This document shows, piece after piece, positions 1 through 64,000 of a stretch of DNA of 64,000 nt. The notes beneath the pieces are model-generated. The model made no database searches. It had not been told where the DNA came from and saw nothing but the letters and a program-made list of their open reading frames with translations. A program made the position numbers and the translations under genes. This stretch comes from Ensifer sesbaniae (GTDB lineage Bacteria; Pseudomonadota; Alphaproteobacteria; Rhizobiales; Rhizobiaceae), in assembly GCF_013283665.1 (NCBI RefSeq), contig NZ_JABEKU010000001.1, positions 3,603,137-3,667,136 on the forward strand, read 5' to 3'. Numbering within the stretch: position 1 is the first letter of the stretch; every line of letters begins with the position of its first letter.

Positions 1-662
1 TCTTCGTTCTTTCCGATTCGCCCCCGGATCGTGACGTTATCTGGTCCGAAGCCGGTGTCGAAGGATCGCATCGCTTCGTCCAGCGCGTGTGGCGTTTGGT
101 GAGCGAGGCCGCCGAAAATCTGCGCGCGACCGAGGCTGCACCGGCGTCTGAAGGCGAAGCCCTTGCCGTTTCGCAGGCCGCTCACAAGACGCTGCGCGCC
201 GTCGAGGCGGATTATGACAAGCTCGCCTTCAACAAGGCCGTGGCGCGCATTTATGAACTGGTGAACACGCTTGCCGCGCCGTTGACCCAGGTTGCCGCCG
301 GCAAGGCGGATGCGGCACTCGCTGGCGCCGTAAAGGACGCCACGACGATCCTGATCAACCTGATCGCGCCGATGACGCCGCACCTTGCCGAGGAATGCTG
401 GCGTGAAATCGGTGGCGAGGGGCTGATCGCGGAACGCGGCTGGCCGGCCTTCAACCCGGCGCTGGTCGTCGAGAACGAAATCACGCTTCCGGTACAGATC
501 AACGGCAAGAAGCGCGCCGATTTGACAATCGCCCGCGATGCGGATCAGAGTGCGATCGAAAGCGCCGTCCTGGCGCTTGATGCCGTCAAGACTGCGCTCA
601 ACGGCAGCAGCCCCAAGAAAATCATCGTCGTGCCCCAGAGGATCGTCAATGTCGTTGTCTGA
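1..662 (+). CDS. leuS: Leucyl-tRNA synthetase, C-terminal part (partial)
   Basis: This is the 3' end of a cytoplasmic class I leucyl-tRNA synthetase, which charges tRNA-Leu. The reading frame is open from the left edge (first full codon at 3) to TGA at 660-662, giving 219 residues. It starts with [14 protein letters not shown] and [10 protein letters not shown], the segment just after the KMSKS loop in LeuRS, followed by the helical anticodon-binding domain ([10 protein letters not shown]) and the small C-terminal domain ending in RIVNVVV. The catalytic core lies outside the window. Its stop overlaps the lptE start by 14 nt, the usual rhizobial leuS-lptE-holA order, so the three are probably co-transcribed. 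Confidence 0.95.
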
Positions 663-1182
663 TAGAGCTGGCGCCCGCATCCGGTCGATCCCGGTGCTGG
701 CAGGTGTTCTTTTGCTGACCGCGCTCGCCGGCTGCCAGGTCAGGCCGCTCTATTCCGATCCTGTCGGCACGTCGACGGCATTGGCGGCCATCGAGATCTC
801 CGATGCCGACGACCGCGTCGAACAGGAAGTCCGCAACGACTTGATCTTCCTTGTGGCGGGCGGGCAGGGCGAACCGGTAAACCCGCAGTATCACCTGGCA
901 CTGGAGGTCACGACCCGTGCCATGGGCGTGCTCTATGACCAAGACAAGGACCGAGTGGACCGCGCCAGCGCCGGACGCATTGTCGTCAAGGCGGACTACA
1001 ACCTGACGAAGATCGGCACGGGCGAGACGATCAAGTCCGGCAACCGTACGGCGGTCGCGCTCGTCGACTTCCCGGTCCAGGAATTTGCCAAGTTGCGCGC
1101 CATCCGCGACGGCGAAAACCGCGCCGCAAAGGAACTGGCCGAGCTGATCCGGGCTGATATCGCCGCGGCCCTCAGCCGCTAG
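649..1182 (+). CDS. lptE: LPS-assembly lipoprotein LptE
   Basis: Outer-membrane lipoprotein that plugs the LptD barrel in lipopolysaccharide export. I start it at ATG 649, inside the end of leuS, because this gives a clean lipoprotein signal: basic N-terminus, hydrophobic stretch (VLAGVLLL) and a lipobox LTALAGC with Cys29 as the lipidated residue. An in-frame ATG at 538 would put 37 unsupported residues before it. The remaining ~148 residues fit the small LptE fold ([15 protein letters not shown]). The length of 177 aa is normal. holA follows after 11 nt. Confidence 0.88.
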
Positions 1183-1193
1183 TCGGTGTCGGG

Positions 1194-2228
1194 ATGAGCG
1201 AAGTCAAGTCGCACGAATTCGACTCCTTCCTCCAGAAGTCCGCCGGGGTCTATCGGCTGTTCATTCTCTACGGGCCCGACCGCGGGCTCGTCTCCGAGCG
1301 TGCGTCCGCGCTCGCCGCGCGCTGCGGCGTGCCGCTGGATGATCCCTTTTCCGTCCTGAAACTCGATGTCAGCGAGCTGACGCAATCGCCGGGCCGGTTG
1401 CTCGATGAGGTCAATTCGATCGGCCTCTTCGGAGGTGACAAGCTCATCTGGGTGCGGGGTGCGGCCAACGAGAAGTCGCTCGTCGACGCGATGCAGCTTC
1501 TGGCCGCCGAACCGCCGTCCGGAAGCTATGTGATCGTCGAGGCCGGTGACCTGAAGAAGGGTGCCGCGCTTCGCAAGATCGCCGAAACGGCCCGTTCTGT
1601 GGCCTGCATCGCCTGTTACAGCGACGACATTCGCGGCCTGCAGGCCTTGATCGACAAGGAACTTGGCGACGAGAAGCTGGGAATCACGCCGGCCGCCCGT
1701 GCGCGCCTGCTGGAGGCGCTTGGTGGCGATCGCCTGGCGTCACGCAACGAACTGCGCAAGCTCGCCCTTTATTGCCGCGGCAAGACGGCTGTCGACGAGG
1801 AGGATGTCCTAGACATCGTCGGCGACGCCAGCGCCATTTCCGTTGACGACGCAGTCGACGCCGTGCTGAAGGGCGATCTCGACGGTCTGCTGCATGCGAT
1901 GCAGAAGATCACCACGTCGAAGACACCGGCGTTTCTGGTGCTGCAGGCCTGCCTAAGACAGTTCCAGCAGCTCGACGTGATGCGCGCCGAAATGGATGCC
2001 AGTCGCCAGCAGGCAGGGCAGGTCATTGCCACGCTCGGCCGCGGTCTACATTTCCGGCGCAAGCCGATCGTCGAAGCCGCCTTGAAGCAATGGACGGCGC
2101 CGGCGATACGCCGTGAACTCAATCGTCTTCAGACGACGATCTTTCAAAGCCGCAGCCGTGCCAGCCTGGAAGAAAGCCTGGTCTTGCAGAATCTCATGGC
2201 GATCGCCGTGCAATCCGCACGGCGCTGA
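1194..2228 (+). CDS. holA: DNA polymerase III delta subunit
   Basis: Clamp-loader subunit that opens the DnaN ring at the replication fork. The 344-aa product has the delta pattern: an N-terminal AAA+-like domain without a functional Walker A (YGPDRGLVSERA at about 26-37, FSVLKLDVSEL, then LFGGDKLIWVRG), a middle lid region (GDRLASRNELRKLALY) and a C-terminal helical collar domain. ATG 1194 is 11 nt after lptE. This is the last gene of leuS-lptE-holA and is convergent with parB. Confidence 0.93.
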   Translation: MSEVKSHEFDSFLQKSAGVYRLFILYGPDRGLVSERASALAARCGVPLDDPFSVLKLDVSELTQSPGRLLDEVNSIGLFGGDKLIWVRGAANEKSLVDAMQLLAAEPPSGSYVIVEAGDLKKGAALRKIAETARSVACIACYSDDIRGLQALIDKELGDEKLGITPAARARLLEALGGDRLASRNELRKLALYCRGKTAVDEEDVLDIVGDASAISVDDAVDAVLKGDLDGLLHAMQKITTSKTPAFLVLQACLRQFQQLDVMRAEMDASRQQAGQVIATLGRGLHFRRKPIVEAALKQWTAPAIRRELNRLQTTIFQSRSRASLEESLVLQNLMAIAVQSARR

Positions 2229-2428
2229 TGCGGTTGACGCAAAGGGAACCCAGCCTGTAGCAATCGATTGCTTCCGTCACTTTCCTCGCCGGTAATTACG
2301 CCCGGCACGGATACGGAGGCTTCTGCTAAGCCCAGTGAGACAGAAAGATTAAGTGAATCAATAGATTAGGACGCGCTTTGCGTACAAGGCGCGCCCTTCG
2401 GGAGCTCTGAAAATGCCGCTTGAAGCTC

Positions 2429-3319
2429 TCACCGGCGCTCAAGCAGGCGGCAAATTTCCTCGAGCTGATCGAGCGTCTTATAGGCGATGCGGAGATGGCC
2501 ACCAGACGCCTTGTGGTTGACGGTCACCTCGAGGCCAAGGCTATCCGACAGGGTGCGTTCCAACGCCAGCGTATCCGCATCCTTCTCGTCGCGGCGCGCT
2601 GTCTTGCCGAAATTCGGATCGTTCTGCGCGCGGATATCGTTCTGGGCCATGCGCTCGGCATCACGCACCGAAAGCCCCTTGGCGACGATCGTCCGGGCCA
2701 GCGTCGCCGGATCCGACGTGGGAATGAGCGCCCGTGCATGACCCGCGGAAAGCGTGCCCTCCGACAGCATGTCGCGCACCGGTTCCGGCAGTTTCAGCAG
2801 CCGCAGGCTGTTGGCGACGTGACTGCGGCTCTTGCCGATGATTTCACCGAGATCGTTCTGCGTATAGCCGTGCTCGGCAATCAATTGTTCATACCCAAGC
2901 GCCTCATCAAGCGGGTTGAGGTCCGAGCGCTGAACGTTTTCGACGATGGCGATCTCCAGCGCCGTCCGATCATCGACGTCGCGAATGATCACCGGAATCT
3001 CGGTGAATCCGGCTAACTGTGCGGCCCGCCAGCGGCGTTCGCCGGCGATGATTTCGTATCGATCGACACCAATGGTGCGGGCGACAACGGGCTGAACGAT
3101 ACCATGCTGGCGAATCGAATTGGCGAGATCCTGGAGTTCGGTTTCGTCGAACTGTCGGCGCGGGTTGCGCGGGCTGCGCGACACAAACTCAATCGGCACC
3201 CGTCGGTCCGGATTGACCGGGACAGGGGCTGCGGCGCCGGTCTGCAGCGGTTGATCCATCTCACCGATCAACGCCGCCAGTCCGCGACCAAGCCGTCTCT
3301 TCGAGCTATCGTCGTTCAT
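2429..3319 (-). CDS. parB: Chromosome partitioning protein ParB
   Basis: CTP-dependent DNA clamp that loads at parS and spreads to organise the origin region for segregation. The 296-aa protein shows the expected order: basic N-terminal ParA-stimulating segment (RRLGRGLAALIG), CTP-binding motifs GERRWRA (93-99) and ENVQR (127-131), a helix-turn-helix at about 152-172 (GYTQNDLGEIIGKSRSHVAN) and a C-terminal dimerisation domain. It lies 35 nt downstream of parA in the same operon. Several matching parS palindromes are present in this window. Confidence 0.97.
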   Translation of the reverse strand: MNDDSSKRRLGRGLAALIGEMDQPLQTGAAAPVPVNPDRRVPIEFVSRSPRNPRRQFDETELQDLANSIRQHGIVQPVVARTIGVDRYEIIAGERRWRAAQLAGFTEIPVIIRDVDDRTALEIAIVENVQRSDLNPLDEALGYEQLIAEHGYTQNDLGEIIGKSRSHVANSLRLLKLPEPVRDMLSEGTLSAGHARALIPTSDPATLARTIVAKGLSVRDAERMAQNDIRAQNDPNFGKTARRDEKDADTLALERTLSDSLGLEVTVNHKASGGHLRIAYKTLDQLEEICRLLERR

Positions 3320-3354
3320 TTTGTCACCCGATTTAAATTACGCTGCCGAAATGA

Positions 3355-4149
3355 TTATGCCGCCTTGCGCTGGCGCTCACGCTGAATCACTTCCGATGCC
3401 AACTGCAGATAGGCCTGGCTTCCGGCACATTTCAGATCGTAGAGGATCGCAGGCTTGCCGTAGGACGGCGCCTCCGAGACGCGAACGTTGCGCGGGATGA
3501 GCGTGTGATAGACCTTGTCGCCAAGATGGGTCCTGACATCGCTGACGACCTGCTGGGCGAGATTGTTGCGCGAGTCGAACATCGTCAGCACGATGCCCTG
3601 GATATCCAATGACGGGTTTACCGATCGGCGAACTTGGTCCACGGTTTCCAGCAATTGGCTGAGGCCTTCCAAGGCGAAGAACTCGCACTGCAGCGGCACC
3701 AGCACGGAATGTGCGGCCGCCATGGCATTCATCGTCAGCAGATTGAACGACGGTGGGCAATCGACGAGTACGTAGGAATATTCCATCGCCGCCGGGCTAA
3801 CCAATGCCTTGCGCAACCGGAAAACCCTGTCTGCTTCCCGCGAGATCTCCATCTCGACGCCAAGAAGATCCATCGTCGAAGGGACGATCGAGAGGTTCGG
3901 AACGGCGGTTTGCTGCGCGATCTCGCCGATCCCATGGGATCCCATCATCAGCTCGTAGGACGAGAGGTTTCGATCGCGCCGCTGAATACCCAAACCGGTG
4001 CTGGCATTGCCCTGCGGATCAAGATCGAGGATGAGGACGCGCTCGCCGATCGCCGCCAAAGCGGTAGCCAGATTAATGGCGGTCGTCGTTTTACCGACTC
4101 CACCCTTCTGATTTGCGATTGTGATGATCCGATTTCTTGCGCCAAACAT
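3355..4149 (-). CDS. parA: Chromosome partitioning ATPase ParA (Soj)
   Basis: ParA/MinD-type ATPase that drives segregation of ParB-parS complexes along the nucleoid. The deviant Walker A KGGVGKTT is at residues 15-22, followed by DLDPQGNAS and the second Asp motif VLVDCPPSFN. At 264 aa it has the chromosomal ParA length and lacks the N-terminal HTH extension of RepA-type plasmid ParAs. It follows rsmG by 15 nt and precedes parB. Confidence 0.97.
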   Translation of the reverse strand: MFGARNRIITIANQKGGVGKTTTAINLATALAAIGERVLILDLDPQGNASTGLGIQRRDRNLSSYELMMGSHGIGEIAQQTAVPNLSIVPSTMDLLGVEMEISREADRVFRLRKALVSPAAMEYSYVLVDCPPSFNLLTMNAMAAAHSVLVPLQCEFFALEGLSQLLETVDQVRRSVNPSLDIQGIVLTMFDSRNNLAQQVVSDVRTHLGDKVYHTLIPRNVRVSEAPSYGKPAILYDLKCAGSQAYLQLASEVIQRERQRKAA

Positions 4150-4164
4150 ATTTCCGCTCGCCGA

Positions 4165-4806
4165 TCACTGAACCTTGCGTGACAGATTTGCGATCTCGAG
4201 CACAACAGAATCCGGCTCGACGACGCTTGGATGTTTTACCAGATCGAATTGATAGCGGCCAATGGCTTTGTCGATTTCGCGCTGGTAATCCCGCCCTTTG
4301 TGGAAGTAGGCGACCGTTTTGCGCTCTTCGGCCAGCAACCACGGCGCCGAATAGTCGAGCAACAGCGTCAAGTCGGCCAATGCGCGCGCGGAAACTGCGT
4401 CTGCCTGCGGAATCACCTTTCCAGCTTCTTCGATCCGAATCGGATGAACGGAGCCACGTGCACCCGTTTCGGCCAAAGCGACTCGCAAGAATGCGGCCTT
4501 CTTGTTGTTGCTTTCGACGAGATGCACCCAGCCGTCGGCGAACTCCGAGAGATAGATCGCCGTAATGACACCCGGGAAGCCGCCGCCGCTGCCGAGATCA
4601 ACCCAGGTCTTCGGCTCGGGAGACAGTTGCGCAAGCTGCAGACTGTCGACGATATGACGGCGCCATAAATCCTCGATCGTCGAGGGCGCCACGAGGTTGA
4701 TCGACTTCGCCCATTTCTGAAAGAGGCGGGCAAAATGCTCCAGTCGTTCATTCGTTTCACGTGAAACACGCAGTCCGTTCAACACGTCGACTGGACTCGT
4801 TTTCAT
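4165..4806 (-). CDS. rsmG: 16S rRNA (guanine-N7) methyltransferase RsmG (GidB)
   Basis: SAM-dependent methyltransferase modifying G527 of 16S rRNA (E. coli numbering); loss gives low-level streptomycin resistance in known bacteria. The SAM-binding motif [11 protein letters not shown] is at 69-79. Its ATG overlaps the mnmG stop by 4 nt (ATGA). Codons for residues 13-18 (RVSRET) are a parS-like palindrome at 4753-4768, so this coding sequence also serves as a ParB-binding site. The length of 213 aa is normal. Confidence 0.95.
4753..4768. promoter_or_regulatory. parS: parS-like ParB-binding site inside rsmG
   Basis: CGTTTCACGTGAAACA matches the widely conserved 16-bp parS consensus TGTTTCACGTGAAACA at 15 of 16 positions. 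It lies in the rsmG coding sequence, 1.4 kb from parB. Confidence 0.85.
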
Positions 4807-6686
4807 TGTGCATTCGCCTTCTCTTCGCGTTCTACGGTTCCGTTCTGGCGCTTCAACCAGGCAAGAATCAGCGACGCCGCGGCCGGGGTCATGCCGTCGA
4901 CCTTCATCACCTGCGCCAGGTTTCGCGGTGCCTGCTGCTTCAGCTTCTGCTTCAGCTCATTGGACAAGCCCGACAGTTTGTCAAAGTCAAAGCCATCGGG
5001 AATGACCAGATTTTCCTCACGACGAATGCCGGCTATGTCCGCCGCCTGGCGGTCCATATAGACCGCATAGGCAGCATCAATCTCTAGCGCCTCGACGACC
5101 CGCGGGCCAATCGACGACAGCTCCGGCCAGATCGGCAGCAGCGAAGCGATCGATTGCTCCGGATAGGAGAGGATCTCAAAGGCAGTGCGCCGCTGCCCGT
5201 CCTGGTTCAACTTCAGGCCATGGCGATTGCCTTCCGCCGGTGTCACCGAAAGGCTCTTCAACAGTTGCCGACCGTCGTCGAACTGAGCCCGCCAATCGAC
5301 AAAACGATCACGGCGCGCATCGGAGACGCAGCCGAGCTCCATCGCCAATGGTGTGAGACGGGCATCGGCATTGTCGGCTCGCAGCGACAAACGATACTCC
5401 GCGCGAGATGTGAACATGCGGTAGGGTTCAGTGATGCCGCGCGACGTCAGATCATCGATCATGACGCCGATATAGGAATTGGTGCGGCTGAAGATCACCT
5501 CCGGTCGTCCGGTCGCAAGCAAAGCCGCGTTCAAACCCGCGACCAATCCTTGCGCGCCAGCTTCCTCGTAACCGGTCGTCCCGTTGATCTGTCCCGCCAG
5601 GAACAGGCCGGGCATCTTGCGCACCGCCAGTGTCGCATTCAACTCGCGCGGATCCACATGGTCATATTCGATGGCATAGCCGGGCTGCAGGATCGTCACA
5701 TTCTCCAAGCCGGGGATCGTTCGAATGAACGCGTCTTGGATATCGGCGGGCAGCGACGTCGAGATCCCGTTCGGATAGATGGTGTCATCGTCGAGGCCTT
5801 CCGGCTCCAGGAAGATCTGATGGCCGTCGCGCTCGCCAAAGCGGACGATCTTGTCTTCGATCGACGGGCAATAGCGCGGGCCGACACCTTCGATCTGGCC
5901 CGAATACATGGCCGACTTGCCGATGTTGTCGGTAATGATCTTGTGCGTTGCCTCCGTCGTGCGCGTCACACCGCAATCAATCTGCCGGTTCAAAATACGG
6001 TCGGTCATGAAGGAGAAGGGCACAGGATCCTCGTCCGGGCCTTGCCTCCCGACACGATCCCAGTCGATCGTGCGTCCATCGAGGCGTGCCGGCGTACCGG
6101 TCTTCAAGCGGCCAAGCTTCAGACCGTAGCGCAACAGCGTCCCGGAAAGACCAACCGATGGTTCTTCGCCAACGCGGCCGGCAGGGATCTTCTGATCGCC
6201 AATGTGGATCAAGCCCTTCAGGAAGGTGCCAGTCGTCAGGACCACGGCCTTTGATACAAACGACCGCGCGTCCTTCATCACGACGCCGCTGACTTTTCCG
6301 TCCGCCTCGACAAGGTCGAAAGCATCGCCCTCGATGACCGTCAGGTTGGCGATGGCGGCGATCTCGCGTTGCATGGCTTCGCGATAGAGGCGCCGGTCAG
6401 CCTGTGTGCGCGGACCGCGGACAGCAGGGCCCTTGCGCCGGTTGAGGAGGCGAAACTGAATACCGCCGGCATCGGCGACGCGGCCCATCAGGCCGTCCAT
6501 CGCGTCGATCTCGCGCACCAGGTGACCCTTGCCCAATCCACCAATCGCCGGGTTGCAGGACATCACGCCGATGGTCGACGCCTTGTGGGTAATCAGTGCC
6601 GTATTAGCACCGAGACGCGCAGCCGCGGCTGCCGCCTCGCAGCCCGCATGGCCGCCGCCAATGACGATGACGTCATACTGGATCAT
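4803..6686 (-). CDS. mnmG: tRNA uridine-5-carboxymethylaminomethyl modification enzyme MnmG (GidA)
   Basis: FAD-dependent partner of MnmE that installs the cmnm5 group at U34 of certain tRNAs. The N-terminal FAD-binding Rossmann motif is [17 protein letters not shown] (about 10-26), followed by the family signature [13 protein letters not shown]. The central domain has GYEEAGAQG, and the C-terminal helical MnmE-binding domain ends near residue 620. The 627-aa length is typical. It is co-oriented with rsmG, and a parS site sits 44 nt upstream of its start. Confidence 0.97.
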
Positions 6687-6729
6687 TGTTCATATCTCCA
6701 AACCCGCACCGCTTCGCGCCGGCACGATT

Positions 6730-6745
6730 CGTTTCACGTGAAACA
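6730..6745. promoter_or_regulatory. parS: parS-like ParB-binding site between mnmE and mnmG
   Basis: CGTTTCACGTGAAACA, 15 of 16 matches to the parS consensus, in the 100-bp gap between mnmE and mnmG. It is identical in sequence to the site inside rsmG. Confidence 0.88.
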
Positions 6746-6786
6746 CAACGAAGGACTCGCAAACGTTGTATCGTTGTTTCCACAGA

Positions 6787-8115
6787 CTATTTTCCAATAC
6801 AGAATTCGGAAAATATCACATCCAAGAGGTTCTCGACATCCACCCGGCCGGTAATCCGCCCGATGGCATCGCCAGCGAGACGAAGCTGTTCAGCTCGGAT
6901 GTCGAGACCATAACTTTCCCCCGCCAAGCTTGCTTCGATTGCTCGAAGTGCTTGCCGCAGGCTATCGACATGGCGGCGACGCGACGGCAAAGCGAGTGCG
7001 GTGCGGCCACTAAGGTCGGGCAGGTGACTGGCGATCGCATCCAACAGGCGATCCATGCCTTCACCGGTCCTGACCGAAATAAAGACGTCGGCCGCATCGG
7101 GAGACCACCGCCGGTCCGGTTGATCGATCTTTGTTGCCACCCGCAAAACGGGCGTGCCGTCAGCGGCGATCTCGGACAAAGAGTCGAAGCCGCCCATCGA
7201 CTCCGACAGAAGGAGGATCAGATCTGCCCGCTCGATAACTTCTCGCGCGCGACGGATACCCTCTTGCTCGACACGTTCGTCGGTTTCACGCAATCCCGCA
7301 GTGTCGTAAAGTTTGACAGAGAATCCGGCTAATGAAAGGTCGACTGAGAGTACGTCGCGCGTCGTTCCGGCGATTTCCGTGACGATGGCGATATCCCTCT
7401 GCGCCAGTGCATTGAGCAAACTCGACTTGCCGGCGTTCGGCTCGCCCGCGATGACGATCTTCAACCCGTCCCGGATGATCTCGGCGAGCGGCGCATCAGC
7501 GATGTGGGCGGCGATCTCCTGTGCCAGCGTCGCCATGTCCTGCCAGATACGCTCGCTCACCGAACCCGGCACATCGTCCTCGTCGGCAAAATCGAGCTCA
7601 GCCTCGATCATCGCCCGTGCATGGGTGAGACGTTTCGCCCAGGCCGCATAGACCTTCGATTGCCCGCCGCCCGAATGCTCGATCGCCAGGCGGCGCTGCA
7701 TTTCGGTCTCGGCAACGATCAGGTCGGCGAGCCCCTCGACTTCCACCAGATCCAGCTTGCCGTTCTGGAAGGCGCGCCGTGAAAACTCGCCCGCTTCGGC
7801 GTGCCGCAAGCCCTCGAACTGGGAGAGCTCCTCGAGCAGGGCGTTTACCGCAGCGCGGCCGCCATGGATCTGAAACTCGGCGCAATCCTCGCCGGTGAAG
7901 GAGGCAGGCGCGCGAAAATAGAGTACAAGGCCGCTATCGATCACGAGACCGTTGCGGGTCCGAATCGATTTGAGCGTCGCTGTTCGCGGCAACGGCACGT
8001 CGCCGCACAATGCCTGTAAGACCGCCGCGGTGTGCTGGCCGCTGACACGCACGACCGCGACGCCAGAGGGCAGGGCCCCGCTGGAAAGCGCATATATCGT
8101 GTGCATCGCTGTCAT
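6787..8115 (-). CDS. mnmE: tRNA modification GTPase MnmE (TrmE)
   Basis: GTPase that works with MnmG on wobble uridine modification. I choose ATG 8115 (MTAMHTIYALSSG) because an AGGTG box sits 5 nt upstream on the minus strand; the frame stays open 21 codons further but without family similarity. The order is an N-terminal formyl-THF-binding domain, helical domain, inserted G domain with P-loop GEPNAGKSS (about 220-235) and DTAGLRETDERVE, and the C-terminal FCIGK whose Cys is the conserved CxGK cysteine. The product is 442 aa. Confidence 0.94.
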   Translation of the reverse strand: MTAMHTIYALSSGALPSGVAVVRVSGQHTAAVLQALCGDVPLPRTATLKSIRTRNGLVIDSGLVLYFRAPASFTGEDCAEFQIHGGRAAVNALLEELSQFEGLRHAEAGEFSRRAFQNGKLDLVEVEGLADLIVAETEMQRRLAIEHSGGGQSKVYAAWAKRLTHARAMIEAELDFADEDDVPGSVSERIWQDMATLAQEIAAHIADAPLAEIIRDGLKIVIAGEPNAGKSSLLNALAQRDIAIVTEIAGTTRDVLSVDLSLAGFSVKLYDTAGLRETDERVEQEGIRRAREVIERADLILLLSESMGGFDSLSEIAADGTPVLRVATKIDQPDRRWSPDAADVFISVRTGEGMDRLLDAIASHLPDLSGRTALALPSRRRHVDSLRQALRAIEASLAGESYGLDIRAEQLRLAGDAIGRITGRVDVENLLDVIFSEFCIGK

Positions 8116-8320
8116 TGGCTCACCTGAAAGACCGCGAAAGCCGTTATGCAGTTCGCTGGTCGAAACAATGGGGATCATCGAAGTTCGGGACCGGATCGTT
8201 TCACTTCGCGGAGCAGGCTCACGCAGAATGAAAACTGTATCTCAACGGGTCGGGGAGCTTATGCCGAAACGGCGTTGAAATATCAAGGTACTGCCACGCG
8301 CGTGTTTCACGGCATCGGCA

Positions 8321-8336
8321 TGTTTCACGTGAATCA
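8321..8336. promoter_or_regulatory. parS: parS-like site upstream of mnmE
   Basis: TGTTTCACGTGAATCA, 15 of 16 matches to parS. An isolated half-site TGTTTCAC lies 18 nt earlier at 8303-8310. The 370-bp gap 8116-8485 holds this site, the rho terminator and presumably the mnmE promoter; I see no gene in it. Confidence 0.82.
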
Positions 8337-8432
8337 GCCGGAAACGATCGCGAAATCGAGATCCAGATGATCCCGATTGTTGCGAAGCCGAATCAATACC
8401 TGCTGTGAATCCGGCTAAGTTTTTTGGAAAGC

Positions 8433-8460
8433 AAAACCGGCCGAGTAAGGTCGGCCGGTC
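8433..8460 (-). terminator. Rho-independent terminator of rho
   Basis: 9-bp perfect stem ACCGGCCGA/TCGGCCGGT (8436-8444 and 8451-8459, 6-nt loop). On the minus strand it is followed by TTTTGC, 26 nt past the rho stop codon. Confidence 0.75.
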
Positions 8461-8485
8461 TCTGATTTCGGATATCGACTGCGTC

Positions 8486-9751
8486 TTACGTGTTCATCGA
8501 GTCGAAGAAGTCGCCATTGTTCTTCGTCTGCTTGAGCTTGTCGATGAGGAACTCGATCGCATCGGTCGTGCCCATCGGCGCCAGAATGCGGCGGAGCACG
8601 AAGATCTTCTGCAGATCCTGGCGCGGCACCAGCAGGTCTTCCTTACGCGTACCGGACTTGAGGATGTCCATAGCCGGGAAGATGCGCTTGTCGGCGACCT
8701 TGCGGTCGAGCACGATTTCCGAGTTACCGGTACCCTTGAATTCTTCGAAGATGACTTCGTCCATGCGGCTGCCGGTATCGATCAGCGCGGTCGCGATGAT
8801 CGTCAGCGAGCCGCCTTCTTCGATGTTACGGGCAGCACCGAAGAAGCGCTTCGGACGCTGCAGGGCATTGGCGTCGACACCACCGGTCAGGACCTTGCCC
8901 GATGACGGAACGACCGTGTTGTAGGCGCGGCCGAGGCGGGTGATCGAGTCGAGCAGGATGACGACGTCGCGGCCGTGTTCGACAAGGCGCTTCGCCTTTT
9001 CGATGACCATTTCGGCCACCTGCACGTGGCGGGTTGCCGGCTCGTCGAAGGTCGACGAAACGACTTCGCCCTTCACCGAGCGCTGCATGTCCGTCACTTC
9101 TTCCGGACGCTCGTCGATCAGGAGAACGATTAGGTAGCATTCCGGATGGTTGGCGGTGATCGAATGCGCAATGTTCTGCAGGAGAACGGTCTTACCGGTG
9201 CGCGGCGGCGCGACGATCAGGCCACGCTGGCCCTTGCCGAGCGGCGCCACGAGGTCGATGACGCGGGCGGAGAGATCTTTCGACGTCGGAACGTCGAGTT
9301 CCATCTTGAAGCGCTCGTTCGGATAGAGCGGCGTCAGGTTGTCGAAGTGAACCTTGTGACGGATCTTTTCCGGATCGTCGAAATTGATGGTGTTGACTTT
9401 GAGCAGGGCGAAGTAGCGCTCGCCTTCCTTCGGTCCGCGGATCGGGCCCTCGACCGTGTCGCCGGTCTTCAAGGAGAAGCGGCGGATCTGGGAAGGCGAG
9501 ATGTAAATGTCGTCGGGACCGGGAAGGTAGTTTGCATTCGCGGAACGGAGAAAGCCGAACCCATCCTGCAGGACTTCAACGACGCCTTCGCCGATGATTT
9601 CGATATCCTGTGCGGCAAGCATCTTGAGGATCGCGAACATCAGCTCCTGCTTGCGCATCGTGCTGGCGTTTTCGACCTCGAGCTCCTCGGCAAAGGCGAG
9701 CAGATCGGTCGGCGTCTTGTTCTTGAGTTCTTGTAGCTTCATTTCAGCCAT
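8486..9751 (-). CDS. rho: Transcription termination factor Rho
   Basis: Hexameric RNA helicase that ends transcription. The N-terminal Rho_N domain begins [15 protein letters not shown], then an RNA-binding cold-shock-like domain ([11 protein letters not shown] at about 60-70), then the ATPase core with Walker A APPRTGKT at 181-188, Walker [17 protein letters not shown] and the [16 protein letters not shown] segment. The 421-aa length is normal for alphaproteobacteria. It lies downstream of hemE-hemJ on the same strand, 194 nt away, with its own leader. Confidence 0.98.
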
Positions 9752-9872
9752 GAAGGATCCATGTTTGGTATGGGTAATGGAGAGATGGCGAGTATTCGTT
9801 GGGGAGCTGCGGCTGGAAGAGGCAGGCTCTTGTCTTTGTCACAAGCCATGAAGAGGAGATGGCAGAAAATAG

Positions 9873-9888
9873 CGATTCACGTGAAACC
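9873..9888. promoter_or_regulatory. Degenerate parS-like palindrome between hemJ and rho
   Basis: CGATTCACGTGAAACC keeps the core TTCACGTGAA but differs from the parS consensus at positions 1, 3 and 16. It is probably a weak or non-functional site and is listed because of its position between two stronger sites. Confidence 0.4.
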
Positions 9889-9945
9889 CCGCAAGGGGCT
9901 GTCGCAAATTAGAAACGACTATTGCAAACCACAAATCGATTAAAT

Positions 9946-10485
9946 TCAGAATGGCTTCACCACGACCATGATCACGATGAGAATCATCAGCAGCGTCGGG
10001 GCCTCGTTCATCAGCCGCCAATAGCGCGCGTCGTGCTTGTTTTCGTCACGCTGAAATTCGCGAACGGCTCGGCTGAAGCGCATGTGGACACCCGTCAGCA
10101 GCACCACGAACAGGAGCTTGGCGTGCAGCCAGCCGCCCTGGAAGCCATAGACGCTCCAGGCGAGGTAAAGCCCGAGCACCCAGGAGATCATCATCGCCGG
10201 GTTCATGATGACCTTCAAAAGCCGCATCTCCATCATCTTGAAGGTTTCCGACTGCGCCGAGCCCGGCTCGGCGTCGGTGTGATAGATGAAGAGGCGCGGC
10301 ATGTAGAGAAGGGCCGCCATCCAGGACATGACCGCGATGACATGCAGCGCCTTGATCCAGAGATAGAGATCATCCGGCTGCCAAAGGAACAGACCGACAA
10401 GAAGCGCGACGAAAGCGCCGAGCGCAATCGCTGCCCTGAGCCGCGCCCTGTTGCCGGGCGCCTGATCGGTCTGTTTCTCCGCCAT
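9946..10485 (-). CDS. hemJ: Protoporphyrinogen oxidase HemJ
   Basis: Integral membrane protein converting protoporphyrinogen IX to protoporphyrin IX, the HemG/HemY replacement common in alphaproteobacteria. The 179-aa protein has about four membrane helices (AALGAFVALLVGLFLW-like, HVIAVMSWMAALLYM, MISWVLGLYLAW, LLMILIVIMVVV). It carries the family's conserved HVIAVMSWMA and MPRLFIYH segments and a GxHM motif. Its start overlaps the hemE stop by 1 nt, so both haem steps are translationally linked. Confidence 0.93.
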   Translation of the reverse strand: MAEKQTDQAPGNRARLRAAIALGAFVALLVGLFLWQPDDLYLWIKALHVIAVMSWMAALLYMPRLFIYHTDAEPGSAQSETFKMMEMRLLKVIMNPAMMISWVLGLYLAWSVYGFQGGWLHAKLLFVVLLTGVHMRFSRAVREFQRDENKHDARYWRLMNEAPTLLMILIVIMVVVKPF

Positions 10486-11516
10486 CAGCTTGCTCCGCGG
10501 ACCCGGGCAACCAGGGCCGACACGTGATCCGGATCGGCCTGCGGCGTGATGCCATGGCCGAGATTGAAGATCAGCGGTCCATGGCCAAGCGCATCGAGAA
10601 TACGGTCGATGCCTTCCGCGAGCGCCGTGCCGCCCGCAACGACCCGCATCGGATCGAGGTTGCCCTGGACGGGCCCTTCCTTCTGCAGATCCTGCGCAAA
10701 GGAAAGCGGCACGGTCCAGTCAAGACCGATGGCATCGGCGCCCGTCGCCTGGCGATAGGTCTTCAGTAGCTGACCGGCGCCTTTCGCAAAGGCGATGATC
10801 TTCGCGTTCGGCCGCTGCGCCCGGACCGAAGCGATCATCCGGCGAACCGGCTTGACGGCATAACGGGCGAATTCCTCCTCGCCGAGAACCCCCGCCCAGG
10901 AATCGAAGATCTGCACCGCATCGGCGCCGGCATCGATCTGCCGCACGAGATAATCGGCCGAGACATCAGCAAGGAAAGACAGCAGGTGATCGAAGGCTTC
11001 CGGATTGCGGTAAGCGAAGAGACGGGCAGGGGCCTGGTCCGGCGTTCCGTGTCCGGCGATCATATAGGTCGCAACCGTCCAGGGAGCGCCACAGAAGCCG
11101 AGCAGCGTCGTTTCTCCGGGGAGTTCGGCGCGCAACCGCGACACCGTCTCGAATACCGGCTGGAGGTGCTCGGCGATGCCCTCAGGCTTCAGGCTAAGGA
11201 TGCCGTCGACATCGATCGGATCCATTCGCGGCCCATGACCTTCCTCGAAGCGCACATTGCGTTTCAGAGCATCCGGGATGACCAGGATATCGGAAAAGAG
11301 AATGGCGGCATCGAAAGCATATCGACGGATCGGCTGCAGCGTCACCTCGACTGCGAGATCCGGCGTGTAACAGAGATCGAGGAAGCTTCCGGCCTTAGCC
11401 CGCGTTGCCCTGTACTCCGGCAGGTATCGACCGGCCTGGCGCATGAGCCAGATCGGAGGAGGAGACACCGTCTTCCCTGCCAAAACCTCCAGAACCTTTC
11501 TGCGCGTTTCGGTCAC
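10485..11516 (-). CDS. hemE: Uroporphyrinogen decarboxylase
   Basis: Decarboxylates uroporphyrinogen III to coproporphyrinogen III in haem synthesis. The signature [15 protein letters not shown] is at residues 21-35, followed by [16 protein letters not shown] and [12 protein letters not shown]. The 343-aa length is as expected. It is transcribed away from the 407-bp origin-like gap. In Caulobacter and Sinorhizobium the chromosomal replication origin is known to lie next to hemE. Confidence 0.97.
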
Positions 11517-11923
11517 GGATCATCTCTCCCAATCTAAAATCAAAGATATTTAGAAGGTTTCTATTTCTTAGAGTCGGTGGGTATCAAGGATTAAAACAAC
11601 CCACCAACTTGTCCACGGTTGCAGATCGGGATGAAGCGCGCCGGGACAACAACTGCGCCATCTGGAAAAACAGTGCAGATAGGCGAATAAAGGCCTTTTG
11701 ATTCAGTCGATTAGCGACACAGAGATTTCGACCGGGCTTGTGGACAAACGGTTGATACGCGTGACACTTTGTCATCGCCGCGAGTCTTTTCCACATTTGC
11801 CGCGGAGCATTTTCCGCGGCTGCGCCAATTGTGAATAAGTCGGCTGTTTTCCACTTGCCTGGATCGGCACCGCGTCGTTAGCTGTTCTTCATCCCGGCTT
11901 ATCAACAGCACCAGGAGAATTGC
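11517..11923. other. oriC: Putative chromosomal replication origin (oriC)
   Basis: A 407-bp non-coding gap between divergent hemE and ppsR. It has an AT-rich stretch at 11530-11573 that could unwind. It has several 9-mers at or near the DnaA-box consensus: TTGTCCACG 11609-11617, TGTGGACAA 11739-11747, TTTTCCACA 11787-11795, TGTGAATAA 11830-11838 (reverse of TTATTCACA), TTTTCCACT 11847-11855 and TTATCAACA 11899-11907. It also has inverted repeats GGTGGGT/ACCCACC (11576-11605) and GCCGCGGA/TCCGCGGC (11799-11820). parS sites surround it and parAB, gyrB, holA and dnaQ are near. The hemE-adjacent location fits known alphaproteobacterial origins. No TTAA-N7-TTAA CtrA box was found. Confidence 0.78.
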
Positions 11924-12745
11924 GTGGAGAACAAGAAAAACTACTTCCACCTTCACCTGATTTCGGACTCGACCGGTGAGACTCTGATCGCCGCAGGGCG
12001 CGCGGCAGCGGCTCAATTCCAGAGTTCCCATGCGCTGGAACATGTCTATCCGCTGATCCGCAACCGCAAACAATTGCTGCAGGTTCTCGATGCGATCGAT
12101 GGCGCGCCCGGCATCGTGCTCTACACGATTGTCGACCGGGAACTCGCCGATATCATCGACCGGCGTTGCCGCGACATGGGTGTCCCTTGTGTCTCGGTGC
12201 TCGACCCGATCATCGACCTCTTCCAGTCCTATCTGGGATCGCCCTCGCGCCGTCGCTCCGGCGCCCAGCATGTGATGGATGCGGAATACTTCGCCCGTAT
12301 CGATGCGCTCAACTTTACGATGGACCACGACGATGGTCAGTTGCCTGCCGATTTCGACGAGGCCGATGTCGTTCTCGTCGGCATCAGCCGGACGTCGAAG
12401 ACGCCGACCAGCATCTATCTCGCCAACCGCGGCATCAAGACCGCCAACATTCCGATCGTCCCCGGCGTGCCGTTGCCGGACAGATTGATGGAGGCGACGA
12501 AGCCGCTCGTCGTCGGTCTGATCGCCACCGCCGACCGCATCTCACAAGTGCGCCAGCACCGGGTACTCGGAACGACGCAAGGGTTCCATGGTGATCAATA
12601 TACGGACAAGGCCTCGATTACCGAGGAACTGAAATATGCCCGGTCACTTTGCGCCCGCAACAACTGGCCGGTCATCGATGTTACCCGCCGTTCGATCGAG
12701 GAAACCGCGGCGGCCATCGTTGCCCTGCGTCCGCGTCTGCGCTAG
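11924..12745 (+). CDS. ppsR: Pyruvate,phosphate dikinase / PEP synthase regulatory protein
   Basis: Bifunctional ADP-dependent kinase and Pi-dependent phosphorylase that switches PPDK or PEP synthase off and on (DUF299 family). Start GTG 11924 is preceded by CAGGAGAA. The N-terminus reads [13 protein letters not shown] and the P-loop-like [15 protein letters not shown] (about 151-165) is the family hallmark; [26 protein letters not shown] closes the protein in shorter conserved blocks. The length of 273 aa is normal. It is the first gene rightward from the origin, followed by maf after 31 nt. Which partner enzyme it controls is inferred. Confidence 0.93.
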
Positions 12746-12776
12746 ACCCGAATCGAACAATACGGGAACCTGCTTG

Positions 12777-13376
12777 ATGAATCCTTTGCTCGTCCTGGCC
12801 TCGGCAAGCCGGTTTCGCCGTGCGCTCCTGGAAAATGCCGGCCTCGTTTTCGAGGCGAAGGCTGCCAAGATCGATGAACGGGCGCTGGAAAAGCCGCTCG
12901 AAGAAGCCGGTGTTGCGCCCGAAACCGTAGCGCTCGCGCTGGCGGAGGCAAAGGCGCGCGACGTCATCAGGCATTTTGACGACGCGCTGGTGATCGGCTC
13001 GGACCAGACCATGTCCTTAGGAGCGCGGGTCTATCACAAGCCAAAGGACATGGCGGAAGCGGCACAGCATCTGCTTTCGCTGTCGGGCAAGACCCATCGC
13101 CTGAACAGCGCCATCGTGCTGTTGCGCGGCGAAGAGGTTGTCTGGCGGCACGTCTCTTCCGCGCACATGACCGTGCGGCCGCTGACGGCAGACTTCGTCA
13201 GGCGCCACCTGGAGCGTGTCGGCGAAAAGGCACTTTCGAGCGTCGGCGCCTACCAACTGGAAGGCGAGGGGATCCAGCTCTTCGAAAAGATCGAGGGCGA
13301 CTATTTCACCATCCTCGGTCTTCCGATGCTGCCGCTGCTCGCCAAACTTCGTGAACTGGGAACGATCGATGCGTGA
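12777..13376 (+). CDS. maf: Maf-family nucleotide pyrophosphatase
   Basis: House-cleaning nucleoside triphosphate pyrophosphatase of the Maf fold (non-canonical or methylated nucleotides). ATG 12777 gives [15 protein letters not shown] with the substrate-binding SxSxxR motif at residues 9-14; VIGSDQTM carries a catalytic Asp, followed by KPKDMAEA and [11 protein letters not shown]. The length of 199 aa is typical. The 3' end overlaps aroE by 8 nt (ATGCGTGA). Whether it is the YhdE-like or YceF-like subgroup is not clear. Confidence 0.92.
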
Positions 13377-14226
13377 TTCACGTGAAACATTTGTTAACCA
13401 CGCCTTCGTCACCGGCTATCCGATCAAGCATTCCCGGTCGCCTCTGATCCACGGCTATTGGCTGAAACAGCTCGGTCTGCCCGGCAGCTATCGCGCCCAT
13501 GAGGTACGTCCGGAAGATTTCGGCGGCTTCATTGCAAGCCTCAAGGACGGAACGTCCGGCTTCTGCGGCGGCAATGTCACCATCCCGCACAAGGAACTCG
13601 CCTGTCGCCTGGCGGATCGACCCGATGAACTGAGCCAGGAGCTCGGCGCCGCCAATACGCTTTGGGTTGAAGATGGAGAGGTTCGCGCCACCAACACCGA
13701 TGGCCGCGGCTTCGTTGCCAATCTCGATGAGCGGGCCGTCGGCTGGGACAAGACGTCGACCGCCGTTGTCCTCGGCGCCGGCGGCGCCAGCCGCGCGGTC
13801 ATCCAGGCGGTCCGTGATCGCGGCATCAAGACGATCCATGTTGTCAATCGGACGGTCGAGCGGGCGAAGGAGCTCGCCGATCGTTTCGGACCGTCGGTCG
13901 AAGCGCATCCCATGGGCGCGCTCAAGGAGGTGATGGCGGGTGCAGGCCTGTTCATCAACACCACTTCCCTTGGCATGGACGGCAGCGAAGCGCTGGCGAT
14001 CGATTTCGGCATCATGGCTTCCGGCGCGGTCGTGACGGACATCGTCTATGTTCCGCTGAAGACGCCGATCCTGGCCCAGGCGGAGGCGCAAGGTCTTGCG
14101 ATCGTCGACGGCCTGGGCATGCTTCTGCATCAGGCCGTGCCCGGCTTCGAGCTCTGGTTTGGCTGTCGGCCAACGGTCGATGCCGCGCTTCGACAGCGCA
14201 TCATCGATGATATGGACAGGCACTGA
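13369..14226 (+). CDS. aroE: Shikimate dehydrogenase
   Basis: NADP-dependent reduction of 3-dehydroshikimate in aromatic amino-acid synthesis. ATG 13369 overlaps the end of maf. Visible motifs are HSRSPLIH (21-28, substrate site), NVTIPHK with the catalytic Lys, nucleotide-binding GAGGASRAV and NTTSLGM. The 285-aa length is normal. Codons 3-6 (DSRET region) form a parS-like palindrome, mirroring the SRET-encoding parS in rsmG. coaE starts within its stop codon. Confidence 0.95.
13374..13389. promoter_or_regulatory. parS: parS-like ParB-binding site at the maf/aroE junction
   Basis: TGATTCACGTGAAACA, 15 of 16 matches to parS (T3 to A). It spans the maf stop codon and the first codons of aroE, 1.5 kb to the right of the putative origin. 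Confidence 0.8.
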
Positions 14227-14822
14227 TGATGATCCTCGGCCTGACAGGATCGATCGCCATGGGCAAGTCGACGACGGCCCAGATGTTCCGTGATTTCGGC
14301 GTTCCGGTGAACGATGCCGACGAGGTCGTGCACGAACTTTATCGCGGCGAGGCGGTTACGCCGGTCGAGGCGGCCTTTCCCGGAACGACGAAAGACGGCG
14401 AGGTCGATCGCGCCGAACTGTCGCGCCAGCTCATGGAGGCGCCGGGACGGCTGCCTGAACTCGAGGCGATCGTTCATCCGCTCGTGCGCAAGAAGGAACA
14501 GGAATTCCTAACGAAGAACGCGGGCGCGCCCTTTGTCGTCCTGGACATCCCGCTGCTGTTTGAAACGGGTGCGGAAAAGCGGGTCGACCGCGTCGTGGTA
14601 GTCACCTGCTCGGCCGAACTCCAGCGCGAAAGAGCGTTGAAGCGCCCGGGAATGACCGAGGAAAAACTCGCGATGATCCTTGCACGGCAGGTGCCCGACA
14701 GCGAAAAGCGTAAACGCGCCGACTACATCATCGATACCAGCGACAGTTTCGACGTCACCCGCGGCCAGGTGAAGGCGGTCGTCGACGAGCTCGCAGCCAG
14801 CAACGGAGACACGGATGCGTGA
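14226..14822 (+). CDS. coaE: Dephospho-CoA kinase
   Basis: Last step of coenzyme A synthesis, phosphorylating the ribose 3'-OH of dephospho-CoA. P-loop GSIAMGKS at residues 8-15, [20 protein letters not shown] and the LID-like [12 protein letters not shown] are all present. The start TGATG overlaps the aroE stop by 1 nt and the 3' end overlaps dnaQ by 8 nt, a densely packed maf-aroE-coaE-dnaQ operon. The length of 198 aa is normal. Confidence 0.95.
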
Positions 14823-15519
14823 GATCATCTTCGATACGGAAACGACAGGCCTCGACAATCGCGAGGACCGCGTGATCGAAATCGGCGGTGTCGAGCTCGA
14901 AAATCAGTTTCCGACCGGCCGCACGCTGCACATCTTCATCAATCCCGGCAGCCGCAAGGTTCACCCGGACGCGCTCGCCATCCACGGCATCACCGACGAA
15001 TTCCTGAAGGACAAACCGCCCTTCGCCGATGTCGTCGACGAGATCCTCGATTTCTTCGGTGATGCGCGTTGGGTCGCGCACAACGCCACCTTCGACATGG
15101 GCTTCGTCAACGCCGAGTTCGCCCGCCTGGGACTGCCGCCGATTGCTGTCGACCGGGTGACGGACACATTGGCGCTTGCGCGCCGCAAGCACCCGATGGG
15201 GCCGAACTCGCTCGATGCGCTTTGCCGTCGTTACGGCATCGACAATTCGCATCGCGCGAAACACGGCGCTCTTCTCGACTCCGAACTCTTGGCCGAAGTC
15301 TATATCGAGATGATCGGCGGTCGGCAGGCTGCGCTCGGCCTTGTCTCGACGAAATCGGCCGGGCAGTCGATCGAACTCGATGATGCGCCGATCGTCATCG
15401 GCCAGCGTCCGCGTCCGCTGCCGAGCCGGCTGTCGCAGGACGATCTTGCGGCGCACGCTGCGCTGATCGCGAAGATCGGCGCCAAGGCGATCTGGGCAAA
15501 ATACGAACCCCAGGAATAA
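14815..15519 (+). CDS. dnaQ: DNA polymerase III epsilon subunit (proofreading exonuclease)
   Basis: 3'-5' proofreading exonuclease of the replicative polymerase. ExoI FDTETTG with Asp7 and Glu9, Exo[11 protein letters not shown], and Exo[17 protein letters not shown] (His and Asp) form the DEDDh active site. The C-terminal ~50 residues are the alpha-subunit tether. At 234 aa it is typical. It ends the operon before a bidirectional terminator shared with convergent secB. Confidence 0.95.
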
Positions 15520-15528
15520 TAGGCATCA

Positions 15529-15557
15529 AAAAAGCCCGGCGCGAACCGGGCTTCTTT
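15529..15557. terminator. Bidirectional terminator between dnaQ and secB
   Basis: Stem AAGCCCGG/CCGGGCTT (15532-15539, 15546-15553), loop CGCGAA, A-run before and CTTT after. It is placed 10-40 nt past dnaQ and just past the convergent secB stop. Confidence 0.85.
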
Positions 15558-15579
15558 GCTCCAGCGTTCTGGATTTTGA

Positions 15580-16083
15580 TCAGTTCGCGGTTTCGTTCGC
15601 GCTCGAAACCTGGGCACGGACCTTTTCTTCGGCCATGCGCTGCGCGAACATCTGCGCGAAGTCGATCGGGTCGATCATCAGCGGCGGGAAGCCACCGTTG
15701 CGGGTCGCGTCGGCAACGATCTGCCGCGCGAACGGGAACAACAGGCGCGGGCACTCGATGAAGAGCAGCGGCAGCATGTGCTCCTGCGGGAAACCTGCAA
15801 CGCGGAAGACGCCGCCATAGGCCAGCTCGACGTTGAAGAGAACCCGTTCGCCGTCCTTGGCTTCGGCATTCAGCGACAGGACGACGTCGAAATCGTTCTC
15901 TGCGAGCGGGTTGGCGTTGACATTGACGTTGATGTTGATCGACGGCGCCTTGTCACGAGCCTGCAGCGAACGCGGAGCGCCCGGGTTTTCGAAGGAAAGG
16001 TCCTTGATATACTGGGCGAGGATGTTCAGCGACGGGCTCTGCTGCGCGCTGCCGTTGCCGTTGGATGCGGTATCAGTCGTCAT
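15580..16083 (-). CDS. secB: Protein-export chaperone SecB
   Basis: Tetrameric cytoplasmic chaperone that keeps preproteins unfolded and hands them to SecA. The 167-aa protein has the core [19 protein letters not shown], the ININVNVNA strand region, and [18 protein letters not shown] with [17 protein letters not shown] near the C-terminus. An acidic/alanine-rich tail follows. It is a monocistronic minus-strand gene ending at the shared terminator. Confidence 0.97.
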
Positions 16084-16254
16084 AAGGGTTCCTCGACATC
16101 AATTCGGTGAGGCCATCTAGCATTTCGGCCTGGGGCTTACAACCCTGCGGACCCGGCCCGTTCGGCCGGATGCGGGTACCTTTGCTCCAAACCGCGAAGC
16201 CGGGAAAATGCTCCAGAATGTGGGCGACGGAGTGCCGTTTGCGCATTCTTTTGG

Positions 16255-16761
16255 TCAGGGGCGATGGCGATCGCCGTTTTGCGGCGGATCCTCGTCGTCC
16301 GTCCGCGAGAATTCGCCTTCGTCGAGGTCGATGACGCGCGGCGAGGGCCGTGGTTCTCGCGGGTCGTTTTGTTGGTACCAGTTCGCCCCGGATGCCGCGG
16401 TCACGATCGTCATCCGCTTGCGCAGGTAGGCGGCCACGCCATTCCGGACCAAGGGCAGAAACAGGAGGAGCCCGATCACGTCGCTGACGAAGCCCGGCAC
16501 GATGAGCAGGATCGCCGCGACGAACAACAAGGCGCCGCCGATCACCTCTCGGCCCGGGTCACTGCCGGTGCGGGTGGCATCCTGCATCCGGCGGATGACG
16601 GCAAATCCCTGGACCCTGAGCAGGATCACACCCACAAATGCGCTTGCAAGCACCAGAAGCAGCGTCATCAAAAGCCCGATCTCTCGGCCGACGACGACGA
16701 AACCGGCGATTTCGGCGAGCGGGAGCCCGAGGATGACGAGGGGGATAAGAATTGAACGCAT
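16255..16761 (-). CDS. fxsA: FxsA family membrane protein
   Basis: Small inner-membrane protein. E. coli FxsA eases exclusion of phage T7 by the F plasmid; its cellular role is otherwise unclear. There are three or four hydrophobic segments (LIPLVILGLPLAEIAGFVVV, LMTLLLVLASAFVGVILL, GALLFVAAILLIVPGFVSD, IGLLLFLPLV) and a polar C-terminal tail from about residue 118. The 168-aa length is typical. It is divergent from the Tim44-like gene, an arrangement conserved in rhizobia. Confidence 0.9.
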   Translation of the reverse strand: MRSILIPLVILGLPLAEIAGFVVVGREIGLLMTLLLVLASAFVGVILLRVQGFAVIRRMQDATRTGSDPGREVIGGALLFVAAILLIVPGFVSDVIGLLLFLPLVRNGVAAYLRKRMTIVTAASGANWYQQNDPREPRPSPRVIDLDEGEFSRTDDEDPPQNGDRHRP

Positions 16762-16927
16762 CGATGCTGCCCGAAAATGAAACCTGGTGTCAGAACCCCT
16801 TCTACCGCATGTTTCCTCAAAGCGTCTCCGATTTCAGGGCAAAAGCATGCAGCAACTCTGAAGGATCACAGCGATCTTTGCGCATCTTAAAAGACGCGCG
16901 ACGCCGTAAGAGTGCGGACATCGCCAT

Positions 16928-16956
16928 TTGAATGATCTATTCTTGCGGACTATATG
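16928..16956 (+). promoter_or_regulatory. Candidate sigma70-type promoter of the Tim44-mltA-smr-xre operon
   Basis: TTGAAT at 16928-16933, a 17-nt spacer, then TATATG at 16951-16956, about 40 nt before the Tim44-like start. It was found by eye. Confidence 0.4.
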
Positions 16957-16997
16957 GAAATAGCCACGAGAAAATCTAACAGCGGTTCCGGGTGGAA

Positions 16998-17702
16998 ATG
17001 GGCTCCTTCGACTTCATCACGTTTTTTTTCCTGATCGCCGCGGTGGTCATCTTCCTGCAACTGCGCAGCGTCTTGGGCCGTCGGACAGGGAGCGAGCGGC
17101 CGCCGTTCGATCCTTACTCGCCGCGTGATATGAGCCAGGGGCCGGAAAACGGCGACAAGGGCAAAGTCGTGCAGTTGCCGCGGCGCGAGAATGCGGACGA
17201 ACAAGCGGGGCGCTACGAATCGATCGATACCTTCGCCAAGGCGGGCACGACACTGAATACCCAGCTTCGGTCGCTGAGCGACGCTGATCCGAGCTTCGAT
17301 CCGAAGGAATTCGTCCACGGCGCCAAGATGGCCTACGAGATGATCGTCATGGCTTTTGCTGACGGTGACCGCAAGACGTTGAAGAACCTGCTGTCCCGCG
17401 AGGTCTATGAAGGCTTCGACGCGGCGATCACCGATCGCGAGCGCAAGGGCGAAGTTGTCAAGTCCACCTTTGTCGGCATCGACAAGGCGGACATCATTCA
17501 CGCCGAAGTGAAGGACAGCGAGGAAAACATCACGGTGCGCATCGTCAGCCAGCTGATTTCGGCGACCTATGACAAGCAAGGTGGCCTGATCGACGGCGAT
17601 GCCGAGTCGGTCGCCGAGGTCAACGATCTCTGGACTTTTGCACGCGACATCCGTTCGCGGGATCCAAACTGGAAACTGATCGCCACCGAATCCGAAAACT
17701 GA
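16998..17702 (+). CDS. Tim44/TimA domain protein
   Basis: Bacterial relative of the mitochondrial import-motor subunit Tim44. The alphaproteobacterial homologue (TimA) is an inner-membrane-anchored protein of unsettled function. One N-terminal membrane helix (FITFFFLIAAVVIFLQL, about 5-21) is followed by a short basic linker and a Tim44-like domain (about 75-234, e.g. FVHGAKMAYEMIVMAFADGD, LLSREVYEGFDAAI, then LWTFARDIRSRDPNWKLIAT). ATG 16998 is preferred; GTG 16992 would add two residues. It heads the operon with mltA 15 nt downstream. Confidence 0.88.
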   Translation: MGSFDFITFFFLIAAVVIFLQLRSVLGRRTGSERPPFDPYSPRDMSQGPENGDKGKVVQLPRRENADEQAGRYESIDTFAKAGTTLNTQLRSLSDADPSFDPKEFVHGAKMAYEMIVMAFADGDRKTLKNLLSREVYEGFDAAITDRERKGEVVKSTFVGIDKADIIHAEVKDSEENITVRIVSQLISATYDKQGGLIDGDAESVAEVNDLWTFARDIRSRDPNWKLIATESEN

Positions 17703-17717
17703 GCGGACGGGGCTGCC

Positions 17718-18821
17718 ATGTCCTTTCGACTTGAACCCGTCAGTTTCGACGATCTTCCCGGCTGGCGGGACGACGACCCGACCAAGGTGATCGAGGCGAT
17801 GCGGCGCTGTCAGAAGCACGTCTCGACGGTCAAGCCCTATCGCACCGGTTCGCTCGGGATCTCGGTCGATGATCTGATGCCGGCGCTCTCGGCTTCGTCG
17901 GCAGACATCGATACGGCTGAAGGCGCGCGGGCATTTTTCGAGAAGCACTTCGTGCCGTTCCTAATCGGCCCGGACGCCGGTTCCGGATTCGTGACCGCGT
18001 TCTACGAACCAGAAATCGAAGTTCGTGCTGAAGCGAACGAAACCTATCGTTATCCGCTTTATCGGCGGCCGGCCGACCTAGTCGATATCGACGACAGCAA
18101 CCGACCCGATGGCATGGATCCCTATTTCGCCTTTGGCCTTTCTGACGGTGACCGGATCAGCGAGTATCCGGACAGGCGGGCCATCGAACAGGGTTATTTG
18201 GCCGGCCGCAGCCTGGAGATTGCCTATGCAAAATCCAAGATCGATGTCTTCTTCGTGCATGTGCAGGGTGCGGCGCGACTCGTTTTCCCGGACGGTTCGC
18301 GCCGTCGCGTGACCTATGCCGCCAAGACCGGCCACTATTTCTCGCCGGTCGGCAAGTTGCTGATCGAACGCGGCAAGATCGATGCCGCGACCGTCTCGAT
18401 GATGAGCATCCGTGCCTGGCTGGAGGGGCACCCGGACGATGTCGATGAAGTGCTCTGGCACAACCGGTCGTTCATCTTCTTCCGCGAGGCTGCGGTCGAG
18501 GACGAGCACCTGGGTCCGATCGCCGCCGCCAAGGTCTCGCTCGAGCCGGGACGTTCCTTGGCGGTGGATCGCCTCATCCACACTTTCGGCGTGCCCTTCT
18601 ACATCGCGAGCGAGAGCCTGACGCGCCTCGACGACGGAAAGCCCTTCCAGCGCCTGATGCTGGCGCTCGACACGGGTTCGGCGATCGTTGGACCGGCGCG
18701 CGGTGACATCTTCACCGGTTCCGGCTTCGAGGCTGGCGAACGGGCCGGTGCGGTCCGCAACGCGGCGGATTTTTATGTGTTTGTTCCGAGGGCCGCCGCG
18801 GCACGATACGGCCATGCCTAA
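17718..18821 (+). CDS. mltA: Membrane-bound lytic murein transglycosylase A
   Basis: Cleaves the MurNAc-GlcNAc bond of peptidoglycan with 1,6-anhydro formation. The MltA domain is at about 100-260 (GSGFVTAFYEPEIEV, YPLYRRPADLVD, EIAYAKSKIDVFFVHVQGAARL). The C-terminal 3D domain has the catalytic Asp region LALDTGSAIVGPARGDIFTG. The length of 367 aa fits. Oddly, the N-terminus MSFRLEPVSFDDLPGW shows no signal peptide or lipobox, and only 15 nt separate it from the previous gene. The 3' end overlaps the Smr gene by 8 nt. Confidence 0.92.
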   Translation: MSFRLEPVSFDDLPGWRDDDPTKVIEAMRRCQKHVSTVKPYRTGSLGISVDDLMPALSASSADIDTAEGARAFFEKHFVPFLIGPDAGSGFVTAFYEPEIEVRAEANETYRYPLYRRPADLVDIDDSNRPDGMDPYFAFGLSDGDRISEYPDRRAIEQGYLAGRSLEIAYAKSKIDVFFVHVQGAARLVFPDGSRRRVTYAAKTGHYFSPVGKLLIERGKIDAATVSMMSIRAWLEGHPDDVDEVLWHNRSFIFFREAAVEDEHLGPIAAAKVSLEPGRSLAVDRLIHTFGVPFYIASESLTRLDDGKPFQRLMLALDTGSAIVGPARGDIFTGSGFEAGERAGAVRNAADFYVFVPRAAAARYGHA

Positions 18822-19380
18822 GGAAAAGAAGCTCACATCCGAAGATCGCATTCTCTGGGGCAAGGTTGCCCGCTCGACGAGACCGATGCCGGGCCGGCTC
18901 GACGACCTGATGGAGATGTTGGCCGAGGACGAACAGCCAAAGCCGCAGGAAGAACCGAAAGCCAAGCAGCAACAGAAACCGACCGGTACCGTCGAGCCGC
19001 CGGGCATCACACTGACGAAAAAGCCGGGCGAGAAAGTGCATCATCCGCTTGAGCAGCCGGTCAAGCGTAAGCTTGCCAAGGGGCGCCTGACACTCGAAGC
19101 GCGCATCGACCTGCACGGCATGATCCAGAGCGAAGCGCATGGATTGCTGCTGCAGTTTCTTCTGAGGGCGCATGAGCGGGGGCTGCGCCATGTGCTCGTC
19201 ATCACCGGCAAGGGCACCTCGTTCGGTAGCGACGGCGCTTTGAAACGGGCTGTGCCGCTTTGGTTCTCCCTGCCTGAGTTCCGGCCGCTGATCTCGTCCT
19301 ACGAGCAGGCTGCCCGCAACCATGGCGGAGAGGGCGCTCTCTACGTTCGGTTGGCGCGTACCCGCGGGAGCGCGATATGA
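18814..19380 (+). CDS. Smr-domain protein
   Basis: 188-aa protein with a charged, proline/lysine-rich N-terminal half (about 1-95, low complexity EDEQPKPQEEPKAKQQQK) and a C-terminal Smr domain (about 100-188). The domain includes EARIDLHGMIQSEAHGLLLQF, the family's LDLHG-type motif, and HVLVITGKGTSFG, its GxG motif. Smr domains in MutS2 and related proteins are nucleases acting on DNA or RNA; the role of this stand-alone form is unknown. ATG 18814 overlaps the mltA stop, and its own stop overlaps the next gene by 4 nt. Confidence 0.9.
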   Translation: MPKEKKLTSEDRILWGKVARSTRPMPGRLDDLMEMLAEDEQPKPQEEPKAKQQQKPTGTVEPPGITLTKKPGEKVHHPLEQPVKRKLAKGRLTLEARIDLHGMIQSEAHGLLLQFLLRAHERGLRHVLVITGKGTSFGSDGALKRAVPLWFSLPEFRPLISSYEQAARNHGGEGALYVRLARTRGSAI

Positions 19381-19754
19381 CGCCCTTTGGCGAGGCGCTG
19401 CGCGAACTCAGGCGCAGGAAGGGTGTGTCGCAGAAGCAGATGGCGGCGGCGCTCAACGTTTCTGCCGCCTATCTCTCAGCGCTCGAACACGGAAAGCGCG
19501 GTGCGCCGAGCTTCGATTTTCTCCAGCGGGTGGCAGGCTACTTCAACGTCATCTGGGATGAGGCGGAGGAATTGTTCCGTATCGCCAATGTCTCCGCCCC
19601 GAGGGTCGTGCTGGACACGTCGGGCCTGACGCCGGAGCACACCGCATTTGCCAACCGGCTCAGCGAGCAAATCCGCGCTTTGTCGCCAGAGACGATCCGC
19701 GCCCTGGAAGATGTTTTGGAAAAAGCCACATTTCCTGATAATGACAGGGGATGA
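19377..19754 (+). CDS. XRE-family helix-turn-helix regulator
   Basis: 125-aa DNA-binding protein. The HTH is at about 5-58 (FGEALRELRRRKGVSQKQMA, then LNVSAAYLSALEHGKRG), followed by a C-terminal region with DTSGLTPEHTAFANRLSEQIRALSPETI that may oligomerise. It is translationally coupled to the Smr gene (ATGA overlap) and sits 135 nt upstream of gyrB. Its target is unknown; the context makes self- or gyrB control possible but unproven. Confidence 0.88.
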   Translation: MTPFGEALRELRRRKGVSQKQMAAALNVSAAYLSALEHGKRGAPSFDFLQRVAGYFNVIWDEAEELFRIANVSAPRVVLDTSGLTPEHTAFANRLSEQIRALSPETIRALEDVLEKATFPDNDRG

Positions 19755-19790
19755 ATGCCTGTTTCCGGCCGCTGCCTGGCGGTCCGGGAT

Positions 19791-19822
19791 TTGGAACCGT
19801 GGACAAATTTTCTATAGTCCAC
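19791..19822 (+). promoter_or_regulatory. Candidate gyrB promoter with overlapping inverted repeat
   Basis: TTGGAA (19791-19796), 16-nt spacer, TATAGT (19813-19818). An inverted repeat GTGGAC/GTCCAC (19799-19804, 19817-19822) brackets the spacer and -10. GTGGACAA also resembles the reverse of a DnaA box. Confidence 0.4.
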
Positions 19823-19889
19823 GAGGCGTCCGAGACGTGATTCGCAACGAATCACCATGTCCGAAGAACCTGGAAAGACCCGTAGCTGA

Positions 19890-22325
<2,436 letters not shown>

Positions 22326-22352
22326 TCTTTCCGGAGATCATTACCGATCGGG

Positions 22353-22384
22353 ATCCCGGTGCCGCGCGACACCGGGATTTTTTC
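22353..22384 (+). terminator. Rho-independent terminator of gyrB
   Basis: Perfect 9-bp stem ATCCCGGTG/CACCGGGAT with an 8-nt loop followed by six T, 28 nt past the gyrB stop and just before the convergent nitroreductase. Confidence 0.9.
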
Positions 22385-22385
22385 G

Positions 22386-22988
22386 TTATTCGCCCTTGAA
22401 CTGGCCTTCGAAGGCGAACTCGCTGACCGGCTTGCGCTGGCTTGGGATTTCCCGCGCGCGCAGATCGTCGGGGAGCGTCGAGGGATCGGCCAGCCGGCCG
22501 ATCGCAACGGCGGCCTCGACCCGGTAATGTTCGGGAACGTTCAGTACGTGCATGGCCTTGTCGCGGTCGATGCCCGCCATGCCATGGGCGTGCCAGCCGG
22601 AAAGCGAAACCTGCAAAGCAAGGCTGTACCAGGCCGAGCCCGTGTCGAAGGCATGGGTATAGGCCGGGCGCATCTCGCCGTTCTGTGCCTGGTTATGGGT
22701 TCTCGAAATGACGATCAGAAGCGCTGCCGCGTTCTTCGCCCAGCGCTGGTTGCCTTCGTCGAGACAGTCGAGCAGCACCGGGAAGTGTTCCGTCCCGCGA
22801 CGGGCGTAGACGAAGCGCCAGGGCTGTCGGTTGCTTGCCGAGGGCGCCCAGCGAGCTGCTTCGAAGAAGGAAAGCAGTTCGCGTTCCTCGATCTCTTCGT
22901 GGGTGAAGGCGCGGGGCGACCAGCGCTCAAGGAACATGGCGTCAATGGGATAGTCGGCTTTTCTGTTATCGGTCGCCGTCATGGACAT
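22386..22988 (-). CDS. Nitroreductase family oxidoreductase
   Basis: FMN-dependent NAD(P)H oxidoreductase of the nitroreductase fold; the natural substrate is unknown. FLERWSPRAFTHEEIEE carries the N-terminal FMN-phosphate-binding Arg/Ser region, EAARWAPSASNRQPWRFVYA is the typical second motif, and ALQVSLSGWHAHGMAG the C-terminal one. The 200-aa length fits the short subgroup. It stands alone, convergent with gyrB; the 250-bp gap to gabD holds both divergent promoters and no gene that I can see. Confidence 0.9.
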   Translation of the reverse strand: MSMTATDNRKADYPIDAMFLERWSPRAFTHEEIEERELLSFFEAARWAPSASNRQPWRFVYARRGTEHFPVLLDCLDEGNQRWAKNAAALLIVISRTHNQAQNGEMRPAYTHAFDTGSAWYSLALQVSLSGWHAHGMAGIDRDKAMHVLNVPEHYRVEAAVAIGRLADPSTLPDDLRAREIPSQRKPVSEFAFEGQFKGE

Positions 22989-23238
22989 GCCTCTTCTCTG
23001 TATTCTCTAAATCCTCAGCAGCTTTTCAGCGCCTGATCTGTCCTGGCGCCTATGGCTCGATTCGTTTCGGACGCTACATGAGGACGGGTGCGGATGAAAC
23101 CGGGTCGGAAGCATGGAAACGTGCGTGCGATCGGTAAGCTGTACGCGTCAGGAAAGTGCAGAAACGGTCGCGTGGGTCATTGCCGTTTCCAGGAAAAAAG
23201 TTGTATAAGTTCTGTAGATTTTTGAGAGAGGACGGATC

Positions 23239-24693
23239 ATGTCGTTTAAAGACCCATCATTGTTTCGCCAGGCAGCCCTCGTCGGCGGCGAGTGGATCGA
23301 GGCGGACGCGGCGAACGCGATCGAGGTGAACAACCCCGCGACCGGCGAGATCATCGGCCGCGTGCCGAAGCTTGGCGCCAAGGAAACCAAGGCAGCGATC
23401 GAGGCGGCGCGCGTGGCCCAGAAGGGCTGGGCGGCGCGCACGGCCAAGGAGCGCGCCGGCATCCTGCGCAAATGGTTCGAGCTGATGATCGAGAACAAGG
23501 AGGATCTCGGCCGCATCCTGACGCTGGAACAGGGCAAGCCGCTTGCGGAAGCGACCGGCGAAATCGTCTATGGCGCAAGCTTCGTCGAGTGGTTTGCCGA
23601 AGAGGCGCGCCGCATCTATGGCGACCTGATCCCCGGCCATCAGCCCGACAAGCGCATCCTGGTGATGAAGCAGCCGATCGGCGTCGTGGCCGCAATCACG
23701 CCGTGGAACTTCCCCAATGCGATGATCACCCGCAAGGCCGGCCCGGCCTTCGCCGCCGGCTGCGCCATGGTGCTGAAGCCCGCAGCTCAGACGCCGTTCT
23801 CGGCGATTGCGATCGCGATCCTTGCCGAACGCGCCGGGCTGCCGAAGGGCCTTTTCAGCGTCATCACCGGCTCGGCCCGCGAGATCGGCGCCGAGATGAC
23901 CTCCAACCCTGTCGTGCGCAAGCTGACCTTCACCGGCTCGACCGAGGTGGGTGCCGAGCTCTATCGTCAGAGTGCGGCCACCATCAAGAAGCTCGGCCTC
24001 GAACTCGGCGGCAATGCGCCGTTCATCGTCTTCGATGATGCCGATCTCGATGCCGCGGTCGAAGGCGCGCTGATTGCCAAGTTCCGCAACAACGGCCAGA
24101 CCTGCGTCTGCGCCAACCGCATCTATGTGCAGGACAAAGTTTATGACGCCTTTTCCGACAAGCTCGCCAAGGCGGTCGCCAAGCTGAAGATCGGCAACGG
24201 CCTTGATGAAGGCGTCATCCTCGGGCCGCTGATCGACAAGGCGGCGCTGGAAAAGGTCGAGGAGCACATTGCCGACGCCACCTCCAAGGGGGCACGCGTG
24301 GTCCAGGGCGGCAAGCGCCACACGCTTGGCGGCACCTTCTACGAGGCGACGGTTCTGGCCGACGTCACCCAGGCGATGGCCGTCGCGCGGGAGGAAACCT
24401 TCGGCCCGGTCGCGCCGCTCTTCCGCTTCAAGGACGAGGCCGATGTGATCGAGCAGGCAAACGATACCGAGTTCGGTCTTGCCTCCTATTTCTACGCCAA
24501 GGATCTGGCGCGGGTGTTCCGGGTGGCGGAAGCGCTGGAATACGGCATGGTCGGAGTCAACACCGGGCTGATCTCGACGGCGGAAGCGCCGTTCGGCGGC
24601 GTGAAACTCTCCGGCCTCGGCCGCGAGGGCTCGCGCTACGGTATCGAGGAGTTCACCGAGATCAAGTATGTCTGCCTCGGCGGCGTTGCCTGA
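23239..24693 (+). CDS. gabD: NAD(P)-dependent succinate-semialdehyde dehydrogenase
   Basis: Aldehyde dehydrogenase oxidising succinate semialdehyde to succinate in 4-aminobutyrate breakdown; related semialdehydes are possible substrates. Catalytic Glu255 in LELGGN and nucleophile Cys289 in GQTCVCAN are present, as are ITPWNFPNAMITRK and FTGSTEVGAEL for the cofactor. VCAN after the catalytic Cys and the C-terminal GLGREGSRYGIEEFTEIKYVCLGG are typical of GabD. The length is 484 aa. It is monocistronic with a terminator. Confidence 0.93.
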   Translation: MSFKDPSLFRQAALVGGEWIEADAANAIEVNNPATGEIIGRVPKLGAKETKAAIEAARVAQKGWAARTAKERAGILRKWFELMIENKEDLGRILTLEQGKPLAEATGEIVYGASFVEWFAEEARRIYGDLIPGHQPDKRILVMKQPIGVVAAITPWNFPNAMITRKAGPAFAAGCAMVLKPAAQTPFSAIAIAILAERAGLPKGLFSVITGSAREIGAEMTSNPVVRKLTFTGSTEVGAELYRQSAATIKKLGLELGGNAPFIVFDDADLDAAVEGALIAKFRNNGQTCVCANRIYVQDKVYDAFSDKLAKAVAKLKIGNGLDEGVILGPLIDKAALEKVEEHIADATSKGARVVQGGKRHTLGGTFYEATVLADVTQAMAVAREETFGPVAPLFRFKDEADVIEQANDTEFGLASYFYAKDLARVFRVAEALEYGMVGVNTGLISTAEAPFGGVKLSGLGREGSRYGIEEFTEIKYVCLGGVA

Positions 24694-24719
24694 AACAGGC
24701 GAAAATCCAACTTGCAACA

Positions 24720-24750
24720 AACCGGCCAGTGTTTTGGCCGGTTTTCTTTT
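24720..24750 (+). terminator. Rho-independent terminator of gabD
   Basis: Stem AACCGGCC/GGCCGGTT (24720-24727, 24736-24743), 8-nt loop, then TTCTTTT. Confidence 0.88.
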
Positions 24751-24793
24751 GCCAGCAAGGCGTTAGTGTCAAAATCGAAATTATCGATGGCGT

Positions 24794-24912
24794 GAGGTTA
24801 CCCTTCACTCCAGCCCTCTCCGTGCGAGCGGAGAAAAGGGATTTCAACGCGGCGCGGTATCGTCTCCGTATACGGGAAGAGGTACCGGCAGGCGGGTGAG
24901 GGGCGAAGGTTG
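24794..24912. repeat. Degenerate rhizobial-type intergenic inverted repeat
   Basis: Between the gabD terminator and the aldolase gene, a left arm with CCCTTCACTCCAGCCCTCTCC and, about 55 nt later, a right arm with GGGAAGAGG and GGGTGAGGGGCGAAGG form an imperfect inverted repeat. The CCCTCACCC/CCCTCTCC wording is typical of short repeated elements in rhizobial intergenic regions. Family membership is from memory and not checked. Confidence 0.45.
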
Positions 24913-24943
24913 ATCCTCACGGCTACGTTTAAGGAGAATGAGC

Positions 24944-25750
24944 ATGCCGGCCCCGAAGAACCCCTTTAAGGCAGCCCTGCGCGAAAACCGCTTCCAGCTT
25001 GGACTGTGGGTGGCGCTTGCCAGCCCCTATGCGGCGGAAGTGGTGGCTGGCAGCGGCTATGACTGGCTGCTAATCGATGGCGAGCATGCGCCGAACGATA
25101 TCCCGCTGCTGTCGGCACAGTTTCGCGCGGTCTCGGCATCCGCCAGCCATCCGATGGTCCGTCTGCCGGTCGGCGATACCGTGTTGATCAAGCAGATTCT
25201 CGACACCGGCGTGCAGACCTTGCTGATCCCAATGGTCGAGAGCCTGGCGCAGGCGCAGCAACTGGTGCGTGCCACACGCTATCCGCCGCATGGCGTTCGT
25301 GGCGTTGGTGCCGCCCTCGGCCGTGCGTCTCACTTCGGCCGCATCGGCGACTATCTCCAAACCGCCGGCGACGAGATCTGCCTGATCCTGCAGATCGAAA
25401 GCCGCGCAGGCCTTGCCGCGATCGACGAGATTGCCGCACTCGACGGCGTCGACGGCCTCTTCATCGGTCCGTCCGACCTGGCGGCGGACATGGGTTATCT
25501 CGGCAAGCCCGGCCATCCGGAGGTGCGTGCGGCGATTGCCGACGCCTTCGAGCGTATCAAGAAGGCTGGCAAGGCGAGGGGCATCATGACGCTCGACCTC
25601 GAGCAGGCACGCGACTACCGCGAGCTCGGCGCCGATTTCATGGCGATCGGCACGGACGTCACATCGCTCGTTCGCGCAACGACGGCGCTGCGCCAGGAGT
25701 TTATCGGCGAGGTCGCTTCGGCGCCAAAGAAGCAGGAATCCGGCTACTGA
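24944..25750 (+). CDS. HpcH/HpaI-type class II aldolase
   Basis: Metal-dependent aldolase of the HpaI family, splitting 2-keto-3-deoxy acids into pyruvate plus an aldehyde. LLIDGEHAPND holds the catalytic His region; metal ligands are expected at Glu in QIESRAGL and Asp in GLFIGPSDLAADMG. ATG 24944 is preferred because AAGGAG lies 7 nt before it; ATG 24938 directly abuts that box. The length is 268 aa. It neighbours uxaB, a GntR gene and uxaA, so a 2-keto-3-deoxy sugar acid is the likely substrate. Its 3' end overlaps convergent uxaB by 7 nt. Confidence 0.88.
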   Translation: MPAPKNPFKAALRENRFQLGLWVALASPYAAEVVAGSGYDWLLIDGEHAPNDIPLLSAQFRAVSASASHPMVRLPVGDTVLIKQILDTGVQTLLIPMVESLAQAQQLVRATRYPPHGVRGVGAALGRASHFGRIGDYLQTAGDEICLILQIESRAGLAAIDEIAALDGVDGLFIGPSDLAADMGYLGKPGHPEVRAAIADAFERIKKAGKARGIMTLDLEQARDYRELGADFMAIGTDVTSLVRATTALRQEFIGEVASAPKKQESGY

Positions 25751-26829
25751 TTCGAGATTGCGGCGAGCTCGGGCATCGAAACGCTCGGGCTCCAGCGCTG
25801 GAGGTCGACGATCCGGCGCTCGATCTTTTCGCGGTGATGGTTGGCGATATCGCCCAGGCGGTGGTTGAGGAACGGGTTTCTGAAGCGCTCCAGCGTCGCT
25901 GCAGCATAGGTGGTCGCCTCGTTCTCCAGACCCTTGGCGGCGAAGGCGGGAATGACTTCGGATTGATAGATGTGGTCCAGCCGGGCTGCCACGGATGCGT
26001 CGGCGAGGATCTCCCGGACGGTCTCGTTCGGGTCGCGGCCTTCCTTGAGCCAAAGATCCGCAAGCACCGTGTGGCCGAGGTTGAGAATGTGGAGCTTCAG
26101 CTTCCCATAGGATGTCAGGTCGTCCACGAGTTTCACGGACGGATGGGTGCAGGGCGAGCGTAGGCCGGGCTGGTTTTCGATTGCCCACAGCGCATAGGGC
26201 TCGGCAATCGCACCGGCGGGCTCCAGCGGTTCGGAGACGATGCGGTCGACCAGCGCGTTTGCCCAGACGACATTTTTGTTTAGCCAGTCGATAAAGGCGC
26301 TCTCTTCGAACCGCTCCGCCGCAAGCCCCAGCATCAGCGCCTTCAACGCATCGCCGTTGCGCGACACGAGCTCGCAGGGAAGGATCGTCAGGGGGCGCCC
26401 GCCTGCATCGAAGCGCGCCTTCAAGAGCAGAAGCAGCTTACCGGGAAAGGAACGGGGAATGTCCGTCACCAGGTCGTTGCTGACTTGGTAACCCGTATCG
26501 CCGGTATTGGAGATCAGGATCTCCGCCTCCTCGGCAACGATCTCCCGGACCTCATTCCAATTTTCAGCCGTCGAAAGCGCGCGCGCCACACTGGTGACCT
26601 GTACTGTCCGGTCGATCCGCTCGCCGCCTTGGATGCCGCGGATGACGACCGGAAAACCCTCGGGGCGGGCAAGCGCCGCAAGTCGTCCGGCGCGTTCCTT
26701 GGATCCGGTCGTCTGGACGATCGTGATCGGCCCGGGCGCCTGACCTGTTTTCAGTGCCTCGCTGACGAAGAGATCGGCATGGGCCTGAAGGAAGCGGCTG
26801 GTCCCGAATTGCACGATCGGCGTCGTCAT
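25744..26829 (-). CDS. uxaB: Tagaturonate reductase-like mannitol dehydrogenase family protein
   Basis: NAD-dependent polyol/hexuronate dehydrogenase family (UxaB, UxuB, MtlD). UxaB reduces D-tagaturonate to D-altronate. FGTSRFLQAHADLF is the N-terminal cofactor motif and LHILNLGHTVLADLW contains the family's conserved K-x5-N-x2-H region (KLKLHILNLGH). The 361-aa length is shorter than E. coli UxaB (about 480), with the C-terminal helical domain reduced. UxaB rather than UxuB is preferred because an altronate dehydratase is encoded nearby. GntR lies 20 nt upstream on the same strand. Confidence 0.78.
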   Translation of the reverse strand: MTTPIVQFGTSRFLQAHADLFVSEALKTGQAPGPITIVQTTGSKERAGRLAALARPEGFPVVIRGIQGGERIDRTVQVTSVARALSTAENWNEVREIVAEEAEILISNTGDTGYQVSNDLVTDIPRSFPGKLLLLLKARFDAGGRPLTILPCELVSRNGDALKALMLGLAAERFEESAFIDWLNKNVVWANALVDRIVSEPLEPAGAIAEPYALWAIENQPGLRSPCTHPSVKLVDDLTSYGKLKLHILNLGHTVLADLWLKEGRDPNETVREILADASVAARLDHIYQSEVIPAFAAKGLENEATTYAAATLERFRNPFLNHRLGDIANHHREKIERRIVDLQRWSPSVSMPELAAISNQ

Positions 26830-26849
26830 CTTGTGGCTCCGGTAGCTGG

Positions 26850-27728
26850 CTATGGAATGGATTGAAGCAAGGTCTCGCGCGCGGACTGGAGATGGCGCCG
26901 GCAGGCCTGTTCGGCCTTTGCGGGGTCATGCGAGCGCAACGCCTCGATATAGGCAAGGTGCTCTTCCAGGGCGCGGGCGTTGCGCTGGCGGGCATTCGAC
27001 TTGTTCCACTGGTAGTGATAGTGGAAGACGATGGCGATGATGTCGTAGAAATCGACGATGAAGCGGTTGCTGGACGCCTTGTGCACCAGCAAGTGGAACT
27101 GCTCGTCCAGTTCGGAGAATTCCCGGTAGCGGTTGTCGATATCGGCCAGGATTTCCCGGTGCAGGGTCTCGATTTTCTTGAGCTCCTCCCACGCGGGGTG
27201 ATCGTGCGGCAAGGAGACGAAGCGCGCGGCCGAACGCAATTCGAACATCTCGCGCACTTCCGTCAGCTCCAGCGCAAACTCCCGCGTGAAGCCCTTGAGG
27301 ATCCAGTGGCTGTTCGGCCGTTTCTCGATCAGGCCGAAGCGACTGAAGCGAATCAGGAACTCGCGTACGCTGGTCGTCCCGGTGCCGATTTCGCGCGCCA
27401 GTTCGAGTTCGTTGATCTGCATGCCGGGCTCGGCGCCGCCGGCGAGAATCCGGCGCATGAAACTGCGCTCGATGATCTCGGAGAGCGAATCGGTTTCTTC
27501 CGTCGGAAAATAGTCGTCGGGGCGGGGCTGCCGCAGCACGTTCTTCTTGCGCTTGTCCCAGGCGATCAGCTGCAGTTCCTCGAAGCGGCTGAGGATTGCG
27601 CGCACCGTCGTCCGGCTGACGCCGAGCACCTGCCCAAGCTCCGGCTCGGAGGGCAGCGAGGATGTTTCCGCCAGAAGCTTCAGGCAGCGGTTATAGGCAT
27701 CCTTGAAGACGGTATTCTGTTTTGCCAT
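26850..27728 (-). CDS. GntR/FadR-type regulator with two winged-helix domains
   Basis: 292-aa transcription factor. Residues 10-66 form one GntR-like winged helix (LPSEPELGQVLGVSRTTVRA, then ILSRFEELQLI) and residues 82-148 a second (EIIERSFMRRILAGGAEPG, ELELAREIGTGTTSVREFLI). These are followed by an FCD ligand-binding domain (about 150-285; metal-type residues in ELDEQFHLLVH and EEHLAYIEAL). Two wHTH modules before one FCD domain is unusual for this family. It is divergent from uxaA and upstream of uxaB, so it probably controls this sugar-acid island, responding to an intermediate. Confidence 0.87.
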   Translation of the reverse strand: MAKQNTVFKDAYNRCLKLLAETSSLPSEPELGQVLGVSRTTVRAILSRFEELQLIAWDKRKKNVLRQPRPDDYFPTEETDSLSEIIERSFMRRILAGGAEPGMQINELELAREIGTGTTSVREFLIRFSRFGLIEKRPNSHWILKGFTREFALELTEVREMFELRSAARFVSLPHDHPAWEELKKIETLHREILADIDNRYREFSELDEQFHLLVHKASSNRFIVDFYDIIAIVFHYHYQWNKSNARQRNARALEEHLAYIEALRSHDPAKAEQACRRHLQSARETLLQSIP

Positions 27729-27895
27729 GGCAAGATCCGGCCGGTTTGAACTTGTCTGCGTTTATCAGCGACGCTCCTCTATCGCGGCGATCCGGTTTTG
27801 TCTCCGTCTGTCGTCAGCATCTTTCCTCCCGTTTACCCCGGTCGTTGGCCCGACGGCGTCAGCGACGTTCCGCTATAATACCCATTGACGACGAT

Positions 27896-27920
27896 CTGTC
27901 TATTGTAGATAAAAGACAGA
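27896..27920. promoter_or_regulatory. Candidate GntR-regulator operator upstream of uxaA
   Basis: TCTGTC and GACAGA form an inverted repeat around TTGTAGATAAAAG (27903-27915) about 35 nt before the uxaA start. The 13-mer matches TTATCGATAAAAG upstream of the ABC importer at 11 of 13 positions. Confidence 0.45.
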
Positions 27921-27951
27921 AGAACAGACCTCAACAATCACGGAGAAATCG

Positions 27952-29457
27952 GTGTCTGCGCCGTCCACCATCCTGCTCGCACCGGAGGACAACGTCGTCG
28001 TGGCGACCTTGGCGATTGCCGCCGGTGACGCCCTGCCAAATGGCGCGCGCGCGGCAGCAAAGGTCGATGCCGGCCACAAGATCGCGATCCGCACCATCCG
28101 CACCGGCGAACCGGTCGTCAAATATGCTCAGGCGATCGGACGGGCGACCGCCGATATCGCACCGGGCGACCATGTGCACTCCCACAACCTTGCCTTCGAC
28201 CGGGATCGTTTGGCGATCGGCCCGCAGGGAGCGCCGGAAGCAGCAAGCGATGCCGACAAGGCGCGCACGTTCATGGGCTATCGCCGTGGCGACGGGCGGG
28301 CGGCGACGCGAAACTATATCGGTGTCGTCGCCAGCGTGAACTGTTCCACCACCGTCTGTCGTGCGATCGCCGAGGAGGCGAACAGGCGCATCCTGCCGAA
28401 ATACGAAGGCATCGACGGGTTCGTGCCGATCGTGCATGACCAGGGTTGTGGCATGTCGTCGACGGGCGACGGCATGGCCAATCTGCATCGCACGCTCGCC
28501 GGCTATGCCCGCCACGCCAATTTCGGCGGCGTGCTGATGGTCGGTCTCGGCTGCGAGGTCAACCAGTTGACACTCTATGGGCAGAGCGGTGCCGGCGGCG
28601 AAAAGCGTCACTTCAACATTCAGGAAGCCGGCGGGTCGCGGCGTTCGGTGGAAAAAGCGCTTGGCATTCTCGAGGAAATTGCTGCCGAAGTCGGCAAAGC
28701 GCGTCGCGTGGCCATTCCGGTGAGCGAGATCGTCGTCGGCCTGCAATGCGGCGGATCCGACGGGCTTTCAGGTATTACCGCCAACCCGGCGCTCGGCGCC
28801 GCGGTCGATATCCTTGCAGCGGCTGGTGGTACGGCAATCCTCTCCGAGACCTCGGAGATCTACGGCGCTGAACATCTGCTCCGCAGCCGGGCCGTCAACG
28901 AAGCCGTGGCGATGAAGCTCGACGGACTGATCGCCTGGTGGGAGAACTATGTGGCGATGCACGGCGCCTCGCTCGACAACAATCCGTCGCCGGGCAACAA
29001 ACGCGGCGGCTTGACCACCATTCTCGAAAAATCGCTCGGTGCCGTGGCCAAAGGCGGCCGGTCACCGCTGAACGCGGTCTATCGCTACGCCGAACGGGTG
29101 ACCGAGCATGGGCTCGTCTTCATGGATACGCCCGGCTACGATCCGGTGTCGGCGACCGGCCAGGTCGCTGGCGGCGCCAATGTCATCGCCTTTACCACCG
29201 GTCGCGGCAGTTGCTTCGGCTGTCGGCCGGCACCGTCGATCAAGCTCACCAGCAACACGGCGCTGTTTAGGGCGATGGAAGAGGACATGGACATCGATTG
29301 CGGCGTGATCGCTTCGGGGGAGGCGAGTATCGCAGGGCTCGGCCGCGAGATCTTCGATCTGATCGTCGAGACCGCCTCGGGCCGCAAGACCAAGAGCGAG
29401 CTCTTCGGCTATGGCGACAATGAGTTCGTACCCTGGCATCTGGGGGCGACGCTCTAA
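27952..29457 (+). CDS. uxaA: Altronate dehydratase
   Basis: UxaA family enzyme converting D-altronate to 2-keto-3-deoxygluconate; iron-dependent in characterised members. An N-terminal SAF domain (about 1-90) is fused to the catalytic C-terminal part, with Cys-rich motifs NCSTTVC, DQGCGMSSTG, GLQCGGSDGLSG and GRGSCFGCRPAPS. The length of 501 aa is as in E. coli. GTG 27952 follows CGGAGAAATCG. A galactarate or fuconate dehydratase of the same family cannot be excluded by sequence alone. The next gene follows after 39 nt with a GGAGGAGGAG ribosome site. Confidence 0.88.
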   Translation: MSAPSTILLAPEDNVVVATLAIAAGDALPNGARAAAKVDAGHKIAIRTIRTGEPVVKYAQAIGRATADIAPGDHVHSHNLAFDRDRLAIGPQGAPEAASDADKARTFMGYRRGDGRAATRNYIGVVASVNCSTTVCRAIAEEANRRILPKYEGIDGFVPIVHDQGCGMSSTGDGMANLHRTLAGYARHANFGGVLMVGLGCEVNQLTLYGQSGAGGEKRHFNIQEAGGSRRSVEKALGILEEIAAEVGKARRVAIPVSEIVVGLQCGGSDGLSGITANPALGAAVDILAAAGGTAILSETSEIYGAEHLLRSRAVNEAVAMKLDGLIAWWENYVAMHGASLDNNPSPGNKRGGLTTILEKSLGAVAKGGRSPLNAVYRYAERVTEHGLVFMDTPGYDPVSATGQVAGGANVIAFTTGRGSCFGCRPAPSIKLTSNTALFRAMEEDMDIDCGVIASGEASIAGLGREIFDLIVETASGRKTKSELFGYGDNEFVPWHLGATL

Positions 29458-29496
29458 ATACGGAACGACTGGCATCCTTGGAGGAGGAGACGGGGA

Positions 29497-30516
29497 ATGC
29501 AGACGAGACGGATCGGTCGGACCGAACTATCGGTGACCGAATATAGCTTCGGCGCCGCCGGTCTCGGCGGGCTCTACCGGGAGTGTACCCGTGACGCGGC
29601 AATCGCGACGCTGGACGCTGCCTGGGCTGCGGGACTGCGCTATTTCGACGTGGCTCCCTTTTACGGCCTCGGGCTTGCCGAGCGCCGGGTCGGCGATTTC
29701 CTGCGTGACAAGCCGCGCGGTGAGTTCGTCCTCTCCACCAAGGTTGGCCGGCTTCTTCATCCGGTGCCGGACGACAAGGTGCCTGACTATTCCTATGTGA
29801 AGCCGCTCAATTTCGACGTCAGCTACGACTACAGCTACGACGGCATCATGCGCTCCGTCGAGTTCAGTTACGCCCGGCTGGGGCTCAACCGCATCGACAT
29901 TCTGTATGTGCACGATATCGGCGTCTACACCCATGGCGCTGCCCGAAGCGCCGTCTATATGAGGCAGTTGCTGGAGGGCGGACTGAAGGCGCTGGAGGAA
30001 CTGAGATCCTCAGGAACCATCGCCGCCTATGGTCTCGGCGTGAACGAGGTGCCGGTTTGCCTCGAGGTCATGCGCCAGGCCGATATCGACTGCATCCTTC
30101 TGGCCGGCCGCTATACCTTGCTCGATCGCTCGGCCGTCGCCGAACTCTTGCCGCTCTGTGAAAAGAAGCAAACCTCCCTTGTCGTCGGCGGGGTCTTCAA
30201 TTCGGGCATCCTGGCAACGGGCCCAGTCGAGGGTGCGCATTTCGATTACATGCCGGCAACGGAAGATGTCCGTCAAAAGGTCGGCGCCATGGAAGTGGTT
30301 GCTCGCGGCATGAACATACCGCTTGCGGCACCCGCCATGCAGTTTCCGCTCGGTCATCCCATGGTTGCCTCCGTGCTGCTCGGGACCGCCAGGCCGGAGA
30401 GCCTGACGCGCAACATGGCACTCACCGAACACCGGTTTTCCGCGGCAGATTTCGCGGCTTTCGAACCGTTCACGCTGGTCGCGCCGGAACTCGGAGACGA
30501 GCCGGTTCGGGTCTAG
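29497..30516 (+). CDS. Aldo/keto reductase, D-threo-aldose 1-dehydrogenase-like
   Basis: NAD(P)-dependent aldo/keto reductase with the catalytic tetrad Asp51, Tyr56 (DVAPFYGLG), Lys82 (STKVGR) and His139 (LYVHD). Its long inserts (VPDYSYVKPLNF, DVSYDYSYDGIMRS) resemble D-threo-aldose 1-dehydrogenase, L-fucose/L-galactose dehydrogenase and pyridoxal 4-dehydrogenase. These oxidise the sugar's C1 to a lactone. The length is 339 aa. It is co-directional with uxaA and followed by a sugar importer, which supports a sugar substrate. The exact sugar is not determined. Confidence 0.82.
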   Translation: MQTRRIGRTELSVTEYSFGAAGLGGLYRECTRDAAIATLDAAWAAGLRYFDVAPFYGLGLAERRVGDFLRDKPRGEFVLSTKVGRLLHPVPDDKVPDYSYVKPLNFDVSYDYSYDGIMRSVEFSYARLGLNRIDILYVHDIGVYTHGAARSAVYMRQLLEGGLKALEELRSSGTIAAYGLGVNEVPVCLEVMRQADIDCILLAGRYTLLDRSAVAELLPLCEKKQTSLVVGGVFNSGILATGPVEGAHFDYMPATEDVRQKVGAMEVVARGMNIPLAAPAMQFPLGHPMVASVLLGTARPESLTRNMALTEHRFSAADFAAFEPFTLVAPELGDEPVRV

Positions 30517-30598
30517 CGGATCGCGGCCGCCCCGCGCCTGAAATGCTGTTCCGGCAGCTTGCCAAGCCGGAATTGTCGTACTAGCATCCAGATATGTT

Positions 30599-30613
30599 TT
30601 TTATCGATAAAAG
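30599..30613. promoter_or_regulatory. Candidate operator upstream of the sugar ABC importer
   Basis: A perfect 14-bp palindrome TTTTATCGATAAAA (30599-30612) sits 70 nt before the binding-protein start, in a 166-bp gap. It shares TTATCGATAAAAG with the uxaA upstream site (11 of 13). Confidence 0.45.
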
Positions 30614-30682
30614 GTCGATAAGCCGGCACCTGCGATCGACCTCCAAGAAGTGGAACACGGTGCACTGAGAGGAAAACCTGGG

Positions 30683-31672
30683 ATGAGCATTTTGAAAAGC
30701 AGCCTTACCCGTCGCGCCTTCACCGCCCTGGCCGGTGCTGCGATGATCGCCGGCATGTCGCCGGTCGCGTCCTTCGCACAGGACGTGACGATCCCGATCA
30801 TCGTCAAGGACACCACGTCCTTCTATTGGCAAATCGTGCTGGCCGGCGCGCGCGCCGCCGGCAAGGACCTGGGCGTCAATGTACCCGAGCTCGGGGCCCA
30901 ATCCGAGTCCGACATCAACGGCCAGATCAGCATTCTCGAGAACGCGGTTGCCGGCGCTCCGGCTGCCGTCGTCATCTCGCCAACGGAATTCAAGGCGCTC
31001 GGCAAGCCGATCGATGAGGCGGCGAAGTCTGTTCCGATCATCGGCATCGACTCGGGCGCGGACTCGAAGGCCTTCTCCTCGTTCCTCACCACCGACAACG
31101 TCCAGGGTGGCCGCATCGCTGCCGACGGTCTCGCTGCGGCGGTCAAGGAAATGACCGGGAAGGAAGAGGGCGAAATCGCCATCATCACCAGTCTCCCGGG
31201 CGTCGGCTCGCTCGACCAGCGCCGCGAGGGCTTCCTCGATCAGGTCAAGACGAAGTATCCGGGCTTCAAGGTCGTCGCCGACAAATATGCCGACGGCCAG
31301 GCGACGACCGGCCTCAACATCATGACCGACCTGATCACCGCCAATCCCAATCTTGTCGGTGTCTTCGCCTCCAACCTGATCATGGCGCAGGGCGTCGGCC
31401 AGGCGATCGCCGAAAACAAGCTCGGCGACAAGATCAAGGTGATCGGCTTCGACAGCGACGACAAGACGGTCGGCTTCCTCAAGGAAGGCGTTCTGGCCGG
31501 TCTCGTCGTTCAGGATCCCTATCGCATGGGCTATGATGGCGTGAAGACGGCGCTGGCCGTTTCTAAGGGTGAAAAGGTCGAAAAGAACGTCGATACCGGT
31601 GCCAATCTGGTGACCAAGGCCAATATGGCCGAACCGAAGATCGACGCTCTCTTGAACCCGAAGGTGAAGTGA
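30683..31672 (+). CDS. Sugar ABC transporter periplasmic binding protein (CUT2 type)
   Basis: Ribose-type periplasmic substrate-binding protein. Start ATG 30683 follows GAGAGGAAAACCTGGG; an upstream in-frame GTG adds 11 unlikely residues. The signal peptide (about 1-34) is SLTRRAFTALAGAAMIAG with cleavage near SFAQD; the TRRAFT wording resembles a Tat motif. The mature part has IPIIVKDTTSFYWQIVLAGA, VISPTEFKAL, IIGIDSGADS and VIGFDSDDKTVGFLKEG, as in RbsB/XylF proteins. The length is 329 aa. It is the first gene of the importer, followed by two RNA hairpins. Confidence 0.92.
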   Translation: MSILKSSLTRRAFTALAGAAMIAGMSPVASFAQDVTIPIIVKDTTSFYWQIVLAGARAAGKDLGVNVPELGAQSESDINGQISILENAVAGAPAAVVISPTEFKALGKPIDEAAKSVPIIGIDSGADSKAFSSFLTTDNVQGGRIAADGLAAAVKEMTGKEEGEIAIITSLPGVGSLDQRREGFLDQVKTKYPGFKVVADKYADGQATTGLNIMTDLITANPNLVGVFASNLIMAQGVGQAIAENKLGDKIKVIGFDSDDKTVGFLKEGVLAGLVVQDPYRMGYDGVKTALAVSKGEKVEKNVDTGANLVTKANMAEPKIDALLNPKVK

Positions 31673-31680
31673 CGACGGCC

Positions 31681-31740
31681 GCGGCGGGCCGCTTTGCCCG
31701 CCGCACCCGCTTGCGACCGGAACGAGGACCGGTCGCAAGC
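31681..31740 (+). other. Tandem hairpins between binding-protein and ATPase genes
   Basis: Two perfect stems: GCGGCGGGC/GCCCGCCGC (31681-31689, 31696-31704) and GCTTGCGACCGG/CCGGTCGCAAGC (31709-31720, 31729-31740). No T-run follows. Such intercistronic structures usually protect the upstream binding-protein mRNA and lower downstream expression. Confidence 0.7.
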
Positions 31741-31767
31741 GATCTCCGCGATGGGAGGAATGCGCAG

Positions 31768-33321
31768 ATGACCGAGTTGCAAGAGGCGCGCGATATCAGG
31801 ACCGAAGGCCTGCACGTGGCAACGCGCCATCCGGTTCCGAAGGGCGAACCGATTCTGGAACTGCGCGCCCTGCAGAAGAAATACGGCGCCGTGGAAGCCT
31901 TGAAGCCGGCGTCGCTGACCTTTCTTTCCGGTGAGATTCACGCAATCGTCGGCGAGAACGGTGCCGGCAAGTCGACGCTGATCAAGCTTCTGACCGGCGT
32001 CATCAAGCGCACCTCCGGTGAGATCTTCTGGTGCGGCAAACCCGTCCAGCTCGACACGCCGCACGAGGCGATCGAACGCGGCATCAACGCCGTGCACCAG
32101 GAGGTCGTGCTCTGCGCCCACCTGACGGTGGCGGCCAACATGTTTCTCGGCGACGAGATCAACCGCAATGGCCTGATGCGCAAGCGCGCCATGACCGATG
32201 CGGCCCAACGCGTACTCGACGATCTCGGCTTCAACCTGCCCGCCGCCGCCGTGCTCGGTAGTCTCACGATCGGCCAGCAGCAGCTCGTCGCCACCGCGCG
32301 CGCCGCGATGCGCGGCACGCAGTTCCTGATCTTCGACGAGCCGACGGCCTATCTGACGCGGCAGGAATCGGCCCAGCTCTTCCGGCTGATCCGCAGGCTC
32401 CAGGCCGAAGGCGTCACCATCGTCTATATCAGCCACCGCATGGAGGAAGTCTTCGAGCTTGCCGATCGCGTCTCGGTGCTGCGTGACGGCACCCATGTCG
32501 GTACCCGCAAGATCGGCGAAACGAACGAGGCGGAACTGATCGCGTTGATGATCAACCGCACGATCGAGCAGATCTATCACAAGGAGCATTTTCCGCCCGG
32601 CGAAGTCATCGTCGAAACGCGAGACTTGAGCGGTCCCGGATTCCAGGACGTATCGCTGACCGTTCACGCCGGCGAGATCGTCGGCCTCTACGGGTTGATC
32701 GGGGCGGGGCGCAGCGAGTTTGCGCTCGGCCTCTATGGGCGCCATCGCCCAAGCGCCGGCGAGGTCTATTGGCAGGGGCGCAAGGTGGATATCGCCAGCG
32801 AGCGTGTTGCCATGGATCTCGGTATCGCGCTGGCGCCGGAAAGCCGTCGCGACCAGGGCCTGTGCCTCAATCTGCCGATCGGCCTCAACATCAACCTGCC
32901 GGTGTTCAGCCGGCTGACGCGCGGGTTTACGATCAACGGCCAGCAGGAGCGGGAGAATGCCGACCGGCAGATCCGCGACCTGAAGATCAAGACGCCTTCG
33001 CGCCGGGTCCTGGCGTCCGCCATGTCCGGCGGCAACCAGCAGAAGATCGTCATCGGCAAATGGCTGAGCCACGGCGCCAAGCTCTTCATTTTCGACGAGC
33101 CGACCGTCGGCGTTGACGTTGGTACCAAGGCGGAAATCTACCGCCTGTTCGCACGGCTTCTGGAGAACGGGGCGGGCATCATCCTGATTTCGTCCTATCT
33201 GCCTGAGGTCTACGAGCTCGCGGATCGGCTGCACGTGTTCCGGCGCGGCCGGCTGGTTGCCAGCCACGACTATCGCGCCGCCAGCCATGAGGAAGTGCTG
33301 ACGCAGGCGATCGGCGTTTGA
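31768..33321 (+). CDS. Sugar ABC transporter ATP-binding protein (two NBDs)
   Basis: RbsA/XylG-type fused double ATPase that energises CUT2 sugar import. The first domain has Walker A GENGAGKST (62-70), the signature-like LTIGQQQ and Walker B FLIFDEPTA. The second has a degenerate P-loop GLIGAGRSE but a good signature MSGGNQQK and Walker B LFIFDEPTVGVD. ATG 31768 follows GGGAGGAA; the frame is open further upstream without similarity. The length of 517 aa is typical. Confidence 0.94.
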   Translation: MTELQEARDIRTEGLHVATRHPVPKGEPILELRALQKKYGAVEALKPASLTFLSGEIHAIVGENGAGKSTLIKLLTGVIKRTSGEIFWCGKPVQLDTPHEAIERGINAVHQEVVLCAHLTVAANMFLGDEINRNGLMRKRAMTDAAQRVLDDLGFNLPAAAVLGSLTIGQQQLVATARAAMRGTQFLIFDEPTAYLTRQESAQLFRLIRRLQAEGVTIVYISHRMEEVFELADRVSVLRDGTHVGTRKIGETNEAELIALMINRTIEQIYHKEHFPPGEVIVETRDLSGPGFQDVSLTVHAGEIVGLYGLIGAGRSEFALGLYGRHRPSAGEVYWQGRKVDIASERVAMDLGIALAPESRRDQGLCLNLPIGLNINLPVFSRLTRGFTINGQQERENADRQIRDLKIKTPSRRVLASAMSGGNQQKIVIGKWLSHGAKLFIFDEPTVGVDVGTKAEIYRLFARLLENGAGIILISSYLPEVYELADRLHVFRRGRLVASHDYRAASHEEVLTQAIGV

Positions 33322-33381
33322 ACGCCTGGAGCGGGATGAGTGAGCGGTTTTCCGCCCGCATCCCACTCAGCTTATGAAGAC

Positions 33382-33425
33382 GATCATGATGATCTTGGTC
33401 GAATAGATCCAAGATCGTCATGATC
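33382..33425. repeat. Long imperfect inverted repeat between ATPase and permease genes
   Basis: 17-bp arms GATCATGATGATCTTGG and CCAAGATCGTCATGATC with one mismatch and a 10-nt loop. A GC-rich partial hairpin (33337-33366, GGGATGAGTGAGCGG with CCGCCCGCATCCC) precedes it. The combination resembles repeated intergenic elements common in Sinorhizobium; that is from memory. Confidence 0.6.
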
Positions 33426-33457
33426 TAAGAAACTTGAGGGATGCAGGGAGGAAGATC

Positions 33458-34435
33458 ATGAGTGCGGAAACGGTGGAGAGCGGCGCCAGTGCGGCGCCAC
33501 GCAAGGGCGTGAGCATTCTGTTCGGCCTCACCCTTTTGGGGCTGCTTCTGTTCCTCTGGCTGCTGCTGGGGTTTGCCACCAACAGCTTCTGGACGCCCAA
33601 CAACATCAGCAACCTGCTGCGCCAGGGCGCGATGACGGCGATCCTTGCGGTCGGCCAGACCTTCGTCATCATCACCGCCGGCATCGACCTTTCGGTGGGC
33701 GCGGTGGTCGGCTTCACCAGCGTCATCGTCGCCTGGCTGCTTGCGGCCGGCGTGCCGCTCTGGGCCGCCATCCTGCTCACGCTTGCCTTCGGAGTGCTGA
33801 TCGGCGCCTTCCACGCCTTCGGCATCGTACGCATGGGCCTGCCGCCCTTCATCATCACGCTTGCGACCCTCACTTCGCTCCGTGGCATCGGCCTGCTGAT
33901 CACCAACGGCTCGACGATCTCGATCACAAATGAAGCCTTCACCAACTTCTCGCGGGCGGATTTCCTCGGCGTGCCCAGCCTGTTCTGGATGGTGATCGTG
34001 GTGGCGATCCCGGCCTATGTCTTCCTGCATCTGAGCCGCTTCGGGCGCTACCTCTTCGCCGTCGGCTCCAACAGCGAGGCAGCACGCCTCTCCGGCGTCA
34101 ACGTCCACCGCACCATCTATCTCGCTTATATCCTCTCCTCGACTTGCGCCGCCTTCGTCGGCTTGCTGCTCGCCTCGCGCATCGGCATCGGCAACGCGAC
34201 GCAGGCCGAGGGCTGGGAACTGCAGGCGATCGCCTCGTCGGTCATCGGCGGTACCAGCTTGTTCGGTGCGGTCGGTTCGGTGCACGGGCCGCTGCTGGGC
34301 GCCTTCATCCTCGCGACGATCAACAACGGCGCCAATCTCCTGAACGTCAACTCGTTCTGGCAGCGCATCATCACCGGCGTTCTGATCATCGTCATCGTCT
34401 ATTTCGACCAACTCCGGCGTCGCAGCGCCCGCTAG
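33458..34435 (+). CDS. Sugar ABC transporter permease (CUT2 type)
   Basis: RbsC-like inner-membrane permease with about 8-10 helices (LTLLGLLLFLWLLLGFA, IITAGIDLSVGAVVGF, LPPFIITLATLTSLRGIGLLI in part, LGAFILATINNGANLLN). ITAGIDLSVGA is the conserved permease motif of this family. ATG 33458 follows GGGAGGAAGATC. The length of 325 aa is normal. It completes the importer with the binding protein and ATPase. Confidence 0.94.
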   Translation: MSAETVESGASAAPRKGVSILFGLTLLGLLLFLWLLLGFATNSFWTPNNISNLLRQGAMTAILAVGQTFVIITAGIDLSVGAVVGFTSVIVAWLLAAGVPLWAAILLTLAFGVLIGAFHAFGIVRMGLPPFIITLATLTSLRGIGLLITNGSTISITNEAFTNFSRADFLGVPSLFWMVIVVAIPAYVFLHLSRFGRYLFAVGSNSEAARLSGVNVHRTIYLAYILSSTCAAFVGLLLASRIGIGNATQAEGWELQAIASSVIGGTSLFGAVGSVHGPLLGAFILATINNGANLLNVNSFWQRIITGVLIIVIVYFDQLRRRSAR

Positions 34436-34467
34436 GCGCCGGCACCGAACATTCCGTGGGAAATGTC

Positions 34468-35490
34468 ATGAAAGCCGTGCTCTGCCTCGAACCCGGCCAT
34501 CTGGAGGTCGTCGACCGTCCGCCGGCTGAGAATGTGCCTGACGGGTGGGTGCGTGTCGCCGTCAGCCATGTCGGCATCTGCGGCACCGATTACCATATCT
34601 TCGCCGGCAAACATCCGTTCCTCGAATACCCGCGCGTCATGGGCCACGAGATATCGGCTACGGTCATCTCCGGTGGCCGCGGCACGGCGATCGCGCCCGG
34701 CACGCCGGTCGTGGTGAACCCCTATCTTTCCTGCGGCAACTGCGTTGCCTGTCGAAAGGGTAAACCCAACTGCTGCACCGCCATCAAGGTTCTCGGCGTG
34801 CATACCGATGGCGCTTTTTGTGAAGAGATCATCGTACCAGACGGCAATCTTTATCCGGCGCAGGATCTGTCGCCGGAGGCCGCCGCCACCGTAGAATTCC
34901 TGGCGATCGGGGCCCATGCGGTGCGCCGTGCTTCCGCGGATGCCGGTTCACGGGCATTGGTCATCGGCGCGGGACCGATCGGTCTCGGCACCGCGATCTT
35001 CTCGCGCATCGCCGGCCACCGGGTGACGCTGATCGACACCAGCACCGAACGGCTGGACTTTGCCGCCCGCAAACTCGGCTTTGCCAACGGTATTGTCGCC
35101 GATATGGAAGTGGCGGCGCGCGTTGCCGAGGCGACGGATGGCGACGGCTTCGACGTCGTCTTCGATGCCACTGGTCACGGTGGCTCTATGCAGGCGGCCT
35201 TTTCCTATGTCGCCCATGGCGGCACGCTGGTCTTCGTCAGTGTCGTCAAGGACGAGATCCGCTTTTCCGACCCGGAGTTCCACAAGCGTGAGATGACGCT
35301 GATCGGAAGCCGCAACGCGACCCGCCAGGACTTTGACCATGTCGTCGCGTCGATCGCCTCTGGCCTCGTGCCGGTCGAGGCCCTGATCACCCACCGCACG
35401 ACACTCGACGGAGCCGTCGTCGATCTTCCTCGTTGGGCGGAAGAAAAGACGGGTCTGGTCAAGGCGATCGTCAAGGTGGCTGTCACGTGA
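34468..35490 (+). CDS. Zinc-dependent alcohol dehydrogenase, sugar-acid 5-dehydrogenase-like
   Basis: Medium-chain dehydrogenase. Catalytic zinc ligands Cys38 (GICGTDYH), His60 and Glu61 (VMGHE); structural zinc Cys89, Cys92, Cys95 and Cys103; cofactor motif VIGAGPIGLGT. It resembles sorbitol/threonine dehydrogenases and L-galactonate 5-dehydrogenase (which makes D-tagaturonate). The 340-aa length is typical. It is 32 nt after the permease with a weak ribosome site. With uxaB and uxaA in the same island, oxidation of an aldonate to tagaturonate is a sensible but untested role. Confidence 0.85.
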   Translation: MKAVLCLEPGHLEVVDRPPAENVPDGWVRVAVSHVGICGTDYHIFAGKHPFLEYPRVMGHEISATVISGGRGTAIAPGTPVVVNPYLSCGNCVACRKGKPNCCTAIKVLGVHTDGAFCEEIIVPDGNLYPAQDLSPEAAATVEFLAIGAHAVRRASADAGSRALVIGAGPIGLGTAIFSRIAGHRVTLIDTSTERLDFAARKLGFANGIVADMEVAARVAEATDGDGFDVVFDATGHGGSMQAAFSYVAHGGTLVFVSVVKDEIRFSDPEFHKREMTLIGSRNATRQDFDHVVASIASGLVPVEALITHRTTLDGAVVDLPRWAEEKTGLVKAIVKVAVT

Positions 35491-35689
35491 GACCGCTGAT
35501 TGCTGCATCGCCATAGGGTCGCCATGAGCGTGGAGTTGCCACTTTTTCCTGAAATTGCCCGGCATCCGGCACCCAGCGCACGAAAATAGCGGAAAACCGC
35601 CAGTTTCAGACAAGCTCGTTTGCAAATCGTCAGGAATCCGGATTCAGTCTGGCCTAAGGCCTTGTATCGAGGTGACACGGGTATACATG

Positions 35690-35702
35690 TTGCACTGCAC
35701 AA
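35690..35702. promoter_or_regulatory. Candidate PhaR/AniA-type operator upstream of phaZ
   Basis: TTGCACTGCACAA contains the palindromic core TGCACTGCA, 108 nt before phaZ. TGC-rich palindromes are bound by PhaR-type regulators of polyhydroxybutyrate genes in alphaproteobacteria. The rest of the 320-bp gap 35491-35810 shows nothing I recognise. Confidence 0.3.
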
Positions 35703-35810
35703 GAAAAATGGTAGTCTGGCAGCGATTGCGGACACCAAGACAAACAATCGCAAGCTTGCGTCCGACCGGGAGCGGCGTTGTCGTTGATTGAACCAAGGGG
35801 TACGCTTCCC

Positions 35811-37085
35811 ATGTTCTACCAGCTCTATGAATTGAACCATGCAATGATGGCGCCGTGGCGTACGGCCGCCGATGCCATGCGGCTTGCCTTCAGCAACCCG
35901 ATGAATCCCGTCTCGCACACCTATTTCGGTCGTGCGGCCGCTGCCGGGCTCGAAGTGTTCGAGCGCTCCACCCGCCGCTATGGCAAGCCGGAGTTCGGGC
36001 TTCCCGCGACCGAGGTCGACGGCACGTCCGTCTCCGTCTACGAGCGCATCGTCTGGCGCGCTCCCTTCTGCAACCTCATCCATTTCGAGCGCGCCTTGCC
36101 CAAGGGGCGTGCTGCCGATCCGAAGGTCCTGGTGGTGGCGCCGATGTCCGGCCACTACGCGACGCTGCTGCGCGGCACCGTGGAAGCTCTGCTGCCACAT
36201 TCCGACATCTACATCACCGACTGGATCGACGCCCGCATGGTGCCGCTCAGCGAAGGTACTTTCGATCTCGATGACTACATCGACTACGTCATCCAGATGC
36301 TGCACTTCCTGGGCCCGAACACCCATGTGATCGGCGTCTGTCAGCCGGCGGTGCCGGTGCTCGCCGCCGTCGCGCTGATGGAAGCGGCCGACGATCCGCT
36401 GTCGCCGGCGACGATGACGCTGATGGGCGGACCGATCGACACGCGCATCAATCCGACCGGCGTCAACCAGCTCGCCGAACAGCGGCCGATCGAATGGTTC
36501 CGCGACAATGTCATCATGCCGGTGCCGTGGCCGCAACCGGGCTTCATGCGCATGGTCTATCCGGGCTTCCTGCAGCTTTCCGGCTTCATGTCGATGAACC
36601 TCGACCGTCACCTGATCGCCCACAAGGAGTTCTTCGCGCATCTGGTGAAGAACGACGGCGACGCGGCCGAGAAGCATCGCGACTTCTACGACGAGTATCT
36701 CGCAGTCATGGACCTGACCGCCGAATTCTACCTGCAGACCGTGCAGGTGGTCTTCATGCAGCATGCGCTTCCGAAGGGCGAGATGATGCATCGCGGGAAG
36801 CGCGTCGACACGACGGCGATCAGGAAGGTCGCGCTGCTGACCGTCGAGGGCGAGAACGACGATATCTCCGGCGTCGGTCAGACGAAGGCGGCGCAGGCGA
36901 TCTGCACCAACATCCCTGATCATATGCGCATGCATTACATGCAGCCGGACGTCGGCCACTACGGCGTCTTCAATGGTTCGCGCTTCCGCCGCGAAATCGC
37001 CCCGCGCATCGTCGCCTTCCACCGCGAACATTCGCGGCACGTGAAGCCGGTGAAGCAGCTCATCAAGGGCGGCAAGTCGGCCTGA
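35811..37085 (+). CDS. phaZ: Intracellular polyhydroxybutyrate depolymerase
   Basis: Mobilises stored poly-3-hydroxybutyrate to monomers and oligomers at the granule surface. The N-terminus MFYQLYELNHAMMAPWR is the family signature. An alpha/beta-hydrolase-like nucleophile elbow VIGVCQPAVP has Cys177 in place of the usual Ser, as in Ralstonia-type intracellular PhaZ; the C-terminal QPDVGHYGVFNGSRFR carries the catalytic His. ATG 35811 is chosen over 35778 for this signature. The length of 424 aa is normal. It is monocistronic. Confidence 0.93.
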   Translation: MFYQLYELNHAMMAPWRTAADAMRLAFSNPMNPVSHTYFGRAAAAGLEVFERSTRRYGKPEFGLPATEVDGTSVSVYERIVWRAPFCNLIHFERALPKGRAADPKVLVVAPMSGHYATLLRGTVEALLPHSDIYITDWIDARMVPLSEGTFDLDDYIDYVIQMLHFLGPNTHVIGVCQPAVPVLAAVALMEAADDPLSPATMTLMGGPIDTRINPTGVNQLAEQRPIEWFRDNVIMPVPWPQPGFMRMVYPGFLQLSGFMSMNLDRHLIAHKEFFAHLVKNDGDAAEKHRDFYDEYLAVMDLTAEFYLQTVQVVFMQHALPKGEMMHRGKRVDTTAIRKVALLTVEGENDDISGVGQTKAAQAICTNIPDHMRMHYMQPDVGHYGVFNGSRFRREIAPRIVAFHREHSRHVKPVKQLIKGGKSA

Positions 37086-37230
37086 CCTCGTCACCGGGCC
37101 GTTTTGACCGCGCAGAGTCAAAGGTTTGTCCGATTCCGGGGGAGGGCGTCTTGCACAGCCAGGGTCGCCTTCCCACATCGTTTTCATCGGGTCGCATGGG
37201 CGGCCCGGATGATTGCGAGGAATCCTGAAG

Positions 37231-37650
37231 ATGAACCAATCTGCAATGATCCGTCCGGATTGGACGCCCGCGACCATCGCCCTGATGGTGCTCGGCTTCG
37301 TGGTCTTCTGGCCACTGGGCCTGGCCATGCTCGCCTACATTCTGTTCGGCGAAAAGCTCAAGACGTTCAAGAAAGACGCCAACGATACGGTGGATGGCAT
37401 GTGCTCTGCATTCAAGCGCGGCGGTCGCCGCTCCAACTGGACGCACCGCACCGGCAACGTCGCCTTCGACGACTGGCGCGAAGCCGAACTTGCGCGCCTC
37501 GACGAGGAGCGCCGCAAGCTCGACGAAATGCGTGAAGAATTCGACACCTATGTGCGCGAGCTTCGCCGTGCCAAGGACCAGGAAGAGTTCGACCGCTTCA
37601 TGCGCGACCGCAAGAACGGCGGCTCCGGCCCGGTTGTCGAAGCTCACTGA
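37231..37650 (+). CDS. DUF2852 membrane protein
   Basis: 139-aa protein of unknown function found mainly in Rhizobiales. One membrane helix (TIALMVLGFVVFWPLGLAML, about 14-33) is followed by a charged region with GRRSNWTHRTGNVAFDDWRE and a coiled-coil-like stretch (LARLDEERRKLDEMREEFD, then RELRRAKDQEEFDRFM). ATG 37231 follows GCGAGGAATCCTGAAG; TTG 37213 is less likely. Family assignment rests on the WTHRTGNVAFDDWRE segment. Confidence 0.82.
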   Translation: MNQSAMIRPDWTPATIALMVLGFVVFWPLGLAMLAYILFGEKLKTFKKDANDTVDGMCSAFKRGGRRSNWTHRTGNVAFDDWREAELARLDEERRKLDEMREEFDTYVRELRRAKDQEEFDRFMRDRKNGGSGPVVEAH

Positions 37651-37663
37651 CCCGATGATGCTT

Positions 37664-37687
37664 CCGGCGTTTCACATGAAACGCCGG
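37664..37687. other. 24-bp inverted repeat downstream of the DUF2852 gene
   Basis: CCGGCGTTTCA and TGAAACGCCGG form 11-bp perfect arms around CA. No T-run follows, so it is at best a Rho-assisted or processing hairpin. The centre GTTTCACATGAAAC resembles a parS whose central CG is changed. Confidence 0.55.
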
Positions 37688-37749
37688 ATATCCGTTCGCG
37701 TCTCGCGGCACTGTAGGCGAAAGCCCCGCGAATCGGTTAGAAAGCCTGC

Positions 37750-38502
37750 ATGTTCCCTTCCTTCAAGCGGCGCATTCAACCTGCACCACCCGCCACGACG
37801 CGGCAGATCGTGGTCGCCGGCAAGTCCTTGCCGCTGACGATCAAGCAGAACGTACGCGCGACCCGCATGACGCTTCGCATCGAGCCCGGCGGCCGGGCAC
37901 TGAAGATGACGATCCCTCAAGGTCTGTCGGAGCGCGAGGTCAATGCCTTTCTCAGCCGCCATCAGGGTTGGCTGATGACGAAGCTTGCCCGCTTCTCCGG
38001 CGAAAGCCAGATCGAGGAGGGCGGTTCCATCCTCATCCGCGGCATCTCCCATCGCATCGAGCGCACCGGCAAGATCCGCGGCCTGACGGAAGCGATCGTG
38101 CTTGATGACGAGCCGGTGTTGCGCGTCAGCGGCGGCGAGGAGCATCTGAACCGGCGCATCGTCGATTTTCTCAAGAAAGAGGCCCGCCAGGATCTCGATC
38201 GTCTGGTGGCGATCTATACCGGTCGCATCGGCCGGCGAGCGAAGTCGCTGTCGCTCAAGGACACGCGCAGCCGCTGGGGATCCTGTTCTGCAGATGGGGC
38301 GCTGAGTTTTTCCTGGCGCATCGTCATGGCACCGCCGAAGGTCATCGCCTATCTCGCAGCGCACGAGGTCGCGCATTTGCAGGAGATGAATCACGGGCCT
38401 GATTTTTGGGCGCTGTGTGGGAAATTGTGCCCGGATACGGACGATGCCAAGCGCTGGCTCCGCCGCAACGGCACGATGCTTCACGCCATCGACTTCGACT
38501 GA
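37750..38502 (+). CDS. SprT/YgjP-like zinc metallopeptidase (DUF45)
   Basis: 250-aa predicted cytoplasmic zinc peptidase of the WLM/DUF45 family. The active-site motif HEVAH (205-209) in YLAAHEVAHLQEMNHGPDFW supplies two His ligands and the catalytic Glu, with His215 as a third ligand. RSRWGSCSADGALSFSWR just before is the other conserved block. Substrates are unknown. The N-terminal 35 residues are basic with no signal peptide. It is convergent with the small membrane-protein gene. Confidence 0.9.
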   Translation: MFPSFKRRIQPAPPATTRQIVVAGKSLPLTIKQNVRATRMTLRIEPGGRALKMTIPQGLSEREVNAFLSRHQGWLMTKLARFSGESQIEEGGSILIRGISHRIERTGKIRGLTEAIVLDDEPVLRVSGGEEHLNRRIVDFLKKEARQDLDRLVAIYTGRIGRRAKSLSLKDTRSRWGSCSADGALSFSWRIVMAPPKVIAYLAAHEVAHLQEMNHGPDFWALCGKLCPDTDDAKRWLRRNGTMLHAIDFD

Positions 38503-38518
38503 GCCGGCCAGCCGGAGA

Positions 38519-38713
38519 TCATGCGCGGTGGCGCAGCGCTTCGCGGATCTTCTCGTCGGTCTTGTATTGGCTGAGCGCATAGACCGACCAGATCGCCGCC
38601 GGAACCCAACCGATCAGTGTGAGCTGCAGGATCAGACAGATGAGGCCGGCAAAGGGCCGGCCGATCGTGAAAAACTGCAGCCAGGGTAGGATAAGCGCGA
38701 GCAACAGGCGCAT
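38519..38713 (-). CDS. Small Pmp3/YqaE-type membrane protein
   Basis: 64-aa hydrophobic protein. MRLLLALILPWLQFF is followed by TIGRPFAGLICLILQLTLIG, which fits the YqaE/Pmp3 family, then a short WSVYALSQYKTDEKI tail. ATG 38713 is preceded by GGAGAG at good distance; two ATGs further upstream (38725, 38740) lack one. Pmp3 proteins affect membrane potential and stress tolerance in yeast; the function here is unknown. Confidence 0.8.
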   Translation of the reverse strand: MRLLLALILPWLQFFTIGRPFAGLICLILQLTLIGWVPAAIWSVYALSQYKTDEKIREALRHRA

Positions 38714-38870
38714 CAGTCTCTCCATTATGGTAAAATGCATATGGTGAAAGCTCGCCGGTCGCGCAAGTGGCGCACACCCGTTGGGGCATAGGTGCCGGGG
38801 GCGCTGGCTGGCAGGCCGCGCGTCGGTTTTTGGCTCGACTCGGGCGACATTTCATGCAAGGTCGCTTCTC

Positions 38871-39545
38871 ATGAAAACCGAAGTAAAGATATGCGGGCTG
38901 AAGACCGCGGAAGCGGTTGAGCGCGCTGTGGCGCTCGGCGCATCCCATACCGGCTTCATCTTTTTCCCGAAGAGCCCCAGGAACATCGAGCCCGATGATG
39001 CCGGCCGCCTGGCAGATCGGATTCGTGGTCGTGCGAAGATCGTTGCGGTCACGGTCGATGCCGACAACGACGAGCTCGATGAGATCGTCTCGGCGCTCAA
39101 TCCGGATATCCTGCAGCTTCATGGCAGCGAGAGCCCGGAACAGTTGCTGACGGTCAAGGCGATGTACGGCCTTCCGGTCATGAAGGCGCTTTCGGTGCGC
39201 GAAGCCTCGGATCTCGAAAAGATCGACGCCTATATCGGCATCGCCGACCGTTTCCTGCTTGATGCCAAGCCGCCCGCCGGCTCGGATCTGCCGGGTGGCA
39301 ACGGCGTCTCCTTCGACTGGCGGCTGCTCGACGCGCTTGACGGAAGCGTCGATTACATGCTTTCCGGTGGTCTCAATGCCAACAACATCGGCGAGGCCCT
39401 GGCGCAGACCCAGGCCCGCGCCATCGATACCTCCTCCGGCGTCGAGAGCGCGCCGGGCGTCAAGGATTTGAAGCTCATGGAATCGTTTTTCAATGCCGTT
39501 CGCCAGGCGGAGGCGGGCATGCCACGGTCAGGGAGCAGGACGTGA
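38871..39545 (+). CDS. trpF: Phosphoribosylanthranilate isomerase
   Basis: Third tryptophan-specific step, isomerising N-(5-phosphoribosyl)anthranilate to Cd[12 protein letters not shown] (5-14) carries the catalytic Cys, [12 protein letters not shown] and [10 protein letters not shown] are core strands, and [22 protein letters not shown] and [15 protein letters not shown] the phosphate-binding end in shorter blocks. ATG 38871 gives 224 aa. Its TGA overlaps the trpB GTG by 4 nt. Confidence 0.95.
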
Positions 39546-40762
39546 ACCAGGCGCCAAAGTTGAATTCTTACCGGGGTGGTCCCGACGAGGACGGTCGTTT
39601 CGGTATTTTTGGCGGCCGCTTCGTGGCCGAGACGCTGATGCCCTTGATCCTCGACCTGCAGGACGAGTGGAACAAGGCGAAGGACGATCCGGCGTTCAAG
39701 GCGGAGCTGGCACATCTCGGCGCCCATTATATCGGCCGGCCGAGCCCGCTCTATTTCGCCGAACGGCTGACGGCCGAGCTTGGCGGCGCCAAGATCTATT
39801 TCAAGCGCGAAGAGCTGAACCACACCGGCTCGCACAAGATCAACAATTGCATCGGCCAGATTCTGCTTGCCAAGCGCATGGGCAAGACACGCATCATCGC
39901 CGAGACCGGTGCCGGCCAGCACGGTGTGGCTTCGGCGACAGTCGCGGCCCGCTTCGGCCTTCCCTGCGTCGTCTACATGGGCGCGACCGATGTCGAGCGC
40001 CAGGCGCCCAATGTTTTCCGCATGAAGCTGCTCGGTGCCGAGGTGAAGCCGGTAACTGCCGGTAGCGGCACGCTCAAGGACGCGATGAACGAGGCGCTGC
40101 GCGACTGGGTCACCAATGTCGACAGCACCTATTACCTGATCGGCACGGCTGCCGGCCCGCATCCCTATCCGGAAATGGTCCGCGATTTCCAGGCCGTCAT
40201 CGGCCAGGAAGCCAAGGAGCAGATGCTTGCCGCCGAAGGCCGGCTGCCGGATCTCGTCGTTGCCGCCGTCGGCGGTGGCTCCAATGCAATCGGCATCTTC
40301 CATCCGTTCCTCGATGATGAAAGCGTCAAGATTGTCGGCGTCGAAGCCGGCGGCAAGGGCATCGAGGGCGACGAGCATTGCGCGTCGATCACCGCCGGTT
40401 CGCCCGGCGTGCTGCACGGCAACCGCACCTATCTGCTGCAGGACGGCGACGGCCAGATCAAGGAAGGCCACTCGATTTCGGCCGGTCTCGACTATCCCGG
40501 CATCGGCCCGGAACATGCCTGGCTGAACGATGTCGGCCGTGTCGAATACGTGCCGATCATGGATCACGAAGCGCTCGAAGCGTTCCAGACGCTGACCCGC
40601 CTCGAAGGCATTATCCCGGCGCTCGAGCCGTCGCATGCGCTTGCCGAAGTCATCAAGCGCGCGCCGAAGATGGGCAAGGACGAGATCATCCTGATGAATC
40701 TCTCCGGGCGCGGCGACAAGGACATCTTCACCGTCGGCAAGATTTTGGGAATGGGGCAGTAA
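39542..40762 (+). CDS. trpB: Tryptophan synthase beta chain
   Basis: PLP enzyme condensing indole with serine. Lys99 in HTGSHKINN binds [11 protein letters not shown], the phosphate-binding [12 protein letters not shown] and LNDVGRVEY-like C-terminal region are present. It starts with GTG 39542 inside the end of trpF. The 406-aa length is normal. trpA follows after 4 nt. Confidence 0.97.
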
Positions 40763-40766
40763 GATC

Positions 40767-41606
40767 ATGACCGCACGCATGGACAAGAGATTTGCCGATG
40801 TTGCGGCCGAGGGACGTCCGGTCCTCGTCACCTATTTCATGGGCGGCGATCCTGACTTCGAGACGTCGGTCTCGATCATGAAGGCGCTGCCGAAGGCTGG
40901 GGCCGACGTCATCGAGCTGGGCATGCCCTTTTCGGATCCGATGGCCGATGGCCCGGCGATCCAGCTTGCCGGTCAGCGCTCGCTGAAGGGCGGCCAGACG
41001 CTCGCCAAGACGCTCGAGATCGCGCGCCGCTTCCGCGAGGAAGACCAGCGCACGCCGATCGTGCTGATGGGATACTACAACCCGATCTACATCTATGGCG
41101 TCGACCGCTTCCTGACGGATGCGCTTGCCGCCGGCATCGACGGCCTGATCGTCGTCGACCTGCCGCCGGAAATGGACGACGAGCTCTGCGTTCCGGCGCT
41201 TGAGAAGGGCATCAACTTCATTCGCCTGGCGACGCCGACCACGGACGACCGCCGCCTGCCGAAGGTGCTCGAAAACACCTCCGGTTTCGTCTACTACGTG
41301 TCGATGAACGGCATCACCGGTTCGGCTCTGCCCGATCCGTCGTTGATTGCCGGTGCCGTCGGCCGTATCAAGGCGCACACCAACTTGCCGGTTTGCGTCG
41401 GTTTCGGCGTCAAGACGGCAGAACATGCAAGGGCCATCGGAGCATCCGCCGATGGCGTGGTCGTCGGTACGGCGATCGTCAACCAGATCGCGTCGAGCCT
41501 GACCGAAGAGGGCAAGGCGACTGACGCGACGGTTCCGGGTGTTGAAGCGCTGGTTAGAGGGCTCTCGGCAGGCGTGCGGTCCGCACGCCTCGCAGCAGCC
41601 GAATAA
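40767..41606 (+). CDS. trpA: Tryptophan synthase alpha chain
   Basis: Cleaves indole-3-glycerol phosphate to indole and G3P, with indole channelled to TrpB. Catalytic Glu50 and Asp61 are in [26 protein letters not shown] and the phosphate-binding [11 protein letters not shown] follow. The length is 279 aa. It is the third gene of trpFBA, 50 nt before accD. Confidence 0.97.
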
Positions 41607-41656
41607 TTGCCTATATTAGCGCGCACAACCCGAAGGAAATCTTCAGGAGTTACTAA

Positions 41657-42571
41657 GTGAACTGGATCACAAACTACGTTCGGCCGAAGATCAACTCGAT
41701 GCTGGGCCGCCGGGAAGTTCCGGAAAATCTCTGGATCAAGTGCCCGGAAACCGGCGAGATGGTGTTCCACCGCGATCTCGAAGAAAACAAGTGGGTCATT
41801 CCGCAGTCCGGCTTCCACATGAAGATGCCGGCCAAGGCCCGGCTGAAGGACCTGTTCGACGGCGGCATCTATGAAGCCTTGCCGCAGCCGAAGGTTGCGC
41901 AGGACCCGTTGAAGTTCCGCGATTCCAAGAAGTATGTCGACCGCCTGCGCGACAGCCGCACCAAGACCGAACTCGAAGACACGATCGTCGCCGGCCTCGG
42001 CCGCGTCCAGGGCGTCAAGCTCGTTGCCGTCGTGCACGAGTTCAACTTCATCGGCGGCTCGCTCGGCATGGCTGCCGGCGAGGCGATCATCAAGGCCTTC
42101 GAAAAGGCGATCGCCGAGAAGTGCCCGCTGGTCATCTTCCCGGCATCGGGCGGCGCCCGCATGCAGGAAGGCATCCTGTCGCTGATGCAGCTGCCGCGCA
42201 CCACCGTTGCCGTCAACCTGCTGAAGGAAGCCGGTCTTCCCTATATCGTCGTGCTCACCAACCCGACGACCGGCGGCGTCACCGCGTCCTATGCGATGCT
42301 CGGCGACATTCACATGGCTGAGCCCGGCGCCGAAATCGGCTTTGCCGGCAAGCGTGTGATCGAGCAGACGCTGCGCGAGAAGCTGCCGGAAGGTTTCCAA
42401 ACCTCCGAATATCTGCTGGAGCACGGCATGGTCGACATGGTCGTCAAGCGCCATGATCTGCCGGCAACGCTCGCCCGGGTTCTGAAGATCCTGATGAAGA
42501 AGCCGGCGGAAGCCTCGAAACTCAACGGCGGCACACAGCCGGCTGCCTTGCCGGTCGCGGCAAGCGCTTGA
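41657..42571 (+). CDS. accD: Acetyl-CoA carboxylase carboxyltransferase beta subunit
   Basis: With AccA transfers carboxyl from biotin to acetyl-CoA, making malonyl-CoA. The crotonase-like core has [30 protein letters not shown] and [15 protein letters not shown]. The N-terminal region aligned to the usual zinc ribbon keeps only Cys29 (KCPETGE); the other three expected Cys positions read Thr32, Ile48 and Ser51. GTG 41657 starts the 304-aa protein. The order trpA-accD-folC is common in alphaproteobacteria. Confidence 0.95.
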
Positions 42572-42610
42572 AAAAGCTCGGGTAACCGGAGCTACACAGA
42601 ACAAAATGAA

Positions 42611-42630
42611 GCATCTCCGCGTGGAGATGC
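42611..42630 (+). other. Hairpin between accD and folC
   Basis: Perfect GCATCTCC/GGAGATGC stem with a GCGT tetraloop and no T-run, in the 91-nt gap. It is likely an intercistronic RNA structure rather than a terminator. Confidence 0.55.
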
Positions 42631-42662
42631 CTTGGCAGTCGAGCTTGTCGGGGCGGTGAGAG

Positions 42663-44006
42663 ATGACAGCGGTGGAAGCCAGCGAAGCGGGCTATGAGAT
42701 CGAAAAACTCCTTGCCCTCCACCCAAAGGGCTTCGACCTGTCGCTGGACAGGATCACCCGGCTTCTCGCTGCGCTCGGCAATCCGCAGGACCGCCTGCCG
42801 CCGGTGATCCATGTCGCCGGCACCAACGGCAAGGGCTCGGCAACCGCGTTCTCGCGGGCGATCCTGGAAGCGGCCGGTTTCAGCGTTCACGTCCACACGT
42901 CGCCGCATCTCGTCAATTGGCACGAGCGCTACCGCCTGGGCGTCAAGGGCGGCAAGGGACGGCTCGTCAGCGATCCCGTTCTGGCCGAGGCCGTGCGCCG
43001 CGTCGCCGAAGCCAATGGCGGCGAGAAGATCACCGTCTTCGAAATCCTGACCGCTGTCACCTTCCTGCTCTTCGCCGAGCATCCCGCGGATGTCGCGATC
43101 ATCGAGGTAGGCCTCGGCGGTCGCTTCGACGCGACGAATGTCCTTGTCCGCCCGGCCGCCTCGGTCATCATGCCGATCTCGCTCGACCATCAGTCCTATC
43201 TCGGCGACCGGGTCGAATTGATCGCCGCGGAGAAGGCCGGAATCATGAAGCGCGGCTGCCCGGTGGTGATCGGCCAGCAGGAAGAGGAAACGGCGCGCGA
43301 GGTGCTGATCTCGACGGCCGAGCGGCTTGGCTGCCCCATCTTCGTCTACGGCCAGGACTTCATGGCGCATGAGGAGTTCGGCCGTCTTGTCTATCAGGAC
43401 GAGAGCGGACTTGCCGATCTGCCGCTGCCGAAGCTGCCGGGACGTCATCAATATGCGAATGCCGCGGCGGCCATTCGTGCGGTGCGGGCCGCAGGCTTCG
43501 ACGTTTCCGAAGCGGCGATCGAAAGAGGTCTTGCCGGCGTCGAGTGGCCTGGACGCCTGCAGCGCCTGACCAGCGGCAAGCTGACGCATTATGGCCCGGC
43601 CGACGCGGAAATCTGGGTCGACGGTGGCCATAATCCGGGTGCCGGCCAGGTGATCGCCGAGGCGATGGCGACGTTCGAAGAACGCGAATCGCGGCCCCTC
43701 TTCCTGATCATCGGCATGATCAATACCAAGGATCCGGTCGGCTATTTCCGGGCGTTTCTCGATCTTGCCGAGCAGGTCTTCACCGTTCCGATCCGTGGTT
43801 CCGACGCAGGCCTTGATCCGGTGGCGCTTGCAAGCGATGCGGCTGCCGTCGGGTTCGAAGCCTCTGCCGTCTCTTCCGTTGCCGAAGCGCTGACGATCAT
43901 TGCCAATCTGGTCGACGAAGACCCGGCGCCGCCACGCATCCTGATCGGCGGCTCGCTCTATCTGGTGGGTGACGTTCTCGCCGACAACGGCACACCGCCG
44001 AAGTGA
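42663..44006 (+). CDS. folC: Folylpolyglutamate synthase / dihydrofolate synthase
   Basis: Adds glutamate to dihydropteroate and extends folate polyglutamates. P-loop GTNGKGSA at 53-60, substrate region HTSPHLVNWHERYRLG, GLGGRFDATN, SLDHQSYLG and the C-terminal DGGHNPGAGQVIAEAM are present. The length of 447 aa is normal. It is the last gene before a terminator shared with convergent trxA. Confidence 0.95.
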   Translation: MTAVEASEAGYEIEKLLALHPKGFDLSLDRITRLLAALGNPQDRLPPVIHVAGTNGKGSATAFSRAILEAAGFSVHVHTSPHLVNWHERYRLGVKGGKGRLVSDPVLAEAVRRVAEANGGEKITVFEILTAVTFLLFAEHPADVAIIEVGLGGRFDATNVLVRPAASVIMPISLDHQSYLGDRVELIAAEKAGIMKRGCPVVIGQQEEETAREVLISTAERLGCPIFVYGQDFMAHEEFGRLVYQDESGLADLPLPKLPGRHQYANAAAAIRAVRAAGFDVSEAAIERGLAGVEWPGRLQRLTSGKLTHYGPADAEIWVDGGHNPGAGQVIAEAMATFEERESRPLFLIIGMINTKDPVGYFRAFLDLAEQVFTVPIRGSDAGLDPVALASDAAAVGFEASAVSSVAEALTIIANLVDEDPAPPRILIGGSLYLVGDVLADNGTPPK

Positions 44007-44050
44007 TTCCGAAGGCGCCGCCGCCATCTCGGTACCAGATGCAAGACAAG

Positions 44051-44076
44051 AAAAAAGCCCGGGGTTCCGGGCTTTC
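44051..44076. terminator. Bidirectional terminator between folC and trxA
   Basis: Stem AAAGCCCGG/CCGGGCTTT (44054-44062, 44067-44075), GGTT loop, A-run on the left and T-rich on the right. It serves both convergent genes. Confidence 0.88.
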
Positions 44077-44103
44077 TGCTGCAGTAGTTAGTCAGCGAAC
44101 GTC

Positions 44104-44427
44104 TCAGGCGACAGCCGTGGAGATCCACGAGGAAAGGGCCGTCTTCGGTGCGGCGCCGACCTTGATGTCGGCCACTTCACCGGCCTTGAACATGGCGAGC
44201 GTCGGGATCGAGCGGACGCCGTACTGGGCAGCCAGTTCCGGATTTTCGTCGATGTTGAGCTTAACAACCTTGACCTTACCGGCGAGCTCGTTGGAGATTT
44301 CCTCGAGGCTCGGTGCGATCATCTTGCACGGGCCGCACCATTCAGCCCAGAAATCGACAACCACCGGCTCGGCGGCGTTCAGCACTTCCTGCTGAAAATT
44401 GGACGTATCGACCTTTACAGTAGCCAT
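44104..44427 (-). CDS. trxA: Thioredoxin
   Basis: Cytoplasmic disulfide reductase. The active site WCGPC has Cys31 and Cys34 ([11 protein letters not shown]); the cis-Pro segment is [11 protein letters not shown]. The 107-aa length and lack of a signal peptide fit housekeeping TrxA. It lies 86 nt downstream of addA on the same strand. Confidence 0.97.
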
Positions 44428-44513
44428 AGGCTGCTCCTTGCGTTCGGAATGGCAGTATCCAGATGTTGTGCCTCATGTGAGAGGGCGCCGCTGGATTTTC
44501 AATATCCGGTATC

Positions 44514-47500
44514 TCACTTTGTCGCGAGGTCTTCAAGGCTCCTGTCGAGCACCTGATCCGCAACGACGTGGATTGCCGGCCCTTCGGTGAAGATCAGCAC
44601 GCATCGGAACCTGTGCCCGGGATAGAGCGGCCGCAAGAGTTCGCGATAGATCGCCAGCTGTGCCCTGTAGGCGAAGGGAATATCCTCCTGCGAAGCCGGC
44701 ACCTGTCGGTTCGTCTTGAAATCCGCAATGGTCACGATCCCGTCGCCGACGGCGAGCCGGTCGATGCGGCCGGAAACCGCGTGATCGCGCGTGCCGAGCG
44801 TGAGCGTGCCCATGACCGAGACTTCGGCGCGGCTGCCGGCCGAGAAGAGCGCCCTGAGATCGGGGTGGTCGAGCACATTCTCGACGCCGGCAATCAGCGC
44901 GGCGCGCTGCTCGGGCGACCAGCGGGGCACGGAACGCAGAAGATAGCGCTCGGCTGCGGCGCGGCGATCATCGCCCGGAATGGAGGGCAGGACCTGCAGC
45001 AGGCGGTGCAGGATGGCGCCGCGCAACATCGAGAGATTTGCCGGTGCCTTTTCCGAAAACAGGGCGGACCCGACGAGCCCATCGCCGTCGTCCTCGTCGA
45101 TGGCGATCCCGACGCCGGAAGGGCTGAGCGGGCGTGGCAGCCGCTTCTGCGGTGGCAATGGTGTCGAAAGCGCCTTCGGCAGGCCGGACGCCGGACGGCT
45201 GGCATCCGGCGAGAGCGCTTCCTTGGAGGGAAGGTCGCGCTCAAGCTGTCGTTCACGCCAGGCATGGCCGGACCATTCCTCGCCGCCGGCATGGAAGGTT
45301 GTCGGATGGCCGCGGCCGCTTTCGTCCCCGGCCAGGCTCGCCTGAACCATAGCATGCCATGTTTCGGCTACGGCCCGCTGTCCGCGGTAGCCGCAGACGA
45401 CCAGACGGTCGGCGGCGCGGGTCATGCCGACATAGAGCAGGCGCCGATATTCTTCCTCGGCGAGCGTTTTCAGACGATCGCTGTCGGCGGTGATCAGCGA
45501 GTTCGACTCCGAGCCCGGTGCGCGCCACACCGGCAGTGACAGGATCGCGCCATCTGCTCGAGGAAGCTCGAGGAAGCGGAGCGAAGGGACATGCTGGTTG
45601 CTGAAGGGTGCGCCGCCGCCGTCGACGAGGAAGACGACGGGCGCTTCGAGACCCTTGGCGGCATGCACGGTCATGATCCGGACTTCGTCGCGTTCCTTGT
45701 CCTGTTCGCGCTTGACCGTCGGCGCTTCCATTTCCAGTGTCGAAACGAAGGCCTGCAGTCCGGGGAGGCCGCTTCTTTCCTGGTCGAGCGCGAAGGTGAG
45801 GAACTCGTCGAGAATGTCGCTGACCTCGGTGCCGAGCCGCGCCAGGAAGGCCGCCCGGCCGCCATGCACGCCAAGAATGCGGGCATAGAAATCGTGCGGT
45901 GCAAGCTGGGTTGCGAGCGCCACATAGCCTTTCAGTACCCTTGCTGCCTGGTGGAACAGGATACCATCGGCCGCCTCCGCCTGCAGACGTTGCCACAGGC
46001 TTTCGCCTACTTTGCGGCGCGCCGCGAGTTCGAACAGCGCGTCTTCCCCGAGATTGAACAAGGGGCTTTTCAGCAGCGCGGCGAGCGAGAGATCGTCCTG
46101 CGGCAAGAGGACGAACCGCCCGAGAGCAAGCAGATCCTGGACCGCAATATGTTTGGTGAGCACCAGCCGGTCGGCGCCGGCGACCGGAATGTTGTTGCGG
46201 CGCTTGAGCGCCCGGGTCAGCGCATTGACGAAGGCGTCGCGTTTGCGGACCAGCACGATCACGTCGCCCGGACGCATCGGCCGGCGAACACCCTTCTCGA
46301 CGATGGTCTCCTTGCCGATCCAGCTCTCCAACACGCCGGCGATCCGACGTGCGAGGATGTTGACCGGCGCACTCTCAGGCGTCGCATCGAAGGCCGCGGT
46401 CCATTCCTCGTCCGTATCCATCGGTTCGGCGGCAACCACGTCCCAGATATCGACCGCACCGGGATGGCCGATGCGGTTCGAAGCATGAACGACCGGTTCG
46501 CTGCGGGCGCTGAGGCCCCGTGCATGCGCCGGATTGGCGAAGACGGTATCGACGGCGGAAAGCACGTCGACAGTCGAGCGGAAGGAGAGTTGTAGGCGGA
46601 TGGGCTCGAAGGCCTTGCCGCCGTCGCGCACGCGCCGTTCGGTTTCCTGGCTCTCATGCGAAAACCGCTCTGGCCGCGCACCCTGGAAGGAATAGATCGA
46701 CTGTTTCTCGTCGCCGACGGCAAACATCGTGCGGTTGGCGCCGCGGGCGCTTTCGCCGGAAAAGAAGTCGGCGGCCAGCGCCTGGATGATGGTCCATTGC
46801 GCCGGGCTGGTATCCTGCGCCTCGTCGACGAGGATGTGGTCGATACCCTGGTCGAGCTTGTAATGCACCCAGGCGCTGACGTCGCCGCGGGCAAAGAGCG
46901 CCGCGGTGCGGTTGATCAGGTCCTCGAAATCGAGCTGGCTGCGGCGCCGCTTGAGCTCCTCGTAGTCGACGTTGAGCCTTTCGGCGAGCGTCAGCGCCGC
47001 AAGCGTCGCCTCGAACATCTTGAGAATGCTGATGTGATCGATGCAGGCGACCACATGGCGGTAGGCTTCGTCCACGAGGTCCACGAGATCGGGGGCCGCC
47101 TGCTGCATCGCCTTGTTGAGGAAGGTGGATTGTGCCCGGGCCTTACCAGTTCCGGTGAAGAACAGGTGCCGGAGACCGTCGTAGCGCGCACTCACGTCCG
47201 TGAGCTTGGAAACGTTTCGGAGTCCCCCGGCGAAGTCGAGCACTTTTGTTCCGCCGACACTCGCGGCAAGCGAGAAATATCGTTTCAGGGCCGCGCCGTT
47301 CAGTCCCGCCAACGGCCAGATCGCGGCCATGGCGCTGTCGACGCTTTCATCCGGCGCCAGCTTCAGGGCCCTGCGCAGCTCGGCCTCGGTGCCGCCATAC
47401 GCGCCGGCATGTTCGAGAAAGATCTGGATCGAGGTCCGGTTCTCGACGATCGCCGCGAGTAGCCTTTCCAGCCCGGTGTCGTCGGCGAGGTTCAGCACGG

Positions 47501-48080
47501 TGGCAAAGGCGCGCGCCAGTTCCGGATCGTCCTTGGCTGCCGTCGCCGTCAGTAGCATACGGCGCGCATCGGCAAGCAGTACGGCGGCAGCGCGGTCGTC
47601 GAGGACCGAGAAATGTCCGGCGACGTTGGCTTCCAGTGGAAACTGATGCAGCAGTGCTTCGCAGAAAGCGTGAATCGTCTGGATCTTCAGGCCGCCCGGC
47701 GTCTCCAACGCGCGGGCGAAGAGGCGGCGCGCTTCCTGCAGCTTCAGGAGACCAGGCCGCTCGCCCTCGATCGCCTCGATCCGCTTTTCGAGCGTCGCGT
47801 CGTCGAGCGTGACCCATTCCGCCAGACGCTCGAAGACGCGGTTCGACATTTCGGATGCGGCCGCCTTGGTATAGGTCAGGCAGAGGATGGCCGACGGCCG
47901 GCAGCCGGCGAGCAGCAGCCGGATCACCCGCTGGGTCAGCACGTGCGTCTTGCCGGATCCGGCATTGGCCGAAACCCAGGCGGAACGCGCGGGGTCGGAG
48001 GCAAGCGACTGCCGGCGCGAGGTCCAGTCGAGCCAGGCTTGCGGCGTCGCCTGCTCGGGGCCGGGGCTGTCATCCCTCAT
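44514..48080 (-). CDS. addA: Double-strand break repair helicase-nuclease AddA
   Basis: UvrD-like helicase and RecB-family nuclease subunit of AddAB, which resects DNA ends for RecA. I start at ATG 48080 (MRDDSPGPEQATPQ); the frame is open upstream but lies inside addB. Walker A SANAGSGKTHVL (about 37-48), FEDLINRTAALF, DHILVDEAQDTSPAQW, AVGDEKQSIYSFQGARPE, IMTVHAAKGLEAPVVFL and RRLLYVGMTRAADRL are the helicase motifs. GRIDRLAVGDG with IADFKTNRQVP is the C-terminal nuclease. The product is 1188 aa. It overlaps the addB end by 11 nt. Confidence 0.95.
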   Translation of the reverse strand: MRDDSPGPEQATPQAWLDWTSRRQSLASDPARSAWVSANAGSGKTHVLTQRVIRLLLAGCRPSAILCLTYTKAAASEMSNRVFERLAEWVTLDDATLEKRIEAIEGERPGLLKLQEARRLFARALETPGGLKIQTIHAFCEALLHQFPLEANVAGHFSVLDDRAAAVLLADARRMLLTATAAKDDPELARAFATVLNLADDTGLERLLAAIVENRTSIQIFLEHAGAYGGTEAELRRALKLAPDESVDSAMAAIWPLAGLNGAALKRYFSLAASVGGTKVLDFAGGLRNVSKLTDVSARYDGLRHLFFTGTGKARAQSTFLNKAMQQAAPDLVDLVDEAYRHVVACIDHISILKMFEATLAALTLAERLNVDYEELKRRRSQLDFEDLINRTAALFARGDVSAWVHYKLDQGIDHILVDEAQDTSPAQWTIIQALAADFFSGESARGANRTMFAVGDEKQSIYSFQGARPERFSHESQETERRVRDGGKAFEPIRLQLSFRSTVDVLSAVDTVFANPAHARGLSARSEPVVHASNRIGHPGAVDIWDVVAAEPMDTDEEWTAAFDATPESAPVNILARRIAGVLESWIGKETIVEKGVRRPMRPGDVIVLVRKRDAFVNALTRALKRRNNIPVAGADRLVLTKHIAVQDLLALGRFVLLPQDDLSLAALLKSPLFNLGEDALFELAARRKVGESLWQRLQAEAADGILFHQAARVLKGYVALATQLAPHDFYARILGVHGGRAAFLARLGTEVSDILDEFLTFALDQERSGLPGLQAFVSTLEMEAPTVKREQDKERDEVRIMTVHAAKGLEAPVVFLVDGGGAPFSNQHVPSLRFLELPRADGAILSLPVWRAPGSESNSLITADSDRLKTLAEEEYRRLLYVGMTRAADRLVVCGYRGQRAVAETWHAMVQASLAGDESGRGHPTTFHAGGEEWSGHAWRERQLERDLPSKEALSPDASRPASGLPKALSTPLPPQKRLPRPLSPSGVGIAIDEDDGDGLVGSALFSEKAPANLSMLRGAILHRLLQVLPSIPGDDRRAAAERYLLRSVPRWSPEQRAALIAGVENVLDHPDLRALFSAGSRAEVSVMGTLTLGTRDHAVSGRIDRLAVGDGIVTIADFKTNRQVPASQEDIPFAYRAQLAIYRELLRPLYPGHRFRCVLIFTEGPAIHVVADQVLDRSLEDLATK

Positions 48081-51000
48081 CGCCGTTCTCCTCCTCGCTA
48101 TCGGCCGTCGACCATTCGGCCACACGTGCCAAATGGTCGTATTCGCCACCGTAGTCGCGCTCTTTCTGAACAATCAGCCGGGAAGCAAAACCGTGTTTTC
48201 CCGAAAGAAGGGCGCTGAGCAGTTTTCTGAGCTCGGCCAGGGACTCGTCGGCAAGCTGGTCCGCGGATCTGGTCTCCTTCGACCTGCTGCCTTCGTTGTT
48301 GACCGCATCCGACTTGAAGCGTGAGCCGGGCTTGAGCCGGACATAGAGCAGCGACTGCGGATGGCTCGGTGGCACGTCCTTGAAGGCGCCGGCCTTGAGC
48401 GCCGCCGCCTCCAGGGCGAGCTGGGGATCAAGCAGCACGCGGGCTTCCGTCGCCGATGGGCTGGAACCGGTCTTGTAGTCGATGATCTCGACGCTGCCGT
48501 CGGTCATCGTATCGAGCCGGTCGGCGATGCCGGTCAACCGCATGTCGGCGATGCCCAGTTCCATCGATGCCGGAACCTCGGTGCGCGAGCGGCGGATGAA
48601 GCGTGCGCGTTCCCGCTCCCACTTGATGAAAGCCGCGCCGACGGCGGCGAAGCGTGGCCGCCAGATCGTGTCGATATGCGTCGGCAGCCGCGCCTCATCG
48701 AAGACCTCGTTCAGCAGCCGATGCATTTCCTCTTCGGCCGCGGGCGACATCAGATCGACGCCGGAGCGCACGAAACGCTCGACGATCTGGTGATAAAGCG
48801 TGCCACGCTCGGCCGGGCCGGGGTCGCTGTTGAACGGCAGCAGCGGATGCAGGCGTAGGATGCGCCGGGCGTAGACCGCATAGGGGTCGCGCCTCAGGCG
48901 CGAGACCTCGCTGAAGGAATACTTGCGCGGCTGCAGGTCCGCCGGCGGCTTGGGTGCCGGGCGTTCGGCAAGCGGCTGCCGCCCCCCATCGTCGAGCATT
49001 CGGGCCCAGGTCAGATAGTCCGCACCATTGGCCTGCAAGGCCTCAACTAGCCGGTTGCCGCCAAGCGCCAGCAGGCGCTGTAGCCAGCGCGAGGCGACGG
49101 TGGGTGCCGCGCCCTGGCGCATCGAGCGGGTGAAGATCAGTCGCCGTGCGCCGCAGGCCATCTGGAAATCATGCGCCAGCTGGCCGATGCGTCGCTCCGG
49201 CGGTTCGAGACCGATGCCCGTCTTCATCGTGCGCGACAGGAACGGATCGTTGGCAGTCTGGCCCGGCCAATTGCCCTCGTTCATGGCGCCGAGCACCACC
49301 AGATCCATGCTCTGCAGGCGTGATTCCAGCGCGCCGAAGATGAAGACCCGCGGATGGCGCATGGAACGCGGCTTGACCGCTGCGCCGGCGGCGAGCGCTT
49401 CCATGACATCGCACCATTGCGGTCCATCCGCCGTCATCTGGCCATCGGTTTCGATGATGCCGCGAAGCAGGGTCGCCAGCGTATCCGCCGCCTCGCCGGA
49501 CCAGAGCCCACCGAGATCGCCGCGCTCGTCGGCCGAGGCCGCTTCCAGCGCCTGGCCGGTACGCGTCGCCCAGTCGGCGAAGGTGAATTCCTCCGAGAAA
49601 ACACGGCTGCCGTCCTTGCTGCGGCTCAGTGCCGAAGCGAGCGGTGCCACTGCGTGGCCGATCTTCATCGCCAGATCGCGGGCTGCCTGAAGCTCCTCGG
49701 CGCCGATGCCGACGCGCCACTCCGGCGGGTGGCGATCGGCCCCGTGCCCGGCAATGGCCGCATCGAGCAGGGGTTCCAGGGCGAGGATATCGACGGTTGC
49801 GGTGCTGCCGCGCAGCGCCATGCGTTCGAGCGCGTCGGCGCCCTGACGCATCGTCTCACACGATAGCCCGAAGCGCGCCAGCGGGTGCTTGAGCAGTGCC
49901 ACCAAGGGCACGAGATCGCCGGGGCGCAGACTAGCCTCCAGAAGCAGGCGCATGAAGCTGCCCTGAGGCGTTGAGGACAGCGGCGTGCCGGCGGAATCGT
50001 CGGCCTCGATACCGAAGCGGGCAAGCTCGGCGCCGACCCGTCGTGCGAGATTTCGGTCCGGCGTGATCAGTGCCGCCTGGCTATCCTCGCTGCCTTCGAG
50101 CGCCAGCCGCAACGCAACGGCAATGACGGCCGCCTCCTCGCGTTCGTTGGCGGTTTCGATGAGGGCTGCATCCCTGAAGGCGGCGTGCAGCGATTCGCCA
50201 TCGAGTTCGCTGCGCCTTTCGGTCCAGGCACTGGTCGCCTTGGTCGGCAGAAGGGCATACGAGAGAATCTCGGCGCGGACGTCGAGGTCCGTTTCGGCGT
50301 CGGCCAGGGTGGTCACGTCCGACCGGATGACGCCCATGCGCTTCAGCAGCCGGTAGAAGCCGTATTGCGGATGGCTGCGGCTTGCTGGGTCCGGCCTGCC
50401 GTCAAGGGCTGCGTCGGCGACGATCATGTCCCATTCGGCATCGCTCATCGTCTGGTCGAGACCGGGCAGCACGATCGTGCCGTTTGGAAGCTTCTGCACG
50501 GCGGCAATCAGCGCGGCGGTCGCAGGAATCGAGCCGGTCGAACCAGCTATGATGATCGGGCCCTCGATCTTGCCGGCGGCGATGCGCTGCGTTTCGGCCT
50601 GAAGGATGGCGTTGCGGTGGCGGGCAGGGGAGGATTGCTTGAGCTCCTCCAGCCGCTCCGGCCAGTAGCTGCGGGCAATCTTCAGGAATTCGAGCGTCAG
50701 CTGCCACCACAGCGCATGCTCGCCGGCATCGAGCCGGTCGAGCTCGTCCCAATCCAGTTCTTCCGTCTCCATCGCATCGATGAGTTCGGCGAGATTGCGC
50801 GCGAGCCAGATCGCATCCGCCGGGCTTGCCGGCGCGATCAGCGGGCTCTCCGCATGAATGTCGAGCACCACCTTCGGCAGCCGGTTGCGCCAGGCAAGGA
50901 TCAGCCGCCCAAGCTCGATCAGGCGCGCCGTGCCGGGCAGGGGCGGGGCCAGATCGAGGATCGCCGGTACCTCGGCATCGAAGAAGCCGCTGTCGTCGTC

Positions 51001-51258
51001 GGTCTCGCCGAGCGCCTTGATGGTAGGCAGGATGGTGGAGCGGCCGCCGAGCAGATCGACGAATTCGGATCTGAGCACACGGGCCGAGCGCCGTGTCGGC
51101 ACGAAGATCGTCACGCCCGCAAGCGGCAGGGGATCGGCCGGATCGTAGCGGAAGTCCGGGGTCAGGCTACCGTCGCAAAGCCTTTCGGCGAGTGTCTTCA
51201 GGAACGGGAGGCCGGGCGGGATCGTGAAGACGTTGGACCGGCGGCCGCTCACGCTCAT
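48070..51258 (-). CDS. addB: Double-strand break repair protein AddB
   Basis: Partner of AddA with an inactivated helicase fold and a C-terminal nuclease. The N-terminal TIFVPTRRSARVLRSEF replaces a true Walker A. GIADRLDT and VEIIDYKTG form the RecB-type nuclease motif. The last ~250 residues contain no cysteine, so the 4Fe-4S staple known from Bacillus AddB is absent. The length of 1062 aa is typical of alphaproteobacteria. Its start overlaps the nucleotidyltransferase stop by 4 nt. Confidence 0.94.
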   Translation of the reverse strand: MSVSGRRSNVFTIPPGLPFLKTLAERLCDGSLTPDFRYDPADPLPLAGVTIFVPTRRSARVLRSEFVDLLGGRSTILPTIKALGETDDDSGFFDAEVPAILDLAPPLPGTARLIELGRLILAWRNRLPKVVLDIHAESPLIAPASPADAIWLARNLAELIDAMETEELDWDELDRLDAGEHALWWQLTLEFLKIARSYWPERLEELKQSSPARHRNAILQAETQRIAAGKIEGPIIIAGSTGSIPATAALIAAVQKLPNGTIVLPGLDQTMSDAEWDMIVADAALDGRPDPASRSHPQYGFYRLLKRMGVIRSDVTTLADAETDLDVRAEILSYALLPTKATSAWTERRSELDGESLHAAFRDAALIETANEREEAAVIAVALRLALEGSEDSQAALITPDRNLARRVGAELARFGIEADDSAGTPLSSTPQGSFMRLLLEASLRPGDLVPLVALLKHPLARFGLSCETMRQGADALERMALRGSTATVDILALEPLLDAAIAGHGADRHPPEWRVGIGAEELQAARDLAMKIGHAVAPLASALSRSKDGSRVFSEEFTFADWATRTGQALEAASADERGDLGGLWSGEAADTLATLLRGIIETDGQMTADGPQWCDVMEALAAGAAVKPRSMRHPRVFIFGALESRLQSMDLVVLGAMNEGNWPGQTANDPFLSRTMKTGIGLEPPERRIGQLAHDFQMACGARRLIFTRSMRQGAAPTVASRWLQRLLALGGNRLVEALQANGADYLTWARMLDDGGRQPLAERPAPKPPADLQPRKYSFSEVSRLRRDPYAVYARRILRLHPLLPFNSDPGPAERGTLYHQIVERFVRSGVDLMSPAAEEEMHRLLNEVFDEARLPTHIDTIWRPRFAAVGAAFIKWERERARFIRRSRTEVPASMELGIADMRLTGIADRLDTMTDGSVEIIDYKTGSSPSATEARVLLDPQLALEAAALKAGAFKDVPPSHPQSLLYVRLKPGSRFKSDAVNNEGSRSKETRSADQLADESLAELRKLLSALLSGKHGFASRLIVQKERDYGGEYDHLARVAEWSTADSEEENGDEG

Positions 51259-51986
51259 CCTCCCGGCTGATGGCGGCGGATCGCCGCTTCCGCTTCGCCG
51301 ATCGCTTCGGGCGTGCCGACAGTCATCCAGTGACCCTCGAGCAGGATGCCGTGGAGGCGTCCCTTCTCGGCCGCACGGTCGAAGTAGATGTTGAGGTTGA
51401 AAGCGTCATCCGGCGCATCGGCAAAAAGCCGGGAGTGAAGCGCGATCGCGCCGGCATAGACCACCGGGTTCGGCAGACCTTCCTTGTAACGCGTCAGCTT
51501 CCCGTCGGCGCCGAGCGAAAAGTCCTTTTTGCCGTTATGCCCGGTCGTGTTCTCGTCGCGTACGCAGAGCAGCAGCATGTCCATGCGGTCGGGATCGAAG
51601 GCCGCAGCAAGCCGCGTAAGATTGCTCGGTCTGCTGGTGTCCTCTCCGACCCAGAAGAGATCGGCATTCATCACCAGAACCGGGCCATCCGGCAGCAGTT
51701 TCAGCCCCTTGACGAGGCCGCCGCCGGAATTCATCAGCGCGTCGCGCTCGTCGGAAATCAGGATCTCGGGCGCGCTCCGCCGGCTGAGATGCCCTTCCAT
51801 CTGGTCGGCGAAATGGTGAACGTTGACCGCGGCCCTAGTAATGCCGGCCTCCACCAGCAGGTCCAGCACGTAGTCGATCATCGGCTTGCCCGCGATTTCC
51901 ACGAGGGGCTTCGGCATGGTGTCGGTGATCGGGCGGAGCCGGGTGCCGAGGCCCGCGGCGAGCACCATCGCATTGCTGATCGACAT
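51255..51986 (-). CDS. murU: N-acetylmuramate 1-phosphate uridylyltransferase-like (MurU)
   Basis: Sugar-1-phosphate nucleotidyltransferase: VLAAGLGTRLRPITDTMPK at 8-26 is the signature, followed by GGGLVKGL and VLVMNADLFW. In Pseudomonas and Caulobacter MurU makes UDP-MurNAc from MurNAc-1-phosphate produced by AmgK. Here it directly follows the TsaE-AmgK fusion (10-nt gap), so the cell-wall recycling role is well supported by context. The length is 243 aa. Confidence 0.87.
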   Translation of the reverse strand: MSISNAMVLAAGLGTRLRPITDTMPKPLVEIAGKPMIDYVLDLLVEAGITRAAVNVHHFADQMEGHLSRRSAPEILISDERDALMNSGGGLVKGLKLLPDGPVLVMNADLFWVGEDTSRPSNLTRLAAAFDPDRMDMLLLCVRDENTTGHNGKKDFSLGADGKLTRYKEGLPNPVVYAGAIALHSRLFADAPDDAFNLNIYFDRAAEKGRLHGILLEGHWMTVGTPEAIGEAEAAIRRHQPGG

Positions 51987-51996
51987 TGCTTCTCTG

Positions 51997-53511
51997 TCAG
52001 TTCGCTGATTCGGAAACGAGGATTCCGGTCTTCATACACCAGTCATACAAGGGTTTCAGCGATTCATGTGTGAGCGCCGCCTGAAGATAGGCGAAAGTGC
52101 GCGGCATGTGTTTCATATAGCCGGGCTTGCCGTCTCGCTGCATCAGCCGCACCCAGATGCCGACGAGCTTGCAATTGCGCTGTGCCGACATCAGGTGCCA
52201 GTCGCGCAGGAAAGTCGCCTCGTCGAAGCTGCCGCTTGCGCGCCGTTCCGCGAGATAGGTTTCCATCATCCGGCTGGCAAGCGGAGGCGCGATGGTCACG
52301 CGCGCGTCCTGCACCAGCGATGCCACGTCATAGGCGGTCGGACCGATCATCGCGTCCTGGAAATCGATGAGGCCGATTCGGTCAAGGCCCTGGCGGTCGC
52401 CGCGCCAGATGATGTTCGGCGAGTGGAAGTCGCGCAAGAGCAGGTTGGTCTCGGACGTCTGCAGGAGATCGATCAAGCCGTCCCATATGTCGGAATATTC
52501 GCGCTTCTCGTCGTCGCTTGCCGGTTCGCCGCGTTTCCAGGGCAGGTACCAGTCGATCAGGAGCCGGGTCTCGATCTTCATCGCCGTCCGGTCGAAATCG
52601 GGAATGCGGTGGCTGACCGTCGGATCGACCACGATCTCCTTGTCGGTCTGTTTGGCATGGAGGCGGGCGAGCAGTCGCGCGCTTTCGATATAGCGCTCGG
52701 CGATCGGTTCCCCCGCCGCATCGAGCACGCCTTCCGACCCCAGGTCCTCGATCAGCAGAATGCCCTGGTCGAAATCGCGGGCGTAGATCGCCGGCGCCGC
52801 AAAGCCGCGTGCAATGAGCAGCTGGTCGATGGCGACGAAGGGAACGACGTCTTCGGCGATATGCGCGAGCTGCTGGTAGTATTTGCCGTCCTGCAGGATG
52901 GGGCCGGGCTTGTGCCGCGGCGAGTCCATCAGAATCCGGCTAACGGAGCCATCCGCCGGGTAAATGCGCTCATAGGCCCGGATCGAGGCGTCACCGCTCA
53001 GGTGCCGGCGCCGTGCGTTCGGGTGACCGTTGTGATCGAGAAAGTCACGGATTGCGAGCGTACGGGCGATGCGCTGCAGCTTTTCGTCCGGACCGGAGAT
53101 TTTGACGCGGCGCCCATCGCCATCATGGGCGATCGTCAGCGTGATGCGGCTGGCGGGGAGGGCGTCGTCCGCCCGCTCCGGCCATTCGACGAGACAGATG
53201 CCTTGCGATAGCGCCTCGTCGAAGCCGAGCTCGTCCAGTTCGCTGGAATCAGCCAGCCGGTAGAGATCGAAATGCGCGACCGGAATGCGAAGGTCATAGG
53301 TCTGGACCAGGGTGAACGTCGGGCTCGGGACCTCCAGGCCGTCGTCATCGGCAAGCGCCCGAAGGAGCGCGCGCGCCAAGGTCGACTTGCCCGCCCCGAG
53401 ATCGCCCGAGAGCGCGACGCAGTCGCCGGGCTTCAGGGCCAGCGCCAGATCTTCGCCGAGCTCGATCGTTGCCGCCTCGCCCGTCAGGAAGCGCTCGATC
53501 GTCGACATCAT
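51997..53511 (-). CDS. TsaE-AmgK fusion: t6A ATPase plus anomeric sugar kinase
   Basis: A single 504-aa protein. Residues 1-150 are TsaE, the ATPase of tRNA threonylcarbamoyladenosine synthesis (SGDLGAGKSTLARAL, PSPTFTLVQTY, HFDLYRL, LVEWPER). Residues ~160-500 are an aminoglycoside-phosphotransferase fold matching AmgK, the MurNAc/GlcNAc anomeric kinase (LLLRDFHSPNIIW, then IGLIDFQDAMIGPTAYDVASL). MurU lies next. The start ATG overlaps the divL stop; the next codon is also ATG. The fusion also occurs in other rhizobia from memory. Confidence 0.9.
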   Translation of the reverse strand: MMSTIERFLTGEAATIELGEDLALALKPGDCVALSGDLGAGKSTLARALLRALADDDGLEVPSPTFTLVQTYDLRIPVAHFDLYRLADSSELDELGFDEALSQGICLVEWPERADDALPASRITLTIAHDGDGRRVKISGPDEKLQRIARTLAIRDFLDHNGHPNARRRHLSGDASIRAYERIYPADGSVSRILMDSPRHKPGPILQDGKYYQQLAHIAEDVVPFVAIDQLLIARGFAAPAIYARDFDQGILLIEDLGSEGVLDAAGEPIAERYIESARLLARLHAKQTDKEIVVDPTVSHRIPDFDRTAMKIETRLLIDWYLPWKRGEPASDDEKREYSDIWDGLIDLLQTSETNLLLRDFHSPNIIWRGDRQGLDRIGLIDFQDAMIGPTAYDVASLVQDARVTIAPPLASRMMETYLAERRASGSFDEATFLRDWHLMSAQRNCKLVGIWVRLMQRDGKPGYMKHMPRTFAYLQAALTHESLKPLYDWCMKTGILVSESAN

Positions 53512-55988
53512 TCGGCCGCGACGATCGTCGGCACTTCGGCCGAGGGAATGCGGCAGGTCACTTCCGTGCCTTCACCTTCCTTGCTGCGGATCGAGACGGT
53601 GCCGTGGTGCAGGCTGACGAAGCTCTCGACGATCGAAAGCCCGAGACCTGCGCCGCCGCGCTGGCCGTAGCTTTCGAAGCGATTGAACACGGTGTCGAGC
53701 ACGTCCTGCGGGATTCCGGGGCCGCTGTCCGAGACCGAGAAGATGAAGTCGCTGCCCTCGCGACGGCACTTCAGCTCGATGGCGCTGCCATCCGGCGCGA
53801 AGTTTGCGGCATTGGTGAGCAGCTTCACGAAAATCTGCTTCAGCCGCTGCTGGTCTGCAACCATGCGGCCGAGATTGTCAGGGGCGGTGATCCTGAGCGT
53901 CACGCCACTTTCGAGCAGCCGGTCGGCCATCTGATGGGCGATGTCATCGAGGAAGTCGGTGAGACTGATATCGGACATGTCGAGCTGGACGATGCCGGCA
54001 TCGACGGTCGCCAGATCCAGGATGTCGTTGACGATCGTCAGCAGCAGCGACGAGGACGTGGCGATGTGGTCGACATATTCCGCCTGCCGCTCGTTGAGGT
54101 CGCCGAAGGCCGGCGTCTTCAACAGATCGGCGAAGCCGATGATGTTGGTGAGCGGCGAGCGCAGCTCGTAGGAAACGTGGTGCACGAAATCGTTCTTCAG
54201 CGCATCCGCCTTGCGCAGCGCCTCGTTCTTTTCGGTGAGCGCCCGCTCGACCCGGACGCTGTCGGTGATGTTGACGAAGGTCAGCATCGTCTGCGCGTTC
54301 GGCAGCGGGATGACGGCGTAGTCGAGGATCAACCCGGTCCGAAGCTCGAGAATGCCGCGGCTCGAGGGCCGTTCATCGTCGAAGCTGGTGATGATGTGAG
54401 TGAAACGCTTCCACCCGTCCGGCTGGTCGTAGGAGATGAGGCAGGCCTGCTCGATCGCCCGGATATGGGTGCCGGGTTTGGCTTCCGCCTCGCTGATGCC
54501 CCAGATCGCACGGAAGGCCGGGTTCGAAAGGCGAATGCGACCGTCGGGGCCGAACACCGCCACGCCTTCGGCGAGGTGGTCGATGGTCTCGCCCTGGACC
54601 TGAACCAGCGTGTTGTAGCGCGTTTCGAGATCGACCTTCTCGGTCAGGTTCTCGAACACCCAGGTGGCGCCGCCCTGCGGGCGGGCGGTGGCGAAGACAC
54701 GCAGCGTCTGGCCGTTCGGCAGGTGCCAGAGGTCGCTCTGCGTATCGAGCGCCTGATAGACGGAAAGCGCATTCACCTTCCATTGTTTCCAGTTGAGCTG
54801 TTCCGGCAGCTGGCCGCCGGCCCGCAGCCGGTCGAGCACCTCGCCATTGTCAGGCTTGCGCTCCAGGAAGCCGATGTCGAGGTTCCACAGACGCTGGAAA
54901 GCTTGATTGTAGAACTGCAGGCGCTGATTGCCATCGAAGATCGCGACGGGGGTCGCAAGATGATCGAGCGTTTCGGCATGGCTCTTGAGCGTGCGGTTGA
55001 GTTCCTCGCGTACGGCCTCGATGGCGGAGACGTCGATGGCGACGCCGGCCGAGCCGGCCGGACTGCGGGCATCGACGACGTCGAAGAAGGTGCGGTTGCC
55101 CTTGACGACGGTCGAAACCTTGTCGCGGAACGGCGTGTCGAACGTGGAGACGGCGCGGATCTTTTCGCGCGCGACGGTCGCGAGCAGCTCGCGTCCCTCG
55201 GCGACCGCAGTCGCGACGTCGGGAGCCTCGACCGCGTCGGCATAGGCTTCGTTGACCCAGGTGAGCGCGCCATCCGTGCCGCGCTGCCAGACCGGCAGAT
55301 CGATGGCGTCGAGAAGGGTGTGGAAAGAGACAAGCGCTGAATTGAGCCGGTCGTGCTCAAGTTTCAGCTCGGCGAGTTCCGCGCGCATGTTGTTGAGCGC
55401 GATGAAGCGCACGAAAGCCCGCCCGCCCGAAACCCGTCCCTGGGCCTCCAGGACTTCGTTGCGCTGCGTTTCGAGCACCAGGTCGAAGCTGCGCGCCTCG
55501 GTACGCAGCGCATCGATCGCCTTTTCCAGTTCTCCAGCAGATTGCGCCTTGATCCAGCGGCCGAAGGCCATGAACTCGCGGTCGTCTGCCGGCGCGCCGG
55601 TTTCGGGCGGCAGCTGGCCGAGCAGTTCGGCCCGCTCGAGCAGTCCGTCCCAGACGACGATCCGGCGGTTCTTGTCGGCCACGAGCGCCTGATAGCGTGA
55701 AAGGCGCTGGTTCGCGTCCGACAGATCGGTGCGCAATTCGCGGTTTTCCGCTTCGATATTGCCGCGTTGGCGGATCAGCCAGATGGCCGAGATCATCGCT
55801 GCGGAAATGACGCCGATGAGCACGGAGAAAGTGACGACTTCCGAGGAGCCGAAGATGTTGGCCTTCTGCGGCGCGACCTGGGCGAGGGCATCCGTTGCTG
55901 CAAAAAGAGCGGTGCCGGCCAAAAGGTGGCGCAGGAACTTCGGGCCTTTGCGGCGGCTGCCCGGAATAGCTGTTTGGTCTCTGTTCAT
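53508..55988 (-). CDS. divL: Cell-cycle pseudo-histidine kinase DivL
   Basis: 826-aa membrane kinase-like protein that links DivK to CckA and the CtrA pathway. Signal/membrane region: FLRHLLAGTALFAATDALAQ (18-37) and helix VTFSVLIGVISAAMISAIWL (52-71). A coiled coil (75-110) and about three PAS-like domains (225-325, 335-440, 465-575) follow. The H-box FVHHVSYELRSPL places Tyr607 where kinases have His, as in Caulobacter DivL. The ATPase part has SDSGPGIPQDV and GAGLGLSIVESF. It sits upstream of tsaE-amgK in the same operon. Confidence 0.92.
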   Translation of the reverse strand: MNRDQTAIPGSRRKGPKFLRHLLAGTALFAATDALAQVAPQKANIFGSSEVVTFSVLIGVISAAMISAIWLIRQRGNIEAENRELRTDLSDANQRLSRYQALVADKNRRIVVWDGLLERAELLGQLPPETGAPADDREFMAFGRWIKAQSAGELEKAIDALRTEARSFDLVLETQRNEVLEAQGRVSGGRAFVRFIALNNMRAELAELKLEHDRLNSALVSFHTLLDAIDLPVWQRGTDGALTWVNEAYADAVEAPDVATAVAEGRELLATVAREKIRAVSTFDTPFRDKVSTVVKGNRTFFDVVDARSPAGSAGVAIDVSAIEAVREELNRTLKSHAETLDHLATPVAIFDGNQRLQFYNQAFQRLWNLDIGFLERKPDNGEVLDRLRAGGQLPEQLNWKQWKVNALSVYQALDTQSDLWHLPNGQTLRVFATARPQGGATWVFENLTEKVDLETRYNTLVQVQGETIDHLAEGVAVFGPDGRIRLSNPAFRAIWGISEAEAKPGTHIRAIEQACLISYDQPDGWKRFTHIITSFDDERPSSRGILELRTGLILDYAVIPLPNAQTMLTFVNITDSVRVERALTEKNEALRKADALKNDFVHHVSYELRSPLTNIIGFADLLKTPAFGDLNERQAEYVDHIATSSSLLLTIVNDILDLATVDAGIVQLDMSDISLTDFLDDIAHQMADRLLESGVTLRITAPDNLGRMVADQQRLKQIFVKLLTNAANFAPDGSAIELKCRREGSDFIFSVSDSGPGIPQDVLDTVFNRFESYGQRGGAGLGLSIVESFVSLHHGTVSIRSKEGEGTEVTCRIPSAEVPTIVAAE

Positions 55989-56226
55989 GGCGCTGCCATC
56001 CCCGTCTGCCCGAAGGGTGCTGCCGGCCTTGTTGCGCCTTGCACAGTTCCACCGAGGCCCTGGTCAAGGGCCTGCGTCAGTTCCGATTGCATCCCCGGTC
56101 TGTCTCCGTCTGTTTGCCGCTTATCGACAAGACATCCCATCCGCGATGCCCAAGGTCCGCACCGGCATCACGAATCAATGGGTTAGAGCATACTTCCTAG
56201 TCGAATCGTCGGGAAGGGAGAGGCCC

Positions 56227-56263
56227 AAAAAAGCGGCCGCGCTCTCTTGTCAAGAACGCGGCC
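56227..56263 (-). terminator. Rho-independent terminator of ahcY
   Basis: On the minus strand GGCCGCG/CGCGGCC (56257-56263, 56235-56241) with a 15-nt loop, then GC and six T (56227-56232). The 305-bp gap 55989-56293 holds this and presumably the divL promoter; nothing else is evident. Confidence 0.75.
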
Positions 56264-56293
56264 ACAAGATGTTGTGGATTGCCCGGGTAAGGA

Positions 56294-57694
56294 TTAGTAC
56301 CGGTAGTGCTCGGCCTTGAACGGGCCCTGCTTCTTCACGCCGATGTAGCTGGCCTGCTCTTCGGAAAGCTCGGTGAGCTTGGCGCCGAGCTTCTTCAGAT
56401 GCAGGCGAGCGACCTTCTCGTCGAGCTGCTTCGGCAGGACGTAGACTTCGTTCTTGTACTTCTCACCCTTGGTGAAGAGCTCGATCTGCGCCAGGACCTG
56501 GTTGGAGAACGAGGCCGACATGACGAAGGACGGGTGGCCGGTGGCGTTGCCGAGGTTCAGGAGGCGGCCTTCCGACAGCAGGATCATGCGGTTGCCCTTC
56601 GGGAACTCGATCATGTCGACCTGCGGCTTGATGTTCGTCCACTTCAGGTTACGCAGCGCCGAGACCTGGATCTCGTTGTCGAAGTGGCCGATGTTGCCGA
56701 CGATCGCCATGTCTTTCATCTCGCGCATGTGGTCCATGCGGATGACGTCCTTGTTGCCGGTCGTCGTGATGAAGATGTCGGCGGTCGAGACGACGTCTTC
56801 GAGCTGAACGACTTCATAGCCGTCCATGGCGGCCTGCAGCGCGCAGATCGGGTCGACTTCGGTGACCTTGACACGGGCGCCGGCGCCGGCGAGCGATGCT
56901 GCGGAGCCCTTGCCGACGTCGCCGTAACCGCAGACGACGGCGACCTTGCCGGCCATCATCACGTCGGTGCCGCGGCGGATGCCGTCGACCAGCGATTCCT
57001 TGCAGCCGTACTTGTTGTCGAACTTCGACTTGGTGACCGAGTCGTTGACGTTGATTGCCGGGAACGGCAGCAGGCCCTTGGCCTGGAGCTGGTACAGGCG
57101 GTTGACGCCGGTGGTGGTTTCTTCGGTCACGCCCTTGATGGCGTCACGCTGCTTGGTGAACCAGCCCGGCGAAGCCTCAAGGCGCTTCTTGATCTGTGCG
57201 AAGAGGATTTCCTCTTCCTCGGAACCGGGGTTCGAGAGCACGTTTTCGCCGGCTTCGGCGCGGGCGCCGAGCAGGATGTACATGGTGGCGTCGCCGCCGT
57301 CGTCGAGGATCATGTTCGAGACGCCGCCGTCGGCCCACTGGAAGATCTTGTCCGTGTAGGTCCAGTATTCTTCGAGCGTTTCACCCTTGACGGCAAAGAC
57401 CGGAACGCCGCTTGCGGCGATCGCAGCGGCTGCATGATCCTGGGTCGAGAAGATGTTGCAGGACGCCCAGCGCACGTCGGCGCCGAGGGCAACCAGCGTC
57501 TCGATCAGGACGGCGGTCTGGATGGTCATGTGCAGCGAGCCGGTGATGCGCGCGCCCTTCAGCGGCTTCGCAGCGCCGAACTCTTCGCGGCAGGCCATCA
57601 GGCCCGGCATTTCCGTTTCGGCGATCGCAATTTCCTTGCGCCCGAAATCGGCGAGACCGATGTCGGCGACGATATAGTCCTGAGTGGTGGTCAT
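56294..57694 (-). CDS. ahcY: S-adenosylhomocysteine hydrolase
   Basis: Splits S-adenosylhomocysteine to adenosine and homocysteine, keeping methylation reactions running. The NAD-binding motif [35 protein letters not shown] and the C-terminal FKAEHYRY are diagnostic. ATG 57694 ([14 protein letters not shown]) follows CGGAGAATTCC; an upstream in-frame ATG adds 11 codons without similarity. The length of 466 aa is normal. A 22-bp palindrome lies about 130 nt upstream. Confidence 0.97.
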
Positions 57695-57825
57695 GGAATT
57701 CTCCGGGCTGATCTCTTCAAGCCGCATGGCTTCAACCGAACTGCGGCGCGATTATGCCTCCCGCGCCTGCGCGACGCGGTGAGAGTGCGACCGATCTATC
57801 AGGAATCAGGGGAGAGGGCAATATC

Positions 57826-57847
57826 GATATAAAGAAGTCTTTATATC
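57826..57847. promoter_or_regulatory. 22-bp palindromic operator upstream of ahcY
   Basis: Perfect inverted repeat GATATAAAGA-AG-TCTTTATATC, followed by a further CTTTATAT copy at 57848-57855. It is AT-rich against a GC-rich background and sits between ptsH and ahcY. It resembles operators described for ArsR-family SahR-type regulators of SAH recycling; that assignment is inference. Confidence 0.6.
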
Positions 57848-57860
57848 TTTATATTGTCAG

Positions 57861-58151
57861 TCAGATCTCTTCGCCGAACTTGTCGGCAACCAGCGCGTCG
57901 AGCGCGTTCAACGCCTCTTCGGCCTGCGCGCCGCTCGCGGTCACGCACACACTGCAGCCGGTACTGGCAGCCAGCATCATCAATCCCATGATCGACGTTC
58001 CGCCGACCGTCATGCCGTCCTTCGACACGGTGATCTCGGCGTCATAGGCCTCGACCGTCTGCACGAACTTCGCCGATGCCCGCGCATGCAGGCCTCGCTT
58101 GTTGATGATCAGCAGTTCGCGCGTCAGCGACATGTCGGGGCGATGATCCAT
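57861..58151 (-). CDS. ptsH: Phosphocarrier protein HPr
   Basis: Phosphocarrier of an incomplete, regulatory PTS. His22 in NKRGLHARASAKF is the phosphoryl-accepting His15 equivalent; Ser53 in GGTSIMGLMML is the HprK target (Ser46 equivalent). The length is 96 aa; ATG 58151 overlaps the EIIA stop by 1 nt, and ATG at codon 7 is an alternative. No sugar-specific EII membrane gene is nearby, so a regulatory role is inferred. Confidence 0.95.
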   Translation of the reverse strand: MDHRPDMSLTRELLIINKRGLHARASAKFVQTVEAYDAEITVSKDGMTVGGTSIMGLMMLAASTGCSVCVTASGAQAEEALNALDALVADKFGEEI

Positions 58152-58552
58152 TACTTACCACTCAGGACGCGGCTGGCGACGTTGATGTATTTCCGTCCGG
58201 CTTCCGACGCTTCGACCAGCGCCTTGTCCATGTCGCTCTCGCCGCGTACGCCGGCGAGCTTGATCAGCATCGGCAGGTTGACGCCGGCAATCACTTCGAC
58301 CGTACCGCTGCGCATCACCGAGATGGCGAGGTTGGAGGGGGTTCCGCCGAACATGTCGGTCAGGATGATGACGCCGTTGCCTTCGTCGACAGTGGTAACC
58401 GCATCGAGGATATCCTGTCGACGCTGGTCCATGTCGTCCTCGGGGCCGATGCAGACGGTCTCTATAGCTTTTTGCGGACCGACGACATGCTCGAGCGCAA
58501 GTCGAAATTCCTCAGCCAGCTTGCCATGGGTGACAAGCACAAGTCCGATCAT
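58151..58552 (-). CDS. manX: PTS EIIA component, mannose family
   Basis: 133-aa stand-alone EIIA-Man domain. MIGLVLVTHGKLAEEF places the phosphorylatable His at residue 9; LTDMFGGTPSNLA is the second signature. The protein receives phosphate from HPr and in alphaproteobacteria acts as a signal protein, not in transport. It lies between hprK (156-nt gap) and ptsH in the chvI-chvG-hprK-EIIA-ptsH gene order. Confidence 0.92.
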   Translation of the reverse strand: MIGLVLVTHGKLAEEFRLALEHVVGPQKAIETVCIGPEDDMDQRRQDILDAVTTVDEGNGVIILTDMFGGTPSNLAISVMRSGTVEVIAGVNLPMLIKLAGVRGESDMDKALVEASEAGRKYINVASRVLSGK

Positions 58553-58708
58553 GGGTATCTTCGCTCCAACTGCACACGCAATTCACTGATGGCCAGATAT
58601 CGCAATGCAGCAATTTCGTCCACCTGTTGGGGCGGCCATCTTGGCAAGGAAAAGGGGAAGTGCAAGCCAAAAATGCCGAAAAACCAGCCGCGCTGACCGT
58701 AAATCGAG

Positions 58709-59167
58709 CTAGAAACCCAATTTTTCGGCGATCAGCATGCGCAGAATATCGAGAGTCTGCGCCCCCTCTTCAACGGGAACGCGAACAATCGGCAGCGCTC
58801 GCCCGAATGGCAAGGGCAGCCTCTCGTCTTCCGGAGCCAGGCGCGGGTCGAAAGGCGCACTGACCGGCAGCAGGGCCCAGTCCATCACCGCGGCAGGCAC
58901 GGTTTCGATCTTGCCGATACCGGCGCCACGGATTTCGATCAGGCCGTGAATGGAAGGCGGACAGCGTGCGACGATCCTGTCGTGTTCCAGCCTCAGATCC
59001 ACCCGATCGTCGGCAACGAGAGCCGCAAAGTGGCCGGCCTGTTGGGCGGCCGTGATGCACGCAAGCGCCAGCCTGGATTTGCCGATGCCGGACGGGCCCG
59101 TGATCAGGAAGCCGCGCGTCCCGAGCACGATGGCAGTGCCGTGGACATTGGCGCGGGCGGCCGTCAC
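58709..59167 (-). CDS. hprK: HPr kinase/phosphorylase, short alphaproteobacterial form
   Basis: Phosphorylates or dephosphorylates HPr on Ser. P-loop GPSGIGKS is at about 24-31, followed by VADDRVDL and IEIRGAGIGKIE. At 152 aa it has only the catalytic C-terminal domain and lacks the N-terminal half of Firmicutes HprK (about 310 aa). Its ATG overlaps the chvG stop by 4 nt, so kinase translation is coupled to the ChvG sensor. Confidence 0.93.
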   Translation of the reverse strand: MTAARANVHGTAIVLGTRGFLITGPSGIGKSRLALACITAAQQAGHFAALVADDRVDLRLEHDRIVARCPPSIHGLIEIRGAGIGKIETVPAAVMDWALLPVSAPFDPRLAPEDERLPLPFGRALPIVRVPVEEGAQTLDILRMLIAEKLGF

Positions 59168-60951
59168 GCGTGCGGCTCGGCGGGAAGCGACAGGATGAAG
59201 CGCGCGCCACTGACGTGGCCATCCTGCGCGACGATGTTTTCCGCCTTCAGCGTACCGCCATGTGCTTCGGCGATCTGCCTGGAGATCGACAGGCCGAGGC
59301 CGGAGTTCTGGCCGAAATCCTCGCCTTCGGGCCGGTCGGTGTAGAAGCGCTCGAAGATGCGATCGATGTCTTCCGCCTGGATGCCGGGGCCGTTGTCCTC
59401 GACATAGACGAGGCAGCGCGATCGCGACCGTGTGAGGCCCACGACGATCCGCCCGCCGTCTTCGGGAACGAAGGACCGGGCGTTCTCGATCAGGTTGGTG
59501 ATGATCTGGCCGATGCGCAGCTCATAGCCGCTGACGGCGAAGCGGGCCTTCGGGCTGTCCTTGCGGTCGATCACGAAGTCGAGCAGCACCGTCTTTTTCT
59601 TGCTGCGGACCTGACGGGAAATGTCCACGAGGTCGCCCAGAAGTTTTTCGAGGTCGATGATCTTGGCATCGCTGCGGGCGAGTTCGGCGTCGAGCCGCGA
59701 GGCGTCCGAAATGTCGCTGATCAGGCGATCGAGGCGGCGGACGTCATGCTGGATGACGTCCATCAAGCGCTTTTTCGATTCGTCGGTGCGCGCCAGCGGC
59801 AGGGTTTCGACGGCGCTGCGCAGCGAGGTGAGGGGGTTCTTCAGCTCGTGGCTGACGTCGGCCGCGAAATTCTCGATCGCCGCGATCCGATCGTAGAGCG
59901 CGGTCGTCATCTCGCGGAGCGCGACGGAAAGGTTGCCGATCTCGTCCTGGCGCGAGGAGAAATCGGGGATTTCCTCGCGCTCCTTGGCCCCGCCGCGGCG
60001 CACGCGCACGGCCGCCGCCGCCAGGCGCCGGAGCGGGTTTGCGATCGTCGAGGACAGAAGCAGCGACAGGATGATGTTGACGAGGGCAGCGACGCCGAAG
60101 ACGCGGATGATGGCCAGGCGCTCCGCCTGGACGATCTTGTCGATGTCGCCGGCCTGCGTCGACAAGAGCAGCACGCCGAGCACGGCGCGGAAACGCTGGA
60201 CGGGAACGGCCACCGACACGATGAGTTCGCCCTTCTCGGTCACGCGCTCGACATAGCCGCGCACGCCGGTCAGCGCGTTGGTGACCTCAGGATAGATCGA
60301 GCCGTTGCCACCCGGCGGCTCCTTGTAGAGCGGCAGATTGCCCGGCTGCAGCAGCTTGTTCAGCCAGCTGTTGAGTTTTTCGCCGATGCCAGTCGATTCC
60401 GGTTCGATCGGCGGCAGGTCGAAGCGCAGCACTTGGCCGCCGCTGTAGAGATGTCGGGAATCGAGCAGCAGATCGGCATCGGCATCGAACAGGCGCGCGC
60501 GGGTGCGCGTCGGCGAGATCAGGCGGCGCAGAACCGGCGCTACGCGTTCCTGGATGATCGGGAAGTCGAGATCCTCGTCGCTCGGAAGCGGCGTAATGCT
60601 CTGGCCCGCCTGCAGTTCCAGCAGCTTTTCGGGATCGATGGTGATCGAGTTGGTGTCGACCGAGGCCGAGGCCGAGATCGCCCCGGCGATGATTTCACCC
60701 TGGGTCAGCAGGCTTTCTACACGTGCGTCGATCAGTCCCTCGCGGAACTGGTTGAGATACATGATGCCGCCGACGAGGACGACGAGTGCCACGAGGTTGA
60801 AGAAGACGATGCGGCGGGTGAGGCTCGAGAAGACGGCGTTGCCGAACAGCCGACGAATCAGCGTGAAGGGATGTGCCCAGCGGCGTTGGCCGTTCTGTGC
60901 CTGCGCACGCCCGTCACTGTCTTCGATGTCGCCTTGCAAGACTTCTACCAA
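59164..60951 (-). CDS. chvG: Sensor histidine kinase ChvG (ExoS)
   Basis: Membrane sensor of the acid/envelope-stress two-component system ChvG-ChvI (ExoS-ChvI in Sinorhizobium, controlling succinoglycan and motility). Helices are at about 46-66 and 281-301 with a ~215-residue periplasmic domain between them. HAMP region 300-350; H-box FAADVSHELKNPLTSL with His368; ATPase motifs NLIENA, DNGPGI and GLGLSISRQIAEAHGG. The length is 595 aa. chvI lies 205 nt upstream on the same strand; hprK follows with overlap. Confidence 0.95.
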   Translation of the reverse strand: MVEVLQGDIEDSDGRAQAQNGQRRWAHPFTLIRRLFGNAVFSSLTRRIVFFNLVALVVLVGGIMYLNQFREGLIDARVESLLTQGEIIAGAISASASVDTNSITIDPEKLLELQAGQSITPLPSDEDLDFPIIQERVAPVLRRLISPTRTRARLFDADADLLLDSRHLYSGGQVLRFDLPPIEPESTGIGEKLNSWLNKLLQPGNLPLYKEPPGGNGSIYPEVTNALTGVRGYVERVTEKGELIVSVAVPVQRFRAVLGVLLLSTQAGDIDKIVQAERLAIIRVFGVAALVNIILSLLLSSTIANPLRRLAAAAVRVRRGGAKEREEIPDFSSRQDEIGNLSVALREMTTALYDRIAAIENFAADVSHELKNPLTSLRSAVETLPLARTDESKKRLMDVIQHDVRRLDRLISDISDASRLDAELARSDAKIIDLEKLLGDLVDISRQVRSKKKTVLLDFVIDRKDSPKARFAVSGYELRIGQIITNLIENARSFVPEDGGRIVVGLTRSRSRCLVYVEDNGPGIQAEDIDRIFERFYTDRPEGEDFGQNSGLGLSISRQIAEAHGGTLKAENIVAQDGHVSGARFILSLPAEPHA

Positions 60952-61156
60952 ATGTCCCGCTCCCGCGCGGACTGTCCTTCACGTTCGTTCGATGACGACG
61001 TCGCTGCCAGCCGGAGCCAGTCGCGTCGTCGCTGTCTTCCATGGTCCGGTCCAAAGACGGCGGAGATCGCTGCGAGCTTCAAAGGAGGCCGTCGGCCATG
61101 CTCCCACAGCGCCGCCTTGAATGCGCCACTCTGGGAGCGATGGCAAGCCCCGTGGC

Positions 61157-61882
61157 TCAGGCGGTCTCCCGAAAACGGTAACCGACACCGTAAAGCGTCT
61201 CGATCATATCAAAGTCGTTGTCGACCATCTTGAACTTCTTGCGCAGCCGCTTGATGTGGCTGTCGATGGTGCGGTCGTCGACATAGACCTGCTCGTCATA
61301 GGCCGCGTCCATCAGTGCATCGCGGCTCTTCACCACGCCCGGGCGCTGGGCAAGCGAATGCAGGATGAGGAACTCCGTCACCGTCAGCGTGACCGGCTCG
61401 CTTTTCCATGTGCAGGTGTGGCGCTCCTGGTCCATCACCAACTGACCGCGCTCGAGCGAGCGCGACGGCGTGTCGGATGCCTTGACGGTGGTCGTCGAGT
61501 TGCCGGCCGCGGCCTCGCGGTTAGCGGCGCGACGCAGGATCGCCTTGACGCGTTCAACCAGCAGGCGCTGCGAGAACGGCTTGGTAATGAAGTCGTCGGC
61601 ACCCATCTTCAGACCGAAGAGTTCATCGATTTCTTCGTCCTTCGAGGTCAGGAAGATCACCGGCAGGTCGGACTTCTGCCTCAGGCGGCGCAGCAGCTCC
61701 ATGCCGTCCATGCGTGGCATCTTGATGTCGAAGATCGCAAGTTGTGGCGGCCGGGCGAGCAGGCCCTCCAGCGCGGAAGCACCGTCGGTATAGGTCTCGA
61801 CCTTGTAGCCCTCTGCCTCGAGGGCGATGGATACGGACGTCAGAATATTCCGGTCATCATCGACAAGCGCGATGGTCTGCAT
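61157..61882 (-). CDS. chvI: Response regulator ChvI
   Basis: OmpR/PhoB-type regulator, partner of ChvG. The receiver domain (1-120) has acidic pocket DDD at 8-10, phosphoacceptor Asp52 ([10 protein letters not shown]) and Lys in TKPFS. The C-terminal winged helix (140-240) includes [33 protein letters not shown] and [11 protein letters not shown] 61882 gives 241 aa; 18 further in-frame codons upstream are unlikely. It is divergent from pckA. Confidence 0.95.
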
Positions 61883-62056
61883 CGTGTTCAACTCCGTCTT
61901 TTGAGGTGCCGGTCTCGTCCCCGAAAACTCCGGCATTCGCGAGTTACGGGTGCGTTAGTGAGTATAAAGGTGGAACAAATTGTGGCGAAGCGCAAAAAGC
62001 ACCTGTCGTGACGATAGGATAGGCCCTGTCAGATCGGTGTTTGGCAGGTCGAATTC

Positions 62057-62094
62057 AACCGATTAAAAAAACGATAATTTTCTTTAAATCGATT
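62057..62094. promoter_or_regulatory. Pair of LacI-type operator-like sites in the chvI-pckA gap
   Basis: AACCGATT (62057-62064) and AATCGATT (62087-62094) are centred exactly 30 bp apart, about three helical turns, in an AT-rich 324-bp gap (61883-62206). PckR, a LacI-family regulator, controls pckA in Sinorhizobium; assigning these sites to it is inference. The candidate -10 TATACT is at 62097-62102. Confidence 0.4.
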
Positions 62095-62206
62095 AATATA
62101 CTGAAATCATTATTCTTTTTTTGACGCCGCCTTGTTTTTGAGCGAGCATGCAAGTATGGTCCGGCGAAATTCAACGCCAATGGCCAAACACGAAGGAAGG
62201 TTGACC

Positions 62207-63817
62207 ATGGAGCAACTCGGCACTCGCAATCTCGCGAACGGCTTGGAAAAACTCGGCTTTATCGACCTGGGAAAGGTTCGGTACAACCTCGAAGCCGCAG
62301 AGCTTTATGAGGAAGCTCTTCGCCGCGGCGAGGCTGAGCTGACGGCACACGGCGCCCTCGTCGCCCGTACCGGGCAGCACACCGGCCGCTCGCCGAAGGA
62401 CAAGTTCGTCGTTCGCGATGCGAACACCGACGATCAGATCTGGTGGGACAACAACAAGCCGATGTCTCCCGAGCATTTTGCCCTGCTGCGCCAGGACATG
62501 CTCGATCACGCCAAGGGCATGTCGCTCTATGTGCAGGACCTCGTCGGTGGCGCCGATGCCGCCAACGCCCTTCCGACCCGCGTCGTCACCGAATATGCCT
62601 GGCACTCGCTGTTCATCCGCAATCTCTTGATCCGTCCGGCCCGCGAGGCGCTCGCCTCCTTCCTGCCGAAGCTGACGATCATCGATCTGCCGAGCTTCAA
62701 GGCTGATCCGGAGCGCCACGGTTGCCGCACGGAGACCGTCATTGCCTGCGACTTCACCAACGGCCTGATCCTCATCGGCGGCACCTCCTATGCCGGTGAA
62801 ATGAAAAAGTCGGTCTTCACCGTTCTCAACTACCTGCTGCCCAAGAAGGGCGTCATGCCGATGCACTGCTCGGCCAATGTCGGCTCGGCCGGTGACACGG
62901 CAATCTTTTTCGGCCTCTCCGGCACCGGCAAGACGACGCTTTCGGCCGACCCGACCCGCACGCTGATTGGCGACGACGAGCACGGCTGGGGCGAACAGGG
63001 CGTGTTCAACTTCGAAGGCGGCTGCTACGCCAAGGCGATCCGTCTGTCGGAAGCTGCCGAGCCGGAAATCTACGCGACGACCCGCCGCTTCGGCACGGTG
63101 ATGGAAAACGTCGTGCTCGATGAGCGCCGCGTTCCGGACTTCGACGATGGCTCGCTGACGGAAAACACCCGCATCGCCTATCCGCTCGACTATATCCCGA
63201 ACGCCAGCGCCACCGGCACCGCGCCGCAGCCGCGCACGATCATCATGCTGACGGCCGACGCCTTCGGCGTGATGCCGCCGATCGCCAAGCTGACGCCGGA
63301 ACAGGCGATGTATCACTTCCTCTCCGGCTACACCGCCAAGGTCGCCGGCACGGAAAAAGGTGTCACCGAGCCGGAAGCCACGTTCTCGACCTGCTTCGGC
63401 GCGCCGTTCATGCCGCGTCATCCGTCGGAATACGGTAACCTCCTGAAGGACCTGATCGCCAAGAACGGCGTCACCTGCTGGCTGGTCAATACCGGTTGGA
63501 CCGGCGGCGCCTACGGCACCGGCAGCCGCATGCCGATCAAGGTGACGCGCGCTCTGCTCGCCGCCGCCCTCGACGGCTCGCTGAACGCTGCCGAATTCCG
63601 CACCGACGCCAACTTCGGCTTCGCCGTTCCCGTCTCGGTCCCCGGTGTCGAAGACGGCATTCTCGATCCGCGCTCGACCTGGGCCGACGGTGCAGCCTAC
63701 GATGCGCAGGCACGCCGTCTCGTCGACATGTTCATCGCGAACTTCGCCAAGTTCGAGAGCCATGTGGATGGCAGCGTTCGCGACGCAGCTCCCGGCACGA
63801 AAATCGCCGCCGAATAA
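62207..63817 (+). CDS. pckA: Phosphoenolpyruvate carboxykinase (ATP)
   Basis: Gluconeogenic enzyme making PEP from oxaloacetate and ATP, essential for growth on C4-dicarboxylates. [11 protein letters not shown] (191-201) and the kinase P-loop GLSGTGKT (236-243) with [20 protein letters not shown] (21-residue region from about 256) are diagnostic of ATP-type PckA. ATG 62207 follows GAAGGAAGG; the frame extends 25 codons upstream without similarity. The length is 536 aa. A terminator follows. Confidence 0.97.
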
Positions 63818-63830
63818 ATATCGTCGGCTA

Positions 63831-63846
63831 TGATTCACGTGAAACC
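63831..63846. promoter_or_regulatory. Degenerate parS-like palindrome after pckA
   Basis: TGATTCACGTGAAACC, 14 of 16 matches to parS, overlapping the left arm of the pckA terminator. It is about 52 kb from the putative origin. Confidence 0.4.
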
Positions 63847-63869
63847 CGGCCGCCCACGGCCGGGTTTTT
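63842..63869 (+). terminator. Rho-independent terminator of pckA
   Basis: Stem AAACCCGGCCG/CGGCCGGGTTT (63842-63852, 63857-63867), CCCA loop, T-run to 63869. Confidence 0.92.
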
Positions 63870-63932
63870 CGTTTTCGCGGTGAATATTTTCAAGAGGTTC
63901 GCTCTGTGCCATAGATCGGGGCGAGGTGAACC

Positions 63933-64000
63933 ATGGCCAGCGACCCGCTCTACATAAACGACAACATCGTGATTGCCGGCTGGGAGCTGACGGAGCAATT
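63933..64000 (+). CDS. arfB: Alternative ribosome-rescue hydrolase ArfB, N-terminus (partial)
   Basis: The last 68 bases encode MASDPLYINDNIVIAGWELT and two more residues, the usual beginning of rhizobial ArfB (YaeJ), which frees stalled ribosomes by hydrolysing peptidyl-tRNA. The ATG follows GGCGAGGTGAACC. The GGQ motif would lie beyond the right edge, so the call rests on the N-terminus only. Confidence 0.75.
   Translation, partial: MASDPLYINDNIVIAGWELTEQ

Follow-up and report, generated by a model that had tools for sequence, protein, structure and literature searches.

The chromosomal oriC of Sinorhizobium meliloti was reportedly described by Sibley, MacLellan and Finan in 2006. The origins of Caulobacter and Rickettsia are placed between hemE and a COG1806 gene in an extract of PMC1914354. 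A first-pass annotation of the DNA considered here took a hemE-adjacent origin as established for Caulobacter and Sinorhizobium. A basal unwinding system, composed of a DnaA-box, a spacer and DnaA-trios, is set out in an extract of PMC8287927.

The DNA analysed here (the window) is a stretch of 64,000 nucleotides from Ensifer sesbaniae, corresponding to C1:3603137-3667136 of a contig of 3,711,528 bp (C1), in a genome of 6.9 Mb and five contigs. Within it, hemE and ppsR, both identified by Pfam matches, diverge from either side of a gap that is almost certainly oriC of the main chromosome. The first-pass annotation had proposed a putative origin at this place, and the proposal is supported by GC skew, a parS cluster, a DnaA-box cluster and conservation of the gap. 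The gap is an orthologue of the known hemE/COG1806 origins and is ordinary overall, apart from a conserved core. What marks an origin of the hemE/ppsR type was found (the gene pair, a DnaA-box cluster above chance, an AT-rich segment and a skew turn near parS), while the strict CtrA sites of the CtrA-gated Caulobacter type, the only form scored, were not.

DnaA boxes, unstable DNA and conservation of the gap

Nine-mers were scored against the DnaA-box consensus TTATCCACA, and the background per 407 bp was taken from 38 sampled stretches of the chromosome. The gap holds four boxes with at most one mismatch (0.02 expected) and eight with at most two (0.44 expected), while an exact consensus box is absent from it; the six 9-mers at or near the consensus that were counted on first pass are a fair intermediate figure. 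Apart from portions of this same cluster, no other 407 bp stretch with more than two boxes at one mismatch or fewer occurs in the window or in a 760 kb sample. The weaker box at 11609 reads TTGTCCACG in 9 of 16 gaps from the genus and TCATCCACG in 7 (Table 1).

Table 1. Features of the window, in window coordinates
Feature	Position	Strand	Remarks
parB	2429..3319	-	PF02195, PF17762, PF23552
parA	3355..4149	-	PF13614
parS	4754..4767	.	exact 14-mer
parS	6731..6744	.	exact 14-mer
parS-like	8322..8335	.	1 mismatch
parS-like	9874..9887	.	1 mismatch
hemE, uroporphyrinogen decarboxylase	10485..11516	-	PF01208
hemE/ppsR intergenic gap, putative oriC	11517..11923	.	407 bp; DnaA-box cluster, skew, conservation
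AT-rich block, probable DNA unwinding element	11530..11573	.	75% AT; 50-mer from 11522 least stable in gap
Invariant run, probable unwinding core, may overlap hemE promoter	11558..11596	.	39 bp; 16 genus gaps, own included
GANTC (CcrM site) inside invariant core	11571..11575	.	19/19 rows of gap alignment
Weak DnaA-box-like 9-mer at the place matching E. coli R1	11576..11584	-	3 mismatches to consensus, read from sequence
Weaker DnaA box TTGTCCACG	11609..11617	+	2 mismatches; predicted
GANTC, middle base A/T/G among relatives	11700..11704	.	16/19 rows of gap alignment
DnaA box TTGTCCACA	11739..11747	-	1 mismatch; predicted
Dyad GACA-CTT-TGTC in 14-bp genus-invariant run	11763..11773	.	sequence comparison
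GANTC adjoining DnaA box 11787	11782..11786	.	18/19 rows of gap alignment
DnaA box TTTTCCACA	11787..11795	+	1 mismatch; predicted
DnaA box TTATTCACA	11830..11838	-	1 mismatch; predicted
DnaA box TTATCAACA	11899..11907	+	1 mismatch; predicted
ppsR, kinase/pyrophosphorylase, COG1806	11924..12745	+	PF03618
parS-like	13375..13388	.	1 mismatch
parS-like	37669..37682	.	1 mismatch
parS-like	63832..63845	.	1 mismatch

The AT-rich block claimed by the first-pass annotation is present at the hemE end of a gap with 49.4% GC overall. Ranked by nearest-neighbour stability, the 50-mer beginning at 11522 comes last in the gap and third from last in the window; the 760 kb sampled from the chromosome contain 102 positions (0.013%) with a 50-mer just as unstable. 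Short inverted repeats, two of which had also been claimed, are indeed found (e.g. 11799-11806/11813-11820 and 11572-11582/11599-11609) and are given no weight as evidence for an origin. The gap sequence is present once in the genome, and an Rfam scan of window positions 9500-13500 gave no match.

A DnaA-trio reading of the gap finds no support above chance. Under the applied rule (a box with at most two mismatches, a spacer of 0–16, and three or more NAN trios) there is one formal match, with three trios and its box at gap position 145 on the minus strand, which is equalled in 51 of 300 shuffles; this single weak match does not exceed chance, and it lies outside the conserved core. The same rule finds matches in 15 of 38 gaps from the class, only four of which are matched by no more than 5 in 100 of their own shuffles. 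As a separate observation, TAG/TTG runs resembling DnaA-trios (runs of at least two, counted in steps of three within the first 250 bp of the gap, at its hemE end) lie on the plus strand in 19 and on the minus strand in 3 of the 38 gaps of class loci L125-L164. The corresponding numbers are 5 and 1 among 16 gaps from the order, and 3 and 3 among 32 from the family (Rhizobiaceae). This strand bias is a lead only, as the measure was picked after the sequences had been seen.

The arrangement is conserved well beyond the genus. A ppsR match is present in 52 of 61 relatives and in 118 of 190 genomes from the class, the other genomes lying outside the hemE counts. A divergent hemE follows beyond a gap of similar size at all 31 loci of the first set (30, counting the own locus, and L073). 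Of another 20 relatives, one belonging to the family and the others to the order, 17 have it upstream of ppsR; the three misses are a contig end of 516 bp, a protein of 32% identity and one plain miss. From 117 class members with ppsR, 40 were selected, and 38 of these show it as well, as do 79 of 80 named loci, the exception being a record truncated at the beginning. The closest named matches come from Ensifer adhaerens strains. The 79 named gaps measure 356–414 bp and carry a mean of 3.1 boxes at one mismatch or fewer, and none is without a box.

One of the records with a hemE/ppsR locus, L226 (JAHREI010000001.1), is titled Bacillus subtilis. Its protein is 69% identical to that of the window, the same value as for the Pseudochrobactrum records L227-L229, and the record is probably mislabelled or contaminated.

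A genus-invariant block at the hemE end

The longest run that is invariant among the 16 genus gaps has 39 bp (11558-11596), the next longest only 14 bp. This core, which was missed by the first-pass annotation, is a target deserving experiment. We read it as an unwinding core that overlaps the hemE promoter region, and it may be promoter and unwinding DNA in both roles at once.

The block is not invariant across the family, as its pattern (at most three mismatches) matched only 99 of 247 family genomes, in two of them twice; a reversed control matched 2 of 247. Among the matches listed from the GANTC, CcrM and origin literature, no title concerns such a block. When a profile of the right half of the core is run over oriC of E. 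coli, its best site is R1, a likeness that is only suggestive because 41 of 1000 shuffles (about 0.04) reach the same score. Applied to 54 gaps from outside the family, the profile gives 16 matches at the 5% level (2.7 expected), only 10 of which are located in the hemE half. As DnaA boxes alone could yield this excess, it does not establish that gaps outside the family carry a homologue of the block.

A further observation concerns the dyad GACA-N3-TGTC. It was found in 31 of 74 gaps of the Rhizobiaceae type and in none of 59 others, with 0.005 expected per 407 bp. The copy at 11763-11773 resembles the site of a dimeric protein.

It is quite possible, though to us not the more probable reading, that the 39 bp block has been kept mainly as a minus-strand promoter of hemE, read by GcrA and CcrM, and not as unwinding DNA. 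Its location 42–80 bp upstream of the hemE start would suit such a role, and possible hexamers can be pointed out (TTGATA - 18 - TAGAAA) with a GANTC inside the 18 bp spacer. All 32 family gaps carry this GANTC (GAGTC in the window): those of the 31 family genomes with a ppsR match, and that of L073. The genome also encodes, at C1:1177208, a protein with a RAMA domain, a domain also present in CcrM; among 14 control genomes, RAMA matches occur only in Caulobacter. GANTC methylation is sensed by GcrA, according to an extract of PMC11514494. Against this, a promoter scan reports no sigma-70 site at its threshold, below which the candidate hexamers fall, and within the genus the spacer is conserved equally with the hexamers, which would be unusual for a promoter. 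Moreover, the gap has its least stable DNA right next to the block, and the profile of the block's right half fits R1 best within oriC of E. coli, if weakly.

CtrA motifs and GANTC sites

As noted on first pass, the strict CtrA box TTAA-N7-TTAA is absent from the gap of the window; it is equally absent from 15 other gaps of the genus. Elsewhere, strict boxes were found in 1 of 31 first-set gaps, 6 of 17 further ones, 7 of 38 from the class and 8 of 79 named ones. The first-pass annotation took the missing boxes as a hint of different cell-cycle gating. The hint is right and already known, as the S. meliloti origin is reported to have no CtrA motif and not to be bound by CtrA (PMC4433202), and CtrA of Brucella abortus is reported not to bind its origin (PMC2877005). 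If what is reported of the close relative S. meliloti holds here, the timing of initiation must come from other factors.

With three GANTC sites, the gap exceeds the 0.53 expected for 407 bp. Of the 79 named gaps, 74 carry the core site, in each case within gap positions 47–66 and with G or C as middle base; the loose expression behind this count was confirmed by position and by reading ten of the rows. The five gaps without it (L233, L234, L236, L242 and L244) were set aside as outside the family only after the absence had been noticed; three are titled Alsobacter, Bradyrhizobiaceae and Microvirga, and the other two are metagenome bins whose names give no family.

Conservation of the core GANTC invites the view that opening of the origin depends on CcrM methylation, in place of gating by CtrA. 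The complete conservation in family gaps, the excess of sites, and the retention of two more of them (one in 16 and one in 18 of the 19 gaps aligned, the middle base of one of the two being variable) all speak for it, as does the report that Caulobacter cells overproducing CcrM accumulate extra chromosome copies (extract of PMC3973325). The same paper states, on the other hand, that control of initiation in Caulobacter does not require CcrM methylation, and in A. tumefaciens depletion or overexpression of CcrM altered ori2 but had no detectable effect on ori1 (extract of PMC11514494). We accordingly consider gating by methylation very unlikely. A more far-reaching version is just as doubtful, in which Rhizobiaceae origins would have exchanged the trio-like repeats present near hemE in other origins of the Alphaproteobacteria for a single conserved, CcrM-methylatable block that is unwinding core and hemE promoter together, an epigenetic gate in the role that CtrA has in Caulobacter. 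If it were true, passage of the fork, through hemi-methylation, would reset origin opening and hemE transcription together. The GANTC block offers a small and directly testable target for what times initiation in rhizobia, the S. meliloti origin being unbound by CtrA (extract of PMC4433202).

Chromosomal setting and comparison with described origins

GC skew was sampled over about a quarter of the 3.71 Mb contig (38 stretches of 20 kb, 6 further stretches and the window). Among 42 pieces, all 18 to the left, beginning at 2.0 Mb and ending with the window's first 16 kb, are negative, and 22 of 24 to the right, around to 1.92 Mb, are positive; in this sample the skew switches back at 1.92–2.0 Mb, roughly opposite the gap. 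The cumulative minimum was determined over uninterrupted sequence that starts at 3.50 Mb and, with the contig taken as circular, runs 20 kb beyond its end; it falls at C1:3611029 within mnmE, 3,624 bp to the left of the gap. In our judgement this offset is within the usual blur, and a skew minimum elsewhere, named by the first-pass annotation as evidence against an origin here, was not encountered in the sampled sequence. Skew alone places the terminus, since the single match to a dif-like pattern is poor and lies on a different replicon.

The parS sites that the first-pass annotation saw around the gap are part of a strictly local cluster. All ten 14-mers of the genome with at most one mismatch to parS lie within C1:3577945-3666981, from -37 to +52 kb relative to the gap, and seven sites are in the window, where 0.08 would be expected (16-mer, at most three mismatches). 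The polarity of the KOPS motif fits an origin at the gap when the arms are considered (49 plus and 7 minus to the right, 8 plus and 31 minus to the left), but the 115 kb immediately left of the gap hold 10 plus and 9 minus.

A more local observation is that over C1:3561187-3614160, in the 55 kb nearest to the gap on its left side, KOPS-like sites are 10 plus and 1 minus where minus is expected.

The dnaA gene is found at C1:539814, some 637 kb from the gap, and a dnaA distant from the origin is usual in the Alphaproteobacteria. It is extremely unlikely that the gap is only a divergent control region of hemE and ppsR with some DnaA-regulated sites, the true origin lying near the parS cluster or dnaA, as the inexact skew minimum, the distant dnaA and the KOPS turn left of the gap could suggest, since the box cluster is without equal in the sequence searched, dnaA (0.54 Mb) is well inside the arm whose skew is mostly positive (-0.003 at 0.50 Mb, +0.033 at 0.60 Mb), and orthologous gaps are described as origins (extract of PMC1914354).

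Our model of oriC has as its computed part the box cluster, the unstable DNA, the turning point of the skew, the parS cluster and the conservation. DnaA would bind the array of boxes towards ppsR (11609-11907) and from there open the AT-rich end on the hemE side (11522-11596), where the invariant core would contribute its weak R1-like site and may at the same time overlap the hemE promoter. Opening would be followed by helicase loading and the departure of two forks in opposite directions, and ParA and ParB, acting on the surrounding parS cluster, would presumably move the origin region. Assigning the origin to this gap fixes the strand and dosage coordinates of the Ensifer chromosome, and is in line with a wide conservation of the hemE/ppsR origin, but not of CtrA sites, across the Alphaproteobacteria.

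Several database records touch on the locus. A record as large as a chromosome (L072, CP090106.1; 3.72 Mb), labelled plasmid pSymB of S. meliloti Ak57, starts inside the gap, in oriC, and is apparently a misnamed chromosome. The Sinorhizobium records K101, C101 and M103 (3.52 Mb, plasmid collection) also match the locus over 92%.

Like the basal unwinding system, the Ensifer gap has a DnaA-like site beside AT-rich DNA, here facing hemE, but runs of at least three NAN trios near a box are no commoner than by chance. The likeness to oriC of E. coli is confined to R1 as the best match there for the right-half profile (the right 13-mer and R1 being compared), whereas the spacing between the T-rich part and R1 differs from that in the Ensifer core. 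Cori of Caulobacter crescentus, compared by description (extract of PMC1914354), shares the position between hemE and COG1806 (ppsR), a similar length (404 bp), DnaA boxes and AT-richness, but has five CtrA sites where the Ensifer gap has no strict motif. Pairwise identity with oriC of S. meliloti is only 64%: of the 402 bases aligned, 258 agree, and the differences fall in the boxes and most of all in the central part. The two origins are not known to differ in function. The two nevertheless lie between the same genes and, with a gap of 405 bp in S. meliloti, can be aligned end to end; three of the four Ensifer boxes are kept there at one mismatch or fewer and the fourth at two or fewer, and a run of 43 identical nucleotides (window 11554-11596) is located in the AT-rich end.
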